From positions 37,797 to 101,796 of the forward strand of contig JADGOB010000001.1 of assembly GCA_017883185.1 (NCBI GenBank): a DNA stretch of 64,000 bases. The letters run 5' to 3'. The DNA comes from Acidobacteriota bacterium (GTDB lineage Bacteria; Acidobacteriota; Vicinamibacteria; Vicinamibacterales; Fen-181). A program made the translations under genes and the position numbers. Below the pieces are notes generated by a model. That model had not been told where the DNA came from and did no database searches. It worked only from the letters and a program-made list of their open reading frames with translations. Positions 1 through 64,000 of this stretch are shown piece after piece; position 1 is the first letter of the stretch; each line of letters opens with the position of its first letter.

Positions 1-555
1 CCGGATCAGGAAGAAGGCGCCCATGACGGCATCGATCTCCTGAACGCCGTCCGGTTCCTCGAGGCGCACGAGCAGCGGCGGAAACCGCGTGGGCCAGAGC
101 TGCGACAAACCGATCGCGTCAGCGCCGAAGGTGCTCAGTGACGGAAAGCGCCCCCCCACGAAGCCCGGCCGGCCCTCGACGTCAATCAGCCCCGCGCCGC
201 AGATTCCGATGTCCTGACCGCGGGCGGATTCCATGAACGCGACCGGCCTGTCCACTGAAGACTCGAACAGCTCGGTGTCTGGGTTCAGGAACAGCAGGTA
301 GTCGCTTCGGGTGCCGCCGCCCCCCTGGTTACACGCCGCGCCAAATCCGCGGTTCTCTCCATTTCGAAGGACCTCCACCGGGAGATCGCCGGCCCGAAGG
401 CCGTCGGCGGATCCATCTGTCGACGCGTTATCGACCACGACGACGCGTCCGATCGTGTAATTCAGATGAGGGAGACTCCCGAGCGAATCGAGGCACGCCC
501 GCAGATGGGTCCCGGCATTCCAGTTGACGATGATGACGTCGAGCGTCGGTGGCAT
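1..555 (-). CDS. Glycosyltransferase family 2 (3' end outside window)
   Basis: This gene is absent from the ORF track because it runs off the left edge; 185 codons are visible and the C-terminus is missing. The start is the ATG whose complement ends at 555 (MPPTLDVIIVNWNAG). The N-terminal beta strand followed by VVNWN-type residues, VVVDNASTDGSADGL, the FGAACNQG segment and the FLNPDTEL block are the classic GT-A fold nucleotide-sugar binding core of GT2 enzymes, closest in style to rhamnosyltransferases of the WbbL type. It should transfer a sugar from an activated donor onto a lipid-linked or growing polysaccharide on the cytoplasmic side. It is the last visible gene of a minus-strand polysaccharide cluster and starts 7 nt after the flippase stop. 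Donor and acceptor cannot be read from the sequence. Confidence 0.9.
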   Translation of the reverse strand, partial: MPPTLDVIIVNWNAGTHLRACLDSLGSLPHLNYTIGRVVVVDNASTDGSADGLRAGDLPVEVLRNGENRGFGAACNQGGGGTRSDYLLFLNPDTELFESSVDRPVAFMESARGQDIGICGAGLIDVEGRPGFVGGRFPSLSTFGADAIGLSQLWPTRFPPLLVRLEEPDGVQEIDAVMGAFFLIR

Positions 556-562
556 CAGTCGA

Positions 563-2095
563 TCAGGCGCCCGGCCCGTGCCGGAACTTGTTCCATGCCG
601 CAGTCATGACATCCCGCTCAACGAGGTCCACCATGCGTAGCGCGATGATACCCGAGAGCGTCAGCAGCGCGAGCAGCACGAGCAGCCGCACGGCCAGGGA
701 CCCGGTCGAGCCAACAGCGAGAAAAGCGAGCGCGACGAACAGGCACACCACAAGACCCCGCCAAGGCCGGAGCAAAGGCCGGAACGTCTTCCAGCGAACC
801 AGCCCGAGCAGGCACCAGAGGTCGGCCGTCGCGCGGAGGCACCAGACGGCAGCCGCGCCCTCGAGCCCGTGGCGAGCGGTCGCCGCCGCGAGGGCCGCCA
901 CGAACAGGGGCACCTCGACGACCTGCAACACGGCCACCGCCGCCGCGGCCCCCCGGGCTTGGAGATACGCCGACGGGGTCAGCGCGAGCCCGTTGACGAA
1001 CACACCGAGACTGAACCACTGCATGGCCGTCGTCCCGCGCGCGGCGAAGCCAGGCCCGAGCCAGACGGTCAGGATCTCCCGAGCCAATCCGGCGACGACC
1101 AACGTGACGGGAAACAGGAGCAAGAATGTGTATCGGACCGACCGGCGGAAGTAGTCGTCGAGCCGCGGGCTGTCATTCTCCAGCTCTGCGCTGAACACGG
1201 GAAACATCACCGCGCTGAGCGCGGCGGGAATGACCAGGGCCTTGGTGACCACTTCCTGCGGGGTGGCGTAGTAGGCGACGGCGGCGACCGGCACAATCGC
1301 GCCAATCACTACCCGGTCCAGCACGCCGAGCGCCGTCGACGCGAGGTTGGCCATCGTCAACCACGCGCCGGTGCCCATCAGCTCCCTCCACGCACCAGGG
1401 ATCTGCCCGATCGACTGGATCGTCCCCGGCTCGACGCGCATGGCGAACCACCCGTAGGCGAGGCAGGCGGCGACGCGGACGCCGACGAGGACCGCGACCG
1501 CCGGAACGAGCGAGTGCGAGAAGGGCAGCACGACGGCCGGCCCGAGGTACATGAGCGCGCTGGCCGGCAGGCGCACGAGGTTCACGAGGTCGAACCGCTG
1601 GTGCGCCTCGAGCAATCCGCGCAGCCCGGAAGCCACGGTGACGAAGGGAAGACCAATCGCGAGCACGCGAGTGGCCAGGCGCGCCTCCACGATCAGGTGG
1701 GCCGGAACGCGCAGCGCCGACGATACGATCCAGTCGGCGCCCGCCAGCAGCAAGGTAGCGCCGGCCAGACCCACGAGGCCGAGCAGCACGGAGGTCGTCC
1801 AGACAAGGAGAGGCACTCCCTCCGGGTCGCCGGCGCCCAGTCGCGACGCCACTCGCTGGGTCAGCGCCCGGCCCAGGCCCAGGTCGAGCAGGGTGAAATA
1901 GCCGAGCAAGGCCCACGCCATCGTGAGGAGGCCGAGCACGTCCAGTTGGTAGGAACGGGCGAGGAGCGGCAGGGCGACGATCGCCGCCCCGGCCGGCGCC
2001 AACTGGCCGGCCAGGTTCAGCACCGCGTTGCGCGCGAGAAAGCCCGCCCGGTATCTCGGAAGGCGATCGCCGATGCTGGCGCCGGGCGTCGTCAT
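563..2095 (-). CDS. Polysaccharide flippase (Wzx/MATE-like oligosaccharide translocase)
   Basis: A 510-residue polytopic membrane protein with about 12-14 hydrophobic helices. Features typical of the Polysacc_synt/Wzx family are the N-terminal FLARNAVLNLAGQ segment, the YQLDVLGLLTMAW helix, LLDLGLGRALTQ and the central VLDRVVIGAIVPVAAVAYY. Such proteins flip undecaprenyl-linked glycans to the periplasm. The track ORF starts at 2437, but that extension runs into the next gene and is arginine/glycine-rich with no family character. The ATG at 2095 (MTTPGASIG) leaves a clean 32-nt gap to the dehydratase stop, so I chose it. It lies between a GDP-sugar enzyme and a GT2 transferase, which fits O-antigen or capsule export. 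Confidence 0.85.
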   Translation of the reverse strand: MTTPGASIGDRLPRYRAGFLARNAVLNLAGQLAPAGAAIVALPLLARSYQLDVLGLLTMAWALLGYFTLLDLGLGRALTQRVASRLGAGDPEGVPLLVWTTSVLLGLVGLAGATLLLAGADWIVSSALRVPAHLIVEARLATRVLAIGLPFVTVASGLRGLLEAHQRFDLVNLVRLPASALMYLGPAVVLPFSHSLVPAVAVLVGVRVAACLAYGWFAMRVEPGTIQSIGQIPGAWRELMGTGAWLTMANLASTALGVLDRVVIGAIVPVAAVAYYATPQEVVTKALVIPAALSAVMFPVFSAELENDSPRLDDYFRRSVRYTFLLLFPVTLVVAGLAREILTVWLGPGFAARGTTAMQWFSLGVFVNGLALTPSAYLQARGAAAAVAVLQVVEVPLFVAALAAATARHGLEGAAAVWCLRATADLWCLLGLVRWKTFRPLLRPWRGLVVCLFVALAFLAVGSTGSLAVRLLVLLALLTLSGIIALRMVDLVERDVMTAAWNKFRHGPGA

Positions 2096-2127
2096 CGAAG
2101 ATTCATGTCCCGCGTCCGACGCCGGAG

Positions 2128-3147
<1,020 letters not shown>

Positions 3148-3185
3148 CTAACGACTTGAAATTGTAAGGTGTTAGCGCCACGCGG

Positions 3186-4058
3186 TCAAGGACGTGAGGA
3201 GGCCGGCCGCCTCGCCTGGAGGTAGCGGGCAATGGCGTCCTGCCAGGTGGACATCGGCACGCCGGCCGCCGACAATTTCTCGTTCGACAGCGCGCAATAC
3301 TGCGGGCGCTGGGCCCTGAGCTTCGCATCCGTCATTCTGACGAGTTTCAGCCGAGGCTCGACTCCCAGTTGCCGGCCAACCTCGCGGGCCAGCGCCTCCC
3401 AGGTGCACGACCCGGAATTGACGCAGTGGTACAGCCCGTAAGGAGCCTGCCGGTCGAGCAACGCCTGCGTGGCCCTGGCCACGTCGTGCCCGTAACTGGG
3501 AGACACGGTCCGATCCACGAACACCGCGGCCTCGACGCCGTGCAAGACCGAATCGACGATTCGGTCCACGCTGGTCCGCCGGGGGCTGTCGTGGGGCGCC
3601 GACGATCCGAACACGCTCTCGACGCGCAGCACGTAATGGCGATCCGCCTCGCGCGCGAACCACTCGCCGACGAGCTTCGAGCAGGCATACGTGCTCCGGG
3701 GATTCGGCTGGTCCTCCTCGGTATGCGGTCGGTCGAGGGTGCCGTCGAACACGAAGTCGGTGCTGTAGTGCACGAAGGCGGCGCCGGCCGCCCTGGCGGC
3801 GTCCGCCAGCACCCGCACCGCGAAGGCGTTGACGTTCAGCGCCTCCACCGGCTCGTCTTCCGCCCCGTCCACGTCGGTGTATGCCGAGCAGTTGATCACC
3901 ACCCCCGGACGCACCTGGTCCACGACCGCCTGCACGGCGCGGTGGTCGCGCACGTCGAGGTCGGCCCGCGTCGTAGTCGTCACGTCGCACGTCGCGGCGA
4001 ACTGCGCGGCGACAGCGGCGCCAAGGTGCCCGGCGGATCCGACGACCAGGATCTTCAT
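3186..4058 (-). CDS. rfbD: dTDP-4-dehydrorhamnose reductase-like SDR enzyme
   Basis: A 290-residue RmlD-type short-chain dehydrogenase that reduces a 4-keto nucleotide sugar, classically dTDP-4-keto-L-rhamnose. It has the Rossmann motif VVGSAGHLGAAVA, an acidic patch RADLDVRD, VINCSAYTDVDGAED, the YSTDFVFDG strand and the YACSKLVGE motif with the YxxxK catalytic pair. I moved the start from the track's 4082 to 4058 (MKILVVG). The core begins there and it then sits one nucleotide after the symporter stop instead of overlapping it. No rmlA, rmlB or rmlC is in view, so the substrate could also be another 6-deoxy-4-ketohexose such as the gmd product. Confidence 0.8.
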   Translation of the reverse strand: MKILVVGSAGHLGAAVAAQFAATCDVTTTTRADLDVRDHRAVQAVVDQVRPGVVINCSAYTDVDGAEDEPVEALNVNAFAVRVLADAARAAGAAFVHYSTDFVFDGTLDRPHTEEDQPNPRSTYACSKLVGEWFAREADRHYVLRVESVFGSSAPHDSPRRTSVDRIVDSVLHGVEAAVFVDRTVSPSYGHDVARATQALLDRQAPYGLYHCVNSGSCTWEALAREVGRQLGVEPRLKLVRMTDAKLRAQRPQYCALSNEKLSAAGVPMSTWQDAIARYLQARRPASSRP

Positions 4059-4059
4059 C

Positions 4060-5370
4060 TCAGGCCGCTCGCTTCCCGGCAAACTCGCGCATCTGCCGGT
4101 CGTCGAAGACGCCCTCCCACCGCGCGACGACCGCCGTGGCGATGCAGTTCCCCATCACGTTCACCGCGGTCCGCCCCATGTCCATGATCTGGTCGATGGC
4201 GAGCAGGATGGCCGCTCCCTCCATCGGCAGCTTGAACTGGCCGAGCGTCGCGGTCAACACGACGAGCGCCGCCCTGGGCACGCCGGCCACCCCCTTGCTC
4301 GTCAGCATGAGGGTCAGCATCATGAAGACCTGCTGCCCCACCGTCATCTCGACACCGAACAACTGCGCGACGAAGACGCTGGCCAGCGACAGGTAGAGCG
4401 TGGTGCCGTCGAGGTTGAAGCTGTACCCGGTGGGCAGCACGAGCCCGACGATGTTCTTCGGGCACCCGAACTTCTCCATCACCTCGAGCGCCTTCGGCAG
4501 GGCCGCCTCGCTGCTCGCCGTCGTGAACGCGATCAGGAACGGCTCGCGAACCGCCTTGATGAACGCGAAGAACGGCACCTTGATGATCAGCGACACGGCG
4601 CCGAGGACGACGACGGCGAACACCAGCAGGCCGCCGTACATCAGCAGCACGAGCTTGCCGAGCGTCACCAGGATCGCCAGCCCCATCTTGCCGACCGTCG
4701 CCGCGATCGCGGCCATCACGCCGAGCGGGGCGAACAGCATGACGTAGCCGGTGAACTTGAACATCGTCTGCGCGGTGCTCTCCAGCACGTCGACGATCGG
4801 CTGCCCCTTCTTGCCGATCGCCGCCACCGCGATCCCGAAGAAGATCGAGAAGACGACGAGCTGCAGGATCTCGCCTTCGGCCATCGCCTGCACCACCGAC
4901 GTCGGGAAGAGGTGGGTCAGCAGCTCCCACCCGCTCAGCGGCTTCTTGCTCGCGAGATCGCTGATGCCCTGGGTCACCGTCACCTGCACGCCCACGCCAG
5001 GCTTGAACACGTTGACGAGGCCCAGGCCGAGGAACAGCGCGATGGTGGTGGCGGCCTCGAAGTAGATGATTGCCTTCAGCCCGATTCGCCCCATCGCCTT
5101 CAGGTCGCCCGTCCTCGCGATCCCGACCACCAGCGTCGAAAACAGCAGCGGGGCGATGATCATCTTGATCATCCGCAGGAACGTGTCGGCAATCGGCTTG
5201 ATGCTCTCCGCCACGCCGACCACGTGCACGCCGTTCACGTCCGACGAAGGCCACAGGTAGCCAATGAAGACGCCGACAATCAGGCCGATAAAGATCTGCG
5301 TGGTCGTGCTCGGCATCCAAGAACGGCGGGCGGGCGCGCCCGAGGGGAGATCGGTGATGTGTACAGCCAT
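4060..5370 (-). CDS. Dicarboxylate/glutamate:cation symporter (DctA/GltP family)
   Basis: A 436-residue secondary transporter of the DAACS family that imports C4-dicarboxylates or acidic amino acids with Na+ or H+. Family hallmarks are the N-terminal FIGLIVGVFIGYLWP helix, LRMIKMIIAPLLFSTLVVGI, the serine-rich re-entrant loop TTASSEAALPKAL (HP1), the NLDGTTLYLSLA segment of TM7 and MDMGRTAVNVMGNCIATAVV in TM8, whose MGRT and N residues bind cation and substrate. The track ORF extends to 5751, but the family N-terminus fits the ATG at 5370, 14 nt after the aminotransferase stop. It sits between sugar-nucleotide genes with short gaps on the same strand. It is probably co-transcribed, though it has no obvious role in polysaccharide synthesis. 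Confidence 0.92.
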   Translation of the reverse strand: MAVHITDLPSGAPARRSWMPSTTTQIFIGLIVGVFIGYLWPSSDVNGVHVVGVAESIKPIADTFLRMIKMIIAPLLFSTLVVGIARTGDLKAMGRIGLKAIIYFEAATTIALFLGLGLVNVFKPGVGVQVTVTQGISDLASKKPLSGWELLTHLFPTSVVQAMAEGEILQLVVFSIFFGIAVAAIGKKGQPIVDVLESTAQTMFKFTGYVMLFAPLGVMAAIAATVGKMGLAILVTLGKLVLLMYGGLLVFAVVVLGAVSLIIKVPFFAFIKAVREPFLIAFTTASSEAALPKALEVMEKFGCPKNIVGLVLPTGYSFNLDGTTLYLSLASVFVAQLFGVEMTVGQQVFMMLTLMLTSKGVAGVPRAALVVLTATLGQFKLPMEGAAILLAIDQIMDMGRTAVNVMGNCIATAVVARWEGVFDDRQMREFAGKRAA

Positions 5371-5384
5371 GGTGGTTTTCGTTT

Positions 5385-6509
5385 CTAGACGACCTGCGCG
5401 ATCGACTCGACGACGTACCGCTGCTGCGCCTCGGTCAGCTCGCCGTAGATCGGAAGCGCCAGCGTGTGGTCCGCGGCGTCTTCCGCCGCGGGGAAATCGC
5501 CCTTCGAGTGACCGAGATGGGCGAAGCACTCCTGGAGGTGGAACGGCACCGGGTAGTAGATCTCGGTGCCAACGCGGCGCGCGTCGAGCGCGGCCTTTAC
5601 GCGGTCGCGTTCCGCGAGGCGAATCACGAACTGGTTGTAGATGTGATAGAAGCCGTCCGGCTCTACGGGCAGCTCGACCTGCCCCTTGACGACGAGCGGC
5701 GCGAACAGCTCGCGGTAGCGGGCCGCGTTGCGGCGCCTGGCCTCGGTCCACGCGGCGAGGTGCGGCAGCTTCACGCGCAGCACCGCGGCCTGGATCGCGT
5801 CGAGGCGGAAATTGGCGCCGACCAGCTTGTGGAAGTACTTCGGTTCGGCGCCGTGGTTGCGAACCAGGCGCAGACGGTGGGCGAGTGCCGCGTCGTTGGT
5901 CGTGACGAAGCCGCCGTCGCCGAAGGCGCCGAGGTTCTTGCTCGGGAAGAACGAGAAGCAGCCGATCGTGCCGAGGCCGCCCACGGGCCGGCCATGGTAG
6001 CGGCTGCCAATCGCCTGGGCCGCATCCTCGATCACGGCGACGCCGGCCTTGGCGGCAAGTTCGAGGATAGGCGTCATCTCGGCGCTGCAGCCGTACAGAT
6101 GCACCGGGATGATCGCCCTGGTCCGCGGGGTGATGGCCGCGGCGATCGCCGCCGGGTCGACGTTATAGGTCACCCGGTCGATGTCCACGAGCACCGGCCG
6201 CGCCCCCAGCCGCACCACGCAGCCGGCCGTGGCGAAGAACGAATAGGTACTGGTGATGACCTCGTCGCCCGCCCCGATGTTCAGCGCCATCATCGCGGCC
6301 AGCAGGGCGTCGGTGCCCGACGACACGCCGACGGCCTCTTTGACCTCCAGCATCCCGGCCAACTCGCGCTCGAGCCCTTCCACTTCCGGGCCCATGATGA
6401 AGCGCTGACTGTCGCAGACGCGGGTGATCGCGGCCAGCACCTCGTCACGGATGGGCTGATACTGCGCCTGGAGATCGAGAAGGGGAACCGAGGTGACCTC
6501 GAACGACAT
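5385..6509 (-). CDS. DegT/DnrJ/EryC1/StrS family PLP aminotransferase
   Basis: A 374-residue PLP enzyme of the sugar aminotransferase group that aminates keto-sugar nucleotides. Visible landmarks are [15 protein letters not shown] (phosphate/PLP pocket), [11 protein letters not shown] with the pyridine-nitrogen Asp, [16 protein letters not shown] with the Schiff-base lysine, [12 protein letters not shown], and the C-terminal [12 protein letters not shown] and [11 protein letters not shown] blocks. The start at 6509 (MSFEVTSVP) is preferred to the track's 6575 because a GAAGGA-like ribosome site lies upstream and family proteins begin here with PLLDLQAQY. With gmd it could make a GDP-4-amino-4,6-dideoxyhexose (inference). 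It appears to be the first gene of the polysaccharide operon. Confidence 0.9.
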
Positions 6510-6627
6510 GTGGGCTGATCCTTCTACGTTGCGATGCTGCACGTCCCCATCATTCCTAAGTACTTCGACTCGCAATTACGGCCACGATCGGCTCTCGGCG
6601 CACGTGGCCGGTTGTGCTCGCTCAGCA

Positions 6628-6680
6628 CTTAGTCCTGAGGGCACAAATACGTCGCCGTATTTGTGCATCGAAGGACTAAG
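6628..6680. repeat. Two-tier perfect inverted repeat (hairpin)
   Basis: An outer 9-bp stem, CTTAGTCCT (6628-6636) with AGGACTAAG (6672-6680), encloses a perfect inner 11-bp stem, GCACAAATACG (6641-6651) with CGTATTTGTGC (6656-6666), around a TCGC tetraloop. It lies between two minus-strand genes and directly abuts the 67-nt family A repeat. Possible roles are a terminator or a REP-like element; there is no U-tract. Confidence 0.85.
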
Positions 6681-6745
6681 ACAGATTCCAGGGACCCCGC
6701 AGAAACCTGCTCCATTCATCACGATCTCAGCCCTGGAAGATGTCT
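6679..6745 (+). repeat. 67-nt interspersed palindromic element, family A copy 1
   Basis: The element begins AGACAGATTCCAGGG and ends CCCTGGAAGATGTCT, so its ends are 15-nt inverted repeats with two mismatches. The copy at 39264-39330 is the same length on the opposite strand; I count about 57 of 67 identical positions. The T at 6745 and C at 6744 are also the last bases of the TAG stop codon of the gene at 6744-7310. The element therefore begins exactly at that gene's stop on the gene's own strand. Confidence 0.85.
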
Positions 6746-7310
6746 AGCGCCCGACGACCAGCGACGGCGCGCCCCACAGGGCGAGGTCGTTCCGCAAGTC
6801 GTTGCCCTTGCCGGGCATGCTGGCGTTGGTGCTCAGGATCAGCTTGACCTCACGCCCGGCGTAGGCGGAGAGGTCGAGCGCCACGGGAATCCAGCGCTGG
6901 TCCGACTTGTTGGCGGCCGGGTTCACGTGCTGGTTCAGCAGTTCCTCGTAGACGCCCTTCCCGTCGTCGACGCCGAGCCGGAACAGGACGCCATCGCCCT
7001 CCTTGTCCCAGACCGACGGGTCCAAGGCGATCGACGCGCTGAACCACGAGTCGGGCGGCGGCGTCAGCCGAAACGTGATGCGCCCGTTCGCCTGCTCGCG
7101 GATGCACGCCTTCGCTTCGCCGTTGATCGTCACGGTCATCACCTTGATGGCCTCGTCGGGCGGCACGGGCCCCGACCGCTTCTCGGCCTGCGGCAGCAGC
7201 GGGACGAGGTCAACACTGCCCGCCGTCCCGGAATTGCGGCGCCACCCCCACACGAGCAACCCGAGCACCACGATCACACCGATGAGAATCAACCAGCGGT
7301 TTCGAAACAT
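6744..7310 (-). CDS. Membrane-anchored hypothetical protein
   Basis: A 188-residue protein with one N-terminal transmembrane segment (WLILIGVIVVLGLLVWGW, residues about 5-23) and an extracytoplasmic beta-rich domain. WFSASIALDPSVWD, DGVLFRLGVDDGKG, RWIPVALDLSAYAGREVKLIL and the closing LALWGAPSLV resemble the jelly-roll carbohydrate-binding-like modules found in membrane proteins next to polysaccharide clusters (recalled, not searched). No catalytic motif is visible. It has its own gap of about 230 nt to the aminotransferase gene. A role in envelope glycan handling is suggested only by location. Confidence 0.7.
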   Translation of the reverse strand: MFRNRWLILIGVIVVLGLLVWGWRRNSGTAGSVDLVPLLPQAEKRSGPVPPDEAIKVMTVTINGEAKACIREQANGRITFRLTPPPDSWFSASIALDPSVWDKEGDGVLFRLGVDDGKGVYEELLNQHVNPAANKSDQRWIPVALDLSAYAGREVKLILSTNASMPGKGNDLRNDLALWGAPSLVVGR

Positions 7311-7745
7311 GTCTCTTCTTCCTATCTGATGGCTGGCAGCAGCACGGCCGACCGGAACCGCGCGGGACGCCCGGCAGATCCAAGGCCGCTACATGGTACA
7401 CTCCGCGGCCCGTTTGAGCCAATGGTCAGCCGCTTTCCCCGGCTGCGTGACCCTGCCGGGGCCTGGCAGCTTCCCACAGGACCCAGGCGCTGGCGGTAAG
7501 GGTCGGTCCGGCGTGTCGGACCGCATTCCCCGGAATTTCAAAGCGGTCAGAGTGTACCCCACGATTGTGATATTCCGATTACCAAAGCGTAAGCCAGCGA
7601 CTCGCCCTCCGCGCCGCCCCCCCCGAGGGAACCCGCGTAATTTCCTCAGCAAATCTGCCGATTTCAAGCTCGTTTCGCCCTCGGTTCCGGTGGTACCCCC
7701 CTTGCTATTTCGACCGGCATGTCGGTCCCCCGAGCCAAAGGCATC
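7311..7745. other. Intergenic region between divergent genes
   Basis: This 435-nt stretch separates the minus-strand membrane protein from the plus-strand LAEG protein and should hold both promoters. I see a 7-bp inverted repeat CGGTCCG/CGGACCG near 7504-7523 and an AT-richer block around 7550-7590, but no convincing -35/-10 pair. The short ORFs here look like shadows. I looked for a cyclic-di-GMP riboswitch core and did not find one. Confidence 0.5.
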
Positions 7746-9473
7746 ATGTCAAAGACTTCACGCTCCATCATCCTCCTGGCGCTGCTCGTGCTGTTCGCCG
7801 CCCCGCTCCATGCCGGGTCGGTGACTGTGACATGGGATTCGAACACCGAGGCGGACATCGTCGGCTACACGGTGTTCTACGGCACGCAGTCGGGCATCTA
7901 CACAACCAGCCGGTCGGTGGGCAACTTCACCATCTGGACAGCGGAGGACCTGACCGAGGGCCAGACCTACTACTTCGCGGTGCAGGCCCTTAGCGGGGAC
8001 GGCCTGACGAGCCCGTTGTCGCAGGAAGTCAGCACGACAATCCCGGGCATCGCCACGACGGGTGAAACAGAGACCCAATGGATGACGCGTTTCGGCATCA
8101 CGGACATGTCCGGGGACTCGGACGGCGACGGCGTGAGCAACCGTGACGAATACCTGGCCGGCACGGACCCGAACGTGCCCAACACCTGGATGCTCGCCGA
8201 AGGCGCCACCGGTTTCTTCAAGATGCGTCTGGCCATCACCAACCCGGGCACCGACCCGGCGGAAATCACCGTCAAGTTCCTCCGCGAGGGAACGACCCCG
8301 ATCACCCGGCAGTACTCGATTCCCGGCATGAGCCGGCAGACCGTTCAAATGAACGAGATTCCGGGCCTCGAGAACATCTCCGTCTCCACCGAGGTCACCA
8401 CGCAACGCGGCGGCGTCCTGGTCGAGCGGACGATGACATGGGGCGGCGCCGAGAAGATGGATTCGGCCCACACCGGAAAGGCCGTGTCGCGGCCGCGGAC
8501 CGAGTGGTACTTCGCTGAGGGCGATGCGCGCAACTTCGAGACCTACCTCCTGCTGGCCAACAGCAACGCGGACGACGTGAACGTCGAGGTGAGCTACCTC
8601 CTCGACAATGGCCAGATGGTGCACGATTCCTACGGGGTCGGCGCCAACCAGCGACGGACGGTCTACACGAACAACGTGCCGGGCCTCCTGGGGGCCTCGT
8701 TCTCGATGTCGGTCGTCGCGTCGGCCCCGATCACCGCCGAGCGCGCGATGTACTTCAGCACGGCCGACACCTGGTACAAGGGCGGAACTGACTCGGCCGG
8801 TGTCGAGGCGCCTGCGACGCAGTGGTTCATCGCCGAAGGCCACACCGGGGAGATGTTCTCGGAGTACATCCTCCTGTTCAACCCGAGTCAGGCGACCGCC
8901 ACCGCGACAATTCGCTACCTCCGGCCGGTCGGCCCGGTCGTCACCCGGACCTACACGCTCAACCCGGCCAGCCGCACCACGATCTTCGTGAACGACATCC
9001 CGGGGCTCGAATCCACCGACGTCTCCGCGTCCATCACCTCGACGCTGCCGATCATCGCGGAGCGGTCGATGTACTGGCCCGGCCGGTGGGGTCAGTGGTA
9101 CGAGGGCCACAACGCGGCAGCGCTCTCGGCGATCGGAACACAGTGGGCCCTCGCCGAAGGCGAGACGGGCGGTGACAGGAACGCCATCAGCTATATCCTG
9201 ATGGCGAATCCGACCGAGCAGGACGCCACCGTCAACGTGACCATCATCCGGGACAACGGCCTCGCGCCCGTCGTCGTGGGCAGAACGGTGAAGGCCAACT
9301 CCCGGCTGACGATGAACTCGACCGAGCTGCCGCTGGCCTCCGGCGAGCAGTTCGGGGTGCTCGTAGAGTCGACCAACGGCGTGCCGATCGCGGTGGAGCG
9401 CGCGATGTACTGGGATGGCGCCGGCAAGCACTGGAGTGCCGGCACCAGCGAGACTGGCTTCCTCCTCAAGTAG
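7746..9473 (+). CDS. Secreted FN3 / calcium-loop / LAEG-repeat protein
   Basis: A 575-residue exported protein. The signal peptide is MSKTSRSIILLALLVLFAAPLHA. Residues about 24-100 form a fibronectin type III-like domain (VTWDSNTEADIVGYTVFYG, TYYFAVQAL). A DSDGDGVSNRDEYLAGTDP stretch follows, a thrombospondin-3/dockerin-like calcium loop. The rest is four repeats of roughly 100 residues, each opening with W-x-x-AEG-x-T followed by an aromatic, a YILLANP-like strand and an SRxT-x-x-x-N-x-IPGL strand, and closing with AERxMYW and W-x-x-GH. I chose ATG 7746 over the track's 7719 because the signal peptide begins there. A surface or adhesion role is inferred. The next plus-strand gene is a paralogue sharing this repeat. 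Confidence 0.8.
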   Translation: MSKTSRSIILLALLVLFAAPLHAGSVTVTWDSNTEADIVGYTVFYGTQSGIYTTSRSVGNFTIWTAEDLTEGQTYYFAVQALSGDGLTSPLSQEVSTTIPGIATTGETETQWMTRFGITDMSGDSDGDGVSNRDEYLAGTDPNVPNTWMLAEGATGFFKMRLAITNPGTDPAEITVKFLREGTTPITRQYSIPGMSRQTVQMNEIPGLENISVSTEVTTQRGGVLVERTMTWGGAEKMDSAHTGKAVSRPRTEWYFAEGDARNFETYLLLANSNADDVNVEVSYLLDNGQMVHDSYGVGANQRRTVYTNNVPGLLGASFSMSVVASAPITAERAMYFSTADTWYKGGTDSAGVEAPATQWFIAEGHTGEMFSEYILLFNPSQATATATIRYLRPVGPVVTRTYTLNPASRTTIFVNDIPGLESTDVSASITSTLPIIAERSMYWPGRWGQWYEGHNAAALSAIGTQWALAEGETGGDRNAISYILMANPTEQDATVNVTIIRDNGLAPVVVGRTVKANSRLTMNSTELPLASGEQFGVLVESTNGVPIAVERAMYWDGAGKHWSAGTSETGFLLK

Positions 9474-9645
9474 TTCGCCGGATTCCGAGCGGGGCCCAGG
9501 TGAGCCCCGCTGGGACGTCGTGTTGCCGACAGCGGGGCTGGACGGGGTCGCACGCGAATCCCGCCAGCCCCATCGTGTTTCCGGTCCTCGGTTTCCCCGC
9601 AACGCCAACTGCCAGGCCGCTGAAGAAGGCCGGCCTCGAGCTTCG

Positions 9646-9674
9646 TTGACACGCAAAAGAAGCTCGGCTATTCT
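9646..9674 (+). promoter_or_regulatory. Sigma-70-type promoter upstream of the SGNH/LAEG gene
   Basis: A consensus TTGACA (-35, 9646-9651) and TATTCT (-10, 9669-9674) are separated by exactly 17 nt. Transcription would start near 9681, downstream of the TTG start used in the ORF track (9674). This supports a later start codon. Confidence 0.8.
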
Positions 9675-9736
9675 TGCAAATGTTTGTCGATAAAGGTGTT
9701 CCTCATTCCGCATTCTCCGATCCGCGAGTTCCGTCG

Positions 9737-12700
9737 ATGCCCGCTATCCGGTTTTTCCGACTCGTCGTCCTCGTGATTGCGCTGTGCGCCGTGGGCCTGT
9801 CCGCCGCCGCGCAATCCTCATCCTTGAAAACGTGGTACCTCGCCGAGGGCACGACCTACGGGCCGTTCGACGAGTTCGTCCTGATTGCCAACCCGAACGA
9901 GACGCCAGTGGCCGCCAGGGTCACGCTGCTCCGCCCGCCGATCACCGTGGGTGGCGTTCTCACGCCGCAGCAAGCCATCGTCCATACCTACCAGTTGCTG
10001 GCCACCAGCCGGAAGACACTCTGGATTACGCAGGACATTCCCGAACTGGTCGGCGTCGGCACCAACGTCTCGGTGGTCGTCGAGTGCCTGGAACAGGACG
10101 GCACGACGGCGTGCACGGGCGACAAGGGCCTCGTGGTCGAGCGATCGATGTACTGGCCGCGCTCGGGGAACGGGTCGGTGGCGACGTGGCAGGCCGGACA
10201 CAATTCGATGGGACTCACGGCGCCGGCCACGAAGTGGTACCTGGCCGAAGGCGCCACGTCGATCTTCGACGAGTACATCCTCCTGGCGAACCCGTCGAAG
10301 ACCGACACGGCCCAGGTGAGCCTGACGTTCCAGGGCCAGGGCGCGAACCGGGTGACGAAGACCCTGATCCGCACGCTTCTGCCAGAAACCCGGGAGAACG
10401 TGGTGCCGCGAGGGCTGCTGGAGCTCCCCGAAGCGCTGCGCTATGCCTCGTTTTCCGTCGAGATCGACTCCGACCGCCCGATCCTCGCCGAGCGTTCTAT
10501 GTACTGGCCGACGGTCGCAGCCGGGCTGGGAATCTGGCGGGGCGGCCACGAGAGCGCCGCCATTCCGGCCGCAGAGCTCGACTGGAACTTCGCGGAAGGA
10601 TTCACGGGCAAGCACGCAAGCCAGCAGTTCGAAACATACCTGCTCATCGACAACCCCGACCCTGCGCAGCCCGCCCACGTCGAGATTACCTACTACCTGG
10701 ACCCGACACTGGCCCCGATCGTTGAACCGGATGTGACCATTGACCCGCAGGCGCGGTTCACGCGCTGGGTGAACTCCGTACCCGGGCTGGCGGGCAAGTC
10801 GTTTGGAATCCGCGTTCACAGCCTCAACAATGTCCGGGTCGTGGCCGAGCGCGCGGTGTATTGGGGTATGCAGCCGGCGGACCCGCTGCAGTGGTCCGCC
10901 TCGAACTGGGTCGAAGGCCACGACAGCCCGGGCGTGCCGGTCGAATCCACGAAGTGGGGGTTCGCCGAGGGCACCGCCGAGAATGGGTTCTACACGTACT
11001 TCCTTCTCCGGAACTCAACGGACGTCGATACGAACGTGAAGTTCACGTTCATGTTGGAAGACGGAAAGGGCGCCACCGGCACCTATCTCCTGAAAGCGAA
11101 TTCACGCTACACCGTCGCGCTCGACCAGTTTCCCTCAGCGATCTGGGGCAAGCGGTTTGCTGCCTTTCTCGAGTCGGTTTCCGTCAGCGGGAACCCGGTG
11201 TCGTTCGTCGCTGAGCGGGCCGTCTACTGGGGAACGGACGCCAACTGGCTGGGCGGCCACGCGAGTGCGGGTATTCCCTGGCCGGACACCGCGGTGATCG
11301 GCACGCCTGGCCCGCCAGCCAGCGCTCCCGCGCCGACCGTCTCGTCCATCACTCCGGTCCGGGGACCGATCACGGGCGGCACGAGCGTCACCATTCGCGG
11401 CACCGGCTTTGTCTGGCCGACGGTGACCATCGGGGGCGTAGCGGCGACGAGCGTCGTCACGCCGATCGGTGACACGACCACGATCACCGCCGTCACCGAG
11501 GCGCACCCGGTCGGGCCCGTCGACGTGGTGGTGAGGAACAGCGACGGCCAGACGGCCACCGCGTCCCAAGCGTTCACCTACGGGACGCCGCCCACGATCA
11601 CGAGCGTCAGTCCGACTTCGGGCCAGCCCGGATCCCTGGTGACCGTGTACGGCACCAACCTCGTGCCCGGACCCGGCGGGACGACGGTGCGGGTCGGAGG
11701 GGCGCAGGCAACCTCGATCAACTATGGGTCGGACACCCTGATTCTGATCCAGACGGGCAGCAATGCCACGGGCACCTACGACGTCGTGGTGACGAACCCC
11801 GATGGCCTGCAGGCGACCCTCGTCAACGGCTTCACCTATCTTGAGCCGGCGCCGTCCATCACAAGCGTGACGCCGAACCAGGGGCCGACGGAGGGCAGGA
11901 CTTCGATCACCATCACCGGGACGAACTTCAGAACCGGTGCGATCGTGAGGGTGGGAGGAGTCTCAGCGGCGGTATCCTGGTTCGGTGCCACGCAGATCGT
12001 GGCGACCACCGGCGCCCACGCGGCCGGCACCGTGGACGTGGTCGTCACCAACACCGACGACCTGCAGAGCGCGACGCGGACGGGCGCGTTCATCTATGGC
12101 ACGCTCGCCAAGCTCGCGTTCGGCGACAGCCTCACCGTCGGCCCGGTGTTCGATGAGGTTGCCTGGATCCTCACCCAGTGGGGGTACCAGCCCCACTTCT
12201 CGCCCCCGACCTACCCCTCGCCGTATCCCGCGACGCTGGCGGCGCTGTTGCCGGCGATCGTGGACAACCTGGGAGTTGCGGGTGAGGCCACGCCATCCGG
12301 GCTGTCTCGACTGCCGACCGTCATCGACATCACGTACGATGTCGTGATCATCCTGGAAGGCACTAACGACGCCACTGGCATCTTCAGGACGGACACGGAA
12401 GCCGAACAGCGCGCCAAGGCGGCGGCGATCGCTAGCAATCTGAGTGCCATGGTGGGCCAGGCGAGAGGACAGGGGAAGAAAGTCGTCTTGGCGACGCTGC
12501 CGCCCACCGTGCCCATCCAGGTCGCGGACCCCGATGGTTACACCCGCTACAGGGGCGCCGAACTGTCGGCGATCCTGCTGGTCAACGCCGCGATCAGTCA
12601 GATCTTCGACGCCTATCGAGACGACCCGTACTTCGTCGGCGCAGACGTGTACCGGGCGATGATGGATGCGAGTGGCAACAACCCGGCGTCGCTACTCAGC

Positions 12701-12781
12701 GTGGATGGCCTGCACCCGAAGGCAGAGGGCTATGACGTGATCGCCAACGCGATTCACGCCGCCATCGTCTCAAAGTTCTGA
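9737..12781 (+). CDS. Secreted LAEG-repeat / TIG / SGNH-hydrolase multidomain protein
   Basis: A 1014-residue exported protein. From ATG 9737 it has a good signal peptide (MPAIRFFRLVVLVIALCAVGLSAAA). The track's TTG start overlaps the -10 box. Order: four LAEG repeats (about residues 30-515; WYLAEGTT, WYLAEGAT, WNFAEGFT, WGFAEGTA), each closing with an ER-S/A-MYW or ERAVYW motif. Then three IPT/TIG immunoglobulin-like domains (about 525-790; SSITPVRGPITGG, TSVSPTSGQPGS, TSVTPNQGPTEGR). Last is a C-terminal SGNH/GDSL hydrolase (about 795-1014) with block I FGDSLTVG, block III EGTNDA and block V VDGLHP, supplying the Ser, Asn and Asp/His residues. It may deacetylate or de-esterify an extracellular glycan; the neighbouring polysaccharide genes support this only by context. 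Confidence 0.85.
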   Translation: MPAIRFFRLVVLVIALCAVGLSAAAQSSSLKTWYLAEGTTYGPFDEFVLIANPNETPVAARVTLLRPPITVGGVLTPQQAIVHTYQLLATSRKTLWITQDIPELVGVGTNVSVVVECLEQDGTTACTGDKGLVVERSMYWPRSGNGSVATWQAGHNSMGLTAPATKWYLAEGATSIFDEYILLANPSKTDTAQVSLTFQGQGANRVTKTLIRTLLPETRENVVPRGLLELPEALRYASFSVEIDSDRPILAERSMYWPTVAAGLGIWRGGHESAAIPAAELDWNFAEGFTGKHASQQFETYLLIDNPDPAQPAHVEITYYLDPTLAPIVEPDVTIDPQARFTRWVNSVPGLAGKSFGIRVHSLNNVRVVAERAVYWGMQPADPLQWSASNWVEGHDSPGVPVESTKWGFAEGTAENGFYTYFLLRNSTDVDTNVKFTFMLEDGKGATGTYLLKANSRYTVALDQFPSAIWGKRFAAFLESVSVSGNPVSFVAERAVYWGTDANWLGGHASAGIPWPDTAVIGTPGPPASAPAPTVSSITPVRGPITGGTSVTIRGTGFVWPTVTIGGVAATSVVTPIGDTTTITAVTEAHPVGPVDVVVRNSDGQTATASQAFTYGTPPTITSVSPTSGQPGSLVTVYGTNLVPGPGGTTVRVGGAQATSINYGSDTLILIQTGSNATGTYDVVVTNPDGLQATLVNGFTYLEPAPSITSVTPNQGPTEGRTSITITGTNFRTGAIVRVGGVSAAVSWFGATQIVATTGAHAAGTVDVVVTNTDDLQSATRTGAFIYGTLAKLAFGDSLTVGPVFDEVAWILTQWGYQPHFSPPTYPSPYPATLAALLPAIVDNLGVAGEATPSGLSRLPTVIDITYDVVIILEGTNDATGIFRTDTEAEQRAKAAAIASNLSAMVGQARGQGKKVVLATLPPTVPIQVADPDGYTRYRGAELSAILLVNAAISQIFDAYRDDPYFVGADVYRAMMDASGNNPASLLSVDGLHPKAEGYDVIANAIHAAIVSKF

Positions 12782-12820
12782 ACGCAGTGGGGCAGGCCTT
12801 CAGGCCCGCCAATCAATCGC

Positions 12821-12870
12821 GGGGCTGAAGCCCCGCGCCACAAGATCCGGCCCCGCGCCACAAGATCCGG
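12821..12870. repeat. Hairpin plus exact tandem 20-bp duplication
   Basis: GCGGGGC/GCCCCGC around a TGAA loop (about 12819-12836) forms a strong hairpin. The 20 bp CCCCGCGCCACAAGATCCGG occur twice back to back (12831-12850, 12851-12870). This lies between two convergent genes and could act as a bidirectional terminator or a REP-type element. A similar palindromic GGCAGGCCTTCAGGCCCGCC lies just upstream. Confidence 0.8.
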
Positions 12871-12885
12871 GCGACGCCGACTGCG

Positions 12886-14952
12886 TTAGCGCTGCCCCAG
12901 CCCGGTGAGGATCGGGACGCCGATCTCGATGGCCGGGCCGGGCCGGTCTGCCGCGCCGGGTACGCTCGGCACCACCGACAAACGCACCGCCCGATAACTT
13001 CGGGGTGATCCCGGTCGCGGCAGTACGATGGCGGCACCGTTCCAGTTCGTCCCCTGAACCCGCACCCGGTTCGCCAATTCACCGTCCAGCCGGATTTCAA
13101 CGTTGACCGCTGTGTCCTGGGGTGAAGCCCGCTCCAACCGGATGGGGAGTCTCATCGACGTCGCTTCCGCGGGCACGTAGAACTGCGCGGTGCGATCGGT
13201 CATCCGCCGGAACCGTTCGCCGCGATCGTCCGTGTCCCACGCCGAGAGTCCGATGGCCGCGTTCTTCAGGTTCACCCGGTGAATCGCGTCGCGGCCACGG
13301 ACCGGCACCGATACGATCACGAGCAGGACGAGTATCGCCACCGCCCAGGTAGGGGCGACCGGCTGGTCGCCCGCACGCGCCGCCGCCCCCGCAGGGACGA
13401 CCGGCTGGTCGCCCGTATCCATGGCAGAACCGGCCACCGCAGCCAGCACCAGCCAGAACGCGGTGGCGACCTCAAAGATGAGCAACGGGTGCCCGGTCAG
13501 CCAGGTCAGGATGAACGCCACCAGTCCCGCCGCTCCTCCGGTCGCCGCCGCTGGCAGCCGGCCCGACCGCCATCCCCGCACGACGGCCACGCCGACGATA
13601 CCGATAGTCCACAGGAACGGCACGAATCCGACGACCCCAAGTTCGGCCAGCACTTGGAGGAAGTTGTTGTGCGCGTTCTCGCGCGGAAACGCGACCCGGA
13701 CCGCCGGCGCGAAGTATTCGCCGGACCGGGCGTAGAACGCGCCCACGCCCACGCCGAAGACCGGCTGTGCGGCAATCATCCTCGCCGCACCGCGCGCGAA
13801 CTCGCTGCGGTAGTTGAGCGCTTGCGAGAGCGATCGGCCCGTTTTGTCCGGCAGGTTGAAGCGCCCGGCGACAAACGGCAGCGACAGCATGACGACGAGG
13901 GCGGCGACGAGCGCGCCTCCCCACGCCACTTGTTTCGGGACTCTCGAGACCACCGGCAGCATCACGATCAGAGCCGGGGCGATGGCGGCTAGCGCCGCCC
14001 GCGACCCGGTCAGCCACAGACCGGCTGCCATCAGCGGGACGACGAGCAGCCACAGTAGACCGAGCCAGCGGCCGCCGCGTGATTCCTCTCCCTCCTGGCC
14101 TCCGCGCGACCTCGCCGGGAGGGCCAAGCCGACCGCCAGCAGCAGCGCCATGGCCAGGTAGGACCCTGCCGCGTTGAAATCAGCAAACGCCGCGCTGATA
14201 CGAATCGTCTGCGGGTAATTGAGCAGGGCGGACCAGCCGTCACCGGTCCTGAGCGAGACCGTCACCAGCCGCACGACGCTGTGCGCCGCCACGCCGGCCG
14301 CGCCGCAGGCGGCCATCGCGAGCAGCCGCCGGCCCAGCGCCCGGCTTCGGCCGATTAGCGTCACGGCGGCCGCAAAGAGGCCGAGCCCTTCCAGGAAGAA
14401 CGCCGCGTTGGTCAGGGCGCGGAAGGTGCCGCGATCGCTGAAGAAGTCGGTGCGCAGGAACCTGAACGCGGCGCAGGCGAACGGCCAGGGATAGTCCACC
14501 GCCGGCTGGACGACGAACATCTCGACGATCCCCGAGGCGGCCACCACGACGGCGAGCACCAGCGCCGGACGCCGGAGGGCGCGGACGGAGGTGGTTGGCG
14601 GCGGCCCGGGCCACGCGGCTGACCGCAGAAGCCAGCCCGCGAGACACGCGAGCACAACTGGTTCGCCAAGGCTGAACAGGGTCGTGGAGCCAACGATCGC
14701 GGACAGGGGGCCGGACAGCGGCAGGAGGCCGGCGCACGCGAGGAGCGCCGACGCGGGGAACAGCGCGGCCGCGGCGAACGCGGCGAGGACGATCGCGCGC
14801 GAGGCCGGCACCGTTTCCGCCGCGACGTACGACCAGACGGGAAGCGCCGCCAGGAGCGCCAGCGCCAGCAGGGCGACGGCGCGACCCAAGCGAACCACGA
14901 TGCGCAGAGCCGGCGTGGATGTCATGCGATCGAACGGCTGCGGCGCGGGCAT
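12886..14952 (-). CDS. O-antigen ligase/polymerase family membrane protein
   Basis: A 688-residue protein with about 12-14 transmembrane helices and a soluble C-terminal tail. The Wzy_C/WaaL signature region is seen in GLWLTGSRAALAA, the periplasmic loop with RSEFARGAARMIAAQPVFGVGVGAFY and the PRENAHNNFLQVLAELGVVG block with its conserved His. It should join lipid-linked glycan to an acceptor, or polymerise it, at the periplasmic face. The start is uncertain: the track's 15000 overlaps smpB by 29 nt, whereas ATG 14952 or 14925 do not. The linker before the last helix (about 13350-13415) contains two copies of a 23-nt palindromic repeat read as GDQPV peptides, absent from the family core. Confidence 0.85.
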   Translation of the reverse strand: MPAPQPFDRMTSTPALRIVVRLGRAVALLALALLAALPVWSYVAAETVPASRAIVLAAFAAAALFPASALLACAGLLPLSGPLSAIVGSTTLFSLGEPVVLACLAGWLLRSAAWPGPPPTTSVRALRRPALVLAVVVAASGIVEMFVVQPAVDYPWPFACAAFRFLRTDFFSDRGTFRALTNAAFFLEGLGLFAAAVTLIGRSRALGRRLLAMAACGAAGVAAHSVVRLVTVSLRTGDGWSALLNYPQTIRISAAFADFNAAGSYLAMALLLAVGLALPARSRGGQEGEESRGGRWLGLLWLLVVPLMAAGLWLTGSRAALAAIAPALIVMLPVVSRVPKQVAWGGALVAALVVMLSLPFVAGRFNLPDKTGRSLSQALNYRSEFARGAARMIAAQPVFGVGVGAFYARSGEYFAPAVRVAFPRENAHNNFLQVLAELGVVGFVPFLWTIGIVGVAVVRGWRSGRLPAAATGGAAGLVAFILTWLTGHPLLIFEVATAFWLVLAAVAGSAMDTGDQPVVPAGAAARAGDQPVAPTWAVAILVLLVIVSVPVRGRDAIHRVNLKNAAIGLSAWDTDDRGERFRRMTDRTAQFYVPAEATSMRLPIRLERASPQDTAVNVEIRLDGELANRVRVQGTNWNGAAIVLPRPGSPRSYRAVRLSVVPSVPGAADRPGPAIEIGVPILTGLGQR
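13351..13415. repeat. Two in-frame palindromic repeats inside the O-antigen ligase gene (family C)
   Basis: Copy 1 (13351-13373) and copy 2 (13393-13415) are 23 nt and differ at one base. Each centres on GGGCGACC-ggct-GGTCGCCC, an 8-bp stem with a 4-nt loop (one arm carries A in copy 2). Both are translated, giving two GDQPV peptides. Related palindromes lie at the 3' ends of the genes ending at 39361 and 63002. Confidence 0.8.
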
Positions 14953-14971
14953 CGACACCACGGCGCCGGGG

Positions 14972-15466
14972 CTATCGTTGTCGCTCCTTGACCGCTGCAC
15001 GGGTCTCCCGGTCTGTCTCGCGCCGCTTGATCGTCTCGCGCCGATCGTATTCCTTCTTCCCCTTCGCCAGTCCGATGGCCATCTTGACGAGGCCGTTCCT
15101 GAAGTACAGGCGCAGGGGCACGAGCGTCATGCCGCGCTCGGTGGTCTTGCCCACCAGTTTGCGGATCTCCTGCTTGTGCAGGAGCAGCTTGCGCCGCCGC
15201 AGCGGCTCGTGGTCGGAGTAACCCCGGTGGCTGTAGGGGCTGATGTGGATGTTCATGACGAACACCTCGCCGCCCTCGACCCGGCCGTAACTGTCTCGGA
15301 GGTTCACGCGCCCCTCGCGGATGGCCTTCACCTCGGTGCCGAGCAGCGCCACGCCGGCCTCGAAGGTCTCGAGGATGTGGAAGTCGTGGAACGCCTTCCG
15401 GTTCTCGGCGATGTTCTTCTCGGCCTTCTGGCGATCGGTCTTTTCAGGCATGGCGGTCGCGATCAT
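14972..15466 (-). CDS. smpB: SsrA (tmRNA)-binding protein SmpB
   Basis: SmpB binds the tRNA-like domain of tmRNA and delivers it to stalled ribosomes for trans-translation. The 164-residue protein has the complete oligonucleotide-binding barrel: NRKAFHDFHILETFEAGV, LLGTEVKAIREGRVNLRDSY, FVMNIHISPYSHRGYSDHEPLRRRKLLLH and a basic C-terminal tail, GLAKGKKEYDRRETIK, which threads into the mRNA channel. The ATG at 15466 overlaps the pdxA stop as ATGA, implying translational coupling; MPEKTDRQK at 15451 is an alternative start. Confidence 0.96.
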   Translation of the reverse strand: MIATAMPEKTDRQKAEKNIAENRKAFHDFHILETFEAGVALLGTEVKAIREGRVNLRDSYGRVEGGEVFVMNIHISPYSHRGYSDHEPLRRRKLLLHKQEIRKLVGKTTERGMTLVPLRLYFRNGLVKMAIGLAKGKKEYDRRETIKRRETDRETRAAVKERQR

Positions 15467-16344
15467 CCACGCGGCGAGGCCGCAAGCCTCGCGGCCAGCA
15501 ACACCGCCTCGATCAGGCTGCCGGGGTCGGCCACTCCCTTGCCGGCGATATCGAACGCCGTCCCGTGATCGACCGACGTCCGGATGATGGGGAGGCCAAG
15601 CGTGACGTTGACCGCCTGACCGAAGGCCACCATCTTGATCGGGACCAGCCCCTGGTCATGGTAGCAGGCCACGACCGCATCGAACTCTCCCCGCATGGCG
15701 CGGACAAACAACGTGTCGGCCGGGAACGGCCCGTCCACGAGGATTCCCCCGGCCCGGCACGCCTCCACGGCCGGCCTCAGCACCTCGTCGTCTTCGGTCC
15801 CGATGACGCCGTGCTCGCCCGCGTGCGGGTTCAGGCCCGCGAGTCCCAGCCGCGGCCTCGGGAACCCGAAACGCGGCAGTTCCTGCGCGGTCAGCCGAAT
15901 CACGTCGATGAGGTGTTCGCGCGTCAACAGGCGGGGCACGTCGGCCAGCGCCACGTGCACGGTCGCCAGGACGACCCGCAGTTGCCGCGAGTAGAACATC
16001 ATCGCCACCCGCGGTGCGCCGGTCAGGTGCGCCAGGAGGTCCGTGTGCCCGCGCCATGGCAACCCGGCCAGCGCCCAGGCTTCCTTGTTGATGGGCGCCG
16101 TCGTCACCGCGTCCACGCGCCCCGCGAGCGCATCCTCCACCGCCCGGACCAGCGCGTCGTAGCCGGCCAGGCCGGCCTCTTTCGAGAGCACGCCGGGAAC
16201 GAAGAGCGTCCCGTGAGGCGGCCCATAGACCACCGGGTCACACGCCGCACGGACCTTCGGGTGGCGTATAGCCTGCTCCACCAGCTCGGGGCCGACACCG
16301 GCCGGGTCACCAACGGTGAGCGCGATGCGCGGAAGAAGCGGCAT
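15463..16344 (-). CDS. pdxA: 4-hydroxythreonine-4-phosphate dehydrogenase
   Basis: PdxA oxidises 4-hydroxy-L-threonine phosphate in the DXP-dependent pyridoxal phosphate pathway; the product condenses with DXP via PdxJ. The 293-residue protein is slightly short for the family (about 310-330) but has the key sites. These are the N-terminal LTVGDPAGVGPE, TAPINKEAW, the metal-binding GHTDLLA, NPHAGEHG, FVRAMRGEFDAVVACYHDQGLVPIK (metal ligands) and TSVDHGTAFDIAGKG. It is the middle gene of a tight minus-strand run, 12 nt after ricT and overlapping smpB by 4 nt. Confidence 0.96.
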   Translation of the reverse strand: MPLLPRIALTVGDPAGVGPELVEQAIRHPKVRAACDPVVYGPPHGTLFVPGVLSKEAGLAGYDALVRAVEDALAGRVDAVTTAPINKEAWALAGLPWRGHTDLLAHLTGAPRVAMMFYSRQLRVVLATVHVALADVPRLLTREHLIDVIRLTAQELPRFGFPRPRLGLAGLNPHAGEHGVIGTEDDEVLRPAVEACRAGGILVDGPFPADTLFVRAMRGEFDAVVACYHDQGLVPIKMVAFGQAVNVTLGLPIIRTSVDHGTAFDIAGKGVADPGSLIEAVLLAARLAASPRG

Positions 16345-16356
16345 GGGAATGCGCGG

Positions 16357-17091
16357 CTAGTGCGAGTGGTCGCCGAGGTCGGCCAGCACCTCGTCACGGA
16401 TCTCGGACTTCCGCAGCAGCTTCCCCTCGGGCAGTTCGTAGCGGAGGCAGCACTTCAGGCGGCCGCACAAGCCGGACAGCTTCGACGGGTTCAGGCTCAG
16501 GTCCTGCTGCTTGGCCATCTTGATCGACACGGGCTCGAACGCCTGTAACCAGGCGGTGCAGCAGAGCGGCCGGCCGCAAGAGCCATAGCCGCCGAGCATC
16601 CGCGCCTCGTCGCGCACGCCAATCTGCCGCATCTCGATCCGGCTGCGGTACTCCGCGGCCAGCTCGCGCACCAGTTCACGGAAGTCCACGCGCCCTTCGG
16701 CCGTGAAGTAGAAGACCAGGCGCGAGCCGTCGTACATCTGCTCGACGCGCGTCAACTTCATCGCGAGGCCGCGTTCGCGGATCTTCAACAGCCCGACACG
16801 GAACGCATCGCGCTCGCGCGCCTGCTGCCGCCGGCGAATCGAGATGTCCTCGTCGGTGGCGACGCGGATCAGGCGTGCCGTCCCTTCTGAACGAATGCCG
16901 TCCTTCCCGTTCATCCTGAGCAGGAATCCGGCCACGTGGCCGAAGGAGAGGCCGGCTTCGGTTTCGACGACAAGCGGCGTGCCGGAACGAAGGGGCATCG
17001 GGGCGGCGCCCCGCGGGACGAAGCAGGGGCACGGCCGCCCACTGCAGCACAACTTCACGAGAACGATCGATTCGTCCCGCTGAAGGTCCAT
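16357..17091 (-). CDS. ricT: PSP1/RicT (YaaT) family iron-sulfur regulatory protein
   Basis: A 244-residue PSP1 C-terminal domain protein. In Bacillus, RicT (YaaT) acts with RicA and RicF as an Fe-S complex affecting RNase Y-dependent mRNA processing. The domain contains VETEAGLSFGHVAGF, DISIRRRQQARERDAF, YDGSRLVFYFTAEGRVDFRELV and the cysteine cluster GSCGRPLCC and GLCGRLKCCLRYE that binds the cluster. An early Cys-rich segment (CCSGRPCPC) adds further cysteines. It follows holB by 9 nt, the same holB-yaaT order seen in Firmicutes, which supports the identification. Confidence 0.9.
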   Translation of the reverse strand: MDLQRDESIVLVKLCCSGRPCPCFVPRGAAPMPLRSGTPLVVETEAGLSFGHVAGFLLRMNGKDGIRSEGTARLIRVATDEDISIRRRQQARERDAFRVGLLKIRERGLAMKLTRVEQMYDGSRLVFYFTAEGRVDFRELVRELAAEYRSRIEMRQIGVRDEARMLGGYGSCGRPLCCTAWLQAFEPVSIKMAKQQDLSLNPSKLSGLCGRLKCCLRYELPEGKLLRKSEIRDEVLADLGDHSH

Positions 17092-17100
17092 GTCGTTCGA

Positions 17101-18183
17101 CTACATGTGCACCGAGAGCCATGCGGCCACGACCTTCGGGCTCGCGTTCCGGCGCAGCGCGGAGATCGCCCGATCGGCGGCCGCAAACGCTTGAAGGGCG
17201 CGTTCGCTCCCGAACGCCGCGCCCAGTTCCTCGAGATCCGCGGCCAGGTCGCCGTTCGCCAGCTCCGCGGGATCCCCGCCCTGCGAGACCAGCGCCACGT
17301 CGCGAAGCAGCGAGGCGAGCATCGTGATCCGGGTCGCCAGTTCCTCGCGCTCGCCGGCCGAGGTGGGCTTGCCCGCGGTCAGGCCGGTGGCCGCCTGCAG
17401 CCGCGCCCGTGGCGACGAGGCCTTCGCGGCCGTTCGCAGGGCCGCCAGCGCCGCGGTCCGCGCCTCACGGTACGCCTTGGACCCAGCTTCGAGCGCACGG
17501 CCAGGGCTCCCGTCGGCCACCGCCGCGATCGCATGTGCCTCGTCAGGGTCCATTCCGTGCCGCTCCACCAGGACGCGCGTCACCTCGGCCGCCGACAGGC
17601 GCCCGAACCTCATCCGGGCACAGCGCGACCGGATCGTAGGCAGCAGCGTCTCGGGACGTGCGCTCACCAGAATGAAGACCGACGAAGCCCCCGGCTCTTC
17701 GAGGCTCTTGAGCAGCGCATCCTGCGCATCGGCGTTCAGGCGATCCGCATCGTCGATGATGATCACCCGACGCCGACCCTCAAAGGGTCGATACGCCGCG
17801 GCCGCAACGACCTCGCGCACCGGCTCGATCTTGATCACGCCGGTGTCGGACGCCCCGGGCCTGAGGACGTCCGGATACGTGCCCTTCGCAATCCGCTTGC
17901 ACGCCGCGCACGCGCCGCAGGCATCGAACGGCAGATCCGCCGGCACGGAGGCCGGCGCCACACCGATCGCCGGCGCCACAAGGGTCCCTGTGGCGCAAGC
18001 CTCCGTGCTTGCGCCGACCGGCGACAGGCAGTTCAGCGCCTCCGCGACCGCCTGCGCCACGAGCCTCTTGCCGACACCCTCAGGACCGGTAAACAGGAGG
18101 CTCGGGGGCAGGGATCCGCGAGCGATGGACCGCGAGAGCAGGCCCAGTGGACGCGCGTGGCCGAGCACCTCGGAGAACGGCAT
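17101..18183 (-). CDS. holB: DNA polymerase III delta' subunit (clamp loader)
   Basis: A 360-residue AAA+ clamp-loader protein, close in length to E. coli delta'. It has the N-terminal FSEVLGHARPLGLLSRSI, a Walker A-like LLFTGPEGVGKRLVA, the zinc-ribbon cysteines (NC followed by DACGACAACKR), VREVVAAAAYRPFEGRRRVIIIDDADRLN (Walker B), ALLKSLEEPGASSVFIL and the SRC arginine region TIRSRCARMRF. The start was moved from 18234 to 18183 (MPFSEVLGH). Between the first zinc Cys and the CGACAAC group there are about 35 extra residues rich in Ala/Pro/Val, encoded by palindromic repeats (17951-18015). This looks like an in-frame repeat insertion in a zinc-ribbon loop. Confidence 0.92.
   Translation of the reverse strand: MPFSEVLGHARPLGLLSRSIARGSLPPSLLFTGPEGVGKRLVAQAVAEALNCLSPVGASTEACATGTLVAPAIGVAPASVPADLPFDACGACAACKRIAKGTYPDVLRPGASDTGVIKIEPVREVVAAAAYRPFEGRRRVIIIDDADRLNADAQDALLKSLEEPGASSVFILVSARPETLLPTIRSRCARMRFGRLSAAEVTRVLVERHGMDPDEAHAIAAVADGSPGRALEAGSKAYREARTAALAALRTAAKASSPRARLQAATGLTAGKPTSAGEREELATRITMLASLLRDVALVSQGGDPAELANGDLAADLEELGAAFGSERALQAFAAADRAISALRRNASPKVVAAWLSVHM
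17951..18015. repeat. Palindromic repeat cluster inside holB reading frame
   Basis: GCCGGCGCCACA occurs twice (17951-17962 and 17969-17980). It is followed by the near-palindrome CACAAGGGTCCCTGTG and then GGCGCAAGC (17992-18000) paired perfectly with GCTTGCGCC (18007-18015) around a 6-nt loop. All of it is translated as the extra Ala/Pro/Val segment in the zinc-ribbon region of delta'. Confidence 0.75.
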
Positions 18184-18243
18184 GACGGACGAACCTACTT
18201 CGGAATCCTGTTCTCGTTCAGACGTCGCCCGCACCGCCTGGCC

Positions 18244-18807
18244 CTACGCGGGCGCCTGCACCTTGGCTAACTGCTCGAGCCCGACCTCGTAGCCCTTCCT
18301 GAACGCCTTGAGGTTCAGGTCGAGCGTCCCGGGCGGCACCGATTCCTTCACGGCCTTCTCCAGCGCCTCGCGCGGGATGAGCTGGCTCACGGCGCCAAAG
18401 AAGCCGACAGTGATGATGTTCAGGACGATCTTCCGTCCGATCTCCTCCGCCAGCCGGGTCGCGGGCACCACGAAGTGCCTGGCCTCCGGCACGGGCGGCG
18501 TCAGCGAGACCAGGTCGGCCTCGGTCACCAGCAGCCCGCCCTTCTTCAGCGCGGGTGTGAACCTCGCGTAGGCGTCCTGCGAAAGGACGACGAGCATGTC
18601 GACGTCCTTGACGTAGGGATACAAGATCGGCTCGTCGGCGACGATCAACTCGGCGCTCGACGAGCTGCCGCGCGCCTCAGGGCCGAAGCTCTGGATGAGC
18701 GTGGCGTGGAGGCCGCCGTGGATCGCGGCGCCCCGGCCGATGATGATCCCGCTGAGGATGACGCCCTGGCCGCCGAACCCCCCGATGCGAATTTGCGTCT
18801 GCGCCAT
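18244..18807 (-). CDS. korC: 2-oxoacid:ferredoxin oxidoreductase, gamma subunit
   Basis: A 187-residue gamma subunit. The domain opens with IRIGGFGGQGVILSGIIIG, the classic POR gamma glycine-rich start, followed by QSFGPEARGSSSSAELIVAD, VLSQDAYARF and NIITVGFFGA. It forms the catalytic complex with KorA and KorB, which decarboxylates 2-oxoglutarate (or a related 2-oxoacid) to the acyl-CoA while reducing ferredoxin. Its start directly abuts the korB stop. It is the third oxidoreductase gene and is followed by holB after 60 nt. Confidence 0.93.
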   Translation of the reverse strand: MAQTQIRIGGFGGQGVILSGIIIGRGAAIHGGLHATLIQSFGPEARGSSSSAELIVADEPILYPYVKDVDMLVVLSQDAYARFTPALKKGGLLVTEADLVSLTPPVPEARHFVVPATRLAEEIGRKIVLNIITVGFFGAVSQLIPREALEKAVKESVPPGTLDLNLKAFRKGYEVGLEQLAKVQAPA

Positions 18808-19653
18808 TTACTGACTCGCCCGCACGTACCGGTTGCCCAGCTTGCGCGAATAAAAGGCCTCCATCGCGTCCTGGTAGGTCGTCCGCTCCCGGTCGACGAA
18901 CTTGCCGACGACGATGGGCCCGGTCATGCCGAGATCGACTTCCTTGGTGTCGGCGCCGTTCTTGATGACGCTGCGCGTCTTGTACGTCTTCATCTCGTCG
19001 AGCGAGTCGCCGATGCGGTTGCGCCGCCCGTAGAGCGTCGGGCACGGCGAGATGACCTCGACGAACGAGAAGCCCTTCTTGAGCAGCGCCTCTTTCATCG
19101 CCTTCTTCATCTGCGTGACGTGGTAGGTCGTCCAGCGCGCGACGTAGACCGCGCCGCACGACTCGGCCAGGTACGGCAGGTTGAACGGGTGCTCGAAGTT
19201 GCCGTAGGGCGACGTCGACGCGATCGCCTCCTCGGGCGTGGTCGGCGTCAGCTGGCCGCCGGTCATCCCGTAGGTCAGGTTGTTGACGCAGATGACCGTC
19301 ATGTCGAGGTTGCGCCGCGCGGCGTGGATGAAGTGGTTGCCGCCGATGGCGAACAGGTCGCCGTCGCCGCTGTAGACCACCACCTTCATGTCGGGCGCCG
19401 CCAGCTTCAGGCCCGTGGCGAACGGGATGGCGCGGCCGTGCGTCGTGTGGAACGAATCCACGTGCATGTAGCCCGCGACGCGCCCGGTGCAGCCGATGCC
19501 CGACACGACCGCGAGGCGATCCATCGGGATGCCGCTCTCGTCGATGGCGCGGGTGAAGCAGTTGACGGTCGTGCCGATGCCGCAGCCCGGGCACCAGATG
19601 TGGGGCATGCGATCGCTGCGGAGATATCGTTCGACGGGGTTTTCCACGCTCAT
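18808..19653 (-). CDS. korB: 2-oxoacid:ferredoxin oxidoreductase, beta subunit (TPP-binding)
   Basis: A 281-residue thiamine-diphosphate-binding beta subunit. It has the N-terminal cysteine motif HIWCPGCGIGTTVNCF, SGIGCTGRVAGY, THGRAIPFATG, the TPP/Mg site VYSGDGDLFAIGGNHFIHAARRN, NNLTYGMTGGQLTPTTP and EVISPCPTLYGRRN. The overall pattern is that of 2-oxoglutarate:ferredoxin oxidoreductase beta (KGOR) rather than pyruvate oxidoreductase. ATG overlaps the korA stop by 4 nt, so the subunits are translationally coupled. Confidence 0.94.
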   Translation of the reverse strand: MSVENPVERYLRSDRMPHIWCPGCGIGTTVNCFTRAIDESGIPMDRLAVVSGIGCTGRVAGYMHVDSFHTTHGRAIPFATGLKLAAPDMKVVVYSGDGDLFAIGGNHFIHAARRNLDMTVICVNNLTYGMTGGQLTPTTPEEAIASTSPYGNFEHPFNLPYLAESCGAVYVARWTTYHVTQMKKAMKEALLKKGFSFVEVISPCPTLYGRRNRIGDSLDEMKTYKTRSVIKNGADTKEVDLGMTGPIVVGKFVDRERTTYQDAMEAFYSRKLGNRYVRASQ

Positions 19654-20804
19654 CGGAGAGCCTCCGTGATCGCCTGGACAATGATGGCCGGGTCGTGGAC
19701 CGTGCCGCCGGCGTGCGGCACGCTCACGACGCGGGCGCCCTGCGCGCAGCGCTCCACCTCGCGCACCATCTGGCCGAGATTCAACTCAGGCACGATGAAC
19801 GCCTTGACCTTGGTGGCAAGGTCGCGAATCAGGTGCTCGGGGAACGGCCACACCGTGCGCAGCCGCAGCGAGCCGACGCGCAGGCCCTTCGCCCGCACCG
19901 CCTGCACCGCCTTCTGCGCCACGCGCGACGTGATGCCGTAGGAGACGACGACCGCTTCCGCGCCGTCCACCTGGTCCTCGACCACGTCGGTGAGCGCGGC
20001 CGCGTTCTTCTTGATCTTGTCGATGAGCCGCCCGAGCAGGCGTGCCTGGCCGGACACCGTCATGTCCGGGTAGCCCTTCTCGTTGTGCGTGAGGCCGGTC
20101 ATGTGGAACCGGTAGCCCTGCCCGGCGCGCGCCATGTCCGGCACCAGGTCCTCGCCTGGCGCGAACGGGAGGTACTCGTCGAGCGGCGCTTTCGTCCAGC
20201 GCCGCGGGAAGATCTCGATCTCCTCGGGCTTCGGGATGACCACGCGCTCCATCATGTGGCCCACGCACTCGTCCATCATGACGAGCACCGGCACCCGGTA
20301 CTGCTCGGCGAGGTTGAACGCCTTGATTGTGAGGTCGAAGCACTCCTGCGGCGAGTTCGGGCAGACGGCGATGAGCTCGTAGTCGCCGTGCGAGCCCCAT
20401 CGCGCCTGCATCATGTCAGCCTGCGCGGGGAGCGTCGGGAGCCCGGTGGACGGTCCGCCGCGCTGCACGTTGACGAAGACGCACGGCGTCTCGGTCATGA
20501 TGGCGAAGCCGATGTGCTCCATCATCAGCGAGAAGCCCGGACCCGACGTGACCGTCATCGCGCGCTTGCCGCCCCAGACGGCGCCGGCGATGGCGATCGA
20601 CGAGGCGAGCTCGTCCTCCATCTGGATGAAGACACCGCCGACCTCGGGAAACCGCAGCGCGATGCGCTCGACGACTTCCGTGGACGGCGTGATCGGATAA
20701 CCGGCGACGAAGCGGCAGCCGCCCGCCAGCGCGCCTTCACAGCACGCGTGGTCGCCGTCGATGAAGTGGGCGCCCGTCAGGACGCCAGCCGGATCGGCAT
20801 GCAT
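19650..20804 (-). CDS. korA: 2-oxoacid:ferredoxin oxidoreductase, alpha subunit
   Basis: A 384-residue alpha subunit with GDHACCEGALAGGCRFVAGYPITPSTEV, FIQMEDELASSIAIAGAVWGGKRAMTVTSGPGFSLM, VNVQRGGPSTGLPT and HGDYELIAVCPNSPQECFDL. The C-terminal transketolase-like domain contains VVVSYGITSRVAQKAV and PELNLGQMVREVERC. I chose ATG 20804 (MHADPAGVLTG) because the track's extension to 21041 overlaps the ferredoxin gene. The preceding gene encodes a two-cluster ferredoxin, making a four-gene korDABC-like operon. Such enzymes serve low-potential 2-oxoglutarate oxidation or, in reverse, carboxylation. Confidence 0.94.
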   Translation of the reverse strand: MHADPAGVLTGAHFIDGDHACCEGALAGGCRFVAGYPITPSTEVVERIALRFPEVGGVFIQMEDELASSIAIAGAVWGGKRAMTVTSGPGFSLMMEHIGFAIMTETPCVFVNVQRGGPSTGLPTLPAQADMMQARWGSHGDYELIAVCPNSPQECFDLTIKAFNLAEQYRVPVLVMMDECVGHMMERVVIPKPEEIEIFPRRWTKAPLDEYLPFAPGEDLVPDMARAGQGYRFHMTGLTHNEKGYPDMTVSGQARLLGRLIDKIKKNAAALTDVVEDQVDGAEAVVVSYGITSRVAQKAVQAVRAKGLRVGSLRLRTVWPFPEHLIRDLATKVKAFIVPELNLGQMVREVERCAQGARVVSVPHAGGTVHDPAIIVQAITEALR

Positions 20805-20863
20805 GAGTATCCTCGGAAAGTGCCGACTAGGAGAAGAATTCGGGATTCGGCGCCGAATCCTGG

Positions 20864-21094
20864 TTACAGCCTGTACCCGTAGATCGCGAAGTCCGGGCAG
20901 TACATCCCGCACAGGTCGCAGCCGGAACAGGCCTCGGGCCGCACGATCTCGGGTGGATGGTACCCCTTTGCCGTGAAGGAACTGGAGAGCGCCAGCACAT
21001 CGGTCGGACAGAACTCGACACAAAGTGCGCACCCTTTGCAACGTTCGGCGTCGATGACCACAACTCCTCGCACACGACGATTGGCTTCTGGCAT
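20864..21094 (-). CDS. korD: 2x[4Fe-4S] ferredoxin-like subunit of the 2-oxoacid oxidoreductase
   Basis: A 76-residue protein with two CxxCxxCxxxCP motifs: CKGCALCVEFCP and CSGCDLCGMYCP. It therefore carries two [4Fe-4S] clusters and should pass electrons from the KorABC core to soluble ferredoxin. The track ORF begins at 21292, but the conserved part begins at MPEANRRVRGVVVID; the upstream extension has no family character. It precedes korA by 59 nt and is the first gene of the operon. Confidence 0.9.
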   Translation of the reverse strand: MPEANRRVRGVVVIDAERCKGCALCVEFCPTDVLALSSSFTAKGYHPPEIVRPEACSGCDLCGMYCPDFAIYGYRL

Positions 21095-21405
21095 ACGGCT
21101 GACCCGAGCAAGCCCCGTTCCGTCGCGGAGCTCAACCCTGTAAGAGGTTGGGACCAAAAGCGTTACCACGCTCTCGGCTGGCCTGCCATGAACAAGTGCT
21201 CCAGGAGGGGGCGCCGGATTTCCGGCAACGAACGAGCGGCGTGCAGGCGTAAAAAGCTTACACCGGAAAGCGCCTCGAAGACCAGTCAGCAAGATATATC
21301 ACGCCCACGCCACCCCCTACGCCGGACGCCCCGACCCTCGTGTGCCCGGCAGACACGGCCGGAGTGTCGGTGGACGGGAGCGCCTTGCGGTGAACTACAC
21401 GGTGC
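21095..21405. other. Intergenic region upstream of the kor operon
   Basis: A 311-nt gap between the BNR protein stop and the ferredoxin start, both on the minus strand. It should hold the kor promoter. An AT-rich patch around 21247-21300 (minus-strand TGATATATC and TAAGCTTTTTAC) is the best candidate, but no clear -35/-10 pair is visible. I see no gene. Confidence 0.45.
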
Positions 21406-24400
21406 CTACCGCTTCGGGCCAGACCCCACAATCACCGCCGGCATCGCCAGGCCTTGCACGGTCTTGTTGAAGTCGGCAATGTCCTTGTCCATCACACCCT
21501 TCACCCGCGCGAGGACCGCGTCGAGTTGCGCCTTCAATTCCGTGTAGCGGAGGTGTGACGCGGCTGTCGGTTTCATGTCTGCGGTGTCAGCCATCCCCGC
21601 GAGCGCCGCGAACTGGAAGTCGAGTTTCGGCAGGTGACCGAGCGAATCCTGCCCCGTCCGGAGCTCCGGGTTGTACAGCTCGGCCTCGATCGGCTCGAAC
21701 GCCTTCACGACCTGGTCGGCCTTCGCCTTCAGGCTGTCGCCCTTGCCGGCGACGGAGGCTCGTTGCCCGTAGCGACGGACCTGGTCCTTCACATCCTTGA
21801 TTTGGCGCAACGTGTCGTGGATCGTCTCGACGTCCCGGCGCACGGTGGTCAGGAACGCATACTGCGCCGCCAGGTCGCCTGCAGGCACGGCACCCGTCGG
21901 ACTGGGGACAATCTCGATCGGCGCCTCGAGCGTCTTGCCGTGTGCCGTGACGCGCACGGTGTAGCGCCCCGGCGTCACCCGCAGGCCCTGCGGCGGGTAG
22001 TCGCCGAAGACGTACGCTGGCTGGATGAGACTCGGTCCCTCTTCGCGCATATCCCACACGATCCGGTTGACGCCGGCCTTCAGCTCGATGGCCTTGTCGA
22101 TGTCGCCAGGCCCTTCATCGCCAGGCTCGAACGCCTCATCCGGGATCTTCTCGGCCAGCTTGGTGGCGAACTTGCGCAGCACGCGCGCCCCGTCCAGGAA
22201 CTCGACGGTGACGACGTCGTCCTTCTTGGGCGCGTTCTCGATCCAGAGGTTGACGATGACACCATTCGGCCGGTTCTTGCCGATGCCGGGCCTCAACGAC
22301 TCGCCGTTCTGGAAACGGATGGCCCGGCGTGGCGTGAACAGGTGCGCATCAGCCTTTGCCACGTCGCGGTTCCACTGTCGCAGCGGGGTCAGGTCGTCCA
22401 GGATCCAGAACGCGCGTCCCTGCGTGGCGACGACGAGATCCTCCTGTTTCACAACCATGTCGGTGATGGGCACGATCGGCAGGTTGCGCTGAAACGCCTG
22501 CCACGACACGCCATCGTCCCAGGAGACGTACAGGCCCGTTTCGGTGCCGGCGTAGAGCAGGCCCCGACGACCCGAATCCTCGCGGACGACCCGCGTGAAT
22601 GCGTTGTCCGGGATGCCCGCCACGATCTTCGTCCACGTCTTGCCGTAATCGTTGGTCTTGTACAGATAGGGCCTGAAGTCGTCGAACTGGTACATCGTGG
22701 CCGCGACGTACGCCGTCGCCTTGTCGTGAGGCGATACCTCAATCGCGTTGATGCGGATCCACTCGGGAATGCCCTTCGGGGTCACGTTCTGCCACGTCTT
22801 ACAGTTGTCCCGCGTCAGGTGCACCAGGCCGTCGTCGGTGCCAGCCCAGATGACGCCGGCTTCGTGTGGCGACTCCGTGAGCGCGAAGATGGTCCCGTAG
22901 ACTTCGACGCCGGTGACCTCGCGCGAGATCGGCCCGCCACTGAAGCCCTGCTTGGTCTTGTCGTTGCGGGAGAGATCCGGGCTGGCTTCCTCCCACGAGT
23001 GTCCTTCGTCACGCGACCGCAGCAGCATCTGCGCGGCGTGGTAGACCACGCCGGGTTCGTGTATCGAGGTGATGATGGGCGCGTTCCACTGGAACCGGTA
23101 CTTGAGATCCCCGGCCGCCTGGCCATCGATGACCTGCGGCCACGCGATGATCATGCGCTCGTCCTTCGTCGCGTGGTCATGACGCGTGATCCACCCGCCG
23201 TAGCTGCCCGCGTAGACGATGTCCCGATTGCGGGGGTCCAGCGCAATCCACGCCGATTCGCCGCCGCCCACCTCGTACCAGTCGGTGATGTCGATGCCCG
23301 CTCCGCGGACCGCGCTGGGGATGGCCACCGTCGTGTTGTCCTGCTGGGCGCCGTAGACCCAGTATGGGAACCGGTCGTCGGTCGTCACGCGGTAGATCTG
23401 CGCCGTCGGCTGGTTGTCCTCCGTCGTCCAGGTCTGTCCCCCGTTGTTCGAGATCTCCGCACCGCCATCGTCGCCCAGGATCATCCGATCGGGATTGTCC
23501 GGGTCGATCCACAAATCGTGAGTGTCGCCGTGGCGCACGGGAATCGTCGAAAAGGTCTTGCCCCCGTCGATGGACCTGTGAAAACGGATATTGGTCGTGT
23601 AGACGATGTTGGCGTTGGCGGGGTCGGCGAACACGCGGTAGTAGTACCATGCGCGCTGCCGGATCGCGTGGCCGCTGTTGACGTTCGTCCACTTCCCGCC
23701 GCCGTCATCGCTGCGGTACATGCCGCCCTTGTCGCCCTCGGCCTCAATCATCGCCCACACGCGCGCAGGGTTCTTCGGGGACACCGTCACCGTCGTCTTG
23801 CCGACGAGCCCCTCGGGCAAGCCGTCGGCGAGCTTCTTCCAGGTGTCGCCGCCGTCGGTCGTGCGGTAGAGCCCGCCGCCCGGGCCACCGCTCTCGATGG
23901 TCCAGGGCTTCCGGTAGACCTGCCAGAAGGCGGCGTAGAGGACACGCGGGTTCGACGCGTCCATCACCAGGTCGGATGCCCCCGTCTTGTCGTCGACGAA
24001 CAGCACCTTCGACCAGGTCTTGCCGCCGTCCAGCGTGCGGAAGATGCCTCGGTCCGGGTTCGGCCCCCAGACGTGGCCCTGAGCGGCGACGTAGGCGATG
24101 TCGGGATTTCGCGGGTGGATGCGGACGCGCGAGATCTGCTGCGCATTCTGCAGACCGACGTTCGCCCACGTCTTGCCGGCGTCCATCGACTTGTACACGC
24201 CATCACCGTGCGACACGTTGCCGCGGATGGGTGCCTCGCCCATGCCGACGTAGATGACGTTCTGATCCGAGTCCGCCACAGCGATGGCGCCGACCGAACC
24301 GGTCTTCATGAACCCGTCGGAGATGTTGCGCCACGTCAGGCCGCCATCGGTCGTCATCCACACGCCGCCACCGGTGGCGCCGAAGTAGTAGCGCAGGGCA

Positions 24401-24699
24401 TTCCCGCGCACACCGGTGACCGCCGTGACGCGTCCACCGCGGAATGGACCGATGTTGCGGAATTCGAGTCCGGGGAATTGATCCGAGAGCGAGACGGGGC
24501 TTGGCGCCGGCGCCGCTGACGAAGCCTTGCCGGTCGAAGCCCGGGTGACCGGAGCCTGCCGGGCCGCGACGTCCGCGCCAACCGCGAGCAGGAGGACAAG
24601 AAGCAGGAACGCTCGACGAAGACACACGGGCCACCTCCACTGGATGCCGCGCGGATCCGTCTCCACGAGCGTTGGTCCGCGTGGCTGCGCCGGGAGCAT
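21406..24699 (-). CDS. Secreted sortilin/BNR-repeat (VPS10-like) beta-propeller protein
   Basis: A 1097-residue exported protein with a long basic N-region and a hydrophobic segment CLRRAFLLLVLLLAVGADVAA. The body is a series of Asp-box (S/T-x-D-x-G-x-T-W) propeller blades: TTDGGLTWRNI, SMDAGKTWANV, TLDGGKTWSKV, TTDGGDTWKKL, SNNGGQTWTT and SRDEGHSWEEA, among others. A beta-rich C-terminal module (PPQGLRVTPGRYTVRVT) and a helical tail complete it. This glycosyl hydrolase-like architecture is abundant in Acidobacteria and Bacteroidetes. Catalysis is not established; peptide or glycan binding are both possible. The long antisense ORF 21634-24519 is a shadow of it. Confidence 0.88.
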   Translation of the reverse strand: MLPAQPRGPTLVETDPRGIQWRWPVCLRRAFLLLVLLLAVGADVAARQAPVTRASTGKASSAAPAPSPVSLSDQFPGLEFRNIGPFRGGRVTAVTGVRGNALRYYFGATGGGVWMTTDGGLTWRNISDGFMKTGSVGAIAVADSDQNVIYVGMGEAPIRGNVSHGDGVYKSMDAGKTWANVGLQNAQQISRVRIHPRNPDIAYVAAQGHVWGPNPDRGIFRTLDGGKTWSKVLFVDDKTGASDLVMDASNPRVLYAAFWQVYRKPWTIESGGPGGGLYRTTDGGDTWKKLADGLPEGLVGKTTVTVSPKNPARVWAMIEAEGDKGGMYRSDDGGGKWTNVNSGHAIRQRAWYYYRVFADPANANIVYTTNIRFHRSIDGGKTFSTIPVRHGDTHDLWIDPDNPDRMILGDDGGAEISNNGGQTWTTEDNQPTAQIYRVTTDDRFPYWVYGAQQDNTTVAIPSAVRGAGIDITDWYEVGGGESAWIALDPRNRDIVYAGSYGGWITRHDHATKDERMIIAWPQVIDGQAAGDLKYRFQWNAPIITSIHEPGVVYHAAQMLLRSRDEGHSWEEASPDLSRNDKTKQGFSGGPISREVTGVEVYGTIFALTESPHEAGVIWAGTDDGLVHLTRDNCKTWQNVTPKGIPEWIRINAIEVSPHDKATAYVAATMYQFDDFRPYLYKTNDYGKTWTKIVAGIPDNAFTRVVREDSGRRGLLYAGTETGLYVSWDDGVSWQAFQRNLPIVPITDMVVKQEDLVVATQGRAFWILDDLTPLRQWNRDVAKADAHLFTPRRAIRFQNGESLRPGIGKNRPNGVIVNLWIENAPKKDDVVTVEFLDGARVLRKFATKLAEKIPDEAFEPGDEGPGDIDKAIELKAGVNRIVWDMREEGPSLIQPAYVFGDYPPQGLRVTPGRYTVRVTAHGKTLEAPIEIVPSPTGAVPAGDLAAQYAFLTTVRRDVETIHDTLRQIKDVKDQVRRYGQRASVAGKGDSLKAKADQVVKAFEPIEAELYNPELRTGQDSLGHLPKLDFQFAALAGMADTADMKPTAASHLRYTELKAQLDAVLARVKGVMDKDIADFNKTVQGLAMPAVIVGSGPKR

Positions 24700-24828
24700 A
24701 CCACGACTGTCGAAGCCGGGAAGGAAACCACACCGGCGGGAAGGAAACCACTCACAGAGTCGGTGGCGTCCCTACAGCGCGCCGCGATCCTCCGGATGTG
24801 TGCGAGAGACGGTCCACCCGATGACAGG

Positions 24829-25431
24829 TCAGGCTGGTTCTTCGCCAAACACGCGGCGGTAGTCCTCCGGCGTGTCGATGTCGTCGTACGCACCCGGATC
24901 GTCGATCTCCACGTTACACACCTCCGCCCGGTGCGCATGAACGACGGGGCGGGCGCCGGCCGAGAGGTCCGCAGCGAGCAGTTCCGGCAGGACGCGCGCG
25001 TCGAACAGCACGGGGTGGCCATGCCTGTGGCCGTGAGAGGGGCGCACGATCGGCGCGCCGGTTCGGACCCAGGCATCGATCACCGCTCGCACGGTGGGAA
25101 CGGCGATGAGCGGCAGGTCCACGGGAGCCATCATCAGCCCCCGCGGGTGATCCGGCGCGACCCAGGCGAGCGCCGCTTGGAGCGACGAGAGCTGTCCGCG
25201 GGATGGATCGGGGTTCCTCACCAGATGCACCCGCAGCCGCTCGTGGTTCGCCACTGATCGGATCGCCTCCTCAGCTTCGCCCACGACCGCCACCACCTCG
25301 CTGCACCCGGCCGACAGGAAGGTCCGGACCAGCCTCGACAGGAACCAGTCTCCGCCAGGAACAGGCAGCAGCGCCTTGGCCCGCCCCATCCGTGACGACA
25401 AGCCTGCGGCAAGAATGACGGCTGGAATCAC
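24829..25431 (-). CDS. MobA/MocA-like nucleotidyltransferase
   Basis: A 200-residue NTP-transferase of the MobA-like family (NTP_transf_3). The nucleotide-binding loop is VILAAGLSSRMGRAKALLPV. VVAVVGEAEEAI, RNPDPSRGQLSSLQAALAW, MMAPVDLPLIAVPTVRAVI (metal-binding Asp), PSHGHRHGHPVLFD and DIDTPEDYRR follow family order. Such enzymes load CTP or GTP onto molybdopterin (MocA/MobA) or activate other small molecules. moaE-moaD lie 11 kb away, which makes a molybdenum role reasonable but not proven. Confidence 0.85.
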   Translation of the reverse strand: MIPAVILAAGLSSRMGRAKALLPVPGGDWFLSRLVRTFLSAGCSEVVAVVGEAEEAIRSVANHERLRVHLVRNPDPSRGQLSSLQAALAWVAPDHPRGLMMAPVDLPLIAVPTVRAVIDAWVRTGAPIVRPSHGHRHGHPVLFDARVLPELLAADLSAGARPVVHAHRAEVCNVEIDDPGAYDDIDTPEDYRRVFGEEPA

Positions 25432-25483
25432 TCCAGCATTCTACGCCGGTCGATTGACGCCGCAGAACATCCGCGGGCAGTGC

Positions 25484-25489
25484 TAGAAT
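25484..25489 (+). promoter_or_regulatory. Extended -10 box implying a leaderless transcript
   Basis: TGC-TAGAAT (extended -10, TAGAAT at 25484-25489) ends 6 nt before the ATG at 25496, so the predicted transcription start falls on or next to the start codon. No Shine-Dalgarno sequence lies between them. A TTGACG at 25454-25459 is too far (24-nt spacer) to be a good -35. Confidence 0.6.
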
Positions 25490-25495
25490 CTCGGG

Positions 25496-25729
25496 ATGGC
25501 CACTCTCGATGTGAGAATCTCCTGCCAGCGGTGCGGCGAGCAGATGGAAATGAAGGACCCGGCGCCCGGCGACGCGTGGCGTCCCGATCAGTTCTGGGTC
25601 TGCCCGAAGTGCGGCCGGCATTTCCAGTCCACGTATCCCGCGCCGGCGGCGGCGGCCCCGGCTCCGACGGTCGCAGCAGCCGGTCCCTCAGCTGCCCCGG
25701 CCCCGTCGTCCACGACACCCAAAGCCTGA
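25496..25729 (+). CDS. Small zinc-ribbon protein with Ala/Pro-rich tail
   Basis: A 77-residue protein. Residues 1-45 hold two CxxC pairs (ISCQRCGEQM and VCPKCGRHFQSTYP), a typical zinc-ribbon, and the remaining 30 residues are low-complexity Ala/Pro/Ser. I do not recognise a named family. The next gene begins 30 nt downstream, so the two small proteins are probably co-transcribed. The start seems leaderless (see the -10 box). Confidence 0.75.
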   Translation: MATLDVRISCQRCGEQMEMKDPAPGDAWRPDQFWVCPKCGRHFQSTYPAPAAAAPAPTVAAAGPSAAPAPSSTTPKA

Positions 25730-25759
25730 CCGCGGGCGCACACCGCCCCAAGGAGAACC

Positions 25760-26008
25760 ATGACCCCCAGGCTCCAGCCCTACGCTCCCGACATGGGTGA
25801 CCCCGAAGAGGACGAGGACGAGGACGAGTTCGACGAGGACGACGAGGAAGACGAGGACGACGAGGAAGACGAGGAGGAAGAAGAAGAGGAAGAGGAATGG
25901 CGCGTCCGCCCGGCCGCGCCCTGCGAAGACCAGGCCATAAGATCGGGCCGTCTCTTGACTTCCCGCCCGGATATTCCTACACTTGGCCGGATTTCAAGCT
26001 CAGCGTGA
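25760..26008 (+). CDS. Small highly acidic low-complexity protein
   Basis: An 82-residue ORF with a strong ribosome site (AAGGAG, 6 nt before ATG), which is the main reason to call it real. Residues about 13-46 are almost only Asp and Glu, followed by WRVRPAAPCEDQ. The last third reads through the predicted cold-shock promoter (25955-25983), so the natural protein may be poorly conserved at its C-terminus. A histone-like, chaperone-like or metal-binding role can only be guessed. The minus-strand poly-Ser ORF here is its shadow. Confidence 0.6.
   Translation: MTPRLQPYAPDMGDPEEDEDEDEFDEDDEEDEDDEEDEEEEEEEEEWRVRPAAPCEDQAIRSGRLLTSRPDIPTLGRISSSA
25955..25983 (+). promoter_or_regulatory. Sigma-70-type promoter for the cold-shock gene, with long leader
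   Basis: TTGACT (25955-25960) and TACACT (25978-25983) are separated by 17 nt. The next plus-strand gene with a good ribosome site is the cold-shock gene at 26285, giving a leader of about 295 nt. Long structured leaders are typical of cold-shock mRNAs. The stretch 26009-26284 contains no other credible gene. Confidence 0.65.
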
Positions 26009-26284
26009 CGCCCCTCCCCTATTTGGGGCGTGGCGCATCGCGGGGCCAATGTGCCTGCGATCTCGGCGACTGCTCGGGTCCTCGAGTGGTCCGCCGCCCA
26101 GGCAGCTGTTGTTCGCCAGGCGCCGTTGCTGCGGGCGCTTGGCGTTTCCGGACCCTCGTATCAGCGGCGTTTGTACGTTCTTACTGTGCGCTCGCGGGGT
26201 CGCTCGTCGTGGCCCTTGCGTGCGCTCAGCTGTCTGCGGCCCTTGGGATGTTCCCAAGTGCTTCGTTGCTCGGAGGACACGGGT

Positions 26285-26491
26285 ATGCCGACCGGGACCA
26301 TCGCGCGCTTGCTTATCGACAAGGGATTTGGATTCATTCGAGACGAGGGAGGCATCGAGCACTTCTTCCATCGGAGCTCGGTCCGCGGCGCGGTGTTCGA
26401 GCTGCTGCGCGAAGGCCAGCGCGTCGAGTTCACGCCGGAAGAGTCCGCAAAGGGTCCGCGGGCTGGTGAGATTCGATTAATCGAAGACTAG
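26285..26491 (+). CDS. Cold-shock domain protein (CspA family)
   Basis: A 68-residue single cold-shock domain, an OB-fold that binds single-stranded RNA or DNA. MPTGTIARLLIDKGFGFIRDEGG carries RNP1 (KGFGFI) and IEHFFHRSSV carries RNP2 (FFH). LREGQRVEFTPEESAKGPRAGEIRL closes the barrel. The track merges it in a longer ORF; ATG 26285 is preceded by GGAGG. Another cold-shock gene lies at 30628 on the other strand, so the two flank the accessory segment. Confidence 0.93.
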   Translation: MPTGTIARLLIDKGFGFIRDEGGIEHFFHRSSVRGAVFELLREGQRVEFTPEESAKGPRAGEIRLIED

Positions 26492-26682
26492 GCGTTCGCC
26501 ATCCGCACCCGGCTCCCGACGAGGAATCAAGGGGGCCGGGTCCATTCTGCTTCTGCCTTTTCCATTCCCGCCCGTTCGGCGGCGGTGGCGTCGTTCTCTC
26601 GCATTCCATATTCGTGGACGTGCGGCTCGCCATCCAAGGCGGAGGTGCGCGGCACACGCTCGTCCGGTGATAAGATCGCTCC

Positions 26683-26778
26683 GGAAGCGAACGGGGCCCG
26701 GTGGCCCTCCCGGTCTTCAAAATCGGTCGCTCCCCGCTTTGCGGGGGGGCTGGGTTCGACTCCCAGGCGCTTCCGCCA
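26683..26778 (+). tRNA. selC: tRNA-Sec (selenocysteine, anticodon TCA)
   Basis: A 96-nt tRNA with CCA encoded. The acceptor stem is GGAAGCG/CGCTTCC with an A-G apposition at pair 8. The D arm has a 6-bp stem and 4-nt loop (GGGGCC-CGGT-GGCCCT), a hallmark of tRNA-Sec. The anticodon arm CCGGT-CTTCAAA-ATCGG puts TCA at 26717-26719. A long variable arm (CTCCCCGC-TTT-GCGGGG) and the T arm CTGGG-TTCGACT-CCCAG follow. It reads UGA as selenocysteine with SelA, SelB and SelD, none of which is in the window. A TAAGAT box at 26671-26676 is a possible -10. Confidence 0.93.
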
Positions 26779-26779
26779 A
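26755..26779 (+). other. Putative attachment-site core in the tRNA-Sec 3' end
   Basis: The 25 nt from the T-loop TTCGA to just past CCA are repeated exactly, in inverted orientation, at 28914-28938. tRNA 3' ends starting at TTCGA are standard targets of tyrosine-recombinase integrases, and selC is a classic island site. No integrase gene is in the segment. Confidence 0.6.
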
Positions 26780-27219
26780 TTTCCAAGTATTTTCGCCGCA
26801 AATACTTAGCTTCACCCACCCGCCTCCGCAACCCCTTGTGGCGTTCCAGTTTTGTTCCAGGTGCTGTTGTAGAGAGGCGGAGTGGAATCCCAGCCATCTC
26901 TACAGGTGCAGCGCGAAGTCGTAGGTGTGTTCGAGCTCGCGCATCCTGGCGCGAATCAGTTGGATTCCCGCAGAGACTTCTGCAGCGCCTCGACCACTGC
27001 CTGTCGTCCACTCCTCACCCGTGGCATGCACTGTAGCATCGCGGTACTTGGACCACAGTTCTTGGGAGTCCTTCAACATCGCCTGACGCTTTCGGTCGCC
27101 GCTCGCCAGAGTGGGCTCGAGGCACAGCGTCAGGGTCTGGTAGTAGTCGTCGAAGTGACGCCGCGTTGCGTTCTGCACATCCATCCGGCAGGAGTTGATG
27201 TCAGCCTGGGTCTGGGCGC

Positions 27220-28353
27220 TAGTGCTTAATTGCATAAGTTGACGATTGTGTTTCTCAACTGCGATCCCTTGACCTCTCGTTTGCGCCAGATGAATGGTTT
27301 CGCCCTTGGGCCGTATGCCGCGACGAAGGCCTCAATGGCGAGCCGCACGTCGTTCACACTGCGGAAGCTGGCCCCACGCAGGGCTTTGCGCGACAGGATG
27401 CCAAACCAGATCTCCACCTGGTTCAACCAACTGGCGGAGGTCGGGGTGAAATGGAAGCGGACGGTCGGGTGCGCGGCCAACCACGCGTCGTTCTTCTTAT
27501 GGATGCAGTAGTTGTCCAGAATCACGTGGATCTCATGGTCGTCACCAACATCGGCCAGGACCTCATCCATGAACGCGAGGAACTCGATCCGCCGCTTCTT
27601 CTCGGTGGTGGCGGTGTGAATGGCGCCGGTCGCCACGTCCAGGGCGGCGAAGAGGTTCAAGGTGCCGTGTCGCTTGTAGGTACTCTTGAAGCCTCGGACG
27701 ATCGTGCCGTTGTCGGTCATGACGTAGCCGGTGAGGCGCTCCAGAGCCTGAATGCTGGGTTTCTCGTCCACAGAAATCACCAGCGCGGCTTGGGGCGGAT
27801 TCAGGTACAGCCCGATGATGTCAGCCGCCTTCGCGGCGAATTCGGGATCCGTGCTCACACACCAGCTACGGTGCCGACTCAGACAAATGCCTTCTTTGCG
27901 TAGGACGCGCCAGACGGCATGCACGGACGTCTGGAGATGCTCGGCGACACCCGGACCATCCCACTGGGCCTGCCCCGCCGGGGGCACCTGTTCAAGCACG
28001 TCGAGCACGCGCTGGCGAAAGGCCGGGCCATACTGCACGGGCTTCCCCGGGCGGGCCCGATCGACCAGGCCTGCCAGCCCTTCAGACGCAAAGCGATTCC
28101 GCCACTCCATGACGGTATTGGGGCGAACCCGCAGACGGTGGGCAATCTGCGTGACCGGTTCGCCCTCAAGGCACGCGAGAACGATCCGGGCGCGTTCGAC
28201 CAAGCGCGCCTCCGTCGTCTTGCTGCGGCTCCACTCGTGCAAGGTCTCTCGATCCGCGGTCGCACACGGCGGAACACTCGCCTTCCTGGGCATAGGCACC
28301 TCCCTTGCCCAGGAATTTACATCATATCAGTTACTAACGCAAGTAATCACTAG
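27220..28353 (-). mobile_element. IS630-family insertion sequence with TA target duplication
   Basis: The element spans 27222-28351 (about 1130 bp) between TA dinucleotides at 27220-27221 and 28352-28353. Its ends are inverted repeats: GTGCTTAATTGCATAAGT at the left and, on the other strand, GTGATTACTTGCGTTAGT at the right, with a few mismatches. TA duplication is the hallmark of the IS630/Tc1 group. The disrupted host gene is restored in frame by exact excision, so the insertion looks recent. Confidence 0.92.
27226..28299 (-). CDS. IS630-family transposase
   Basis: A 357-residue intact DDE transposase. N-terminal helix-turn-helix domains (EPVTQIAHRLRVRPNTVMEWRNRF; VAEHLQTSVHAVWRVL) precede a catalytic RNase H-like domain with VISVDEKPSIQAL (first Asp), IHVILDNYCIHK (second Asp) and SWLNQVEIWFGILSRK (Glu). 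This is the usual IS630 length (about 340-370) and no frameshift is seen, so the element may still be active. The TAA stop lies inside the left terminal repeat. Confidence 0.95.
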   Translation of the reverse strand: MPMPRKASVPPCATADRETLHEWSRSKTTEARLVERARIVLACLEGEPVTQIAHRLRVRPNTVMEWRNRFASEGLAGLVDRARPGKPVQYGPAFRQRVLDVLEQVPPAGQAQWDGPGVAEHLQTSVHAVWRVLRKEGICLSRHRSWCVSTDPEFAAKAADIIGLYLNPPQAALVISVDEKPSIQALERLTGYVMTDNGTIVRGFKSTYKRHGTLNLFAALDVATGAIHTATTEKKRRIEFLAFMDEVLADVGDDHEIHVILDNYCIHKKNDAWLAAHPTVRFHFTPTSASWLNQVEIWFGILSRKALRGASFRSVNDVRLAIEAFVAAYGPRAKPFIWRKREVKGSQLRNTIVNLCN

Positions 28354-28786
28354 CACACTCTTTGCCTTCGTTGAGCATCGTGACATTGAAGGCCGCCTTC
28401 GCAGCCTCTTGGTGTTTCTGGTGCTTCTTGAACCACTCCCGCCTTGCGATGCCGTTCTCAGCTTGGCCTCGCGTGACGCCAAGGACGACGCGTGTTGCGA
28501 CGGCCTCCTCACCAACCTGGTTGTATGCCAATAGCGCATCCTGTCCTACGCTCGACTGCGACAAGTTCTTCGCGGCTTCGGAGGAAAGTGCGAACTTCAG
28601 CTGCCCCAGGTCGGTCTTCAACGTTATCTTCGAACCGTCAAGTCCAGTCACCCGACCCCAGTCGTAAAGGAGGTCAGGAACTTGATTGGACTGTCTTGAT
28701 ATTGCCGCTGCTAGACCATCGATTGAAACACTGCTCCCGATGAACGTAGAGACCGCAATCAATGTCGCAGCAACGATGGTCTTCAT

Positions 28787-29178
28787 GCGGCGGATTCTAC
28801 ATCAGCTCTCAAGGTCGCCGATGGAGGCGGGTGGAACTGGAACAGCAGGAATAGCCGTGTTCCTGTCTTGTTCCTCTCCCCAGGCTTTTGTGCGGTGTCA
28901 TCTCAAGGATCTGTTGGCGGAAGCGCCTGGGAGTCGAAGCCGCTCCGCAGTTCGTGTAACTCATTTAAGTATAAGCATTTAAACGAGTTAGCCTGCTTCC
29001 GCTAGAACCGCCACAACCCCAAGACTTATCGCCAGATCTTCCTCGGTGATTTCACGATGTCACTTCGCCAGATTACGCCACAATCCGTGAGGTAACAGGC
29101 CTTCCCGTGGCACTCTCGCGTGGCACCACACGCTCTCTCTGACCTCTGCCGCGCGGCACCCCTGTCATCTTCCGAACC
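28787..29178. other. Gene-free stretch with inverted selC fragment and AT-rich palindrome
   Basis: No credible gene. 28914-28938 is the exact inverted copy of the tRNA-Sec 3' end. Next to it (about 28957-28991) is an AT-rich palindrome, TAACTCATTTAA/TTAAACGAGTTA, 12-bp arms with one mismatch. This pairing of a tRNA fragment and a palindrome resembles the edge of a decayed integrated element. Confidence 0.6.
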
Positions 29179-29271
29179 TCAGTGAGCGCGGTCAGGTTGA
29201 TCGGCTGACTCATCGGCCAGGAGCTGGAAGTTGAGCGACTCGGTGGTGCCTTCCGGGATGTTGAATGTCAT
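29179..29271 (-). pseudogene. Frameshifted phage-like protein remnant
   Basis: From ATG 29271, with GAGAGG upstream, the 30-codon ORF starts MTFNIPEGTTESLNFQLLAD, which resembles the beginning of phage structural proteins with a DGxPINLTG strand. It then ends prematurely. In the +1 frame from 29204 the sequence continues PINLTALTEV, the expected next strand, so a frameshift near 29205 is likely. I recognise the pattern only by analogy. It supports a decayed prophage next to selC. Confidence 0.45.
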
Positions 29272-29724
29272 CGGACCCTCTCTGTCGTTCGGACGGGCAG
29301 TGGGCTGCGCGAAGCCCATGCCGGTATGAGGTAGGCGACCGCCGCCAGATCTTCGAGGCTCACGTCCATGCGTCGCGGTGTCAGCAGCTCGAGCACTCGG
29401 CCGGTCGACAAGCCACGCTCCGTGCGGCGGGGAGCCGCGCCAGGGTCCTCCGCCCGGCGACCAGTGCCCGATCACGTCGGATCGGCGTCACCACCCGGAC
29501 CTCTGACGCCCAAGGCATCGCTTGGGCGGCCGCCAGCTCGAGCCCGCTGAGTCCCGATCGTAGACCGCCAGATCCGAGAGCGGACCCGGCAGGTACGCGC
29601 ACCAGGTGCTCGCCTGGCTCTCCTGATCCACTGGCTCGGCACGCAGATCGAAGTCGAGCGCGCGGTGTCACCTCGCGGACCGGGATTTCAATGAGACTGG
29701 AGAATAGCCGTCGCGAGGGAGGGA
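29272..29724. other. Degenerate stretch without an intact gene
   Basis: Several short overlapping ORFs occur in different frames on the minus strand, for example a fragment reading LEDLAAVAYLIPAWASRSP. None has a consistent start, ribosome site or recognisable domain. I take this to be decayed accessory DNA, consistent with the adjacent phage-like remnant and toxin-antitoxin pair. Confidence 0.45.
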
Positions 29725-29991
29725 CTACTTGATCACCTTCAGTCGACGAAGGTCATCTTCAGACCACCCGATGTCCTTGAGCAACGCGCCGAGCAGCGAC
29801 TTATTACCGTAGGACTTCTTGGCGCGACGGTGAATCGAAACGCGGCGCCGCTTCTCGCCATCGCCCTTGGTGTAAATGACGATCGAACCGGTCTTGCAGT
29901 CGGGTGCCCATCCGTCCCGCTGAAGGGCGCTGCACAGCTCTTCTGTGGTGATGTTCCTTATCTGGTCCCAGACAGCTGTGGCGAAGGCCAT
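29725..29991 (-). CDS. hicA: HicA-family toxin-like protein
   Basis: An 88-residue YcfA/HicA-type double-stranded-RNA-binding fold: ITTEELCSALQRDGWAPDCKTGSIVIYTKGDG, RRVSIHRRAKKSYGNKSLLGALLKDIGWSEDDLRRLKVIK. HicA toxins cleave mRNA. The usual catalytic His after Gly-Ser (GSHxxF) is Ile here (GSIVIY), but His in VSIHRR and the DIGWxxxDLRRLK tail match a recognised longer HicA variant. I chose ATG 29991 over the track's 30192. It overlaps hicB by 34 nt, with the antitoxin gene first. Confidence 0.75.
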   Translation of the reverse strand: MAFATAVWDQIRNITTEELCSALQRDGWAPDCKTGSIVIYTKGDGEKRRRVSIHRRAKKSYGNKSLLGALLKDIGWSEDDLRRLKVIK

Positions 29992-30296
29992 CGGAACTGG
30001 ACCCGTCGAATCGCTGTCGGTGGAACGAGCGGGCGATCGTCTGCCTGCGCGACTTCGAGGCTGGCCCCGATGGGAATCGGGTCGCCGTGCCGAATGTAGG
30101 ACTCCAAGTAACAGTTGACCGCCTGCATCGCGGCATTCACGGCTTCGTCTTCGGTCTCCCCGCCGACGTGCAGGCCCTCCAAGCCGGGGCAATACGCGTG
30201 GTATTCGCCTTCGTCGCGTTCAACGGCAATCACCACCTTGAAGGTGATCGGCGTCGGCTTTGGGCGGATCCAGTCGATGAATGCTTTCGGGAACAT
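29958..30296 (-). CDS. hicB: HicB-family antitoxin-like protein
   Basis: A 112-residue protein with the partially degenerate RNase H-like fold of HicB: FKVVIAVERDEGEYHAYCPGLEGLHVGGETEDEAVNAAMQAVNCYLESYIRHGDPIP. It should bind and neutralise the toxin encoded immediately downstream. The tail (VPPTAIRRVQFRWP) shows no obvious ribbon-helix-helix. ATG 30296 replaces the track's 30395 because the family begins near ITFKVVIA. Stand-alone pairs like this are common in mobile or accessory regions. Confidence 0.8.
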   Translation of the reverse strand: MFPKAFIDWIRPKPTPITFKVVIAVERDEGEYHAYCPGLEGLHVGGETEDEAVNAAMQAVNCYLESYIRHGDPIPIGASLEVAQADDRPLVPPTAIRRVQFRWPSPQLSGTR

Positions 30297-30627
30297 AAGG
30301 AGTGGCCTCAACCAAGCGGGGGACGTGTTGAGGGTGAGAATGTTACACCATCTTGGACGCCCCAGGGACGGCGAAAGTTCCCGGCCAGAAGCCACCCTTC
30401 TCTTCCAGTTATCGGCAGGTTCACCACCGAGTGTATGCCCTTCGCCTGCGGCTGTCCACGTCCACTGCGGCGACTTCTACCGTAGCGAAAGACCCCGCAT
30501 GGCATCCCTTGGCATCCTCGGCGAGGCAATGGTAGTACGTCGTGCGGAAACTCCCCAGGATGGCTACCCCGCCATCGAGCCGACACCTGGCCAGCGCGTC
30601 GGCGAGGGTCCTCGCGTCGGGGCGGAG
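30297..30627. other. Intergenic region between hicB and the second cold-shock gene
   Basis: 331 nt without a credible gene. It contains the presumed hicBA promoter: minus-strand TGTAACATT near 30337-30345 could be an extended -10, with no convincing -35. It also contains the downstream end of the cold-shock transcription unit. ORFs in this area are shadows. Confidence 0.4.
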
Positions 30628-30831
30628 CTACAACTCGATGCGGATGTTGTTGGCTCGCGGCCCCTTGTTCGACGGTTCCTCGTCGAAATTCACCCGCTGC
30701 CCTTCGTTCAGCTGATCGAACACGCCCTGGGCCACGGCGCTCCGGTGGAAGAACCACTCCTGGCCAGCGTCGTCGCGAATGAATCCAAAACCACGGTCAC
30801 GCACGAGTCGCTTGATCGTTCCGTTCGGCAT
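30628..30831 (-). CDS. Cold-shock domain protein (CspA family)
   Basis: A 67-residue cold-shock domain: MPNGTIKRLVRDRGFGFIRDDAG (RNP1 RGFGFI), EWFFHRSAV (RNP2) and LNEGQRVNFDEEPSNKGPRANNIRIEL. An AAGGAG ribosome site lies 8 nt before the ATG. It binds single-stranded nucleic acid, probably as an RNA chaperone. It differs from the 26285 gene in about half its residues, so it is an old paralogue rather than a recent copy. Confidence 0.93.
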   Translation of the reverse strand: MPNGTIKRLVRDRGFGFIRDDAGQEWFFHRSAVAQGVFDQLNEGQRVNFDEEPSNKGPRANNIRIEL

Positions 30832-31038
30832 CCGAGTCTCCTTCGGTCGACGTCCCCCCTTTGGGACCCAGTAGCAGCGATCAAGTTCCGTTCCAGCTGA
30901 GCCTCGGGCCGGACTTGACGATATTGCCCGAATCCACGCGTGTTTGGTGGGCTTCGGATGACCGGACCCGAAACGGCGTGTATGAATTCCGACGGTCCGG
31001 TGACTTGAAGCTGTGCAGCTCCAGAAAAGGTGGCAGCG

Positions 31039-31338
31039 TCAGCACATGCCGCCGACCACCGCCTGCTCGTGAACGACCAGGATGTCCTCCGGCGAGTCGC
31101 CGACTTCGATCCGTGCGCCGTCCAGGTCGGACGCCGCCTTGAAGTCGGCGTAGATGGTCAGGCCGTCGAGAGCAAACACCTGCTCGCCTGACCGGGCGCC
31201 GGACGGCGCTGGCGTGAGTCGGTAGCCGAGGGCGCCGCAGCCGCCGGCAAACGACAGCCGAAGGGCGGGCCTGCTGGAATCGCGAGCCAGAGAGTCGGAA
31301 ATCGCCTGTCGCGCCTCCGGTGTGACGGTGATGGTCAT
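31039..31338 (-). CDS. HesB/IscA-like protein with reduced cysteine set
   Basis: A 99-residue protein with the A-type carrier fold: ITVTPEARQAISDSL, LRLSFAGGCGALGYRLT, FALDGLTIYADFKAASDLDGARIEVG and a C-terminal VVGGMC. Family members acting in Fe-S assembly carry a first Cys and a C-terminal CxC/CGC; here only the GGCG cysteine and the final Cys remain. It may be an Fe-S or iron-binding HesB-like protein of altered function. ATG overlaps the PHP gene stop (ATGA), so it is translationally coupled. Confidence 0.8.
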   Translation of the reverse strand: MTITVTPEARQAISDSLARDSSRPALRLSFAGGCGALGYRLTPAPSGARSGEQVFALDGLTIYADFKAASDLDGARIEVGDSPEDILVVHEQAVVGGMC

Positions 31339-32192
31339 AGGGACTTCGTCAACCGGCGCGCCTCGCGCGCCGCCTCAGAACGCTGCTTCAGTGCCTCGTA
31401 CGCCGCGGCCGGCAGCGAAACGGACCCGGGGCGCGCAGGGCCGTGAGCGGGATCGCCGTGGTAGTCGGACCCGCCGGACATGGCGAGGCCGAGTCGTTCC
31501 GCCAGGATGCGGTAGTGCGTGGTCATCTCGGGCGAATGCTCGGAGTAATACGCCTCGAGGGCGTCCAGCCCGGACGCCGCAATCGGCGGAATCCACTCGT
31601 CGTGACCCATGAGGCCTGGGTGCGCCAGCGAGGCGATCCCGCCCGCTTCGTGAATGAGCGTCACGACATCCTGCGGAGACGGCGCCCGGCGAGGCACCCA
31701 CGCGGCACCGTTCTCGGCGAGGTAGAGATCGAACGCCTCCCGCGTTGTCCGGACGTGCCGGGCGCGGAGCAGCGCACGCGCGAGTAGCGGTCGGCCAATC
31801 CACCTGGCGTCGAGGCCCCCGTGCCCGCCGAGCACTTCGTCGGCGTCCACGTGAAGCCCTAGGGCGTCGAGTTTGTCGATCATCTCCCGCACGCGCCGGC
31901 GGCGGTCGGTCACCTGTGCGTCGAGAAACTCCGTCAGGACGGCGGAATGATGATCGAGGAAATATCCGAGGACGTGCACGTCCACGTCCTCGTAGATCGC
32001 CGTGATCTCGATCCCCGGCACCCACTCGACCTCCGCGGTCGCGCACGCCGCCGCCACGCGGTCGAGGCCGGCCACCGTGTCGTGGTCCGTCACCGAGATC
32101 GTGTCCAGGCGGGCGCGCACCGCGGCCTGTACGAGATCCTCGGGCGACGAGCGCCCGTCCGAGGCTGTTGTGTGGAGGTGGAGATCAATCAC
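31335..32192 (-). CDS. PHP-domain phosphoesterase
   Basis: A 285-residue PHP phosphoesterase of the YciV/RNase AM type, which hydrolyses nucleotide or oligonucleotide phosphates with a metal cluster. It has IDLHLHTTASDGRSSPEDLV (HxHxxxSDG), ISVTDHDTVAG (DHD), WVPGIEIT, GGIASLAHPG and MSGGSDYHG for the metal ligands. The start is GTG at 32192, which overlaps the preceding stop as GTGA. The track ORF extending to 32978 is a shadow of the Fur gene. YciV acts on 3'-phosphoadenosine 5'-phosphate and on RNA 5' ends in E. coli; the substrate here is unproven. Confidence 0.9.
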   Translation of the reverse strand: MIDLHLHTTASDGRSSPEDLVQAAVRARLDTISVTDHDTVAGLDRVAAACATAEVEWVPGIEITAIYEDVDVHVLGYFLDHHSAVLTEFLDAQVTDRRRRVREMIDKLDALGLHVDADEVLGGHGGLDARWIGRPLLARALLRARHVRTTREAFDLYLAENGAAWVPRRAPSPQDVVTLIHEAGGIASLAHPGLMGHDEWIPPIAASGLDALEAYYSEHSPEMTTHYRILAERLGLAMSGGSDYHGDPAHGPARPGSVSLPAAAYEALKQRSEAAREARRLTKSL

Positions 32193-33163
32193 GCGTGGAC
32201 CCGGGTCCGGCGCGGCGAGCCGGGACGCCGGCGCTGCCCCTGGCGTCGGGCCAGCGCCCGGTATTCCCTGATGAGCAATTCGATGTGGCCCCGCTCCTCG
32301 CTCGCGAACTCGAGGAAGATCTGCTTGCCTTCCGAGTCCTCGAAACGCTCGCCGTACCGCTTGAAGAACCTGTGCGAGGCGCGCTCGCACCGGATGCCAA
32401 TCATCAGGGCCTGCCGGTCGTCCACGCCGCGCGCCACCTGCTCGGCGCCCGACGCGAAGAGGCCGTTGGCGGCTCCCTTGAAGAAGAGGAACGTCGGGCG
32501 CGACTCGAGCCGGGAATCCTGCGACAGCAGACGCTGGTAGCGCTGCTCGAGCTTCGAGAGATGCTCGCGTTCCTCGGCGGCCAGTTTCTGGAAGACGGCC
32601 TTCCCGCGCGCATCCTGCGTCACCCGCGCCACGCGCACGTAGAACTCGAACCCTGACCGCTCGGTCGCGATCGCGATGCGCATCGCGTCGCGTGCGAACA
32701 GCAGTTCCGTGGTCACCGCGTCGGCCGGCTCGGCTCGGCCCGTCCGGCACTCCTCGCACGTGCCGTAAATCTGCAGCACGCTCTCGCGCGCAGAGAAGTT
32801 CCTCGCCGTCGCGATCTCCTCGATCAGCGCCTCGATGTCCGAGCTCAGGAACTCGGACGATCGGTTGCACGACTGGCAGATGAGATGGAAGTGCCGAGGG
32901 TGCCGGTAGGAGTGCTCGAAGCGGAAGCGGCCCTCGCCGAAATCTACTTTCCTGGCAATCCCGGCCTCGACCATCCACTGCAGCGACCGATAGACCGTCG
33001 CCCGGCTGACCTGCTGGTCTTCCCGGTGGATCAGGTCGTAGAGGTCATCCGCGCTGAGGTGTCCTTCGTGACGAAGGAACACGTTCAGGATGAACTCCCG
33101 CTTGCTGGAGCGCTTGCTCCCGGGAGGGCGCAGGCCGTCGAGGTCGGCAAGGACATGGGCCAT
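32189..33163 (-). CDS. Fur-family repressor fused to a rubrerythrin-type diiron domain
   Basis: A 324-residue fusion. Residues about 15-145 are a Fur/PerR regulator: SKREFILNVFLRHEGHLSADDLYDLI, VSRATVYRSLQWMVEAGI (winged helix), FRFEHSYRHPRHFHLICQSCNRSSEF (metal site with CxxC) and a second CEEC. Residues about 155-310 are a ferritin-like four-helix bundle with the full diiron ligand set: E in ATERSGFE, ExxH in AEEREHL, E in IRCERASH and ExxH in SEERGHI. I chose ATG 33163 rather than 33277. A metal-sensing repressor joined to an oxidoreductase or peroxidase-like module suggests iron/peroxide sensing. The neighbours are Fe-S genes. Confidence 0.88.
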   Translation of the reverse strand: MAHVLADLDGLRPPGSKRSSKREFILNVFLRHEGHLSADDLYDLIHREDQQVSRATVYRSLQWMVEAGIARKVDFGEGRFRFEHSYRHPRHFHLICQSCNRSSEFLSSDIEALIEEIATARNFSARESVLQIYGTCEECRTGRAEPADAVTTELLFARDAMRIAIATERSGFEFYVRVARVTQDARGKAVFQKLAAEEREHLSKLEQRYQRLLSQDSRLESRPTFLFFKGAANGLFASGAEQVARGVDDRQALMIGIRCERASHRFFKRYGERFEDSEGKQIFLEFASEERGHIELLIREYRALARRQGQRRRPGSPRRTRVHA

Positions 33164-33228
33164 GGCAGTTGCGGTTCGAGTCCGCGGAAGCACGTTTCGG
33201 CCGGAAGCCGCAACTGCCCCGGCCGGGA

Positions 33229-33597
33229 TCAGTGGCCGCCGTCGTCCTCGGTGGTGAACGACTGGCCGCATCCGCACGTGGACACGGCGTTGGGGTTGCG
33301 GATGGTGAAGCCGCCTCCGGCGATGTTGTCCACGAAATCCACTTCGGCGCCTTTCAGGTAGCGCACGCTGATCGGATCGACGTAGAGCTTAACGCCATTG
33401 GACTGGAACACCTGGTCGGTGGCACCAGGGCTGTCCTCGATCATCAAACCGTACTGGAAGCCCGAGCATCCCCCGCCCTGGACGAATACCCGCAGGCCGG
33501 ACGCCTGCTTGTTCTCCTCGGTCAGCAGTTCGGCGACCTTCGACGCCGCCATCGAGGACACGTTGATGAACGACTCGCTCACGTTAGTGGTGATCAT
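33229..33597 (-). CDS. erpA: A-type Fe-S carrier (ErpA/IscA family)
   Basis: A 122-residue iron-sulfur cluster carrier. INVSSMAASKVAELLTEENKQASGLRVFVQGGGCSGFQYGL carries the first cysteine, FVDNIAGGGFTIRNPNAVSTCGCGQSF the C-terminal CGC pair. These three cysteines bind the cluster for delivery to apo-proteins. ATG 33597 is used. The upstream GGAG is 17 nt away, an unusually long spacing. A TATAAT lies just upstream on the minus strand (complement of 33625-33630). It starts the run erpA, fur-rubrerythrin, PHP, hesB-like. Confidence 0.93.
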   Translation of the reverse strand: MITTNVSESFINVSSMAASKVAELLTEENKQASGLRVFVQGGGCSGFQYGLMIEDSPGATDQVFQSNGVKLYVDPISVRYLKGAEVDFVDNIAGGGFTIRNPNAVSTCGCGQSFTTEDDGGH

Positions 33598-33624
33598 TTG
33601 GTGTAAGGGGGTCTCCTTCACGCG

Positions 33625-33630
33625 ATTATA
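33625..33630 (-). promoter_or_regulatory. -10 box upstream of erpA
   Basis: A perfect TATAAT on the minus strand (ATTATA at 33625-33630) sits 28 nt before the erpA start. A GAAGGAG follows it. No good -35 was found; TTGCGC is 20 nt away. It is a reasonable promoter for the erpA-fur-PHP-hesB run. Confidence 0.55.
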
Positions 33631-33680
33631 CCAAGGCGTGCACAGGGTGTGCGCAAAAAGAGGCCGGGGCGGCAATCAGC

Positions 33681-33700
33681 GACTTCGCGCATAAGGGACT
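33681..33700 (-). repeat. Partial copy of the 42-nt family B repeat
   Basis: The 20 nt GACTTCGCGCATAAGGGACT are identical to the end of the copy at 42273-42314 and one base from the copy inside prmC (38291-38332). It lies between fumA and erpA. Confidence 0.75.
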
Positions 33701-33731
33701 GAGGCCCGACCAGCCACGCATGGGTGCGGGC

Positions 33732-33774
33732 GGGGTCAGGTCATGAAAAAGGCATCAATTCAAGACCTGACCCC
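33732..33774. repeat. REP-like palindrome
   Basis: GGGGTCAGGTC (33732-33742) pairs perfectly with GACCTGACCCC (33764-33774) around a 21-nt AT-richer loop, just downstream of the fumarase stop. This 11-bp stem could serve as a terminator or REP element. Confidence 0.85.
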
Positions 33775-33780
33775 ACGGGG

Positions 33781-35295
33781 CTAGGCGAGGGTGGCGAGGT
33801 TCTTCGCGGACTCGGCCTCGATGTCCTTGTGCAGGCTGTTGCCGTGCGAATCCATGGTGACGATGCACGGGAAGTCCTTCACGTGCATGTGCCACATGGC
33901 CTCTGGTACGCCGAACTCGAGCAGCGACACGTCGCTCACCTTCTCGACGCACTTCGCGTAGAACTGCGCCGCACCGCCGATGGCGCTCACGTAGACCGCG
34001 CCGTGCTCCTCGAGCGCCGCCAGCGTCTTGGCGCCCATCCCGCCCTTGCCGATGACCACCCGCACACCGAACTTGCGGATGACTTCGCCCTGATACGGCT
34101 CCTCGCGGGCGCTGGTCGTCGGGCCCGCGGCCATCATCTTCCAGCCGTCGCCGTCCTTCAGCACCACCGGGCCGCAGTGGTAGAGGATTCCGCCATTCAG
34201 ATCCACCGGCGGGTCGTGCTTCATCAGGTACGAGTGGACCGAGTCGCGGCCGGTATACATGACGCCGTTCAGCAGGACGACGTCGCCAACCTTCAGCGAC
34301 CGAACCTGCTCCTCGGTGATCGGCGAGGTCAGAACCACTTCCTTGCCCGTGCGGCTGAAGCCTGCCTGGTCGAGCATCGGCACGACAGGGTGCGACGGGT
34401 CGCGGTAGATCCAGCGCCGGATCGACCCATCCTTGGCATCGAGAACGACGCCCAGGCGGCGAAACGCCCAGCAGTCGTACGCCACCGACACGAAGAAGCA
34501 GGCCGGCAGCCGGTTCAGCACGCCGATCTTGCAGCCGATGAGCGAGGTCTTTCCCCCGAAGCCCATCGTGCCCACGCCGAGCACGTTGACCGTCTTCATG
34601 ATGGTCGCTTCCAGCTCGGCCAGGGCAGGATCCGGGTTGATGTCGTCCAGCGTACGGAAGAGCTGCTGCTTGGCCTGGAGGTAGCCGCTCGCGCGGTCGC
34701 CGCCGATGCAGACGCCGAGGACTCCCGGGCTGCAGCCCTTGCCCTGCGCCTGCCAGACGGCGTGGAGGATGCACTTGCGAACACCTTCGAGGTTCCGGTC
34801 GGCCCTGCCGAGGTGCGCGAGTTCGCAGGGGACGGAGTATTGGATGTTGGTGTTCTCGCAGCCGCCGCCCTTCAGGAGCAGTCTGACCTCGATCTCATCC
34901 CGGTCCCGCTGCTCGAAGTGGATGACGGGCGAACCCGGGCCGAGGTTGTTCCCGGAGTTCTTGCCGGTGACCGAGTCCACCGAGTTCGGACGCAGCTTTC
35001 CACGCCGCGTCGCCTCGGCAATCGCGTCACGAATCTGCTGTGCCATCCAGGTCTGGTTCGCGCCGATTGGCACCTTGATCTCGAAGGTCGGGAGGCCGGT
35101 GTCCTGGCAGATGGCGCCCTCGCCTTCGGAGGCCTGATCGATGTTCTCGGCGATGATCGTCAGGGCCTGCGACGACTGGGTCCCTGCAGGCTCATCGGCT
35201 AGCGCCGCCTTCATGGCGGCACGCACGTCGGGGGGGAGGTCCGTGGACGTCTTGATGACGAGTTCGAGGATGCTGCCGAAGAATGCTGGTAACAT
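33781..35295 (-). CDS. fumA: Fumarate hydratase class I
   Basis: A 504-residue oxygen-sensitive [4Fe-4S] fumarase of the TCA cycle that interconverts fumarate and L-malate. Cluster cysteines are visible in GAICQDTGLPTFEI, KGGGCENTNIQYS and GKGCSPGVLGVCIGGDR. The C-terminal catalytic region includes GRDSVHSYLMKHDPPVDLNGG, YHCGPV, AGPTTSAREEPYQGE and VIGKGGMGAKTLAAL. Class I proteins are usually 500-550 residues, so this is complete. It is divergent from the methyltransferase gene (36-nt gap) and precedes the erpA/fur Fe-S genes on the same strand. Confidence 0.95.
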   Translation of the reverse strand: MLPAFFGSILELVIKTSTDLPPDVRAAMKAALADEPAGTQSSQALTIIAENIDQASEGEGAICQDTGLPTFEIKVPIGANQTWMAQQIRDAIAEATRRGKLRPNSVDSVTGKNSGNNLGPGSPVIHFEQRDRDEIEVRLLLKGGGCENTNIQYSVPCELAHLGRADRNLEGVRKCILHAVWQAQGKGCSPGVLGVCIGGDRASGYLQAKQQLFRTLDDINPDPALAELEATIMKTVNVLGVGTMGFGGKTSLIGCKIGVLNRLPACFFVSVAYDCWAFRRLGVVLDAKDGSIRRWIYRDPSHPVVPMLDQAGFSRTGKEVVLTSPITEEQVRSLKVGDVVLLNGVMYTGRDSVHSYLMKHDPPVDLNGGILYHCGPVVLKDGDGWKMMAAGPTTSAREEPYQGEVIRKFGVRVVIGKGGMGAKTLAALEEHGAVYVSAIGGAAQFYAKCVEKVSDVSLLEFGVPEAMWHMHVKDFPCIVTMDSHGNSLHKDIEAESAKNLATLA

Positions 35296-35304
35296 GGCGG
35301 AGAG

Positions 35305-35310
35305 TATAAT
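35305..35310 (+). promoter_or_regulatory. -10 box of the methyltransferase gene
   Basis: TATAAT at 35305-35310 lies 21 nt before the ATG at 35332, with a GGGGAGAG ribosome site between. The -35 would lie inside the divergent fumA gene, where no good match is seen. Confidence 0.55.
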
Positions 35311-35331
35311 CCAAACTCCGGGGAGAGCGTC

Positions 35332-36006
35332 ATGATGGCTGCATGCCTTGTTCTCGCCCTAACGCTTCTGCTGGCGGTGCCCGGGGCGTCGCAGCCCCAG
35401 GGGCAAGGGCGGTCGAGCCGGCATGCGTTATTTCCCCCGGCCGATCTCGGCATGCTCGAGAGCCCCGACCGCGACATCTGGCAGAAACCCGATCAGATCA
35501 TGGACACGCTGGGGATCGCCGACGGGTCCAGGGTCGTGGACATCGGCGCCGGCGGCGGCTATTTCACGGTTCGCCTGTCGAGGCGCGTCGGCCCCAATGG
35601 GGTGGTGTGGGCCGAGGACGTGCAACCGGCGATGCTCGAGGCGATCAAGCGGCGCGTGGCGAAGGACGTGGCGAAGGACAATCTTCGCAACGTGCGTACC
35701 CACCAGGGATCGAGCTCCGACCCGATGCTGCCGGCCGGCTCGGTCGATGCGGTGCTGATCCTGGAGACCTACCAGGAGATCCAATATGGGAACCCGCTGC
35801 TGTTCCTGCAGAACGTCCGCGCCGCCCTCCGCGAGGGCGGTCGGGTCGGCATCATCGACTACAAGAAGGAAGGCGCCGGCCCGGGGCCGGATGGCGGGCG
35901 GCCCGACCCAGAGACGATCATCGCGGTTGCCGAACAGGCCCGCTTGAAACTGCTGAAGCGCGAGACGTTCCTCCCCTTCCAGTTCTTCCTGGTCTTCGTG
36001 AAGTAG
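35332..36006 (+). CDS. Class I SAM methyltransferase with N-terminal signal peptide
   Basis: A 224-residue protein with a hydrophobic N-terminus (MMAACLVLALTLLLAVPGASQ) that reads as a signal peptide. A class I SAM-dependent methyltransferase follows: LGIADGSRVVDIGAGGGYFTVRLSRRVGPNG (motif I), VWAEDVQPAMLEAIKRR, VRTHQGSSSDPMLPAGSVDAVLILETYQEI and a C-terminal FLVFVK. Export of a SAM enzyme is odd because SAM is cytoplasmic. The N-terminus may instead be a membrane anchor, or the protein may bind another ligand. Substrate unknown; the LFPPADLGMLESPDRDIWQKP segment is frequent in this subgroup. Confidence 0.8.
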   Translation: MMAACLVLALTLLLAVPGASQPQGQGRSSRHALFPPADLGMLESPDRDIWQKPDQIMDTLGIADGSRVVDIGAGGGYFTVRLSRRVGPNGVVWAEDVQPAMLEAIKRRVAKDVAKDNLRNVRTHQGSSSDPMLPAGSVDAVLILETYQEIQYGNPLLFLQNVRAALREGGRVGIIDYKKEGAGPGPDGGRPDPETIIAVAEQARLKLLKRETFLPFQFFLVFVK

Positions 36007-36073
36007 CCCTCCTCTCTGGCGCCTCCCCGTCCCCGGCCGCAGGCGGAACAGGCGGCCCACGGCGCCGGCACGT

Positions 36074-36079
36074 TATACT
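36074..36079 (+). promoter_or_regulatory. -10 box predicting a leaderless moaE transcript
   Basis: TATACT at 36074-36079 ends 6 nt before the GTG start at 36086, so transcription would start at or next to the start codon. No Shine-Dalgarno sequence precedes the GTG. Confidence 0.55.
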
Positions 36080-36085
36080 TGGCAT

Positions 36086-36583
36086 GTGAGCGACCGCTGG
36101 TTGGCCATCGGGCCGGAGACATTGGATGTGGCCGAGTTGATCAGGCTCGTGTCTGGAGACGAGCCAGGCGAGCCGCCTGCCGGGCACGGCGCCATCGTCA
36201 CGTTCATCGGAACGGTCAGGGGCGAAAACCAGGGCCGGAAGGTCGTCCGGCTCGAATACGAAGCCTACGAACCGCTCGCGCTCCGAGCCTTCGGGGTCAT
36301 CGCCGACGAAGTGAGGAACCGCTGGCCGTCCGCCCGCGTGGCGTTCCATCACCGGACCGGCTCGCTGGCACTGGGCGAGGCGAGCGTGATGGTCGTGGCG
36401 GCGTCGCCGCATCGCGCGGAGGCGTTTTCCGCCTGCCGCTACGTCATCGAGCGCGTCAAGCAAATCGCGCCCGTGTGGAAGCGCGAGTTCTTTGAAGGCG
36501 GCGACGTGTGGATTGAAGGGGCGGCGGCCGACGCGTCGGACGAGGCCTCAAGCGAGGAAGCGTACCGCCGCGCATGCGAATAA
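36086..36583 (+). CDS. moaE: Molybdopterin synthase catalytic subunit
   Basis: A 165-residue large subunit of molybdopterin synthase, which transfers sulfur from thiocarboxylated MoaD to precursor Z/cPMP. Hallmarks: GAIVTFIGTVRGENQGRKVVRLEYEAYEPLA, RVAFHHRTGSLALGEASVMVVAASPHR, ACRYVIERVKQIAPVWKREFFEGGDVWIEG with active-site lysines. The start is GTG 36086. The C-terminal tail (AAADASDEASSEEAYRR) is longer than usual. It overlaps moaD by 10 nt, which is consistent with coupled synthesis of the heterodimer. Confidence 0.95.
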   Translation: MSDRWLAIGPETLDVAELIRLVSGDEPGEPPAGHGAIVTFIGTVRGENQGRKVVRLEYEAYEPLALRAFGVIADEVRNRWPSARVAFHHRTGSLALGEASVMVVAASPHRAEAFSACRYVIERVKQIAPVWKREFFEGGDVWIEGAAADASDEASSEEAYRRACE

Positions 36584-36819
36584 CGATCCGGCTGTTCGGA
36601 AGACTGCACGACCTGGCTGGGGCCACCGAGCTGGTGCGCGAACTGGCGGGCGCAGCCACGGTGGCAACCGCGTGGACGGTGCTGGCGGAGGAGTTCCCCG
36701 CCATCGCCCCGTACGCGCGCTCGGTGTCGGCCGCGGTCAACGCCGATTTTGCGAAGATGACGACGCCGCTCGCCGACGGCGACGAGGTGGCATTTCTGCC
36801 GCCGGTCTCGGGAGGATAG
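36574..36819 (+). CDS. moaD: Molybdopterin synthase sulfur-carrier subunit
   Basis: An 81-residue ubiquitin-fold sulfur carrier ending in the required Gly-Gly (PPVSGG), which is thiocarboxylated and donates sulfur within the MoaE complex. [22 protein letters not shown] and [19 protein letters not shown] match the family. It overlaps moaE by 10 nt and precedes prfA by 31 nt. No other molybdopterin genes are nearby except the distant MobA-like gene. Confidence 0.95.
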
Positions 36820-36850
36820 AGGCCACCCATGCATCGCCCAGAGCACGCTC

Positions 36851-37921
<1,071 letters not shown>

Positions 37922-38012
37922 CACCCCGTCGCTGCCTTCGTCGCTGCGGGACGTTGTCAGGGCAGCGCGCGCGCGGCTGGTCGCGTCGGGCATCGACGCG
38001 AACGAAGCCGCG

Positions 38013-38879
38013 ATGGACGCCGCGCTCCTCGCCCGCCGCGTGCTCGGGTGGGAGCTCGCCCGGTTCATTGCGCACGAAACCGAGGCGGCGCCCGCCGGTT
38101 TCCTGCCGTCGTACGAATCGCTCCTTGCCCGGCGCGAGCGCCGCGAACCAGTGTCCAGCATCACCGGTCGGCGGGAGTTCTGGGGCCTCGAGTTCGAGGT
38201 CACGCGGGATGTCCTCGCGCCACGCCCGGAAACCGAGCTGATTCTCGAAGAAGCGATCGCCTGCATAACCCGATCGAGCCGACAATCATCATTTCTTTTC
38301 CCCGAGGTCGAAGACTTCGCGCATGAGGGACTGTTCCCGCCGGCACCGGGCGGCGCGGGCGCGGCGGTCGAACCCGTCCCGATTATCGTCGACGCCGGCA
38401 CGGGCAGCGGCTGCCTCGCCGTATGCCTCGCACGCGAGTTTCCCTGGAGCAGGGTGATTGCCACGGACCTGTCGGCCCCGGCACTGGAAGTGGCGGCCCG
38501 CAACGCGCATCGCCACGGCGTCGCCGGGCGGATCGAGTTCGTCCGCACGTCGCTCCTCGACGGCGTGGCTTACCCTGCGACGCTCATCGTCTCGAATCCG
38601 CCGTATGTTCCGGCCGGGGACCTCCCCGCGCTCCCACCAGAAGTGCGCGAGTGGGAGCCCACGGAGGCACTCGACGGCGGGGCGGACGGCCTCGACCTGG
38701 TCCGTGCGCTGCTCGAGTCGGCACCGCTGGTGCTCGCACCCGGCGGCTGGCTTATCATGGAGTTTGGCTACGGCCAGGAAGACGACGTGCGAGCATTGCT
38801 GCGAAGGTCCCCTCTGCACCTGGTTGGCATCAGGAAAGACCTGCAACAGATCCCGCGCACGCTGGTCGCGAGGTCCTGA
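38013..38879 (+). CDS. prmC: Release factor glutamine methyltransferase with repeat insertion
   Basis: PrmC N5-methylates the glutamine of GGQ in release factors. From ATG 38013 (288 aa): LARRVLGWELARFIAHE, EPVSSITGRREFWGLEFEV, LAPRPETELILEEAI, IIVDAGTGSGCLAVCLA (SAM motif), IVSNPPYVPAGDLPALPP (NPPY) and WLIMEFGYGQ. The upstream codons from about 37914 encode an N-terminal helical piece, RDVVRAARARLVASGIDANEAA, matching the family, but no ATG, GTG or TTG precedes it in frame. The real start may be CTG 37914 inside the prfA end. Between EEAIACI and IIVDAG an extra segment of about 35 residues includes the family B repeat read as FLFPEVEDFAHEGL. Confidence 0.92.
   Translation: MDAALLARRVLGWELARFIAHETEAAPAGFLPSYESLLARRERREPVSSITGRREFWGLEFEVTRDVLAPRPETELILEEAIACITRSSRQSSFLFPEVEDFAHEGLFPPAPGGAGAAVEPVPIIVDAGTGSGCLAVCLAREFPWSRVIATDLSAPALEVAARNAHRHGVAGRIEFVRTSLLDGVAYPATLIVSNPPYVPAGDLPALPPEVREWEPTEALDGGADGLDLVRALLESAPLVLAPGGWLIMEFGYGQEDDVRALLRRSPLHLVGIRKDLQQIPRTLVARS
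38291..38332 (-). repeat. 42-nt family B repeat inside prmC
   Basis: 38 of 42 nt match the intergenic copy at 42273-42314. In prmC the sequence is translated in frame as FLFPEVEDFAHEGL between the PRPETELILEEA and VDAGTGSG motifs, where other PrmC proteins have only a short loop. The reading frame is preserved. Confidence 0.85.
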
Positions 38880-38886
38880 CATCACC

Positions 38887-38915
38887 AGACATCTTCCAGG
38901 GCTGAGATCGTCACA
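38887..38915 (-). repeat. Partial copy of family A repeat
   Basis: AGACATCTTCCAGGGCTGAGATCGTCACA is the first 29 nt of the family A element, 7 nt after the prmC stop. The second half of the element is absent, replaced by the start of the HIT gene at 38918. Confidence 0.75.
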
Positions 38916-38917
38916 GT

Positions 38918-39265
38918 ATGTCCACCACCTGTCTCTTCTGTCGCATCATCGCGGGTGAAATACCCGGGCGATTCCTGTACCAGGACGAGCGGTTCGTCGT
39001 GCTGCAGGACGTCAATCCCCAGGCGCCGCTGCACGCGCTCGTGATCCCGCGCAAGCACGTGGCGACGCTCAACGACCTGTTGCCGGAAGACGACGGGCTG
39101 GTGGGAGAGATGTTCAGGCGTGCGGCGCTCGTGGCGCGCGAGCACGGTGTGGCCGACAGCGGATACCGCACGGTGTTCAACTGCAACCGAGAGGCAGGCC
39201 AGACGGTGTTCCACATCCACCTGCACCTGCTGGGAGGCCGCCCGCTGGCCTGGCCGCCAGGCTAG
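38918..39265 (+). CDS. HIT-family nucleotide hydrolase (HinT-like)
   Basis: A 115-residue histidine-triad protein: CLFCRIIAGEIPGRFLYQDERFVVLQDVNPQAPLHALVIPRKHVATLNDL, then FNCNREAGQTVFHIHLHLLGG, with the catalytic His-x-His-x-His triad. HinT enzymes hydrolyse AMP-lysine or other phosphoramidates. The start codon lies 2 nt after the truncated family A repeat, and the TAG stop is formed at the edge of the full family A copy. It is flanked on both sides by the element. No Shine-Dalgarno sequence is evident. Confidence 0.93.
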   Translation: MSTTCLFCRIIAGEIPGRFLYQDERFVVLQDVNPQAPLHALVIPRKHVATLNDLLPEDDGLVGEMFRRAALVAREHGVADSGYRTVFNCNREAGQTVFHIHLHLLGGRPLAWPPG

Positions 39266-39330
39266 ACATCTTCCAGGGCTGGGATCGTAACGGTTGAAGC
39301 ACGTTTCTCTGGGGCCCCTGGAATCTGTCT
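39264..39330 (-). repeat. 67-nt family A element, copy 2
   Basis: The element reads AGACATCTTCCAGGG at one end and CCCTGGAATCTGTCT at the other. Its first two bases are part of the HIT gene TAG stop codon. Comparison with 6679-6745 on the other strand gives about 85 percent identity over 67 nt with no gaps. Confidence 0.85.
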
Positions 39331-39360
39331 CGAGCGCGGCCGATGGCCCACCGGCCGGCC

Positions 39361-40182
39361 CTACGGGCGTGTCAGCAGGTACCTTCCGCAGCGGTTCACC
39401 CGGTCGAGGACGAAGTCCACGACCCGGTAGCCCCGCGGGAGATACGTGGTGAAGATTTCGCGGGTCGCCGCTCGCCAGGCCCTGGCGAGCGGGAGACTGC
39501 GCTGCTGCATCTCCGTGAAGCCGACGGGGATGGTCACCGCCAGCCGCGCCGCGTCGAGCGACAGTTCGTGGCCGCCCGGCGCCAGCCACTCACCGTCCTC
39601 GCGAACGCGGTTCACCGGCCTCACATCGTTCTCGTCCCGCCGACCGGCGTCCCCGCGAGCCACCCCGTCCAACCGCTCCACGACACGGTCCGAGCGCAGC
39701 CACCACTCCGCAATGAGCCGATCCGTCGGCGTGCCCCGGTGCAGGTCGCTGGTCGATTCCGGGTACGCGTCGAGGTGGTACTCGCGGGCGGTGGTCCCGA
39801 GTTTCGCGAAGTTGAAATGGGCGTTGAGCGCCTGGAGCGGATCGTAGGTCCACGCGATCAGGTCGAGGCCCGAGGCCATCACCAGCCGACGCTGTTCGAG
39901 CTTGATCTGCCATCCCAGGCCGGTGTTGCGGTAGTCGCGGACGACACCGAGCATGTGCGACCACTGGAACGGCTTCCCGTCCCTGAGCCCCGGCAGCGCG
40001 TAGGCGAAGCCCACCATCCGCCCGCCGTCGAAGGCCCCCGTCACGAGCCCCCCGATCCTGGCGGACACGAGCAACATCGTCACGGGCACGGAATCCTCGA
40101 TGCTCTCGTAGCCCCAGATCTCCTGCTCGAGCGCAAACACCCGCCGAAACTCGTCGGCCGTCGTCAATGCCCGGAGTTCCAT
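39361..40182 (-). CDS. Predicted GNAT-superfamily acetyltransferase (COG3375-like)
   Basis: A 273-residue protein whose N-terminal half carries a GNAT core: FALEQEIWGYESIEDSVPVTMLLVSARIGG, MVGFAYALPGL, HMLGVVRDYRNTGLGWQIKLEQR (acetyl-CoA loop R/Q-x-x-G-x-G/A) and LIAWTYDPLQALNAHFNFAKLG. The C-terminal part is a less conserved extension. The substrate is unknown. The last codons of the gene (GRYLLTRP) run into GGCCCACCGGCCGGCC, a palindrome similar to family C. It is last in an M16-M16-HAD-GNAT series and is convergent with the HIT gene. Confidence 0.8.
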   Translation of the reverse strand: MELRALTTADEFRRVFALEQEIWGYESIEDSVPVTMLLVSARIGGLVTGAFDGGRMVGFAYALPGLRDGKPFQWSHMLGVVRDYRNTGLGWQIKLEQRRLVMASGLDLIAWTYDPLQALNAHFNFAKLGTTAREYHLDAYPESTSDLHRGTPTDRLIAEWWLRSDRVVERLDGVARGDAGRRDENDVRPVNRVREDGEWLAPGGHELSLDAARLAVTIPVGFTEMQQRSLPLARAWRAATREIFTTYLPRGYRVVDFVLDRVNRCGRYLLTRP

Positions 40183-40206
40183 GCGCGCCTCCGCGTGTAC
40201 CCGTGC

Positions 40207-40914
40207 CTACAGCAGGGCCGGCAATTCGGAGAGGGTCGAGATGACTGGCACGCCGTGAGATCCCACCTCGCCGAGTTCGTCAACGCCAAGAGGGCCCCGC
40301 GCCGAGCGCCGAAGCAGCACGCCTCGCATACCGATCGTTCTGGCGCCCTCGATATCGTGCCTGTAGCTGTCGCCCACCATCACCGCTTCCTCAGGCGCCA
40401 CTGCGAGCAAGCGGAGCGCGGTGCGGAAGATGGAGGGGTGCGGCTTGTTGTAACCGTGCTCGCTCGATGAGACGGCCGCCGAGACCAGATCATCGAGCTC
40501 GAAGTGGCTCTGGAAAGACTCGAGCGAGCGGTGGGTGTTCGAGATCAGCCCGAGCAGGAACCCGCGGGCCCGAAGCGTCCGCAGTGCCGGGAGCACATCT
40601 TCGTAGAGCGAAAAATGGTGGCACGCCGCCCACTCCCGGTAGATCTCCGCCGCGCACGTATCAATCGCGGTCCCCGCCCCACCCATCCGCTCGATGATGT
40701 GCCGGATGTAGCGGATGAAGAACTGCGCGTCGTAGGCGTGGTCCTCGGATTCGTCCAGCAGGGCCGAAGCGCTGGCCACGGCTGCCTGGAACGTCCGAGG
40801 ATCGCAGTTCTCGATGCCATGCTTCGCGCAGAAATAGCGATACCCTTCGCCCTGGAACACCGGCCCAGGGTAGATCAGGGTGAAGTCCACGTCGAAGAAC
40901 ACCGCACGAATCAC
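40207..40914 (-). CDS. HAD-superfamily hydrolase
   Basis: A 235-residue HAD phosphatase: AVFFDVDFTLIYPGP is motif I, with Phe replacing the more usual Gly/Ser of DxDGT. RARGFLLGLISNTHRSLE is motif II, YNKPHPSIFRTALRLL is motif III with Lys, and EAVMVGDSYRHDIEGARTIGMRGVLL is motif IV. The alpha-helical C1 cap places it with the phosphoglycolate phosphatase/YjjG-like group. It lies 18 nt downstream of the M16 gene and 24 nt upstream of the GNAT gene; substrate unknown. Confidence 0.9.
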   Translation of the reverse strand: MIRAVFFDVDFTLIYPGPVFQGEGYRYFCAKHGIENCDPRTFQAAVASASALLDESEDHAYDAQFFIRYIRHIIERMGGAGTAIDTCAAEIYREWAACHHFSLYEDVLPALRTLRARGFLLGLISNTHRSLESFQSHFELDDLVSAAVSSSEHGYNKPHPSIFRTALRLLAVAPEEAVMVGDSYRHDIEGARTIGMRGVLLRRSARGPLGVDELGEVGSHGVPVISTLSELPALL

Positions 40915-40932
40915 GGGACCCTTCTCTGTATC

Positions 40933-42207
40933 CTACGACGCTCCATAGGGCCCTGCGATGGTAATCGTCGCCCGCTCTGGCACGAGGAAGCGTCGCGCGA
41001 GTTCGTTCGCCTGCTCCAGGGTGACCTCGTTCAGCAATCCCGGCAGCCGGACATCGTGGTCCATCCCCAGGCCGAACTGCTCGCACGACTGGAGGAATGT
41101 CGCGATGCCGGCGTTCGTCTCGAGGGTTCGCGGCATCGAGCCGATGAGGTATCGCCTGGACGCCGCCAATTCCTCTGCGGTCACACCATCGGCCGCCATC
41201 CGGCGGACTTCTTCGTCGATCGACGCGATGGCCCGATCGACATTGGCCGGGCTGACGCCCGCGCGGATGACGAGCGGCGCCTGCCCCACGTTCGGCTCGA
41301 AGGCGCTGAAGACATAGTACGCCATCCCCTGTCGCTCGCGGATGCTGTCCCCCAGGCGGCCTCCCAGCGCGTACTGCCCGAGCACGTTGTTCAGCAGGGA
41401 GAAGGCGTAGTACGACGGGTCCTGGCGCGAGATGGTGTTGAACCCGTAGGCGATATCGGCCTGCGCCTTGTTCATCATCGGGAACACGGCCGTCCGGCGT
41501 TCCTCCACCCGCGCCGGCGACGGTACCAGCAACGGGCTGGCCGGGTACCCGCGCCAGTCGCCGAACACCTTGCCCGACTCATCGACCGCCCGTGCCGCAT
41601 CGACGTCGCCCACACAGACGACGAGCAGCTCGGACGGGGTGAAGCGGTCGTGGTGCGCGCGTGACAGGACCGGGCGGTCGATCTGGTCCACCGTCTCGAT
41701 CGTCCCCTTCATGCGCCGGCCGTATGGATGTCCGTTCGGGTAGAGCAGCGCCAACTCTTCCTCGACCGCAACCATTGCCGGGTTGTCCTGGTCCTGCCGG
41801 ATGCTAGTGATGATCTCCCCGCGCCGCGTGGCGATCTCGCTCTCGGGCAGGCTCGGGTTCCTAACGACGTCGGCGATCAACGCGAGCATCGTCCCGAAAT
41901 CCTCGGCGAGGCAGGTGCAGGAAACGACAAGCGTGTGGCGCATCGCCGCGACGTTGAGCGAGACGCCCCGGCTGTCGAGCAATTCCGCAATCTCGTCGCC
42001 GCTCCGCGACTCGGTGCCGCGGTCGATGACGCGCGACAGGAAGTGAGCCACGCCCGGGATGTCCCGGGGATCGGTCGCCGTGCCCGCCGGTACCGACACG
42101 GCGATGGTAACGGCCGGCGTCGCGCCAGATTCCTTTGCGATCACCAGCGCGCCGTTCTCGAGACGCTTGCGGATGGGCGAGAGCCCCTGCTGCACTTCGA
42201 TCGTCAT
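40933..42207 (-). CDS. M16-family peptidase subunit lacking the catalytic motif
   Basis: A 424-residue peptidase M16 protein. The start was moved from 42354 to ATG 42207 (MTIEVQQGL) since the extension is the repeat-bearing intergenic DNA. The zinc motif HxxEH is replaced by HFLSR (GVAHFLSRVIDRG), so it cannot bind zinc as usual. It retains C-terminal features: VLGQYALGGRLGDSIRERQGMAYYVFSAF. In M16B systems two paralogues form a heterodimer, one catalytic and one substrate-binding. The upstream gene encodes the catalytic partner. Confidence 0.9.
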   Translation of the reverse strand: MTIEVQQGLSPIRKRLENGALVIAKESGATPAVTIAVSVPAGTATDPRDIPGVAHFLSRVIDRGTESRSGDEIAELLDSRGVSLNVAAMRHTLVVSCTCLAEDFGTMLALIADVVRNPSLPESEIATRRGEIITSIRQDQDNPAMVAVEEELALLYPNGHPYGRRMKGTIETVDQIDRPVLSRAHHDRFTPSELLVVCVGDVDAARAVDESGKVFGDWRGYPASPLLVPSPARVEERRTAVFPMMNKAQADIAYGFNTISRQDPSYYAFSLLNNVLGQYALGGRLGDSIRERQGMAYYVFSAFEPNVGQAPLVIRAGVSPANVDRAIASIDEEVRRMAADGVTAEELAASRRYLIGSMPRTLETNAGIATFLQSCEQFGLGMDHDVRLPGLLNEVTLEQANELARRFLVPERATITIAGPYGAS

Positions 42208-42272
42208 GTCTCCCCTCGTCCGAGCCGCACCGGGGCGGCCGCCACGCCCGTCAACCGACCGCTCGCACCACA

Positions 42273-42314
42273 ATTTCTTTCCCCCGACATCGAAGACTTC
42301 GCGCATAAGGGACT
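42273..42314 (-). repeat. 42-nt family B repeat, intergenic copy
   Basis: ATTTCTTTCCCCCGACATCG and the following GACTTCGCGCATAAGGGACT make up this copy. It lies 2 nt downstream of the stop of the catalytic M16 gene on the minus strand and before the second M16 gene. It is 90 percent identical to the copy inside prmC. Confidence 0.85.
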
Positions 42315-42316
42315 CA

Positions 42317-43669
42317 CTACCGGCCACTGACCGGGCCGCCGGAACTGGCCGCATCCGCTGGCAGGTGTTCGCCCTCTCCGATCGGCACCGGCTTGAACCA
42401 GCCGACCGTGCGGTTGGCCGGGCGGAGGATCCTGGCGGCGGCCTCCGCCACCTGGTTTTGCGTCACCTGCTGAATGCGATCGCCGACCGACAGGAAGAGA
42501 TCCACCGACGCGATCGTCTCGAAGAACCCGAGCTGGTGCGCGATGTTCGTCACGCTGTCGTTCTCGAACACCAGCCGCGCGCGCAGCTGGTTCCGCGCCT
42601 TGTCGAGTTCCTGGGATGTCACGCCCTCGCGCGCCACCCTGTCAATCTCGCTGAGCGCGGCGCGCTCCACGGCTTCAAGTGATGTGCCTTCCCGGGCCGT
42701 CACCGAAATCGTGTAGAGGTACGGGTCGGCCGTGGGGAGCAATCCCCCAGACACGGACGACGCAAGCCGCCCCTCGACGAGCGCGCGGTACAGGCGGGCG
42801 CTGCGCTGCGGCGGCGGCGTGCGGAAGCTCGCCCACAGGTTCAGTCCCTTTGCCCCTGTCAGGACGGAATCGATCAGCAGCAATGGGAAGAACCCCTCGC
42901 CGGTGGCCGCGGGCGCATGATACGCCACCTTCAGGTAAGCCGTGGTCCCTTCCTTCTCCACCACCACGCGGCGCTCGCCCAGCTGTGCCGGCTCGACGCT
43001 CAGCGTCCGCGTCGGGACGGCGCCGGGCGGGATGGCCCCGAAGTGGTGATTCGCCCGTCGGATAACGTCATCGGCATCGACGTCGCCGACGACGACCAGC
43101 GTGGCGTTGTTCGGGATGTAGTGGCGCCGGTAGTAGCTGTACAGATCGTCGCGCGTCATCCGCTGCAGGTCGCTCAGCCAACCGATCGTCGGGTGCCCGT
43201 AGGGATGCGCCTTGAATGCCGCCGCGTTCACTTCCATCTCGAGCAACTGGTCCGGGTCGTTCTCTCCGCCTTCGAGTTCGGAGATGATGACCGTCCGCTC
43301 GGATTCGCACTCGCCCGGTTCATACAGTCCGTTGGCCATCCGCTCCGCTTCGATGAAGAGCATCCGGTCGAGCGCGTCGCGGGTCGCGGTTTCGAGGTAG
43401 GTCGTCTGGTCGATCCAGGTGTACCCGTTCCAGCTGCCCCCGAACTCCTCGATGATCCCTTTCACCTTCTCCCGGGGGATGTTGGTGGTGCCCTTGAAGT
43501 TCATGTGTTCGACCCAATGCGAGACGCCCGTGCAGCCGGGCATCTCGTCCCTGGAGCCGACTTTGTACCAGCACCAGACCGAGGCGAGCGGGGCGATGTG
43601 GATTTCCTGGATGAGGATCTTCAGACCATTGTCGAGAAAGGCCGTGCGCGGGGCTGGAGCATGGCTCAT
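42317..43669 (-). CDS. M16-family zinc metalloprotease, catalytic subunit
   Basis: A 450-residue M16 peptidase. TGVSHWVEHMNFKGTTNIP carries the inverted zinc motif HxxEH, and ERTVIISELEGGENDPDQLLEMEV holds the third zinc ligand Glu some 75 residues later. A second half with LYRALVEGRLASSVSGGLLPTADPYLYTISV completes the clam-shell. The true start is ATG 43669 (MSHAPAPRTAF), not the track's 44716, which is a shadow of ileS. It is followed by its inactive paralogue. Divergent to ileS; the shared intergenic region carries a 7-bp hairpin (43688-43708). Confidence 0.92.
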   Translation of the reverse strand: MSHAPAPRTAFLDNGLKILIQEIHIAPLASVWCWYKVGSRDEMPGCTGVSHWVEHMNFKGTTNIPREKVKGIIEEFGGSWNGYTWIDQTTYLETATRDALDRMLFIEAERMANGLYEPGECESERTVIISELEGGENDPDQLLEMEVNAAAFKAHPYGHPTIGWLSDLQRMTRDDLYSYYRRHYIPNNATLVVVGDVDADDVIRRANHHFGAIPPGAVPTRTLSVEPAQLGERRVVVEKEGTTAYLKVAYHAPAATGEGFFPLLLIDSVLTGAKGLNLWASFRTPPPQRSARLYRALVEGRLASSVSGGLLPTADPYLYTISVTAREGTSLEAVERAALSEIDRVAREGVTSQELDKARNQLRARLVFENDSVTNIAHQLGFFETIASVDLFLSVGDRIQQVTQNQVAEAAARILRPANRTVGWFKPVPIGEGEHLPADAASSGGPVSGR

Positions 43670-43687
43670 CGGCCCATTATAGATGGA

Positions 43688-43708
43688 GGCGCGACTGGCA
43701 ATCGCGCC
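43688..43708. repeat. Palindrome between M16 protease gene and ileS
   Basis: GGCGCGA (43688-43694) pairs with TCGCGCC (43702-43708) around a 7-nt loop. It resembles the GC-rich palindromes seen elsewhere in the window. A TAAAAT (about 43715) downstream could be the ileS -10. Confidence 0.65.
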
Positions 43709-43786
43709 TGCGTGTAAAATGAAAAGATCGACGCTCAACGCAGGAGACCGGCGAGCGACACGTGACACGAGGCACGAACAGAAACT

Positions 43787-46603
43787 ATGGCCGACTGGAA
43801 GGAAACGCTCAACCTCCCACAGACGGGGTTCCCCATGAAGGCGAACCTGCAGTCCGCGGAACCCAAGGCGATCGAACGCTGGGATGCCAGCGATTTGTAC
43901 GGCCGCATCCGGGAGCGGCGCCGAGGGGCTCCGAAGTTCACCTTCCACGACGGCCCTCCGTACGCCAACGGGCGTATCCACCTGGGGACCGCGTTCAACA
44001 AGATCCTCAAGGACTTCATCATTCGGTCGCGGACGATGGCGGGCTTCGACGCGCCATACGTGCCGGGCTGGGACTGCCACGGCCTGCCGATCGAGCTGAA
44101 GGTGGACCGCGAACTTGGCGCCCGCAAGCGGCAGATGACCGTCGGCGATTTCCGCCGCACCTGCCGGGCGTACGCCGCCAAGTTCGTGGACATCATGCGG
44201 ACCGACTTCAAGCGCCTCGGCGTCATGGGCGCCTGGGGCGACCCCTACCTGACGATGGACTACGGCTACCAGGCGACCATCGTCCGGGCGCTGGCGCGTT
44301 TCGTCGAACAGGGGATGGTCTACAAGGGCAAGAAGCCCGTCCACTGGTGCATCCACTGCCGCACGGCGCTGGCCGAAGCCGAAGTCGAGTACGAGAACCA
44401 CACGTCGCCGTCGATCTTCGTGGAGTTCCCGTTCACGGCCGGGGCGGCCGCGGAGCTGGGCAGCCGCGTGCCGGCGCTGGCGGGGCGCGACAACCTGTCG
44501 GTGCTGATCTGGACGACCACACCGTGGACCATTCCGTCCAACCTGGCCATCGCGTTCCACCCGGAGTTCACCTACGGCGCGTACCCGGTTGATGGCACGA
44601 CGGTCATCGTGGCGGAGGGTCTGTCCGCACGCGTCTCCAAGCAGGTGAAGCGCACGTTTGGTGAACCGGTGGCGCGCTTCTCCGGGCGCAAGCTCGAAGG
44701 ATTGCGCTTCCGTCACCCGCTCTACGACCGGGACTCAGTGGGCGTGCTGGCGACCTACGTCACGCTCGATCAGGGAACGGGTGCCGTTCACACGGCGCCG
44801 GGCCACGGCTCAGACGACTTCACGACCGGGGTGCAGTACGGTCTCGAGGTGTACGCCCCCGTGGGACCCGGCGGCCACTTCCTGGACGAAGTGGAGTTGT
44901 TCGCCGGGCAGCGCGTGTTCGACGCGAACCCGAAGATCGAGGAGGCGCTCGCCTCGCGCGGCCGACTATGGCACCGGGAGTCGTTCGAGCACTCGTACCC
45001 GCACTGCTGGCGCTGTCACCACCCGGTGATCTTTCTCGCCACCTCCCAGTGGTTCGTCGCGATGGACAGGACCGGCCTCCGCGAAAAGGCGATCGAGGCG
45101 GTTCGGCATGTCAAGTGGATCCCCGCGTGGGGCGAGGAACGGCTGACGCTGATGCTCGCCAACCGCCCCGACTGGTGCATCTCGCGCCAGCGGTCCTGGG
45201 GCGTCCCGATCCCCGCGGTTGACTGCGTGAAGTGCGGCGAAGCGATCCTCAGCACAGAGCTGGCCGAGCGCACCGCGGCGGTCTTTGCCGAACACGGTGC
45301 GGATGCGTGGTACGAGCGGCCGATCGAGGAGTTCCTGCCCGCTGGCCTCGCCTGCCCCAAGTGCGGCGGGCGCGAGTTCGAGCGCGAGCACGATATCCTC
45401 GACGTCTGGTTCGACTCGGGATCGAGCCATGAGGCGGTGCTGGGCCACAGCGAGGATCTGCCTTGGCCGGCGGACCTGTACATGGAGGGTTCGGACCAGT
45501 ATCGCGGCTGGTTCCAGAGCTCGCTGCTGGTGGGAATCGGCACGCGCGGGCAGGCGCCCTACCGCGCCGTGGTGACACACGGCTTCGTCGTGGACGAGCA
45601 GGGCCGGAAGATGTCGAAGTCGATCGGCAACACGATCGAGCCGCAGGAGGTCATCTCGAAAAGCGGCGCGGAGATCCTCCGCCTCTGGGCGTCGATGGTG
45701 GACTACCGGGAGGAGCTGCGGATCGGCCCGGAGATCCTGGCGCGCGTGGTGGAGGCCTACCTCAAGCTCCGCAACACGCTGCGCATCCTGGTCGCGAACC
45801 TCTACGACTTCACGCCGGAGAAAGACGCGCTGCCGGTCGATCAGCTCCACGAGCTGGATCGATTCGCGCTGGCACGCTACGCCGAAGTGGCGTCGCGGGT
45901 CATACGCGCCTACGACGAGTACGACTTCCCGGCGGTGCCGCAGGCCGTCAACAGCCTGATCACGGCCGACGTGAGCGCCTTCTACGTGGACGTGTCGAAG
46001 GACCGGCTCTACACGATGGCGCCGAAATCGACGGCCAGGCGTTCCGCGCAGACGGCGCTCTACACGATGGCGGACGGCCTGGCGCGGTTGATCGCGCCGA
46101 TCGTGCCGGTTACCGCGGACGAGCTGTGGCGGTTCCTGCCGGGGAAGCGCGAGGACTCGGTACACCTGGCGGACTTCCCATCCGGGCTCGATGCGCTGGT
46201 CGATCCGGCTCTCTCGGAACGCTGGCAGCGGCTGATGAAGCTGCGTGACGCCGTGAACATCGAGATCGAGAGGCTGCGCCAGGCAAAGGTGGTGGGCAAG
46301 TCGCTCGAGGCAAAAGTGGAGGTGCGTGCGACGGGCCGCCTCGCGACACTGCTGGAACGCTACCGCGACGACCTGCCGACGTTGTTCATCACGTCCGACG
46401 TCATCGTGGGCGGCGCGCCATCGGCGGGCGATGGCACCGTCTACAAGGAGTCGGACGACAGTTGGGCCACGATCGTCGTCTCGCGTGCCGACGGCGTGCG
46501 ATGCGACCGTTGCTGGCGCTATGTGCCGGCGGTCAGCGCCGACCCGGCAAGCCCGGGCCTGTGCCAACGGTGCGAGGGCGCCCTGGCCGAGGCACGGAGA
46601 TGA
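43787..46603 (+). CDS. ileS: Isoleucyl-tRNA synthetase
   Basis: A 938-residue class I aminoacyl-tRNA synthetase. The HIGH motif is PPYANGRIHLGTAFNK. The CP1 editing domain contains WTTTPWTIPSNLA and GTGAVHTAPGHGSDDF. KMSKS is in GRKMSKSIGNTIEPQEV, and DVWFDSGSSHEAVL is typical of bacterial IleRS. The C-terminus carries the Zn finger CDRCWRYVPAV and CQRCEGA, as in E. coli IleRS. Length is normal for the family (about 930-940). The stop overlaps lspA as ATGA. Confidence 0.97.
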   Translation: MADWKETLNLPQTGFPMKANLQSAEPKAIERWDASDLYGRIRERRRGAPKFTFHDGPPYANGRIHLGTAFNKILKDFIIRSRTMAGFDAPYVPGWDCHGLPIELKVDRELGARKRQMTVGDFRRTCRAYAAKFVDIMRTDFKRLGVMGAWGDPYLTMDYGYQATIVRALARFVEQGMVYKGKKPVHWCIHCRTALAEAEVEYENHTSPSIFVEFPFTAGAAAELGSRVPALAGRDNLSVLIWTTTPWTIPSNLAIAFHPEFTYGAYPVDGTTVIVAEGLSARVSKQVKRTFGEPVARFSGRKLEGLRFRHPLYDRDSVGVLATYVTLDQGTGAVHTAPGHGSDDFTTGVQYGLEVYAPVGPGGHFLDEVELFAGQRVFDANPKIEEALASRGRLWHRESFEHSYPHCWRCHHPVIFLATSQWFVAMDRTGLREKAIEAVRHVKWIPAWGEERLTLMLANRPDWCISRQRSWGVPIPAVDCVKCGEAILSTELAERTAAVFAEHGADAWYERPIEEFLPAGLACPKCGGREFEREHDILDVWFDSGSSHEAVLGHSEDLPWPADLYMEGSDQYRGWFQSSLLVGIGTRGQAPYRAVVTHGFVVDEQGRKMSKSIGNTIEPQEVISKSGAEILRLWASMVDYREELRIGPEILARVVEAYLKLRNTLRILVANLYDFTPEKDALPVDQLHELDRFALARYAEVASRVIRAYDEYDFPAVPQAVNSLITADVSAFYVDVSKDRLYTMAPKSTARRSAQTALYTMADGLARLIAPIVPVTADELWRFLPGKREDSVHLADFPSGLDALVDPALSERWQRLMKLRDAVNIEIERLRQAKVVGKSLEAKVEVRATGRLATLLERYRDDLPTLFITSDVIVGGAPSAGDGTVYKESDDSWATIVVSRADGVRCDRCWRYVPAVSADPASPGLCQRCEGALAEARR

Positions 46604-47127
46604 CGGACCAGTCCCCGGTCCCCGTCACCTCTCCGAGACTGCCGGCCACCACGCTCTCCCTGGCCGGCGCTATCGTGTTGTTCGATCAGGTCACGAAGGC
46701 GCTGGTCCGGGCAGACGTGCCGCTGCACAGCAGCCGGACGCTGATCCCGGGCCTGCTGGACCTGACGCACGTGCAGAACAGCGGGGCGGCGTTTGGCATC
46801 CTGAACGCCGCCGACTTCCCGTACAAGGCAGCCGTGATTGCGCTCATCGCGACGGCGGCGCTGGTCAGTATCGCCTGGTTCGCGGCCGGGCTCTCGCCCA
46901 ACCAGCGGCTCGCGCGGCTGGGGCTCGCCCTGGTCCTCGGGGGCGCTGCCGGCAACCTGGTAGACCGGGTCACCGCGGGATACGTCGTGGACTTCGTGGA
47001 CGTCTACTGGCGCCAGTATCACTTCTGGGCGTTCAACGTGGCCGATTCCGCCATCACGATAGGCGTCGTCGGCATGATGCTCGACATGCTGGGCGTCGGG
47101 AATCGCCGTTCCACCACGACCGGGTAG
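46600..47127 (+). CDS. lspA: Prolipoprotein signal peptidase (signal peptidase II)
   Basis: A 175-residue inner-membrane aspartic protease with four transmembrane helices that cleaves lipoprotein signal peptides. Motifs: IVLFDQVTKALVRA, LTHVQNSGAAFGIL, LGLALVLGGAAGNLVDRVTAGYVVDFVDVYW with one catalytic Asp and FNVADSAITIG with the other. ATG 46600 overlaps the ileS stop, the standard ileS-lspA coupling. The track's longer form is an artefact. Confidence 0.96.
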   Translation: MTDQSPVPVTSPRLPATTLSLAGAIVLFDQVTKALVRADVPLHSSRTLIPGLLDLTHVQNSGAAFGILNAADFPYKAAVIALIATAALVSIAWFAAGLSPNQRLARLGLALVLGGAAGNLVDRVTAGYVVDFVDVYWRQYHFWAFNVADSAITIGVVGMMLDMLGVGNRRSTTTG

Positions 47128-47203
47128 CAGCGCGCTGACGAGCGTATGCTGGACGGGACGATACAGCCTGGACCACGTAGAAACGGCGCCAGAGAGGCAC
47201 GGG

Positions 47204-48178
47204 TTGCCGGCCGCACACATGGAGCGACACACATTCACCGTTGATCCCGACAGCGCCGGCCTGCGGCTTGACGTGTACCTTGCCGGCCTGCTCCAGCAGC
47301 ACTCCCGATCCCAGTTGCAGCGCCTGGTGAAGGACGGGCGCGTCACGCTCGGCGGCCGCCCCACCAAGTCGAACGCGATCGTCAAGCCCAGCGACGTCGT
47401 CGAGATCGAGATTCCCGAGGCTGCGCCCGCGACCCCGGTTGCGCAGGAGATCCACCTTCCGGTCATCTACCAGGATCCGGATGTCATCGTCGTGGACAAG
47501 CCGGCGGGCATGGTCGTCCACCCGGCCGCGGGGCACGACCAGGACACGCTGGTGAACGCGCTGCTCTTTCATGCCGACAACCTCAGCGGAGTCGGCGGCG
47601 AACAGCGGCCGGGCATCGTGCATCGGCTCGACCGCGGAACCTCCGGCCTGATGGTGGCCGCCAAGAACGACGCCGCCCACCGGGAACTCTCGCGGCAGTT
47701 CCACGACCGCGAGGTGGAGAAGGAGTACATCGCACTGGCGTGGGGCGAGGTACTCGCGGGCCGGCGCATCGACCTCCCCCTCGGCCGCGACCCGGTCCAT
47801 CGCGAGAAGATGTCCACCCGGGCGCGCCGCTCGCGCTCGGCCGCCACGCGGATCACGGCCGCCCTCGACCTGCGAGGCGTGACGCTCCTGCACATCGCGA
47901 TTGCCACCGGCCGCACGCACCAGATCCGCGTCCACCTGAGCGCGATCGGCCACCCGATCGTCGGCGACGGCACCTACGGCGGCGTCCGCCACCGGATGCC
48001 GGCCGCGCTGCGCGCCGTGGAACGCCTGGAGCGTCCCTTTCTTCATGCTGCGCGGCTGGCCTTCACCCACCCGCGCGAAGGCACACGGATGGAGTTCACC
48101 TGCGCGCTCCCGCCCGACCTGCAGGAAGTCCTCGACGAGATCCAAGCCAGGCTGGAGGAGGCGGAGGCGAAGTTGTGA
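47204..48178 (+). CDS. rluD: Pseudouridine synthase (RluD family)
   Basis: A 324-residue RNA pseudouridine synthase with an S4 domain (GLRLDVYLAGLLQQHSRSQLQRLVKDGRVTLGG) and the RluA/RluD catalytic core: VDKPAGMVVHPAAGH, RPGIVHRLDRGTSGLMVAAKND with catalytic Asp, RTHQIRVHLSAIGHPIVGDGTYGG and FLHAARLAFTHP. RluD modifies helix 69 of 23S rRNA. The TTG start at 47204 has an AGAGAGG ribosome site; ATG 47219 is an alternative. It lies after lspA, as in many genomes. Confidence 0.93.
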   Translation: MPAAHMERHTFTVDPDSAGLRLDVYLAGLLQQHSRSQLQRLVKDGRVTLGGRPTKSNAIVKPSDVVEIEIPEAAPATPVAQEIHLPVIYQDPDVIVVDKPAGMVVHPAAGHDQDTLVNALLFHADNLSGVGGEQRPGIVHRLDRGTSGLMVAAKNDAAHRELSRQFHDREVEKEYIALAWGEVLAGRRIDLPLGRDPVHREKMSTRARRSRSAATRITAALDLRGVTLLHIAIATGRTHQIRVHLSAIGHPIVGDGTYGGVRHRMPAALRAVERLERPFLHAARLAFTHPREGTRMEFTCALPPDLQEVLDEIQARLEEAEAKL

Positions 48179-48196
48179 ATCTGGGAATCTGAAGGT

Positions 48197-48736
48197 CTAG
48201 ACCAGCGTCAGGCCTGCGACGGTCTTGAGATCGTCGATCTCGCCCCGGCGGATCATGTTGCGCACCTCGTCCAGCGAGAAGCTCCGCGTCCGGATGTCCT
48301 CGTCCTCGTCGGGGCTTACCGCGGGGCGGCTGGCGTCGGGCGCGGCCAGCGCCGTCAGCTTGAAGAAGTTCATCTTCTCGTCACAGTAGCCGGGCGTCGG
48401 GTAGAAGGCGCCGACGAAGTCCACGCGGCCTGGCGCAAAACCGGTCTCCTCTTCGCACTCGCGCGCCGCCCCACACGCCGGGTCTTCACCGGGCTTCAGG
48501 CTGCCAGCCGCAAGCTCCCAGACCCATCGGTCGACCGCGTAGCGATACTGCTTGACCAGGATGACGTGCTGGGGGTCTGGCATCGGCAGGAGGACAACCG
48601 AGCCCGGGTGCCGCACGACCTCCATCGTGGCCTCGACGCCCTTCGGTAGCCGAACACGGTCACGAACCACGGTGAAGATGCGCCCCTTGTAGATCTCCTC
48701 GTGCGCCAGCAACGTCCCGCCAGGTTCTTCCATCAC
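48197..48736 (-). CDS. Nudix hydrolase (ADP-ribose pyrophosphatase-like)
   Basis: A 179-residue Nudix protein. The Nudix box is GSLKPGEDPACGAARECEEETGF, matching GX5EX7REUXEEXGU. ILVKQYRYAVDRWVWELAAG is the ADP-ribose pyrophosphatase-style preceding strand, and YPTPGYCDEKMNFF follows. It probably hydrolyses ADP-ribose or a similar nucleoside diphosphate sugar. It is convergent with rluD (18-nt gap) and close to lon (15-nt gap), so it is probably in the same minus-strand unit as lon. Confidence 0.9.
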   Translation of the reverse strand: MMEEPGGTLLAHEEIYKGRIFTVVRDRVRLPKGVEATMEVVRHPGSVVLLPMPDPQHVILVKQYRYAVDRWVWELAAGSLKPGEDPACGAARECEEETGFAPGRVDFVGAFYPTPGYCDEKMNFFKLTALAAPDASRPAVSPDEDEDIRTRSFSLDEVRNMIRRGEIDDLKTVAGLTLV

Positions 48737-48751
48737 AAATGAACGCCGTTC

Positions 48752-51199
48752 TTATGACGCAGCGGTCGGCTGAAGCTCGCCCGCCTCGGTCGTGGTCACG
48801 CCGACCGGCTTCTCCGGCTTCGGCTGCAGCGCCAGTTCCAGGACCTCGTCAATCGTCGTCACGAAGTGCACCGTCATGTCGCGGCGCAGATCCTCGCTCA
48901 GATCCTCGACGATGTTCTTCTCGTTGCGGGCGGGAATGATGACCTCGCGGATGCCGACGCGGCGCGCCGCGAGGACCTTCTCCTTGACGCCGCCCACTGG
49001 CAGCACCCGGCCGGACAACGTGATCTCCCCGGTCATCGCGACGTCGCCGCGAACCGGTCGCTGGCTCAGCTCCGAGCAGAGCGCCACGGCCATCGTCACG
49101 CCGGCCGACGGGCCGTCCTTCGGGATGGCGCCCGACGGCACGTGCAGGTGGAGCTCCGACGCCTTGTAGAAATCGGGCTCGATGCCGTACCGGGACGCGT
49201 TCGCGCGCAGCCACGACAGGGCCGCCCGCGCCGATTCCTTCATCACGTCGCCCAGGTGGCCGGTCAGCGTGAGGCTGCCGCTGCCGTGCATCCGCCTCGC
49301 TTCGACGAAGAGCACTTCGCCGCCGGAAGGCGTCCACGCCAGGCCGATGGCCACACCCGGGTTCTTGGTGCGCTCCTCCATCTCCTCATCGAGGAACCGG
49401 GGGGCGCCGAGCATCTCGACCACGACTTCGGGGGTCACGGCGATCGGCTCTTCCTGGCCCTCGGCACACCGGCGGGCCGACTTGCGGCAGAGCGCGGCAA
49501 TCTCGCGCTCGAGGTTCCGGACGCCCGCCTCGCGGGTATAGCCGCGAATCACCGCGCGGAGCGCGGCCTCGTGGAACGTGATGAACTCTGGCGTCAGGCC
49601 GTGGTTCTGCACCTGCTTGGCCACGAGGTGCTCCTGCGCGATCTTGAGCTTCTCCTCCTCGGTGTAACCGGGGAGCTCGAGCACTTCCATCCGGTCGCGG
49701 AGAGCCGGAGGCACCGGGTCGAGCACGTTCGCCGTCGTGATGAACAGGACCTCGGACAGGTCGAACGGCACGTCGAGGTAGTGGTCGCGGAACGTGTTGT
49801 TCTGTTCGGGATCGAGGACCTCGAGCAGCGCTGACGCCGGGTCGCCGCGGAAATCGGACCCGAGCTTGTCGATCTCGTCGAGGATGAACACCGGGTTCTT
49901 CGACTCAGCGCGGCGAAGCCCCTGGACGATCTGGCCGGGCAGCGCGCCGATGTAGGTGCGCCGGTGGCCCCGGATTTCCGCCTCGTCGCGCATGCCGCCC
50001 AGCGAGATGCGCACGAATTTCCGGTCGAGCGCCGAGGCGATCGACTTCGCGAGCGACGTCTTGCCGACGCCCGGAGGACCGACGAAGCAGAGGATCGGTC
50101 CCTTCATCGCGGGGTTCAGCTTCCGGACGGCGAGGTATTCGAGGATGCGGTCCTTTGCCTTGACCAGATCCGAGTGGTCGGCGTCGAGGACATCTTTCGT
50201 ACGCTTGAGGTCGATCACCTCTTCCGTCTTCTTGTTCCACGGCAGCGCCACGAGCCAGTCGAGGTAGGTCCGGGACACGGTGTACTCGGCGGCGGCGACC
50301 GGCATCCTGGAGAGTCGATCCAGTTCGCGCAGCACGTCCTTCTTCACGGCCTCGGGCATGCCGGCCGCTTCGATCTTCTCCCGAATCTCCTCGATTTCCT
50401 TCGTCTGGTCGTCGCCCTCGCCCAGTTCCTTCTGGATGGCCTTGAGCTGCTCGCGGAGGAAGTAGTCGCGTTGGTTCTTCCCGACTTCCGACTGGACCTG
50501 CGACTGGATCTTGGAGCCCAGCTCGAGGACCTCGAGTTCCTTGATCAGGATCCGGTTGAGCAAGTCCATGCGCGCGCGGACGTCGAGCGTCTCGAGCACA
50601 TCCTCCTTCACCGCCGTGGCGATGGTGGTCAGGCTCGAGGCGATGAAGTCGGCGAGCTTGCCGGGGTCGGAGATGTTGAGCGCCAGCGTCTGCAGGTCGT
50701 CGGACAGAAGCGGCGACAACGACACCACCTGCTGGAAGTTGGTCTTGATGTTCCGCTGCAGCGCGTCGATCTCGAGCTTGTCGGCGTCGGAGACCTCGTC
50801 GGACGCCGCAACGACGGTGGCGCGCAAGTACGGCTTGACCGCCACGACTTGGTCCATCTTGAGCCGGGAGAGTCCCTGGACGATCAGGCGCAGGCTGCCG
50901 TCCGGCAGCTTGAACATCTTGTGGATGTGCGTGGCCGTCCCGATGGGATAGAGGTCGGCCTGTCCCGGTTTCTCGACGGCCGCGTCCCGCTGGGTGAACA
51001 CGGCGATCAGCTTCCCGCCGCCGATCGCGTCGTCGATCAGGCGGACAGAGCTTTCGCGCGCCACCGCGAGGGGCATGAACGAATTGGGAAACAGCACCGT
51101 GTCGCGGAGCGGAAGGACCGGGAGCTCAGGGGGAATGGAGAGCGCCCGCTCCCCATCGGAGGTTTCATCGAACGTAGGGGCTTCGGGTTCATCGCTCAT
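48752..51199 (-). CDS. lon: ATP-dependent protease Lon
   Basis: An 815-residue Lon serine protease that degrades misfolded and regulatory proteins. The N-terminal LON domain (LPVLPLRDTVLFPNSFMPLAV) is followed by a coiled-coil region, the AAA+ module with Walker A CFVGPPGVGKTSLAKSIA and Walker B PVFILDEIDKLGSDF, and the protease domain with catalytic Ser in PKDGPSAGVTMA and Lys in GGVKEKVLAARRVG. ATG 51199 (MSDEPEAPTF) is preferred to 51232. Downstream of dksA with a hairpin between them. Confidence 0.97.
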   Translation of the reverse strand: MSDEPEAPTFDETSDGERALSIPPELPVLPLRDTVLFPNSFMPLAVARESSVRLIDDAIGGGKLIAVFTQRDAAVEKPGQADLYPIGTATHIHKMFKLPDGSLRLIVQGLSRLKMDQVVAVKPYLRATVVAASDEVSDADKLEIDALQRNIKTNFQQVVSLSPLLSDDLQTLALNISDPGKLADFIASSLTTIATAVKEDVLETLDVRARMDLLNRILIKELEVLELGSKIQSQVQSEVGKNQRDYFLREQLKAIQKELGEGDDQTKEIEEIREKIEAAGMPEAVKKDVLRELDRLSRMPVAAAEYTVSRTYLDWLVALPWNKKTEEVIDLKRTKDVLDADHSDLVKAKDRILEYLAVRKLNPAMKGPILCFVGPPGVGKTSLAKSIASALDRKFVRISLGGMRDEAEIRGHRRTYIGALPGQIVQGLRRAESKNPVFILDEIDKLGSDFRGDPASALLEVLDPEQNNTFRDHYLDVPFDLSEVLFITTANVLDPVPPALRDRMEVLELPGYTEEEKLKIAQEHLVAKQVQNHGLTPEFITFHEAALRAVIRGYTREAGVRNLEREIAALCRKSARRCAEGQEEPIAVTPEVVVEMLGAPRFLDEEMEERTKNPGVAIGLAWTPSGGEVLFVEARRMHGSGSLTLTGHLGDVMKESARAALSWLRANASRYGIEPDFYKASELHLHVPSGAIPKDGPSAGVTMAVALCSELSQRPVRGDVAMTGEITLSGRVLPVGGVKEKVLAARRVGIREVIIPARNEKNIVEDLSEDLRRDMTVHFVTTIDEVLELALQPKPEKPVGVTTTEAGELQPTAAS

Positions 51200-51254
51200 C
51201 GCGAGAGGCTCCGTCGATGGTCGGGGTGTCACCCGGCCTCGCCGGGACCGGCCG

Positions 51255-51281
51255 GCGGGACCGGCGCGAAGCCGGTCCCGC
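51255..51281. terminator. Strong hairpin between dksA and lon
   Basis: GCGGGACCGGC (51255-51265) and GCCGGTCCCGC (51271-51281) form a perfect 11-bp stem with a GCGAA loop, next to a GC-rich direct repeat. There is no U-tract, so it may be a REP-like or attenuating hairpin rather than a classic intrinsic terminator. Confidence 0.6.
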
Positions 51282-51296
51282 GACCTGATGTGGTGG

Positions 51297-51749
51297 TCAG
51301 CTCGAGAGGTCGAAGAATAGCACGGAGGAGGAGTGGCGCTGCGCCATCGTCCGCTCCCGGCGCTGTGCGTTCTCGCGCGCTTCCTCGCAGTCGCGGCAGC
51401 GGACCGCGAACGGGAGCGCTCGCAGGCGCTGGCGGGCGATTTCCTCGCCGCACTCGAAGCAGTCGCCGTAGGCGCCGTCCTCGAGACGACCGAGCGCCTC
51501 GTTGATCTTGTTGAGCGTCTCGGCCTTCATCTGAATGAGCGCGAACTCGATGTCTTCCTGGATCCCAGCCTCGGAACTCTCACCGGGATCCAGCACGGTG
51601 TTCACCTTGCCCGACGCGTTCTCAGTGCGCACGTCCCGCATCTTCTCGTGAAGCTGGCTCAGAATCTCTCTCTTCCGATCCTCGAGCATCCGATTGAGTT
51701 CGATATACCGTTCCTGGTTCATGGAGTGCTTCTTGTTCGTCGCTGCCAT
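51297..51749 (-). CDS. dksA: DksA/TraR-type zinc-finger transcription regulator
   Basis: A 150-residue DksA-like protein that enters the RNA polymerase secondary channel, classically with ppGpp, to tune stable-RNA promoters. It has a coiled coil (ELNRMLEDRKREILSQLHEKMRDV, IEFALIQMKAETLNKINEALGRLEDG) and a zinc finger, CFECGEEIARQRLRALPFAVRCRDCE. An AAGGAAGGAG ribosome site precedes the ATG. The (p)ppGpp synthetase gene is only 2 kb away (functional link by family knowledge). Confidence 0.88.
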   Translation of the reverse strand: MAATNKKHSMNQERYIELNRMLEDRKREILSQLHEKMRDVRTENASGKVNTVLDPGESSEAGIQEDIEFALIQMKAETLNKINEALGRLEDGAYGDCFECGEEIARQRLRALPFAVRCRDCEEARENAQRRERTMAQRHSSSVLFFDLSS

Positions 51750-52318
51750 GGCGTTGACGCTCCTTCCTTCCGCGTCCGCCTACTTTCAAGGGCGGTATCT
51801 TAGCACGTCGCTTCATGCAAATGAACTGCCATTCGGCGCGCGCTGCAATTTTCTAAGTCTTCCGGACCCGATCGTTGAGATTTCGCGGTCGTTTTCCCTT
51901 CCGACTCGGCCGATCCGTGTAGGATCTTCACACGCTGATTCGCGGCCACCCAATGGCCGGCCGATCATAACCCCTTATTGCCCAACTAATTATCATCCTA
52001 CCTGGTTTTGCGCCGACCTAATCGGACAACCATCGCCTTTTTAGACGCTCATTCGGCGAGTCCGGTTCGTCGGCAGGAGATTCTTTAGTTCGTCTCCCGT
52101 AGAGGACATGCCGGTCCCGTCAGTGTGTCTTTTCTGGCCTGCCCCGTGTGGCCGAATGGTCGCATCCCTGGCCTCTCCGGTCGCCGCGCTGACGCAGAAC
52201 GAATACGACGATCGGCCATGGTTTCGCGACGGCCGCATGCGCCGCGAGGAACGAAAAGGAGACGAAAAGGTGTGCCCGACCCCTTCTCACGAGAGACGGG
52301 CTGTGCGAAGCTGAGACG
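51750..52318. other. AT-richer intergenic region of 569 nt
   Basis: The longest gene-free region of the plus/minus switch between dksA and the CxxC protein. 51830-52070 is clearly lower in GC than the rest of the window and has stops in all frames. I see no tRNA, no repeat of the other families and no clear hairpin. A short plus-strand ORF (52108-52314) has no recognisable domain. An unannotated small RNA or regulatory region is possible but unsupported. Confidence 0.4.
51797..51825 (-). promoter_or_regulatory. Promoter upstream of dksA
   Basis: On the minus strand, TTCATT (complement of 51820-51825) and TAAGAT (complement of 51797-51802) are separated by 17 nt, about 47 nt before the dksA start. 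Confidence 0.55.
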
Positions 52319-52987
52319 ATGCCCTGCCCACTTTGCCGACAACGTCAGCCCCGCCGGCGGTGTCCTGCGCTTGGCCGGGAGATTTGCGCGGTCTGCTGCG
52401 GCACGAAGCGCCTGGTGGAGATTAGCTGCCCCGCGGATTGCGGCTACCTGGGGTCCGCCCAGACCCATCCTCCGGCCCTGGTGCGCCGCCAGCAGGAGCG
52501 GGACCTGGCGTTCGTCATGGCGATGCGGGAAGGCCTGTCGGAGCGCGAGTCAGACCTCTATTGGGCCGTTCTGATGTTCATCGCCGGCGTCCGTTCAGAT
52601 CCGCTGATCGAGCTCATCGACGCGGACCTGGTCGAGGGCGCGGCGTCGCTCGCCGCCACCTACGAGACGGCCAACCGCGGACTCATCTACGAGCATCGTC
52701 CACAATCCCTGGCGGCCCAGCGTTTGGTGAGGGACCTGAAGGCGTTTCTAGCGCAACTGGTTGCCGATGCGGACGCGTCGGCGGCGAGGAACCTGGAGCG
52801 GGATGCGCCGGTGGTGCTTCGCCACGTGGAACAGGGCGCCCGCGAGGCACGAAAGGCCGTGGACGAGGGGCTGGCCACGGCGATCGAGATGATCGGGCGG
52901 GTCGTGACGGCGGCGGGCCGTGGCCAGGAGGCGCGCGCCGGGGAGCCGCCGGTCGGTCCGCCACGGTCGATGCTTGTGCTGCCGTAA
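52319..52987 (+). CDS. Conserved protein with N-terminal cysteine-rich zinc-binding domain
   Basis: A 222-residue protein. Residues 1-45 contain eight cysteines: [35 protein letters not shown], a zinc-binding arrangement I recall as a conserved hypothetical N-terminus in Acidobacteria and Planctomycetes. The rest is alpha-helical ([39 protein letters not shown]) with no catalytic motif. No function is assigned. It is separated from dksA by the AT-rich gap and precedes rpmB. Confidence 0.75.
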
Positions 52988-53015
52988 CCGCCACGCGACT
53001 CCTCCGAAAGTCTGC

Positions 53016-53021
53016 TATAAT
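53016..53021 (+). promoter_or_regulatory. -10 box upstream of rpmB
   Basis: A perfect extended -10, TGC-TATAAT (TATAAT 53016-53021), 74 nt before the rpmB ATG. No good -35 is seen. Confidence 0.6.
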
Positions 53022-53073
53022 TAGGGGCTTGTGTATTGACGGCTCTCCAGGGGTAGTGGCCCGAGGGCCTTCT

Positions 53074-53089
53074 TTTTCCTGCAGGAAAA
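53074..53089 (+). promoter_or_regulatory. Perfect palindrome covering the rpmB ribosome site
   Basis: TTTTCCTGCAGGAAAA is a perfect 16-nt palindrome ending 5 nt before ATG 53095. It includes the AGGA ribosome site, so a TTTTCC/GGAAAA stem with a TGCA loop would occlude initiation. Confidence 0.65.
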
Positions 53090-53094
53090 CAGCC

Positions 53095-53286
53095 ATGGCG
53101 AAGCGGTGTGAAATCTGCGGCAAGGGGCCCGTCGCGGGGCACAATATCAGCCACGCGCACAACGTCACCGCCCGGCGGTTCGAGCCGAACCTCCAGACGG
53201 TCCGTGCGGCGGTCAACGGCGGAACCAAGCGGCTGCGCGTGTGCACTCGGTGCCTGCGTTCCGGCAAGGTCGTAAAGGCTGCCTGA
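53095..53286 (+). CDS. rpmB: 50S ribosomal protein L28
   Basis: A 63-residue L28: [54 protein letters not shown]. It retains the two CxxC pairs (CEICGKG and CTRC) of zinc-containing L28. ATG 53095 lies within a longer track ORF. A strong -10 upstream and a palindrome over the ribosome site suggest autogenous control. Confidence 0.97.
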
Positions 53287-53290
53287 GCGT

Positions 53291-53671
53291 ATGCCACATG
53301 CCGTCTCGACCCAGGCAGCTCCGGCTGCCATCGGCCCGTATTCCCAGGCCATCCGTGCCGGCGACTTCCTGTTCGTCTCGGGGCAGATACCGGTTGACCC
53401 GGCGACAGGCGGATTGGTGGACGGCGATGTCCGCGCGCAGTCTCGTCGGGTGCTCGAGAACGTGGGGGCGATCATCGCCGCGGCGGGCGCTTCGTTCGAT
53501 CGCGTCGTGAAGACGACGGTCTACCTGGTGGACATGAACGACTTTGCGGCCATGAACGAGGAGTACGCGAAGTTCTTCGGCACGCCGGCGCCGGCCAGGG
53601 CGACCGTGCAGGTGGGACGGCTGCCGAAAGACGTTCGTGTCGAGATCGACGCGATCGTCCATCTCGCCTGA
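53291..53671 (+). CDS. ridA: RidA/YjgF family enamine/imine deaminase
   Basis: A 126-residue RidA protein that hydrolyses reactive enamine/imine intermediates from PLP enzymes such as threonine dehydratase. [93 protein letters not shown] has the conserved Arg (PARATV) that binds the carboxylate. It begins 4 nt after the rpmB stop. Confidence 0.96.
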
Positions 53672-53776
53672 GACATGAAGAGTGGTCAGTTATCAGTGAT
53701 CAGTCGTCAGTCAGTCACGCGTGACACACTGGCCACTGGCCACTGACAACTGGCTACTGTCACGATTGCAGTTCCC
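53672..53776. repeat. CAGT/CCAGTG-type simple inverted array
   Basis: The short gap between ridA and rel consists of imperfect repeats of the GTCAGT/CAGTGATCAGT type followed by their complements (CACTGGCCACTGGCCACTGAC). The two halves could fold into a long imperfect hairpin. Such simple arrays are common between genes of related bacteria. Confidence 0.6.
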
Positions 53777-55930
53777 CTACTTCGGCGCACGCTCCACACC
53801 CAGCACCCCTGACACCTTCCGCAACGACTTCAGCACCTTCTCGAGGTGTTTCAGGTCCCGGATCTCCAGCGTCATGTCCATCCGGTCGAGATGTCCGTCG
53901 TGGGTCTTGGCCTCGATGTTGGTGATGTTGGTGTTGACGTCGGCGATCTTCGCGCTGATCTCCGCGAGCAGCCCCTTGCGGTCCTCCACAACCAGCGCCA
54001 GCGCCACGGTGTACCCGCCCTGGTCGGCGCCGCGATCCCACTCCACCTCGATGCGTCGGTCGGCGGTGTAGAGCAGGTTGGTCACGTTCGGGCAGCTCAC
54101 CGAGTGGACCGAGACGCCCTTGCCGCGGGTGATGTAGCCCACGATCTTCTCGCCGCGGATCGGGTTGCAGCAGCGGGCGCGCACGACGAGGAGGTCGTCG
54201 GCGCCACGGACCTTGATCTTCTCGTTGTCGCCCGCGAGCGCACGCCGCACCGCCGAGACCACTCCCTTCGTCGGACGTTCCTTGAGCTCCTCGTTCGGCA
54301 CGAGCTTGTCGAGAACGTGTCGCGCCTGCAGCTTCCCGAACCCGATCGCGGCCAGCATCTCCTCGATCTTCTGCATCCCCGACTCGGCCGCGACCCGCTG
54401 CAGTTCCGGGTCGGACATCAGCGTCCTGGTGTTCAGGCCGAAGCGTCGGAGTTCCTTCTCGAGGAGCCGGCGGCCCAGTTCCACCGCCCGGTCCTTTTCT
54501 TCTCCTTCGAGGTACTGCTTGACCTTGTTCCGCGCCCGCGACGTGACGACGATGCTCATCCAGTCGCGACTCGGCTTGTGCTTCGCCTGCGTCACGATCT
54601 CGACGATGTCGCCGTTCTTGAGGTGGGTGCGGAGCGGTACCATCCGGCCGTTCACGCGCGCGCCGACGCACTGGTTGCCGACGTCGGTGTGAATCGAGTA
54701 GGCGAAATCGACCGGCGTGGCGCCGCGGGGCAGCGGCTTGACTTGTCCCTTCGGCGTGAAGGTATAGACCTCCTCGGGATACAGGTCGATCTTCAGGTTC
54801 TGGATGAACTCCTGCGGGTCGCGCACCTCCTGCTGCCATTCCAGCAACTGGCGAAGCCAGACGAAGTAAGGCTCGTCGCGCTCGGCGCCCACGCGCCCCT
54901 CCTTGTACTTCCAGTGTGCGGCGATGCCTTCTTCCGCGCGCAGGTGCATCTCCTCGGTGCGGATCTGCACCTCGAACGGGAACCCGCTCTCGCTGATCAC
55001 CGAGGTGTGGAGCGACTGGTAGCCGTTCGGCCGGGGCATCGCGATGAAGTCCTTGATTCGCCCGGGAACCGGCGACCAGGTCTGGTGAATGATGCCGAGC
55101 GCGGCGTAGCAGTCCTTGATGGTCCGCGTGACGATGCGGAGCGCCACGAAATCGTAGACGCGGTCGAGATCGATCTTCTGGCGGCGCAGCTTCTCGTGGA
55201 TGCTGAACAGGCGCTTGGTGCGGCCATCGACCTCGACCACGGGGACCTGGGCATCGCGCAGTTTGGCGACGATCGTCCGCCGGAGGTCCTCGACGACGCC
55301 CTCGCTGGCCTTGCGGCGGCGCTCCACCTTGGCCTTGAGCACGTCGTAGGCCTCTGGCTCCAGGTAGCGGAAGGCCAACTCCTCGAGCTCGTTCTTCAGC
55401 TTGGCCATCCCGAGCCGGTTGGCAATGGGCGCGTAGATGTCGAGCGTCTCCTGCGCGATCCGGAGGCGGCGATCCTCGGGCAGGAAGTTGAGCGTCCGCA
55501 TGTTGTGCAGGCGGTCCGCAAGCTTGACCAGGATCACGCGAATGTCGTCCACCATCGCCAGCAGCATCTTGCGGAAGTTCTCCGCCTGGCGCTCTTCGCT
55601 GGACGAGAAGGTGATGGCGCTGATCTTGGTGACCCCTTCCACAACGTGCGCAACTTCGCGACCGAACGTCTGCACGACGCGTTCGGTCGTGGTCAGGGTG
55701 TCCTCGACGACGTCGTGCAGGAGGCCCGCGGCGATGGTCACCGCGTCCATTTTCATGTCGGTCAGGATCGTGGCGACCTCGAGCGGGTGGACCAGATAGG
55801 GCTCGCCCGAATGGCGAACCTGCCCCTTGTGTTCGAGGGCCGAAAAGACGTAGGCCCGGCGAAGCAGTTCGAGATCGGCGTCCGGGTTGTAGTCCCGGAC
55901 CTTTTCCAGCAAGTCTTCGAAGCGGATCAC
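53777..55930 (-). CDS. rel: Bifunctional (p)ppGpp synthetase/hydrolase (Rel/SpoT)
   Basis: A 717-residue RSH protein controlling the stringent response. The N-terminal HD hydrolase has HKGQVRHSGEPYLVHPLEVA and LLHDVVEDT. The synthetase domain contains RVYDFVALRIVTRTIKDCYAALGII and RIKDFIAMPRPNGYQSLHTSV; the RxKD motif is the bifunctional type. TGS (VYTFTPKGQVKPLPRGATPVDFAYSIH) and a C-terminal ACT domain follow. The HD-domain His/Asp residues are intact. It belongs functionally with the nearby dksA. The long antisense ORF 53846-55978 is a shadow. Confidence 0.96.
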   Translation of the reverse strand: MIRFEDLLEKVRDYNPDADLELLRRAYVFSALEHKGQVRHSGEPYLVHPLEVATILTDMKMDAVTIAAGLLHDVVEDTLTTTERVVQTFGREVAHVVEGVTKISAITFSSSEERQAENFRKMLLAMVDDIRVILVKLADRLHNMRTLNFLPEDRRLRIAQETLDIYAPIANRLGMAKLKNELEELAFRYLEPEAYDVLKAKVERRRKASEGVVEDLRRTIVAKLRDAQVPVVEVDGRTKRLFSIHEKLRRQKIDLDRVYDFVALRIVTRTIKDCYAALGIIHQTWSPVPGRIKDFIAMPRPNGYQSLHTSVISESGFPFEVQIRTEEMHLRAEEGIAAHWKYKEGRVGAERDEPYFVWLRQLLEWQQEVRDPQEFIQNLKIDLYPEEVYTFTPKGQVKPLPRGATPVDFAYSIHTDVGNQCVGARVNGRMVPLRTHLKNGDIVEIVTQAKHKPSRDWMSIVVTSRARNKVKQYLEGEEKDRAVELGRRLLEKELRRFGLNTRTLMSDPELQRVAAESGMQKIEEMLAAIGFGKLQARHVLDKLVPNEELKERPTKGVVSAVRRALAGDNEKIKVRGADDLLVVRARCCNPIRGEKIVGYITRGKGVSVHSVSCPNVTNLLYTADRRIEVEWDRGADQGGYTVALALVVEDRKGLLAEISAKIADVNTNITNIEAKTHDGHLDRMDMTLEIRDLKHLEKVLKSLRKVSGVLGVERAPK

Positions 55931-56030
55931 GAGTTCGTGGTGTCTAATCCAAAAGGGTGCCCGCGACCCCCATCATAGAAGCGCCATCAGGGGGGGGTCA
56001 AGTTTTGGGAGGCTCGCGTGTCCGGTTTGC

Positions 56031-56060
56031 TTGACTTGTCAATTTTGCGTTCACTATACT
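56031..56060 (+). promoter_or_regulatory. Sigma-70 promoter of the TPR lipoprotein gene
   Basis: TTGACT (56031-56036) and TATACT (56055-56060) with an 18-nt spacer. The start codon follows about 130 nt later, giving a sizeable leader. Confidence 0.75.
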
Positions 56061-56189
56061 GGCAGACCACCCGGGTCCTCGTTCTGGAGCCAGGGGATCG
56101 TTTTCGTCACACGAATTAACCTCTCTTCGCGATCATTATCCGAGACCGTAGAAGACCGCTCTCCCGCGGGACGGGGGAAGGGGGATGCA

Positions 56190-57134
56190 ATGCAGAGCCG
56201 GTTCAAGGCGGCGTCGCTGGTTGTCGTGCTGGCAGCCTTCAGCCTGACGCTTGTCGGGTGTGCACAGTTGAACAAGCTGAAGGCCAAGAAGGCCTTCAAG
56301 GAAGCCAACACTCTCTACCAGCAGCAGGATTTCAAGCGGGCTGCCGACCGGTACGAAGAGGTCGTGGCGAACGATCCCGAGCTGACAGCAGCGTATTTTT
56401 TCCTGGCCAACAGTTACGACAACCTGTACAAGCCGAGCCGGAAGGGCGAGGCGGCAATCGACGCCTTCCTGAAGAAAGCGGTTGAGAACTACAAGAAGTC
56501 GGCTGGGGTCGAGAAGGACAAGGTGTTGAAGACGCGGTCCCTCCAGTACCTCGTCGCTGCCTATGGGCCGGACAAGCTCGACGACCCCAGCCAGGCCGAA
56601 CCACTGCTCCAGGAGATGATCCAGATCGATCCTGCTGATCCCAGTAACTACGCGATCCTCTCGAAGATGTACGAGGACGCGGGCCAGTACGAGCTGGCCG
56701 AGCAGACCCTCTTGAAGGCCAAGCAGGCGATCCCGAAGGACCCCACCTCCTACACGCAGCTCGCGGCATTCTACAACCGGCAGGGCGAGTTCGAGAAGAC
56801 GATGGAGGCGCTCAGCGAGCGAACTGCGAAAGAGCCGTCCAACCCCGAAGGCTTCTACACGATCGCCGCCTATTACTGGGAGAAGGCCTACCGCGACTTC
56901 CGGCTGAAGGACGCCGAGAAGTTGAACTACATCGCCCTCGGTATGGAGGCGGCCGACCAGGCGCTGTCCCTGAGCCCTGAATATCTGGACGCCATCAACC
57001 GCAAGGAACTCCTGATCCGTGCCAAGGCGCTCGTCGTCAAGGACCCTGCCCAGCAAAAGGCGCTGCTCGACGACGCCAAGAAGCTCAGAGAGCAGTACAA
57101 CGAGATCAAGCAGAGGAAGGCCGGCGGCAAGTAA
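56190..57134 (+). CDS. TPR-repeat lipoprotein
   Basis: A 314-residue predicted lipoprotein with lipobox LVGC (LVVVLAAFSLTLVGCAQLNK). Mature residues carry tetratricopeptide-type helices: AFKEANTLYQQQDFKRAADRYEEVVANDPELTAAYFFLANSYDNLY, AILSKMYEDAGQYELAEQTLLKA, YTQLAAFYNRQGEFEKTMEALSERTAKEPSNPEGFYTIA and a coiled C-terminus. TPRs mediate protein-protein interaction, perhaps at the outer membrane. ATG 56190 is chosen over the track's 56031, which lies in the promoter. A GGGGAAGGGGG purine tract precedes it. Confidence 0.85.
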   Translation: MQSRFKAASLVVVLAAFSLTLVGCAQLNKLKAKKAFKEANTLYQQQDFKRAADRYEEVVANDPELTAAYFFLANSYDNLYKPSRKGEAAIDAFLKKAVENYKKSAGVEKDKVLKTRSLQYLVAAYGPDKLDDPSQAEPLLQEMIQIDPADPSNYAILSKMYEDAGQYELAEQTLLKAKQAIPKDPTSYTQLAAFYNRQGEFEKTMEALSERTAKEPSNPEGFYTIAAYYWEKAYRDFRLKDAEKLNYIALGMEAADQALSLSPEYLDAINRKELLIRAKALVVKDPAQQKALLDDAKKLREQYNEIKQRKAGGK

Positions 57135-57603
57135 GCCGTCGCCTCGCCTCTCGCTTCATCCTCCGAGGCCGCCCGATCGAAAGGTCGGGCGGCCTTCTTT
57201 TCTGTACCGCCATCCCCTGACGGGCCTCGCTGGCCGACAGTCGCCGTTCGACTCGCGTGTCCCTCCGCTCGCGCTCACGGCAGGCCGAACGCCCTGAGCC
57301 TGTCGCCACTCGGCACTGCACGGGGGGGGGGCCGCCTAAGCTCGCCGAAGGGTCGAAGGGCGAGCGCAGCCCGGCACAGCAGACCGTGCCGTAGCCGCCG
57401 CCTCAGAGGCCGGCGGGTACGCGCCGGCCAGGCGAGAGAGGCAAACCGGCAGGCGGGATGGCTCGCGGAGCTGCCGATCAGCGGCCCGGCAGCGTACATG
57501 AGAAACGGACGGCTGACACGCGGAGACGTGCCGGCCGTCCGTGAGGTGGTCTCTCTGCTTGTCTGGCCCTGGTCGGCGCGAGGCCGTCCACGGTTCCGTC
57601 GTC
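57135..57603. other. Intergenic region with terminator and repeat-like DNA
   Basis: 469 nt between convergent units. The intrinsic terminator (57167-57204) is at its start. The rest has no credible gene: GC-rich DNA, a run of ten G at about 57320, and AGCTCGCCGAAGGGTCGAAGG-type segments that look like degenerate repeats. The ORFs here are shadows. Confidence 0.5.
57167..57204 (+). terminator. Intrinsic terminator after the TPR lipoprotein gene
   Basis: GGCCGCCCGA (57167-57176) and TCGGGCGGCC (57185-57194) form a perfect 10-bp stem with an 8-nt loop, followed by TTCTTTTCT. This is a textbook rho-independent terminator. Confidence 0.92.
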
Positions 57604-58080
57604 TTACTGAGCGCCGCCGATCTGCACGCCAGCCGCCTGGCGCATGCCTTCCGTGACGATCCCGACCTTCTCGACACCAGCGCCCTTCGCGGCATCGATG
57701 ATCTCGACGATATCACCGTAGCGCAGCGTCGGCGCGCCGATGATGAACATCGTCTTGTCCTTGCGCCCCTCGAAGATCCCCCGGAGGCGGGTTTCGAGCT
57801 CAGCTATCGTCACGTCCTGCTTGTTGACGGTGATCTTGCGGTCGGCCGAGTAGTCGATGACGATCTGGTCGGTCGGCGATTCGGTCTTGACCGCGGTCTT
57901 CGTCTCGAGCGGGAGGTTGATGTCGAGACCCTTCTGGCTCAAGGGCAGGGCGGCAAGGAAGATGACCAGAAGGACCAGAAGCACGTCGATCAGCGGGGTG
58001 ACGTTCATGTCCGAGCTGGCCCGCGGAATTTCACCCTTGACGATCTTTTCGGCTCCGTGGTGCTTGTGTGCGTGAACCAT
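57604..58080 (-). CDS. exbD: ExbD/TolR-family biopolymer transport protein
   Basis: A 158-residue ExbD: short cytoplasmic N-terminus, one transmembrane helix (MNVTPLIDVLLVLLVIFLAALPLSQ) with the conserved Asp that carries protons, and a periplasmic domain ending EKVGIVTEGMRQAAG. It is the second of two adjacent ExbD genes and the last of the tonB-exbB-exbD-exbD unit. Confidence 0.93.
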   Translation of the reverse strand: MVHAHKHHGAEKIVKGEIPRASSDMNVTPLIDVLLVLLVIFLAALPLSQKGLDINLPLETKTAVKTESPTDQIVIDYSADRKITVNKQDVTIAELETRLRGIFEGRKDKTMFIIGAPTLRYGDIVEIIDAAKGAGVEKVGIVTEGMRQAAGVQIGGAQ

Positions 58081-58081
58081 G

Positions 58082-58513
58082 TTACCTGCCTCCTCCCTGG
58101 CCGATCTTGCGCTCGGTGATCAGACCGACGTTCTCGACCTGGGCGGCGCGCAACTTGTCCATGGCGGCCATGACTGAAGCGTATGGCGCATCCACGTCGG
58201 CCTTGATGAGAACAACCTTCTCCTTCTTGGTCTCGAGGTACTCGATGACCTTCTGGGTGAGATCGTCCTCGCGCACGCGCACGGAGTTCAGGTAGAACTG
58301 CCTGTCGGCCCCGACGGCGACGACTGTCTGCTCCTGGTTCTCCGGCTTGTCAGACGAATTGGACGCCTCGGGCAGCCTGACGTCAACGCCCTTCTGTAGC
58401 ATCGGCGCGATGAGCATCATGATAATCAGCAACACCAGCATAACGTCCACGAGGGGCGTCACGTTGATGTCCGATTTCACTCCACGTTTTGCGCTGCCAA
58501 CATCCATTGACAT
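58082..58513 (-). CDS. exbD: ExbD/TolR-family biopolymer transport protein
   Basis: A 143-residue ExbD with a single helix DINVTPLVDVMLVLLIIMMLIAPML (proton-carrying Asp) and a periplasmic domain (LIKADVDAPYASVMAAMDKLRAAQVENVGLITE). It lies one nucleotide before the next exbD gene. Paired exbD genes are typical of Acidobacteria and deltaproteobacteria TonB units. Confidence 0.93.
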   Translation of the reverse strand: MSMDVGSAKRGVKSDINVTPLVDVMLVLLIIMMLIAPMLQKGVDVRLPEASNSSDKPENQEQTVVAVGADRQFYLNSVRVREDDLTQKVIEYLETKKEKVVLIKADVDAPYASVMAAMDKLRAAQVENVGLITERKIGQGGGR

Positions 58514-58637
58514 TGTGGCGATCTCCTAACTGTCAAACGGACACCTGCGGCCCCGGCCCTGATGCGCGGGTGCGGGCAGGGACAAAACCCAGCCCTCCCC
58601 GACGAAACCTGGAACCGCGGGACGCGAGCGCGCCGAC

Positions 58638-59306
58638 TTACGACTTCTTGATGAAGAAGTCCACCATCTCCGACGAGGAGTTGTCCATCTCCACGTTGAA
58701 GTAATCGATCCGACCGGTGAGGTAGTTGTAGAACCACACGGCCGGGATGGCGACGAGCAGCCCGAGCGCGGTCTCGACGAGCGCTTCGGCAATACCGGCC
58801 GACACGGCGCCGATGCCGCCCGACCCGGTGGATGCGATACCCTGGAACGCGTTGATGACGCCGACGACCGTGCCGAGCAGCCCGACGAACGGGGCCGTGG
58901 CGCCGATGGTCGCGAGCGCCGACACCATCTTCTTGAGGTCGGAGCCGGTGAGCGCCGAGGCGCGCTGGATGGCGCGGCGGACGGTGTCAACCGTGTCTTC
59001 CTTGCTCATCTTCTCGCCACCCTCCTGCGAGTACTGGTATTCCTGCAGGGCTGCGAGCACGACCTTCGCCAGATGGCTGTAGCGGTATTCCTTCTTGCCG
59101 GCCAGCGCAATGGCGTCCTTCAGGCGGCCTTCCTTGAGAGCCTTGGCCACCTGCGGCGCGAACAACTTCGACTGCTTGCGCGCTTGGACATACGTGTAAA
59201 TGCGCTCGATGGCCACACCAAACGACAGCATCGACATGAAGAAGAGCACGTAGGCGATACCCTTCGCAAACCATCCCATCGCATTCCACATTTCGAGCAG
59301 ATTCAT
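58638..59306 (-). CDS. exbB: ExbB/TolQ/MotA-family proton-channel protein
   Basis: A 222-residue ExbB: an N-terminal helix (GIAYVLFFMSMLSFGVAIERIYTYV), cytoplasmic loop, and two C-terminal helices: DLKKMVSALATIGATAPFVGLLGTVVGVINAFQ and GIGAVSAGIAEALVETALGLLVAIPAVWFYNYL. The GLLGTVxGxIxAF signature is complete. With ExbD it forms the proton channel energising TonB. Confidence 0.95.
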   Translation of the reverse strand: MNLLEMWNAMGWFAKGIAYVLFFMSMLSFGVAIERIYTYVQARKQSKLFAPQVAKALKEGRLKDAIALAGKKEYRYSHLAKVVLAALQEYQYSQEGGEKMSKEDTVDTVRRAIQRASALTGSDLKKMVSALATIGATAPFVGLLGTVVGVINAFQGIASTGSGGIGAVSAGIAEALVETALGLLVAIPAVWFYNYLTGRIDYFNVEMDNSSSEMVDFFIKKS

Positions 59307-59406
59307 CTGACCATCCTCCGAGTGTTCTGTACGAGTTACAGGCCGCCGGGTCTCATCCTGGCGTTATGCTTGCGCTTCCGAAGCGATCTCCTGCCTCCCC
59401 GCCACT

Positions 59407-60126
59407 CTACTGCAGCGTGAAGTTGACCGTGACCGTCATGATGACCGGCACGGGCACGCCGTTCAGGAGCGTCGGCGTGAATACCCACTGTTTCACCGCG
59501 TCGAGCGCGGCCTGGTCGAGCAGCGGGATCGAGCGCAGGACCCTGGCATCATTGACCTTGCCATCGGGTCCGATGGTGGCCTCGATGATGACCACGCCCT
59601 GCACACGGGCCGACTGGGCGATTGCCGGGTAGACCGGCTTGACGTCACGGGTCTTCGTGGGTGGCTTGATGTTGCCACCGACGCGGACCGGCGCCTGCAC
59701 CGGCGGCGGCGGCGCAGCTTCAGGCAATCCGCCCACGATGCCTCCGATAACGCCCCCGGACACCCCGCCCTCGACGCCACCCTGGACTCCGCCCTCGAGG
59801 CCGGTGTTCAGGCCGGTCTCAGGCTTGATCTGGGATGGCGCCTGCACGGGCGCGGCGTTCGGGTTGACGTCCGGGGGCGGCACCGCCGCGGCGGCCTGGG
59901 CCGGCGGCGGGGGCGGCGGTGGAGGTGGCGGTGGCGGCGGCGGAGCCGCAGCAAACGCCATCATGATCGGCGGCGTCGGAAGCACATCGGCCGCCATCAG
60001 CGGCACGATTACGATCGCCCCGATCACGACCGCATGCACGAGAAACGAGAGTGGCACCGTGTACCACTTCTTGCTCCCGATCGTGATGGAAGGACTGACT
60101 ACGTCACCAAACAGGTCGCGTGGCAC
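59407..60126 (-). CDS. tonB: TonB energy-transducing protein
   Basis: A 239-residue TonB with a GTG start at 60126 and a GGAGGAG ribosome site. A single helix (SFLVHAVVIGAIVIVPLMA), a poly-proline run of about 14, a GG-rich region with GGVQGGVEGGVSGG-type repeats, and the C-terminal TonB domain (VKPVYPAIAQSARVQGVVIIEATIGPDGKVNDARVLRSIPLLDQAALDAVKQWVFTP). It carries energy across the periplasm to outer-membrane receptors. The GG-repeat spacer is typical of acidobacterial TonB. Confidence 0.95.
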   Translation of the reverse strand: MPRDLFGDVVSPSITIGSKKWYTVPLSFLVHAVVIGAIVIVPLMAADVLPTPPIMMAFAAAPPPPPPPPPPPPPPAQAAAAVPPPDVNPNAAPVQAPSQIKPETGLNTGLEGGVQGGVEGGVSGGVIGGIVGGLPEAAPPPPVQAPVRVGGNIKPPTKTRDVKPVYPAIAQSARVQGVVIIEATIGPDGKVNDARVLRSIPLLDQAALDAVKQWVFTPTLLNGVPVPVIMTVTVNFTLQ

Positions 60127-60169
60127 CGGTCTACTCCTCCTGCTCGTTCGTTCTCAGGCAAGGCGGCCG

Positions 60170-60199
60170 ATTATAACTAGTCCGAAAAGTGGGTGTCAA
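60170..60199 (-). promoter_or_regulatory. Consensus sigma-70 promoter of the tonB operon
   Basis: Minus-strand TTGACA (complement of 60194-60199) and TATAAT (complement of 60170-60175) with an 18-nt spacer, about 44 nt before the tonB start. Both hexamers are perfect, the strongest promoter in the window. Confidence 0.9.
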
Positions 60200-60387
60200 C
60201 GAACGGCCAACCCGGACACGCCTGAATACTTAGACACCGGTTTTACAAAAGTGGATGTTCGGGTACCGTCGGGCTAGGCTTGACGTGGGGCGCCCGCGGG
60301 ACCGAAATCGAAGTATTGTAGCGATCACTGGGACTGCAAGTCAAACCGAACCTCGGATGGGGCCCTCCGGCAGGACCCCACCCCCCG

Positions 60388-62889
60388 CTACTTCTCCGCC
60401 TGGATTCGCATCCCGTAGAACGAACGCCACACGAAGATCATCGAAATCAGGAAGAAAATCCCGCTCAGCATCCAGGTCACCGTCGACCCCACCTGGGCCG
60501 TCAACTGGACCGCCAGCTCGACCGCCAGCAACCCGAACAGCGTCGTGAACTTGATGACCGGGTTCATCGCCACCGACGAGGTGTCCTTGAACGGGTCGCC
60601 CACCGTGTCCCCGACGACCGTCGCGGCGTGCAGTGGCGTCCCCTTCTCCTTCAGCTCCACCTCGACGATCTTCTTGGCGTTGTCCCACGCGCCGCCCGCG
60701 TTCGCCATGAAGATGGCCTGGTAGAGGCCGAACAGCGCGATCGACACCAAGTAGCCGATGAAGAAATACGGCTCGAGGAACGCGAACGCCAGCGTCGAGA
60801 AGAAGACCGTGAGGAAGATGTTGAACATCCCCTTCTGCGCGTATTGCGTGCAGATGGCCACCACCTTCTTGCTGTCGGCCACCGACGCCCTCTCGGAGCT
60901 TTCGAGTTTGATGTTCCGCTTGATGAACTCCACGGCCCGATACGCGCCGGTTGACACGGCCTGGATGGACGCGCCCGCGAACCAAAAGATCACCGCCCCG
61001 CCGGTGATCAACCCCAGCAGGAACGGCGCGTGGAGCAGCGACAGGTTCGCCACCAGCTCGGGCTGCAGCCGGTGGGTCAGCATCACGATGATCGAGAAGA
61101 TCATCGTCGTCGCGCCGACCACGGCGGTGCCGATCAGCACCGGCTTGGCGGTCGCCTTGAACGTGTTGCCGCCGCCGTCGCCCGCCTCCAGCAGATCCTT
61201 GGCCACGCCGAAGTTCGCGTCGAAGCCGAACTCCTTCTTCAGCTCCTGCTTGATGTTCGGCAGCGTCTCGATCATCGACAACTCGAAGACCGACTGCGCG
61301 TTGTCGGTCACCGGGCCGTACGAGTCAACCGCGATCGTCACCGGGCCCATGCCGAGGAAACCGAACGCCACCAGGCCGAATGCGAACACCGCCGGGGCGA
61401 TCATCAGGTCGCCGAATCCCTGCGTGCTCACGAGGAAGCCGATGCCCATCAGCGCCACGATCGTGAGGCCCAGCCAGTAGGCGCTGAAATTCCCGGCCAC
61501 CAGGCCCGACAGGATGTCGAGCGATGCCCCGCCCTCGCGGGCCGACGTCACGACTTCCTTCACGTGCGCCGACTCGGTCGAGGTGAACACCTTCACCAGC
61601 TCGGGGATAATGGCGCCGGCCAGCGTCCCGCACGTGATGACGGTGGACAACTTCCACCAGAGCGTCCCGTCGCCCAGCTGCGGAATCAGCAGGTACGACA
61701 CCAGGTAGGTGATGACCACCGAGACGATGGACGTGAGCCACACCAGCGTCGTCAGCGGGTGCTCGAAGTTCATCTTGTCGGCGGTGCCGTACTTCGCCTT
61801 CGCCCAGATGCCGTTGAGCAGGTACGACAGGCCGCTGGCCACGATCATCATGATGCGCATCACGAAGATCCAGACGAGCAGCTGCACCTGCACCGCCTGT
61901 TCGTTCACGGCCAGCAGGATGAACGAGATCAGCGCCACGCCGGTGACGCCGTACGTCTCGAATCCGTCGGCCGTCGGGCCCACTGAGTCGCCCGCGTTGT
62001 CGCCCGTGCAGTCCGCGATGACGCCCGGGTTGCGCGCGTCGTCTTCCTTGATGTTGAAGACGATCTTCATCAGGTCGGACCCGATGTCGGCGATCTTCGT
62101 GAAGATGCCGCCGGCGATGCGGAGCGCCGCGGCGCCGAGCGACTCGCCGATCGCGAAGCCGATGAAGCACTGGCCGGCGTAGTCACCTGGGACGAACAGC
62201 AGGATGGCGAGCATCATGAACAGCTCGACGCTGATCAGCAGCATCCCGATGCTGATGCCCGCCTTGAGCGGGATGGCGAACACCGGGAACGGTTTCCCCT
62301 TCAGGCTGGCAAATGCCGTCCGCGAGTTGGCGAACGTGTTGATCCGGATGCCGAACCACGCCACGCCGTAACTCCCCGCAATTCCGAGCACGCTGAAGGC
62401 AAGGATGATGATGACCCGGGACGCCTCGAAGTGCTGCAGCACGCCAAAATAGATGACGATGATGACCCCGATGAAGGCCTCGAGGATCATCAGGAACTTC
62501 CCCTGCTGGAGCAGGTACGTCTTGCACGTCTCGTAGATCAGCTCGGAGATCTCCCGCATCGACGCGTGCACCGGCAGCGCCTCGATCTGGCGGTAGACGA
62601 CCAGGCCGAACAGCAGCCCCAGCACACAGACACCAAGGCCTGACATCAGGAGAGTCCGTCCGTTGATTCCCATGAACTCGGACTGGCCGAGGTCGGGGAG
62701 GCGCAGGTTGGCCTCGCCGCCCGCGGGCTGGGTCGCCTCGGCCGCGTCCGGGGGCTGCGCGGCCGCCATCGCGACGGGCGCGGATAGCAGGAAGATCGCC
62801 GCCATGAAGACCAGTAGGATCGCAAACGAGCGCCGCTGTCTGCGCACACGTGGGCCGGCGCGTCTCGGTAGCAAAGAAAGCACGTTCAT
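60388..62889 (-). CDS. hppA: Membrane-bound proton/sodium-translocating pyrophosphatase (divergent)
   Basis: An 833-residue protein with about 16-17 helices. It hydrolyses PPi to pump H+ or Na+. EDDARNPGVIADCTGDNAGDSVGPTADGFETYG matches the family PPi site, but the canonical DLVGKVE reads DLMKIVF here, and DNVGDNVGDCAGM reads DNAGDSVGPTA. GGGNTFKATAK has Lys at the position linked to K+-independence. A signal-like N-terminal extension (about 65 residues) precedes helix 1. Start 62889 (MNVLSLLPRR) has an AGAGGTG site. It belongs to a divergent subfamily. Confidence 0.9.
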   Translation of the reverse strand: MNVLSLLPRRAGPRVRRQRRSFAILLVFMAAIFLLSAPVAMAAAQPPDAAEATQPAGGEANLRLPDLGQSEFMGINGRTLLMSGLGVCVLGLLFGLVVYRQIEALPVHASMREISELIYETCKTYLLQQGKFLMILEAFIGVIIVIYFGVLQHFEASRVIIILAFSVLGIAGSYGVAWFGIRINTFANSRTAFASLKGKPFPVFAIPLKAGISIGMLLISVELFMMLAILLFVPGDYAGQCFIGFAIGESLGAAALRIAGGIFTKIADIGSDLMKIVFNIKEDDARNPGVIADCTGDNAGDSVGPTADGFETYGVTGVALISFILLAVNEQAVQVQLLVWIFVMRIMMIVASGLSYLLNGIWAKAKYGTADKMNFEHPLTTLVWLTSIVSVVITYLVSYLLIPQLGDGTLWWKLSTVITCGTLAGAIIPELVKVFTSTESAHVKEVVTSAREGGASLDILSGLVAGNFSAYWLGLTIVALMGIGFLVSTQGFGDLMIAPAVFAFGLVAFGFLGMGPVTIAVDSYGPVTDNAQSVFELSMIETLPNIKQELKKEFGFDANFGVAKDLLEAGDGGGNTFKATAKPVLIGTAVVGATTMIFSIIVMLTHRLQPELVANLSLLHAPFLLGLITGGAVIFWFAGASIQAVSTGAYRAVEFIKRNIKLESSERASVADSKKVVAICTQYAQKGMFNIFLTVFFSTLAFAFLEPYFFIGYLVSIALFGLYQAIFMANAGGAWDNAKKIVEVELKEKGTPLHAATVVGDTVGDPFKDTSSVAMNPVIKFTTLFGLLAVELAVQLTAQVGSTVTWMLSGIFFLISMIFVWRSFYGMRIQAEK

Positions 62890-63001
62890 GTCACCTCTTT
62901 GTTCGGTTGAATACGGGGGCAGAACCGTCAATCCCGGGCGCTGTAGCACCCGGGGGAGCCAGGGAGGAACTCCGGACAAGCAAGGCTCGCCCGCTCGAGC
63001 T

Positions 63002-63706
63002 TCACCGATTATAGGGAAGCGGGGGGCTGCCTGACAAATGGTCCGGGCAGGGTGACCGGGCGGCCGCCCCTACGAAGGGGTGCCCGCTTCCGCGGTCCCA
63101 CGTCGGGATCCGCGCCGCCATCGCCATCCCGCCCGTCAGGAAAATCCGCACGCCCTCTTCGACCGTGATCTCCGGAAACAGGAGGGCCCCGCGCGGGTAG
63201 ACGTACACGTCGCCGAGGTACAGATTGTTGGTCGGGACGTACACCGTGGCGAACAGCTGTGGGCCACCTCCGTCCCCCGCGTCCATCTCGAACTCCTTCG
63301 TCAGGAACCCGAGCCGCAGGCCGCCGCCCGCGTCCCGCGCCATCACCACGCGCTTGAGTCCGGATTCGTTGTCGGGCGAAAACGCCGCAAGCAACTGCTT
63401 GACCGGGGAGTAGATCGTGCGGAAGACCGGAATCCGGGCCAGGTAGCCCTCTCCGCGCGCGAGCAGCCGCTTGCCCAGCACGTTGCTCGCGATCACGCCC
63501 ACCAGCAGCAGGACCGCGGCGGTCGTGGCCAGACCGAGGCCCGCGACGTGGCGGCCCAGCCAGCGGTCGTAGACCGGGCCGCTGAAGTCGTCGATCAGGT
63601 GGAAGATCCAGACGAGGGCGGCCACGCTGATGATCAACGGGACCGTGACGAAAAAGCCGGTGATGAACCGACGGCGCAGCCAGTGAATCGCTCGCGGTGT
63701 TGCCAT
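63002..63706 (-). CDS. DUF502-family membrane protein
   Basis: A 234-residue protein with two transmembrane helices (FITGFFVTVPLIISVAALVWIF; GLATTAAVLLLVGVIASNVLG) and a cytoplasmic or periplasmic domain with the family motif IPVFRTIYSPVKQLLAAF, VVMARDAGGGLRLGFLT and VYVPTNNLYLGDVYVYPRG. Function unknown. The last about 25 residues (GHPFVGAAARSPCPDHLSGS) are encoded by a GGGCGGCCGCCC-centred palindromic repeat, so the native stop may have been displaced. Confidence 0.85.
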   Translation of the reverse strand: MATPRAIHWLRRRFITGFFVTVPLIISVAALVWIFHLIDDFSGPVYDRWLGRHVAGLGLATTAAVLLLVGVIASNVLGKRLLARGEGYLARIPVFRTIYSPVKQLLAAFSPDNESGLKRVVMARDAGGGLRLGFLTKEFEMDAGDGGGPQLFATVYVPTNNLYLGDVYVYPRGALLFPEITVEEGVRIFLTGGMAMAARIPTWDRGSGHPFVGAAARSPCPDHLSGSPPLPYNR

Positions 63707-63710
63707 GGAC

Positions 63711-64000
63711 CTATCGGCCGAACCACCAGACCACGACGGCCGCGGCCAGCGCCAGGCGATACCAGGCGAACGCCGCGAGGGAATGACCGGCGACGTAGCG
63801 GATGAAGAACCTCACGGCAACGTAGCCGACAATCGCCGACGAGACGATGCCGGCCGCGAACAGCCCCGCCTCACCGGGCGGCAGCCCGTGGACCAGGAAG
63901 GGAAACCCCTCCTTGACGGCCGCCGCGAGGATCGCCGGGATGCCGAGCACGAACACGAACCGCGCCGACTCGTCGCGGCGCATGCCGAGCGCCATGGCCG
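63711..64000 (-). CDS. uppP: Undecaprenyl-diphosphatase UppP/BacA (5' end outside window)
   Basis: The C-terminal part of UppP, which recycles undecaprenyl diphosphate to the monophosphate carrier for peptidoglycan and O-antigen synthesis. RRDESARFVFVLGIPAILAAAVKE matches the conserved GxSREaARFSFLLGIP segment and is followed by three hydrophobic helices. The track's ATG 63995 is internal; the reading frame continues past 64000, so the N-terminal half is missing. Confidence 0.88.
   Translation of the reverse strand, partial: AMALGMRRDESARFVFVLGIPAILAAAVKEGFPFLVHGLPPGEAGLFAAGIVSSAIVGYVAVRFFIRYVAGHSLAAFAWYRLALAAAVVVWWFGR

Follow-up and report, generated by a model that had tools for sequence, protein, structure and literature searches.

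REPs of the GTAG/CGTC type are short, tagged palindromes that are mostly intergenic and often form inverted dimers; GTGG variants of the tag have been described, and RAYTs are flanked by REPs (PMC3733652). Some of these REPs lie in frame in open reading frames, many of them in replication and repair genes, as dimers or groups encoding 20-30 amino acids, and in recB of X. campestris and X. oryzae different REPs are found at about the same site (PMC3733652). Rickettsia palindromic elements (RPEs) are likewise inserted without loss of frame into conserved protein genes that are unrelated to one another, and extra segments are translated from them (Ogata et al. 2000, as summarized in PMC10969869). 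In the present study, we analyzed a stretch of 64,000 nucleotides (the window) and found in its holB gene an insert that is, like the intragenic REPs as far as they are described there (PMC3733652), short, tagged, in frame and arranged as an inverted dimer. However, in contrast to that description, unrelated families, both REP and non-REP, have been captured at one loop by seven or more lineages of a single order, and RAYTs were not detected in the genome of the window (G000). HolB is not named among the REP-bearing genes in the accessible portion of PMC3733652. By comparison of descriptions, the window repeat family resembles the RPEs in sitting in frame in unrelated conserved genes, whereas RPEs are about 150 bp long with an open reading frame for a conserved peptide and the window units are of 25 nt in a 78-nt composite. 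Furthermore, not one conserved frame but at least two are used (VAPASVPA/AGLKARAT versus CGARLQAC/CGAGLRAS). In-frame palindromes themselves are known from RPEs and intragenic GTAG REPs, and it is the convergent capture at one loop that appears to be new; the literature searched, which included few subscription papers, contained no report of a HolB loop capturing repeats.

The delta' protein is a subunit of the replication clamp loader and is essential in well-studied bacteria. Its gene in the window, holB, lies at 17101..18183 on the minus strand and encodes 360 amino acids of the DNA polymerase III delta' subunit, counted from the conserved ATG at 18183 (MPFSEVLGHARPL; alignment A2); an alternative GTG at 18234 would add 17 amino acids. 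The best model for the protein is TIGR00678 with 177 bits against a cut-off of 180.6, i.e. 3.6 bits short. This match is split into two stretches, one on each side of the insert, and the insert is probably the reason that the protein scores just below the cut-off of this standard family model. Orthology to delta' rather than to DnaX is indicated by the best model, by alignment A2 and by the presence of separate DnaX genes in the relatives. Solved relatives in the PDB are 1a5t (E. coli delta') and 8val_E, and Foldseek matches were to HolB and E. coli clamp-loader chains. The window HolB has the fold, the zinc cysteines, the P-loop region and the orthology in common with the usual bacterial delta' (E. 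coli 1a5t), whose motif is CX8CX2CX2C, whereas the motif here is CX36CX2CX2C because of the 78-nt insert. The four cysteines, C52 (codon at 18028..18030, minus strand) and C89, C92 and C95 (the CGACAAC group, 17899..17919, minus strand), are invariant in the 30 sequences of alignment A2, and zinc binding by the insert-bearing protein is predicted to be intact. The spacing of about 8 residues that the earlier note gave for most delta' proteins agrees with a set of 67 bacterial loci in which 8 is the mode; most of these loci lie outside the order, and some may be DnaX. The same note counted about 35 added residues; in fact, 36 is the length of the whole loop between C52 and C89, which is 28 residues more than the norm of the genus.

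The insert occupies 17938..18015 (78 nt, 26 codons, read on the minus strand as the peptide GASTEACATGTLVAPAIGVAPASVPA, within which the predicted protein has VAPAIGVAPASVPA). The earlier note had placed it at 17951-18015; the palindromes are indeed there, but the element is longer. All of the repeats quoted are present, namely GCCGGCGCCACA twice, CACAAGGGTCCCTGTG, and GGCGCAAGC-CTCCGT-GCTTGCGCC at 17992-18015, the last of which occurs once in the window without mismatch and gives two matches at up to three mismatches, against 0.19 expected from shuffles. The insert is made up of two inverted GTGG-tagged REP-type palindromes and a piece of a third. In the order of the plus strand from right to left, these are copy A, TGTGGCGCAAGCCTCCGTGCTTGCG (17989..18013, plus strand; 37.7 bits with covariance model R1, also found by the pattern search; hairpin at 17992-18015), the facing tags GCGCCACA-AGGGTCCC-TGTGGCGC, which form a central palindrome at 17973..17996 (read directly and mostly paired in the fold), the third-unit fragment TGTGGCGCCGGCG (17968..17980, minus strand; direct reading), and copy B, TGTGGCGCCGGCCTCCGTGCCGGCG, inverted with respect to copy A (17938..17962, minus strand; 38.2 bits). 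As DNA, the insert folds at -31.3 kcal/mol versus -20.7 kcal/mol in dinucleotide shuffles (z -4.9), and 0 of 200 shuffles were as good. No Rfam match was found in 17850-18100. A target-site duplication is unreadable because the relatives without the insert are too diverged.

We compared 120 genomes of the order, of which 115 have protein matches to HolB. The nearest sister species (G001), whose HolB is 97% identical, shares the insert at this site, with substitutions of its own, whereas the other three members of the genus (G002, G003 and G004) have the 8-residue loops LSPAAGDA, LSSGGADA and LQPDGGDA, and G005 of the same family has a 13-residue loop (CX13C) without the insert. Among named sequences outside this set, the best match was a Vicinamibacteraceae bin (51%), from which the window probably belongs to the Acidobacteriota, order Vicinamibacterales. 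The comparison within the genus bears out the earlier note in its view that the zinc loop of HolB has taken in palindromic repeats in frame. Repeat-free relatives with the same long loop, which that note had set against its own proposal, were not found in the genus: the repeat-free species have CX8C, and the one sharing the repeat has CX36C. Between G000 and G001, dN is 0.068 and dS 0.093 in the insert region (dN/dS about 0.73; four codons changed), versus 0.015 and 0.057 in the rest of holB (dN/dS 0.26), which, with only a few changes, points to relaxed constraint on the insert.

A genome-wide search for the repeat, also proposed in the earlier note, was noisy when run with the pattern TGTGGCGCNNGCNNNNNNGCNNGCG; its counts outside the genus were not used because reversed-pattern controls were about as frequent in most of 40 genomes. 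The pattern was replaced with R1, built from the 25-nt unit, which did show a dispersed family: at E<=1 the model gave 54 matches for G000 and 85 for G001, and at E<0.01 G000 still had more than 30. The top-scoring ones read TGTGGCGCGGGCCTTCAGGCCCGCG or are variants of it whose stems are AAGC or CGGC. The family is tagged with GTGG or GTAG, in line with GTAG REPs; most copies have TGTGGCGC, and TGTAGCGC is seen in C128 and C203 of G000 and in C3 and C70 of G001. The 25-nt units fall within the 20-40 bp of REP palindromes and their stem changes are compensated from copy to copy (GGGC/GCCC, CGGC/GCCG and AAGC/GCTT; alignment A1). Besides the many dispersed copies, inverted pairs are found in HolB, in NuoL (C201) and in C143 of G001, and longer composites like that of holB occur elsewhere in the genome (e.g. 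C168, C228 and C82). We found no Y1_Tnp (RAYT) gene in G000 or G001, so that a mobilizing RAYT is only putative for these two genomes. RAYT-like Y1_Tnp genes are, however, found in G002, G003 and G004 of the same genus. Three TGTAGGGCGGGCCTTTAGGCCTGCC units lie to one side of the G003 gene and a single inverted unit to the other, and the G004 gene lies between two sets of three GTGG-tagged units in inverted orientation; the G002 genes are flanked by other palindromes, in contrast to the GTAG/GTGG-tagged ones of G003 and G004. The palindromes flanking the RAYTs of G003 and G004 are related to the window REPs in build and different in stem sequence. Since sister species have such RAYT-REP units, mobility by a RAYT is likely for this kind of REP, and the holB copy may have moved in the same way.

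The family also lies in frame in other genes of G000 and G001: NuoL (two inverted units, in a protein with Proton_antipo domains), HemW, two sulfatase-TPR proteins on one contig, a DUF5695 protein and a BBP2_2 porin-like protein. In HemW of G001 (C27, L324), the in-frame repeat consists of three 33-nt REP units in tandem; HemW of G000 (C308, L325) has a changed version of the repeat, and the repeat is absent from HemW of G003 and G005. The frame used is Ala-rich in five of the seven genes including HolB (VAPASVPA from one strand, AGTEAGAT or AGLKARAT from the other) and gives a CGAG/CGAR peptide (CGARLQAC/CGAGLRAS) in the remaining two; in this small sample, the Arg/Trp/His-rich frame was not seen. 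Two candidates were not counted, namely a pyruvate-formate-lyase-like open reading frame (C36:868, L178, of G001), which looks frameshifted in its glycine radical domain, shortly before the REP copies, and an N-terminal GVARGA array in C114 of G001, which may precede the true start.

The copies in HemW, NuoL and other genes and the GTRG-tagged REP with RAYTs in sister species were beyond the earlier note, as were the long loops made of other repeats in other lineages. Over 89 genomes of the order, the spacing between the first and second cysteines of HolB ranges from 8 to 67 residues and is at least 20 in 25 of them, whereas in the paralogue DnaX, which has the same motif, nearly all of the 33 genomes compared have 8 residues and none has more than 15. 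We took the loop DNA from seven genomes with long loops (G107, G065, G070, G040, G087, G093 and G119; G112 was not among the queries) and searched it against the whole genomes; the first five match elsewhere in their own genome. The unit of about 88 nt in G107 is found in more than 40 places, mostly 80-94% identical, that of about 65 nt in G070 in dozens of places, that of 55 nt in G040 in about 20 and that of 72 nt in G087 in about three; the G065 loop matches GGGTTC-type arrays. The G093 loop gave weak, tandem-like matches and was counted as possible only, and the G119 loop, with no other copies in its own genome, was not counted. Control segments of HolB with the same lengths, taken 60 nt further along in these seven genomes, gave only the matches to themselves and three weak or cross-species matches; the neighboring parts of HolB are thus essentially single copy. 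In addition, in the HolB loop of G006, which belongs to the family of the window, we found a TTCGACAGGCTCA palindrome with about ten other copies; this palindrome is also seen at about 15 places in the G000 genome (C366:22020, C248:57 and others). As judged from these sequence matches, at least six further lineages have a long loop consisting of an unrelated dispersed repeat from their own genome, and since the loop repeats are unrelated in sequence, there were at least seven separate captures including that in the window. The loop is a natural repeated experiment on mobile repeat DNA becoming protein, with the DnaX loop hardly changed, and the contrast between the two loops lets one ask whether the captures are neutral or useful.

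The explanation that we consider quite probable is that the insert is a dimer of RAYT-type REPs (GTGG-tagged variant of GTAG) captured in the common ancestor of G000 and G001 and kept near-neutrally in a tolerant loop, which also captured unrelated dispersed repeats independently in other lineages of the order. The dimer would have transposed, or been copied, into the loop of the zinc motif, moved by a RAYT now lost from or unassembled in G000. Its retention would be explained by a length divisible by three, the absence of an in-frame stop, a peptide rich in Ala, Val, Pro and Gly, and the tolerance of the loop between the first and second zinc cysteines for added length. Translation of the insert is expected from the gene sequence and would give a disordered surface loop of 26 residues that affects the clamp loader little or not at all, so that the insert may be nearly neutral. 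Repeats may land widely, those in the delta' zinc loop surviving if they are in frame without a stop, and this permissive loop would have taken in unrelated dispersed repeats independently in the other lineages.

Alternatively, the delta' zinc loop could be a true hot spot for mobile repeats, either a site preferred by the insertion machinery or one at which lengthened loops are selected. If so, unrelated repeats would have been convergently domesticated as parts of the clamp loader. We regard this as rather unlikely. The HemW and NuoL loops of relatives also contain repeat-like sequence, and the delta' loop may therefore be one of several permissive loops and not unique. In the corresponding NuoL loop of G011 (L344) and G004 (L338), for example, we observed other repeat-like peptides (VRLKPDTTTETTT... 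and GTEIRATGAGL...), resembling the case of the HolB loop.

Selection for a longer delta' zinc loop, for example for a new clamp-loader contact, with the repeats as the raw material, seems improbable to us. It would fit the expansion of the loop in many lineages only in delta' and not in DnaX, and the repeated arrival of repeats at the same place. However, the loops share no sequence, composition or length, species of the same genus manage with 8 residues, and the dN/dS of the insert, from few changes, looks relaxed. Furthermore, the structure prediction of the zinc ribbon, which the earlier note had proposed, left the insert unstructured: with AlphaFold2 on 30 orthologues, delta' was otherwise well folded (mean pLDDT 87) and the sole stretch below 50 was residues 60-80, inside the insert. 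It is still more doubtful that the palindrome acts as nucleic acid, with its hairpin controlling how the holB mRNA is translated or degraded. Such a role has been suggested for extragenic REPs, and REPs are hypothesized to influence transcription termination and mRNA stability (PMC3733652). The strong fold of the insert as RNA (-52 kcal/mol, z -3.7 versus shuffles) favors such a role, but the insert is inside the coding region, in the part encoding the loop, and the hairpin in G001 has a changed loop and one changed stem base. Moreover, the loop repeats are palindromic only in part of the lineages: those of G107, G040, G087, G065 and G000 fold better than shuffles, whereas those of G070 and G093 do not. 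Finally, a mis-joining of the repeat into holB by assembly or binning is negligibly probable: although repeats are prone to mis-joins and the draft has 395 contigs and 3.9% contamination, the separate species-level assembly of G001 carries this insert at an identical position, with substitutions of its own, and the reading frame stays open.

The statement in the earlier note that holB is a second essential gene carrying such repeats could be matched to no named gene. The nearest other in-frame palindromes of the window, at 13336-13415, belong to a second family (GGGCGACCGGCTGGTCGCCC type) and give two GDQPV segments in an O-antigen-ligase-like gene (12886-15000; Wzy_C). At 12786-12842, between two genes, is an inverted pair of the HolB REP family, with AGTGGGGCAGGCCTTCAGGCCCGCC on the plus strand and its partner on the minus strand; a tandem duplication of 20 nt, GCCCCGCGCCACAAGATCCG, comes after the pair.

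Follow-up and report, generated by a model that had tools for sequence, protein, structure and literature searches.

Genomic islands and prophages that occupy the 3' ends of tRNA genes, such as the selC islands of E. coli, share a core that runs from the T-loop to CCA, an intact tRNA, and low-GC foreign DNA downstream. The same features are seen beside tRNA-Sec in the window, the whole stretch of 64,000 nucleotides of acidobacterial DNA analyzed here. Compared with selC-type islands, however, the window element has an inverted second core, carries no integrase, measures only ~2.2 kb, and belongs to another bacterial phylum. It resembles decayed elements of the CIME type in retaining recognizable attL and attR cores at its two ends while recombination genes are absent, but its cores are not direct repeats, so that ordinary excision would not be open to it. 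A related partner element in tandem, as in CIME accretion, was not seen.

The integrase Int-pTN3 of Thermococcus inverts DNA between inverted tRNA-Leu att sites (PMC5495485), and the window likewise contains two inverted att sites of tRNA origin, between which an integrase could act in the same manner. The Int-pTN3 sites are separate tRNA genes between which inversion has been demonstrated, whereas in the window one of the two is an attR core and inversion would be hypothetical. Also comparable are the tRNA-Sec phages of IMG/VR (L110, L112-L121, and L129), which share one tyrosine integrase family, have an identical 24-mer core and, in most cases, paired arm repeats to the left and right of it. 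Unlike the window element, they possess an integrase and phage genes. Their arms have other sequences than the arms in the window, although L117 and L129 show a GGAAC/GTTCC likeness.

Inverted att copies at a tRNA gene are easily misread as two elements or as an error, and our analysis points to a third route, a micro-inversion inside a single attR. In the reading that we favor, with a probability of roughly 0.7, the segment 26755-28938, continuing to ~29.02 kb, would be a decayed phage-like remnant at the tRNA-Sec T-loop whose attR was micro-inverted after integration. A micro-inverted attR is expected to lock a mobile element into its chromosomal site, or to make an inversion system of its excision system. 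The work also reveals a coherent family of phage integrases that target tRNA-Sec.

The tRNA-Sec 3' end, its inverted copy, and the intervening segment

As originally noted, the 3' end of tRNA-Sec recurs exactly and in inverted orientation. The 25-mer TTCGACTCCCAGGCGCTTCCGCCAA at 26755-26779 on the plus strand is identical at 25 of 25 positions to 28914-28938 on the minus strand, and these inverted sites bound the following segment:

26683-26778 (+): tRNA-Sec (selC), intact, the integration target (ARAGORN)
26755-26779 (+): attL core, from the tRNA-Sec T-loop to CCA plus one A
26785-26807: palindrome AAGTATTT-N7-AAATACTT, adjoining the attL core
26843-26858 (+): left arm doublet GTTCCAGTTTTGTTCC, candidate arm-type sites for an integrase
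26900-27235 (-): 3' piece of an LprI-family gene, C-terminal, with the LprI domain (Pfam PF07007, E=1.6e-9)
27222-28350 (-): IS630-type insertion sequence, with its DDE transposase at 27226-28299
28334-28786 (-): 5' piece of the LprI-family gene, without Pfam or PHROG match
28914-28938 (-): attR core, opposite in direction to tRNA-Sec

The full matched block at the two core sites spans 28 nt with one mismatch. No third copy of the 25-mer was found within the window at up to 3 mismatches, and the number expected there by chance is 0 (100 shuffles). A search of the 395 contigs of the genome with the first 23 bases, again at up to 3 mismatches, matched only the two known sites. A 24-mer within the attL core is identical to the attP core of IMG/VR phage contigs, and the core as a whole is identical to the 3' end of a tRNA gene that remains intact. 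We regard the inverted copy as a genuine attachment core. The lower GC content noted earlier for the segment was also confirmed, at 0.54-0.62 over most of 26.75-29.25 kb compared with ~0.65-0.70 in the flanks.

The gene that had been described as interrupted by an IS proved to be an LprI-family gene split by the IS630-type element, which is bordered by a TA duplication (27220-27221 and 28351-28352) and is present as a single copy in the genome. A 17-nt inverted repeat linking 26617-26633 with 27335-27351, the latter inside the IS, was set aside as a chance match; its upstream copy is native and is also found in the sister species.

No integrase gene lies beside the att site. All 11 matches to the Phage_integrase family in this genome are on other contigs, in keeping with the earlier statement that the segment and its vicinity lack one, and none was seen by eye in a six-frame reading of 26780-27260 and 28939-30660. 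Of the tRNA-Sec phage integrase family, only an eroded fragment was detected in the genome, and an intact integrase matching this element was not found there. The fragment lies at 12354-12548 of contig C36 and contains a stop.

The right end and its counterpart in the sister species

The segment ends on the right in a cluster of short motifs:

28833-28843 (+): GGAACTGGAAC doublet of the right end
28859-28874 (+): right arm doublet GTTCCTGTCTTGTTCC, oriented as in the sister species (L032 7173) and as the left arm
28882-29024 (-): putative micro-inverted stretch of the right end (at least 28913-29024)
28888-28896 (+): TTGTGCGGT, near the left inversion breakpoint
28958-28989: palindrome AACTCATTTAA-N10-TTAAACGAGTT, adjoining the attR core
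29007-29016: ACCGCCACAA, imperfect inverted partner of TTGTGCGGT

The left and right arm doublets match at 14 of 16 positions and have like orientation, so that putative arm-type repeats (26843 and 28859) are present on both core sides.

The most informative comparison is with a sister species (G001; JANYLG010000139.1, MAG GL140_5_metabinner_95), whose locus is referred to as L032 and whose chromosomal flanks are ~96.7% identical to the window. Here, a second core copy lies 947 bp downstream of the first and is direct to tRNA-Sec, the two cores thus forming the direct repeats that the window lacks. The arms, palindrome, and core at this right end all point in one direction, and the core abuts the remnant of a native HAD gene, which is absent from the window. 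From this arrangement, the second copy in the sister species can be recognized as the end of an element with its attR core.

In the window, the same right end appears in two orientations. The arm block (28822-28884) matches the right end of the sister species on the plus strand (E=4e-8), whereas 28913-29024 matches L032 7322-7211 on the minus strand with 78% identity (E=2e-18). The arm block and the palindrome-core block adjoin each other in both the window and the sister species, and neither is duplicated. Flipping 28882-29024 by script raised the global alignment score against the sister species from 75 to 176 and gave one continuous alignment. Because the arms keep the orientation of the sister species and only the palindrome and core are flipped, this pattern points to a micro-inversion inside one right end. 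The economical reading is that a stretch of ~112-143 bp, and at least 112 bp, was flipped within the right end of one integrase-less element.

The right ends are only 78% identical while the chromosomes are ~96.7% identical, and the two elements therefore probably represent separate acquisitions. The comparison rests on a single related element, and the window and the sister species probably do not represent the before and after of one locus. The same 2.1 kb was not carried by any of the relatives. In the sister species, the DNA between the tRNA and the right end, with REP repeats and a GIY-YIG-like gene, resembles that of another relative (G004), which has neither a second core nor a right end. 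The GIY-YIG-like genes, judged as such by sequence and surrounded by REP-like repeats, lie directly after tRNA-Sec at L032 6603-6875 in G001 and at L035 10009-10278 in G004, and are 74% identical to each other.

The palindrome at 28958-28989 is shared, among 60 relatives, with the sister species only. As a general hallmark of such ends it was rejected, since beyond these two genomes its sole occurrences were in AT-rich viral contigs, outside any att or tRNA context. An integron attC reading, prompted by the TAAC...GTTA pattern, was likewise discarded; the palindrome is much shorter than such a site would require, and the core is tRNA sequence.

A probable history of the element begins with a tRNA-Sec-specific tyrosine integrase that would have inserted a phage-like element into the tRNA-Sec T-loop. 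The integrase would later have been lost, and the LprI-family cargo gene broken by IS630. After integration, the core-proximal ~112-143 bp of the right end would have inverted, so that the attR core came to face the attL core. This flip probably took place at the short imperfect inverted repeats TTGTGCGGT and ACCGCCACAA, which are found just inside both breakpoints; the pair suggests an event of the hairpin or template-switch type. We rejected recombination between the two tRNA cores as the cause of the flip, as the breakpoints sit between the arm block and the palindrome. With the attR core turned to face the attL core, ordinary excision between the cores would be lost, and an integrase supplied in trans would be expected to flip the intervening 2.1 kb without damage to the tRNA. 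The original prediction of a tRNA-Sec integration locus whose inverted copy calls for a later rearrangement is thereby supported.

Foreign DNA to the right and alternative explanations

Beyond the right end, the sequence continues as degenerate DNA before a HicBA-like pair, whose scores are close to the family cut-offs, and the return to chromosomal sequence:

29728-29991 (-): HicA-like toxin-antitoxin gene (PF07927, 26.5 bits, just below the cut-off of 27)
29961-30299 (-): HicB-like antitoxin gene (PF15919, 27.3 bits)
30510-30607 (+): homology to the sister species resumes, marking the right limit of foreign DNA (92.9% to L032 7423-7520)

The expected accessory DNA past the segment is thus present in the form of the HicBA-like pair; its limit is not at ~30.8 kb but at ~30.51 kb, and the cold-shock gene at 30631-30831 is native. 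A short reading frame without Pfam match (29182-29475, minus strand) is also found in the degenerate DNA, and a likeness to phage baseplate proteins is tentatively suspected for it.

This foreign DNA bears on the explanation that two opposed elements are present, a right-truncated one at the tRNA and an inverted one running from 28938 rightward through HicBA. That the DNA right of the core is also foreign up to 30.5 kb, with the HicBA pair, fits such an arrangement. Site-specific insertion at one target yields direct copies, however, and no second inverted core lies to the right. Moreover, judged by the sister species, the arm block left of the core and the palindrome right of it together make up a single right end, neither being duplicated, and we consider two opposed elements unlikely. 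Of the two origins first offered for the inverted copy, the evidence therefore favors a later rearrangement, on the much smaller scale of the core-proximal ~112-143 bp, over two elements of opposite orientation.

An artefact in this metagenome-assembled genome would be easier to entertain for a draft of 395 contigs such as this one, but a 25-bp repeat is far below the final k-mers generally used in assembly, and the breakpoints fall in unique sequence, where repeats of a length that could cause misassembly are absent. We judge an artefact to be very unlikely.

Still more improbable is an actively invertible 2.1 kb segment, flipped between its inverted cores by an integrase in trans and thereby switching the orientation of its cargo. 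The cores are inverted and identical at 25/25 positions, tyrosine integrases can invert DNA between inverted tRNA att sites (PMC5495485), and phages with a matching core exist; against this, the genome has no intact matching integrase, the cargo gene is broken, and the breakpoints of the inversion that created the pair lie between arms and palindrome instead of at the cores.

tRNA-Sec as a target in phages and in related genomes

Twelve IMG/VR contigs contain the exact 24-mer without a tRNA-Sec gene in the sequence examined, as expected of attP sites. Eleven of these encode one tyrosine integrase family (Pfam PF00589, PHROG integrase), with the 3' end of the integrase gene 40-185 bp from the core. 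The integrases were found by tblastn after a strict motif search had missed them. A further search with the integrase family added L129 as a 13th IMG/VR contig with a tRNA-Sec attP core. In most of the phage attPs, the core has paired repeats to its left and right that point the same way, which is also the layout that we propose for the window. Matches to this family in an isolate-based phage collection were weak and partial. On the evidence of these contigs, phages do use tRNA-Sec as a target in this order, and we infer that the hosts of the phage family belong to this acidobacterial order.

The core has the same direction as the integrase gene in 10 contigs, or in 9 when the near-identical pair L120 and L121 is taken as a single case, while in L113 and L114 (2/12 contigs) the attP core is opposite to it. 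L113 (IMGVR_UViG_3300044759_000067) and L119 (IMGVR_UViG_3300046736_000071) are sisters with 100/100 support. They share 82.5% identity in the integrase gene and 76% in the 230-bp attP module, yet the module has opposite orientations in the two when the integrase is taken as reference, with one breakpoint a few bases from the end of integrase homology. In this phage group, the attachment region has therefore flipped with respect to its neighbors, on at least one occasion and probably on two. The literature searched, which covers the field in part, did not yield a description of comparable attP flips.

The phage flips are not the same event as that in the window, because a flip before integration would leave direct cores. 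For this reason, a rearrangement of the attachment region in the circular element, as in L113 and L114, followed by an unusual integration, is the least probable of the alternatives; attP flips relative to the integrase do occur in the family, but even a wholly flipped attP gives direct cores after integration, and an intact tRNA with an inverted core cannot arise by simple integration. A broader idea, which we put forward tentatively and regard as rather doubtful, is that inversion of the attachment region recurs among the tRNA-Sec phages and islands of this order, where it might determine which end of the element carries the integrase, the one next to the tRNA or the distal one, and where a flip after integration, as in the window, might lock the element in.

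One copy of the tRNA-Sec 3' end is the rule in the 60 relatives. Extra copies, or copies without a tRNA body, were found in G001, G008, G019, G050, and G044, and in a wider search also in G148. Class-wide, 101 of 193 genomes gave matches, and only the genome of the window has two copies in opposite orientation on one contig. In G148, the gene for a 370-aa tyrosine integrase ends ~30 bp from the tRNA-Sec 3' end, and in G008 a full-length relative of the phage integrases is encoded on the same contig as the second core.

Other arrangements at tRNA-Sec were also observed. In the three-contig genome G044 (C1:212972-213345; L041 7973-8347), the 3' end of tRNA-Sec occurs four times in direct tandem just after tRNA-Sec, at spacings of 128, 126, and 97 bp, the final copy retaining the least tRNA body. 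REP-like repeats (TTCGACTCG...GCTCATGGC) start within one or two bases of the tRNA CCA in G001, G002, G003, G004, G010, and G029, and likewise follow the core copy in G050, so that they are seen in several families of the order overall.
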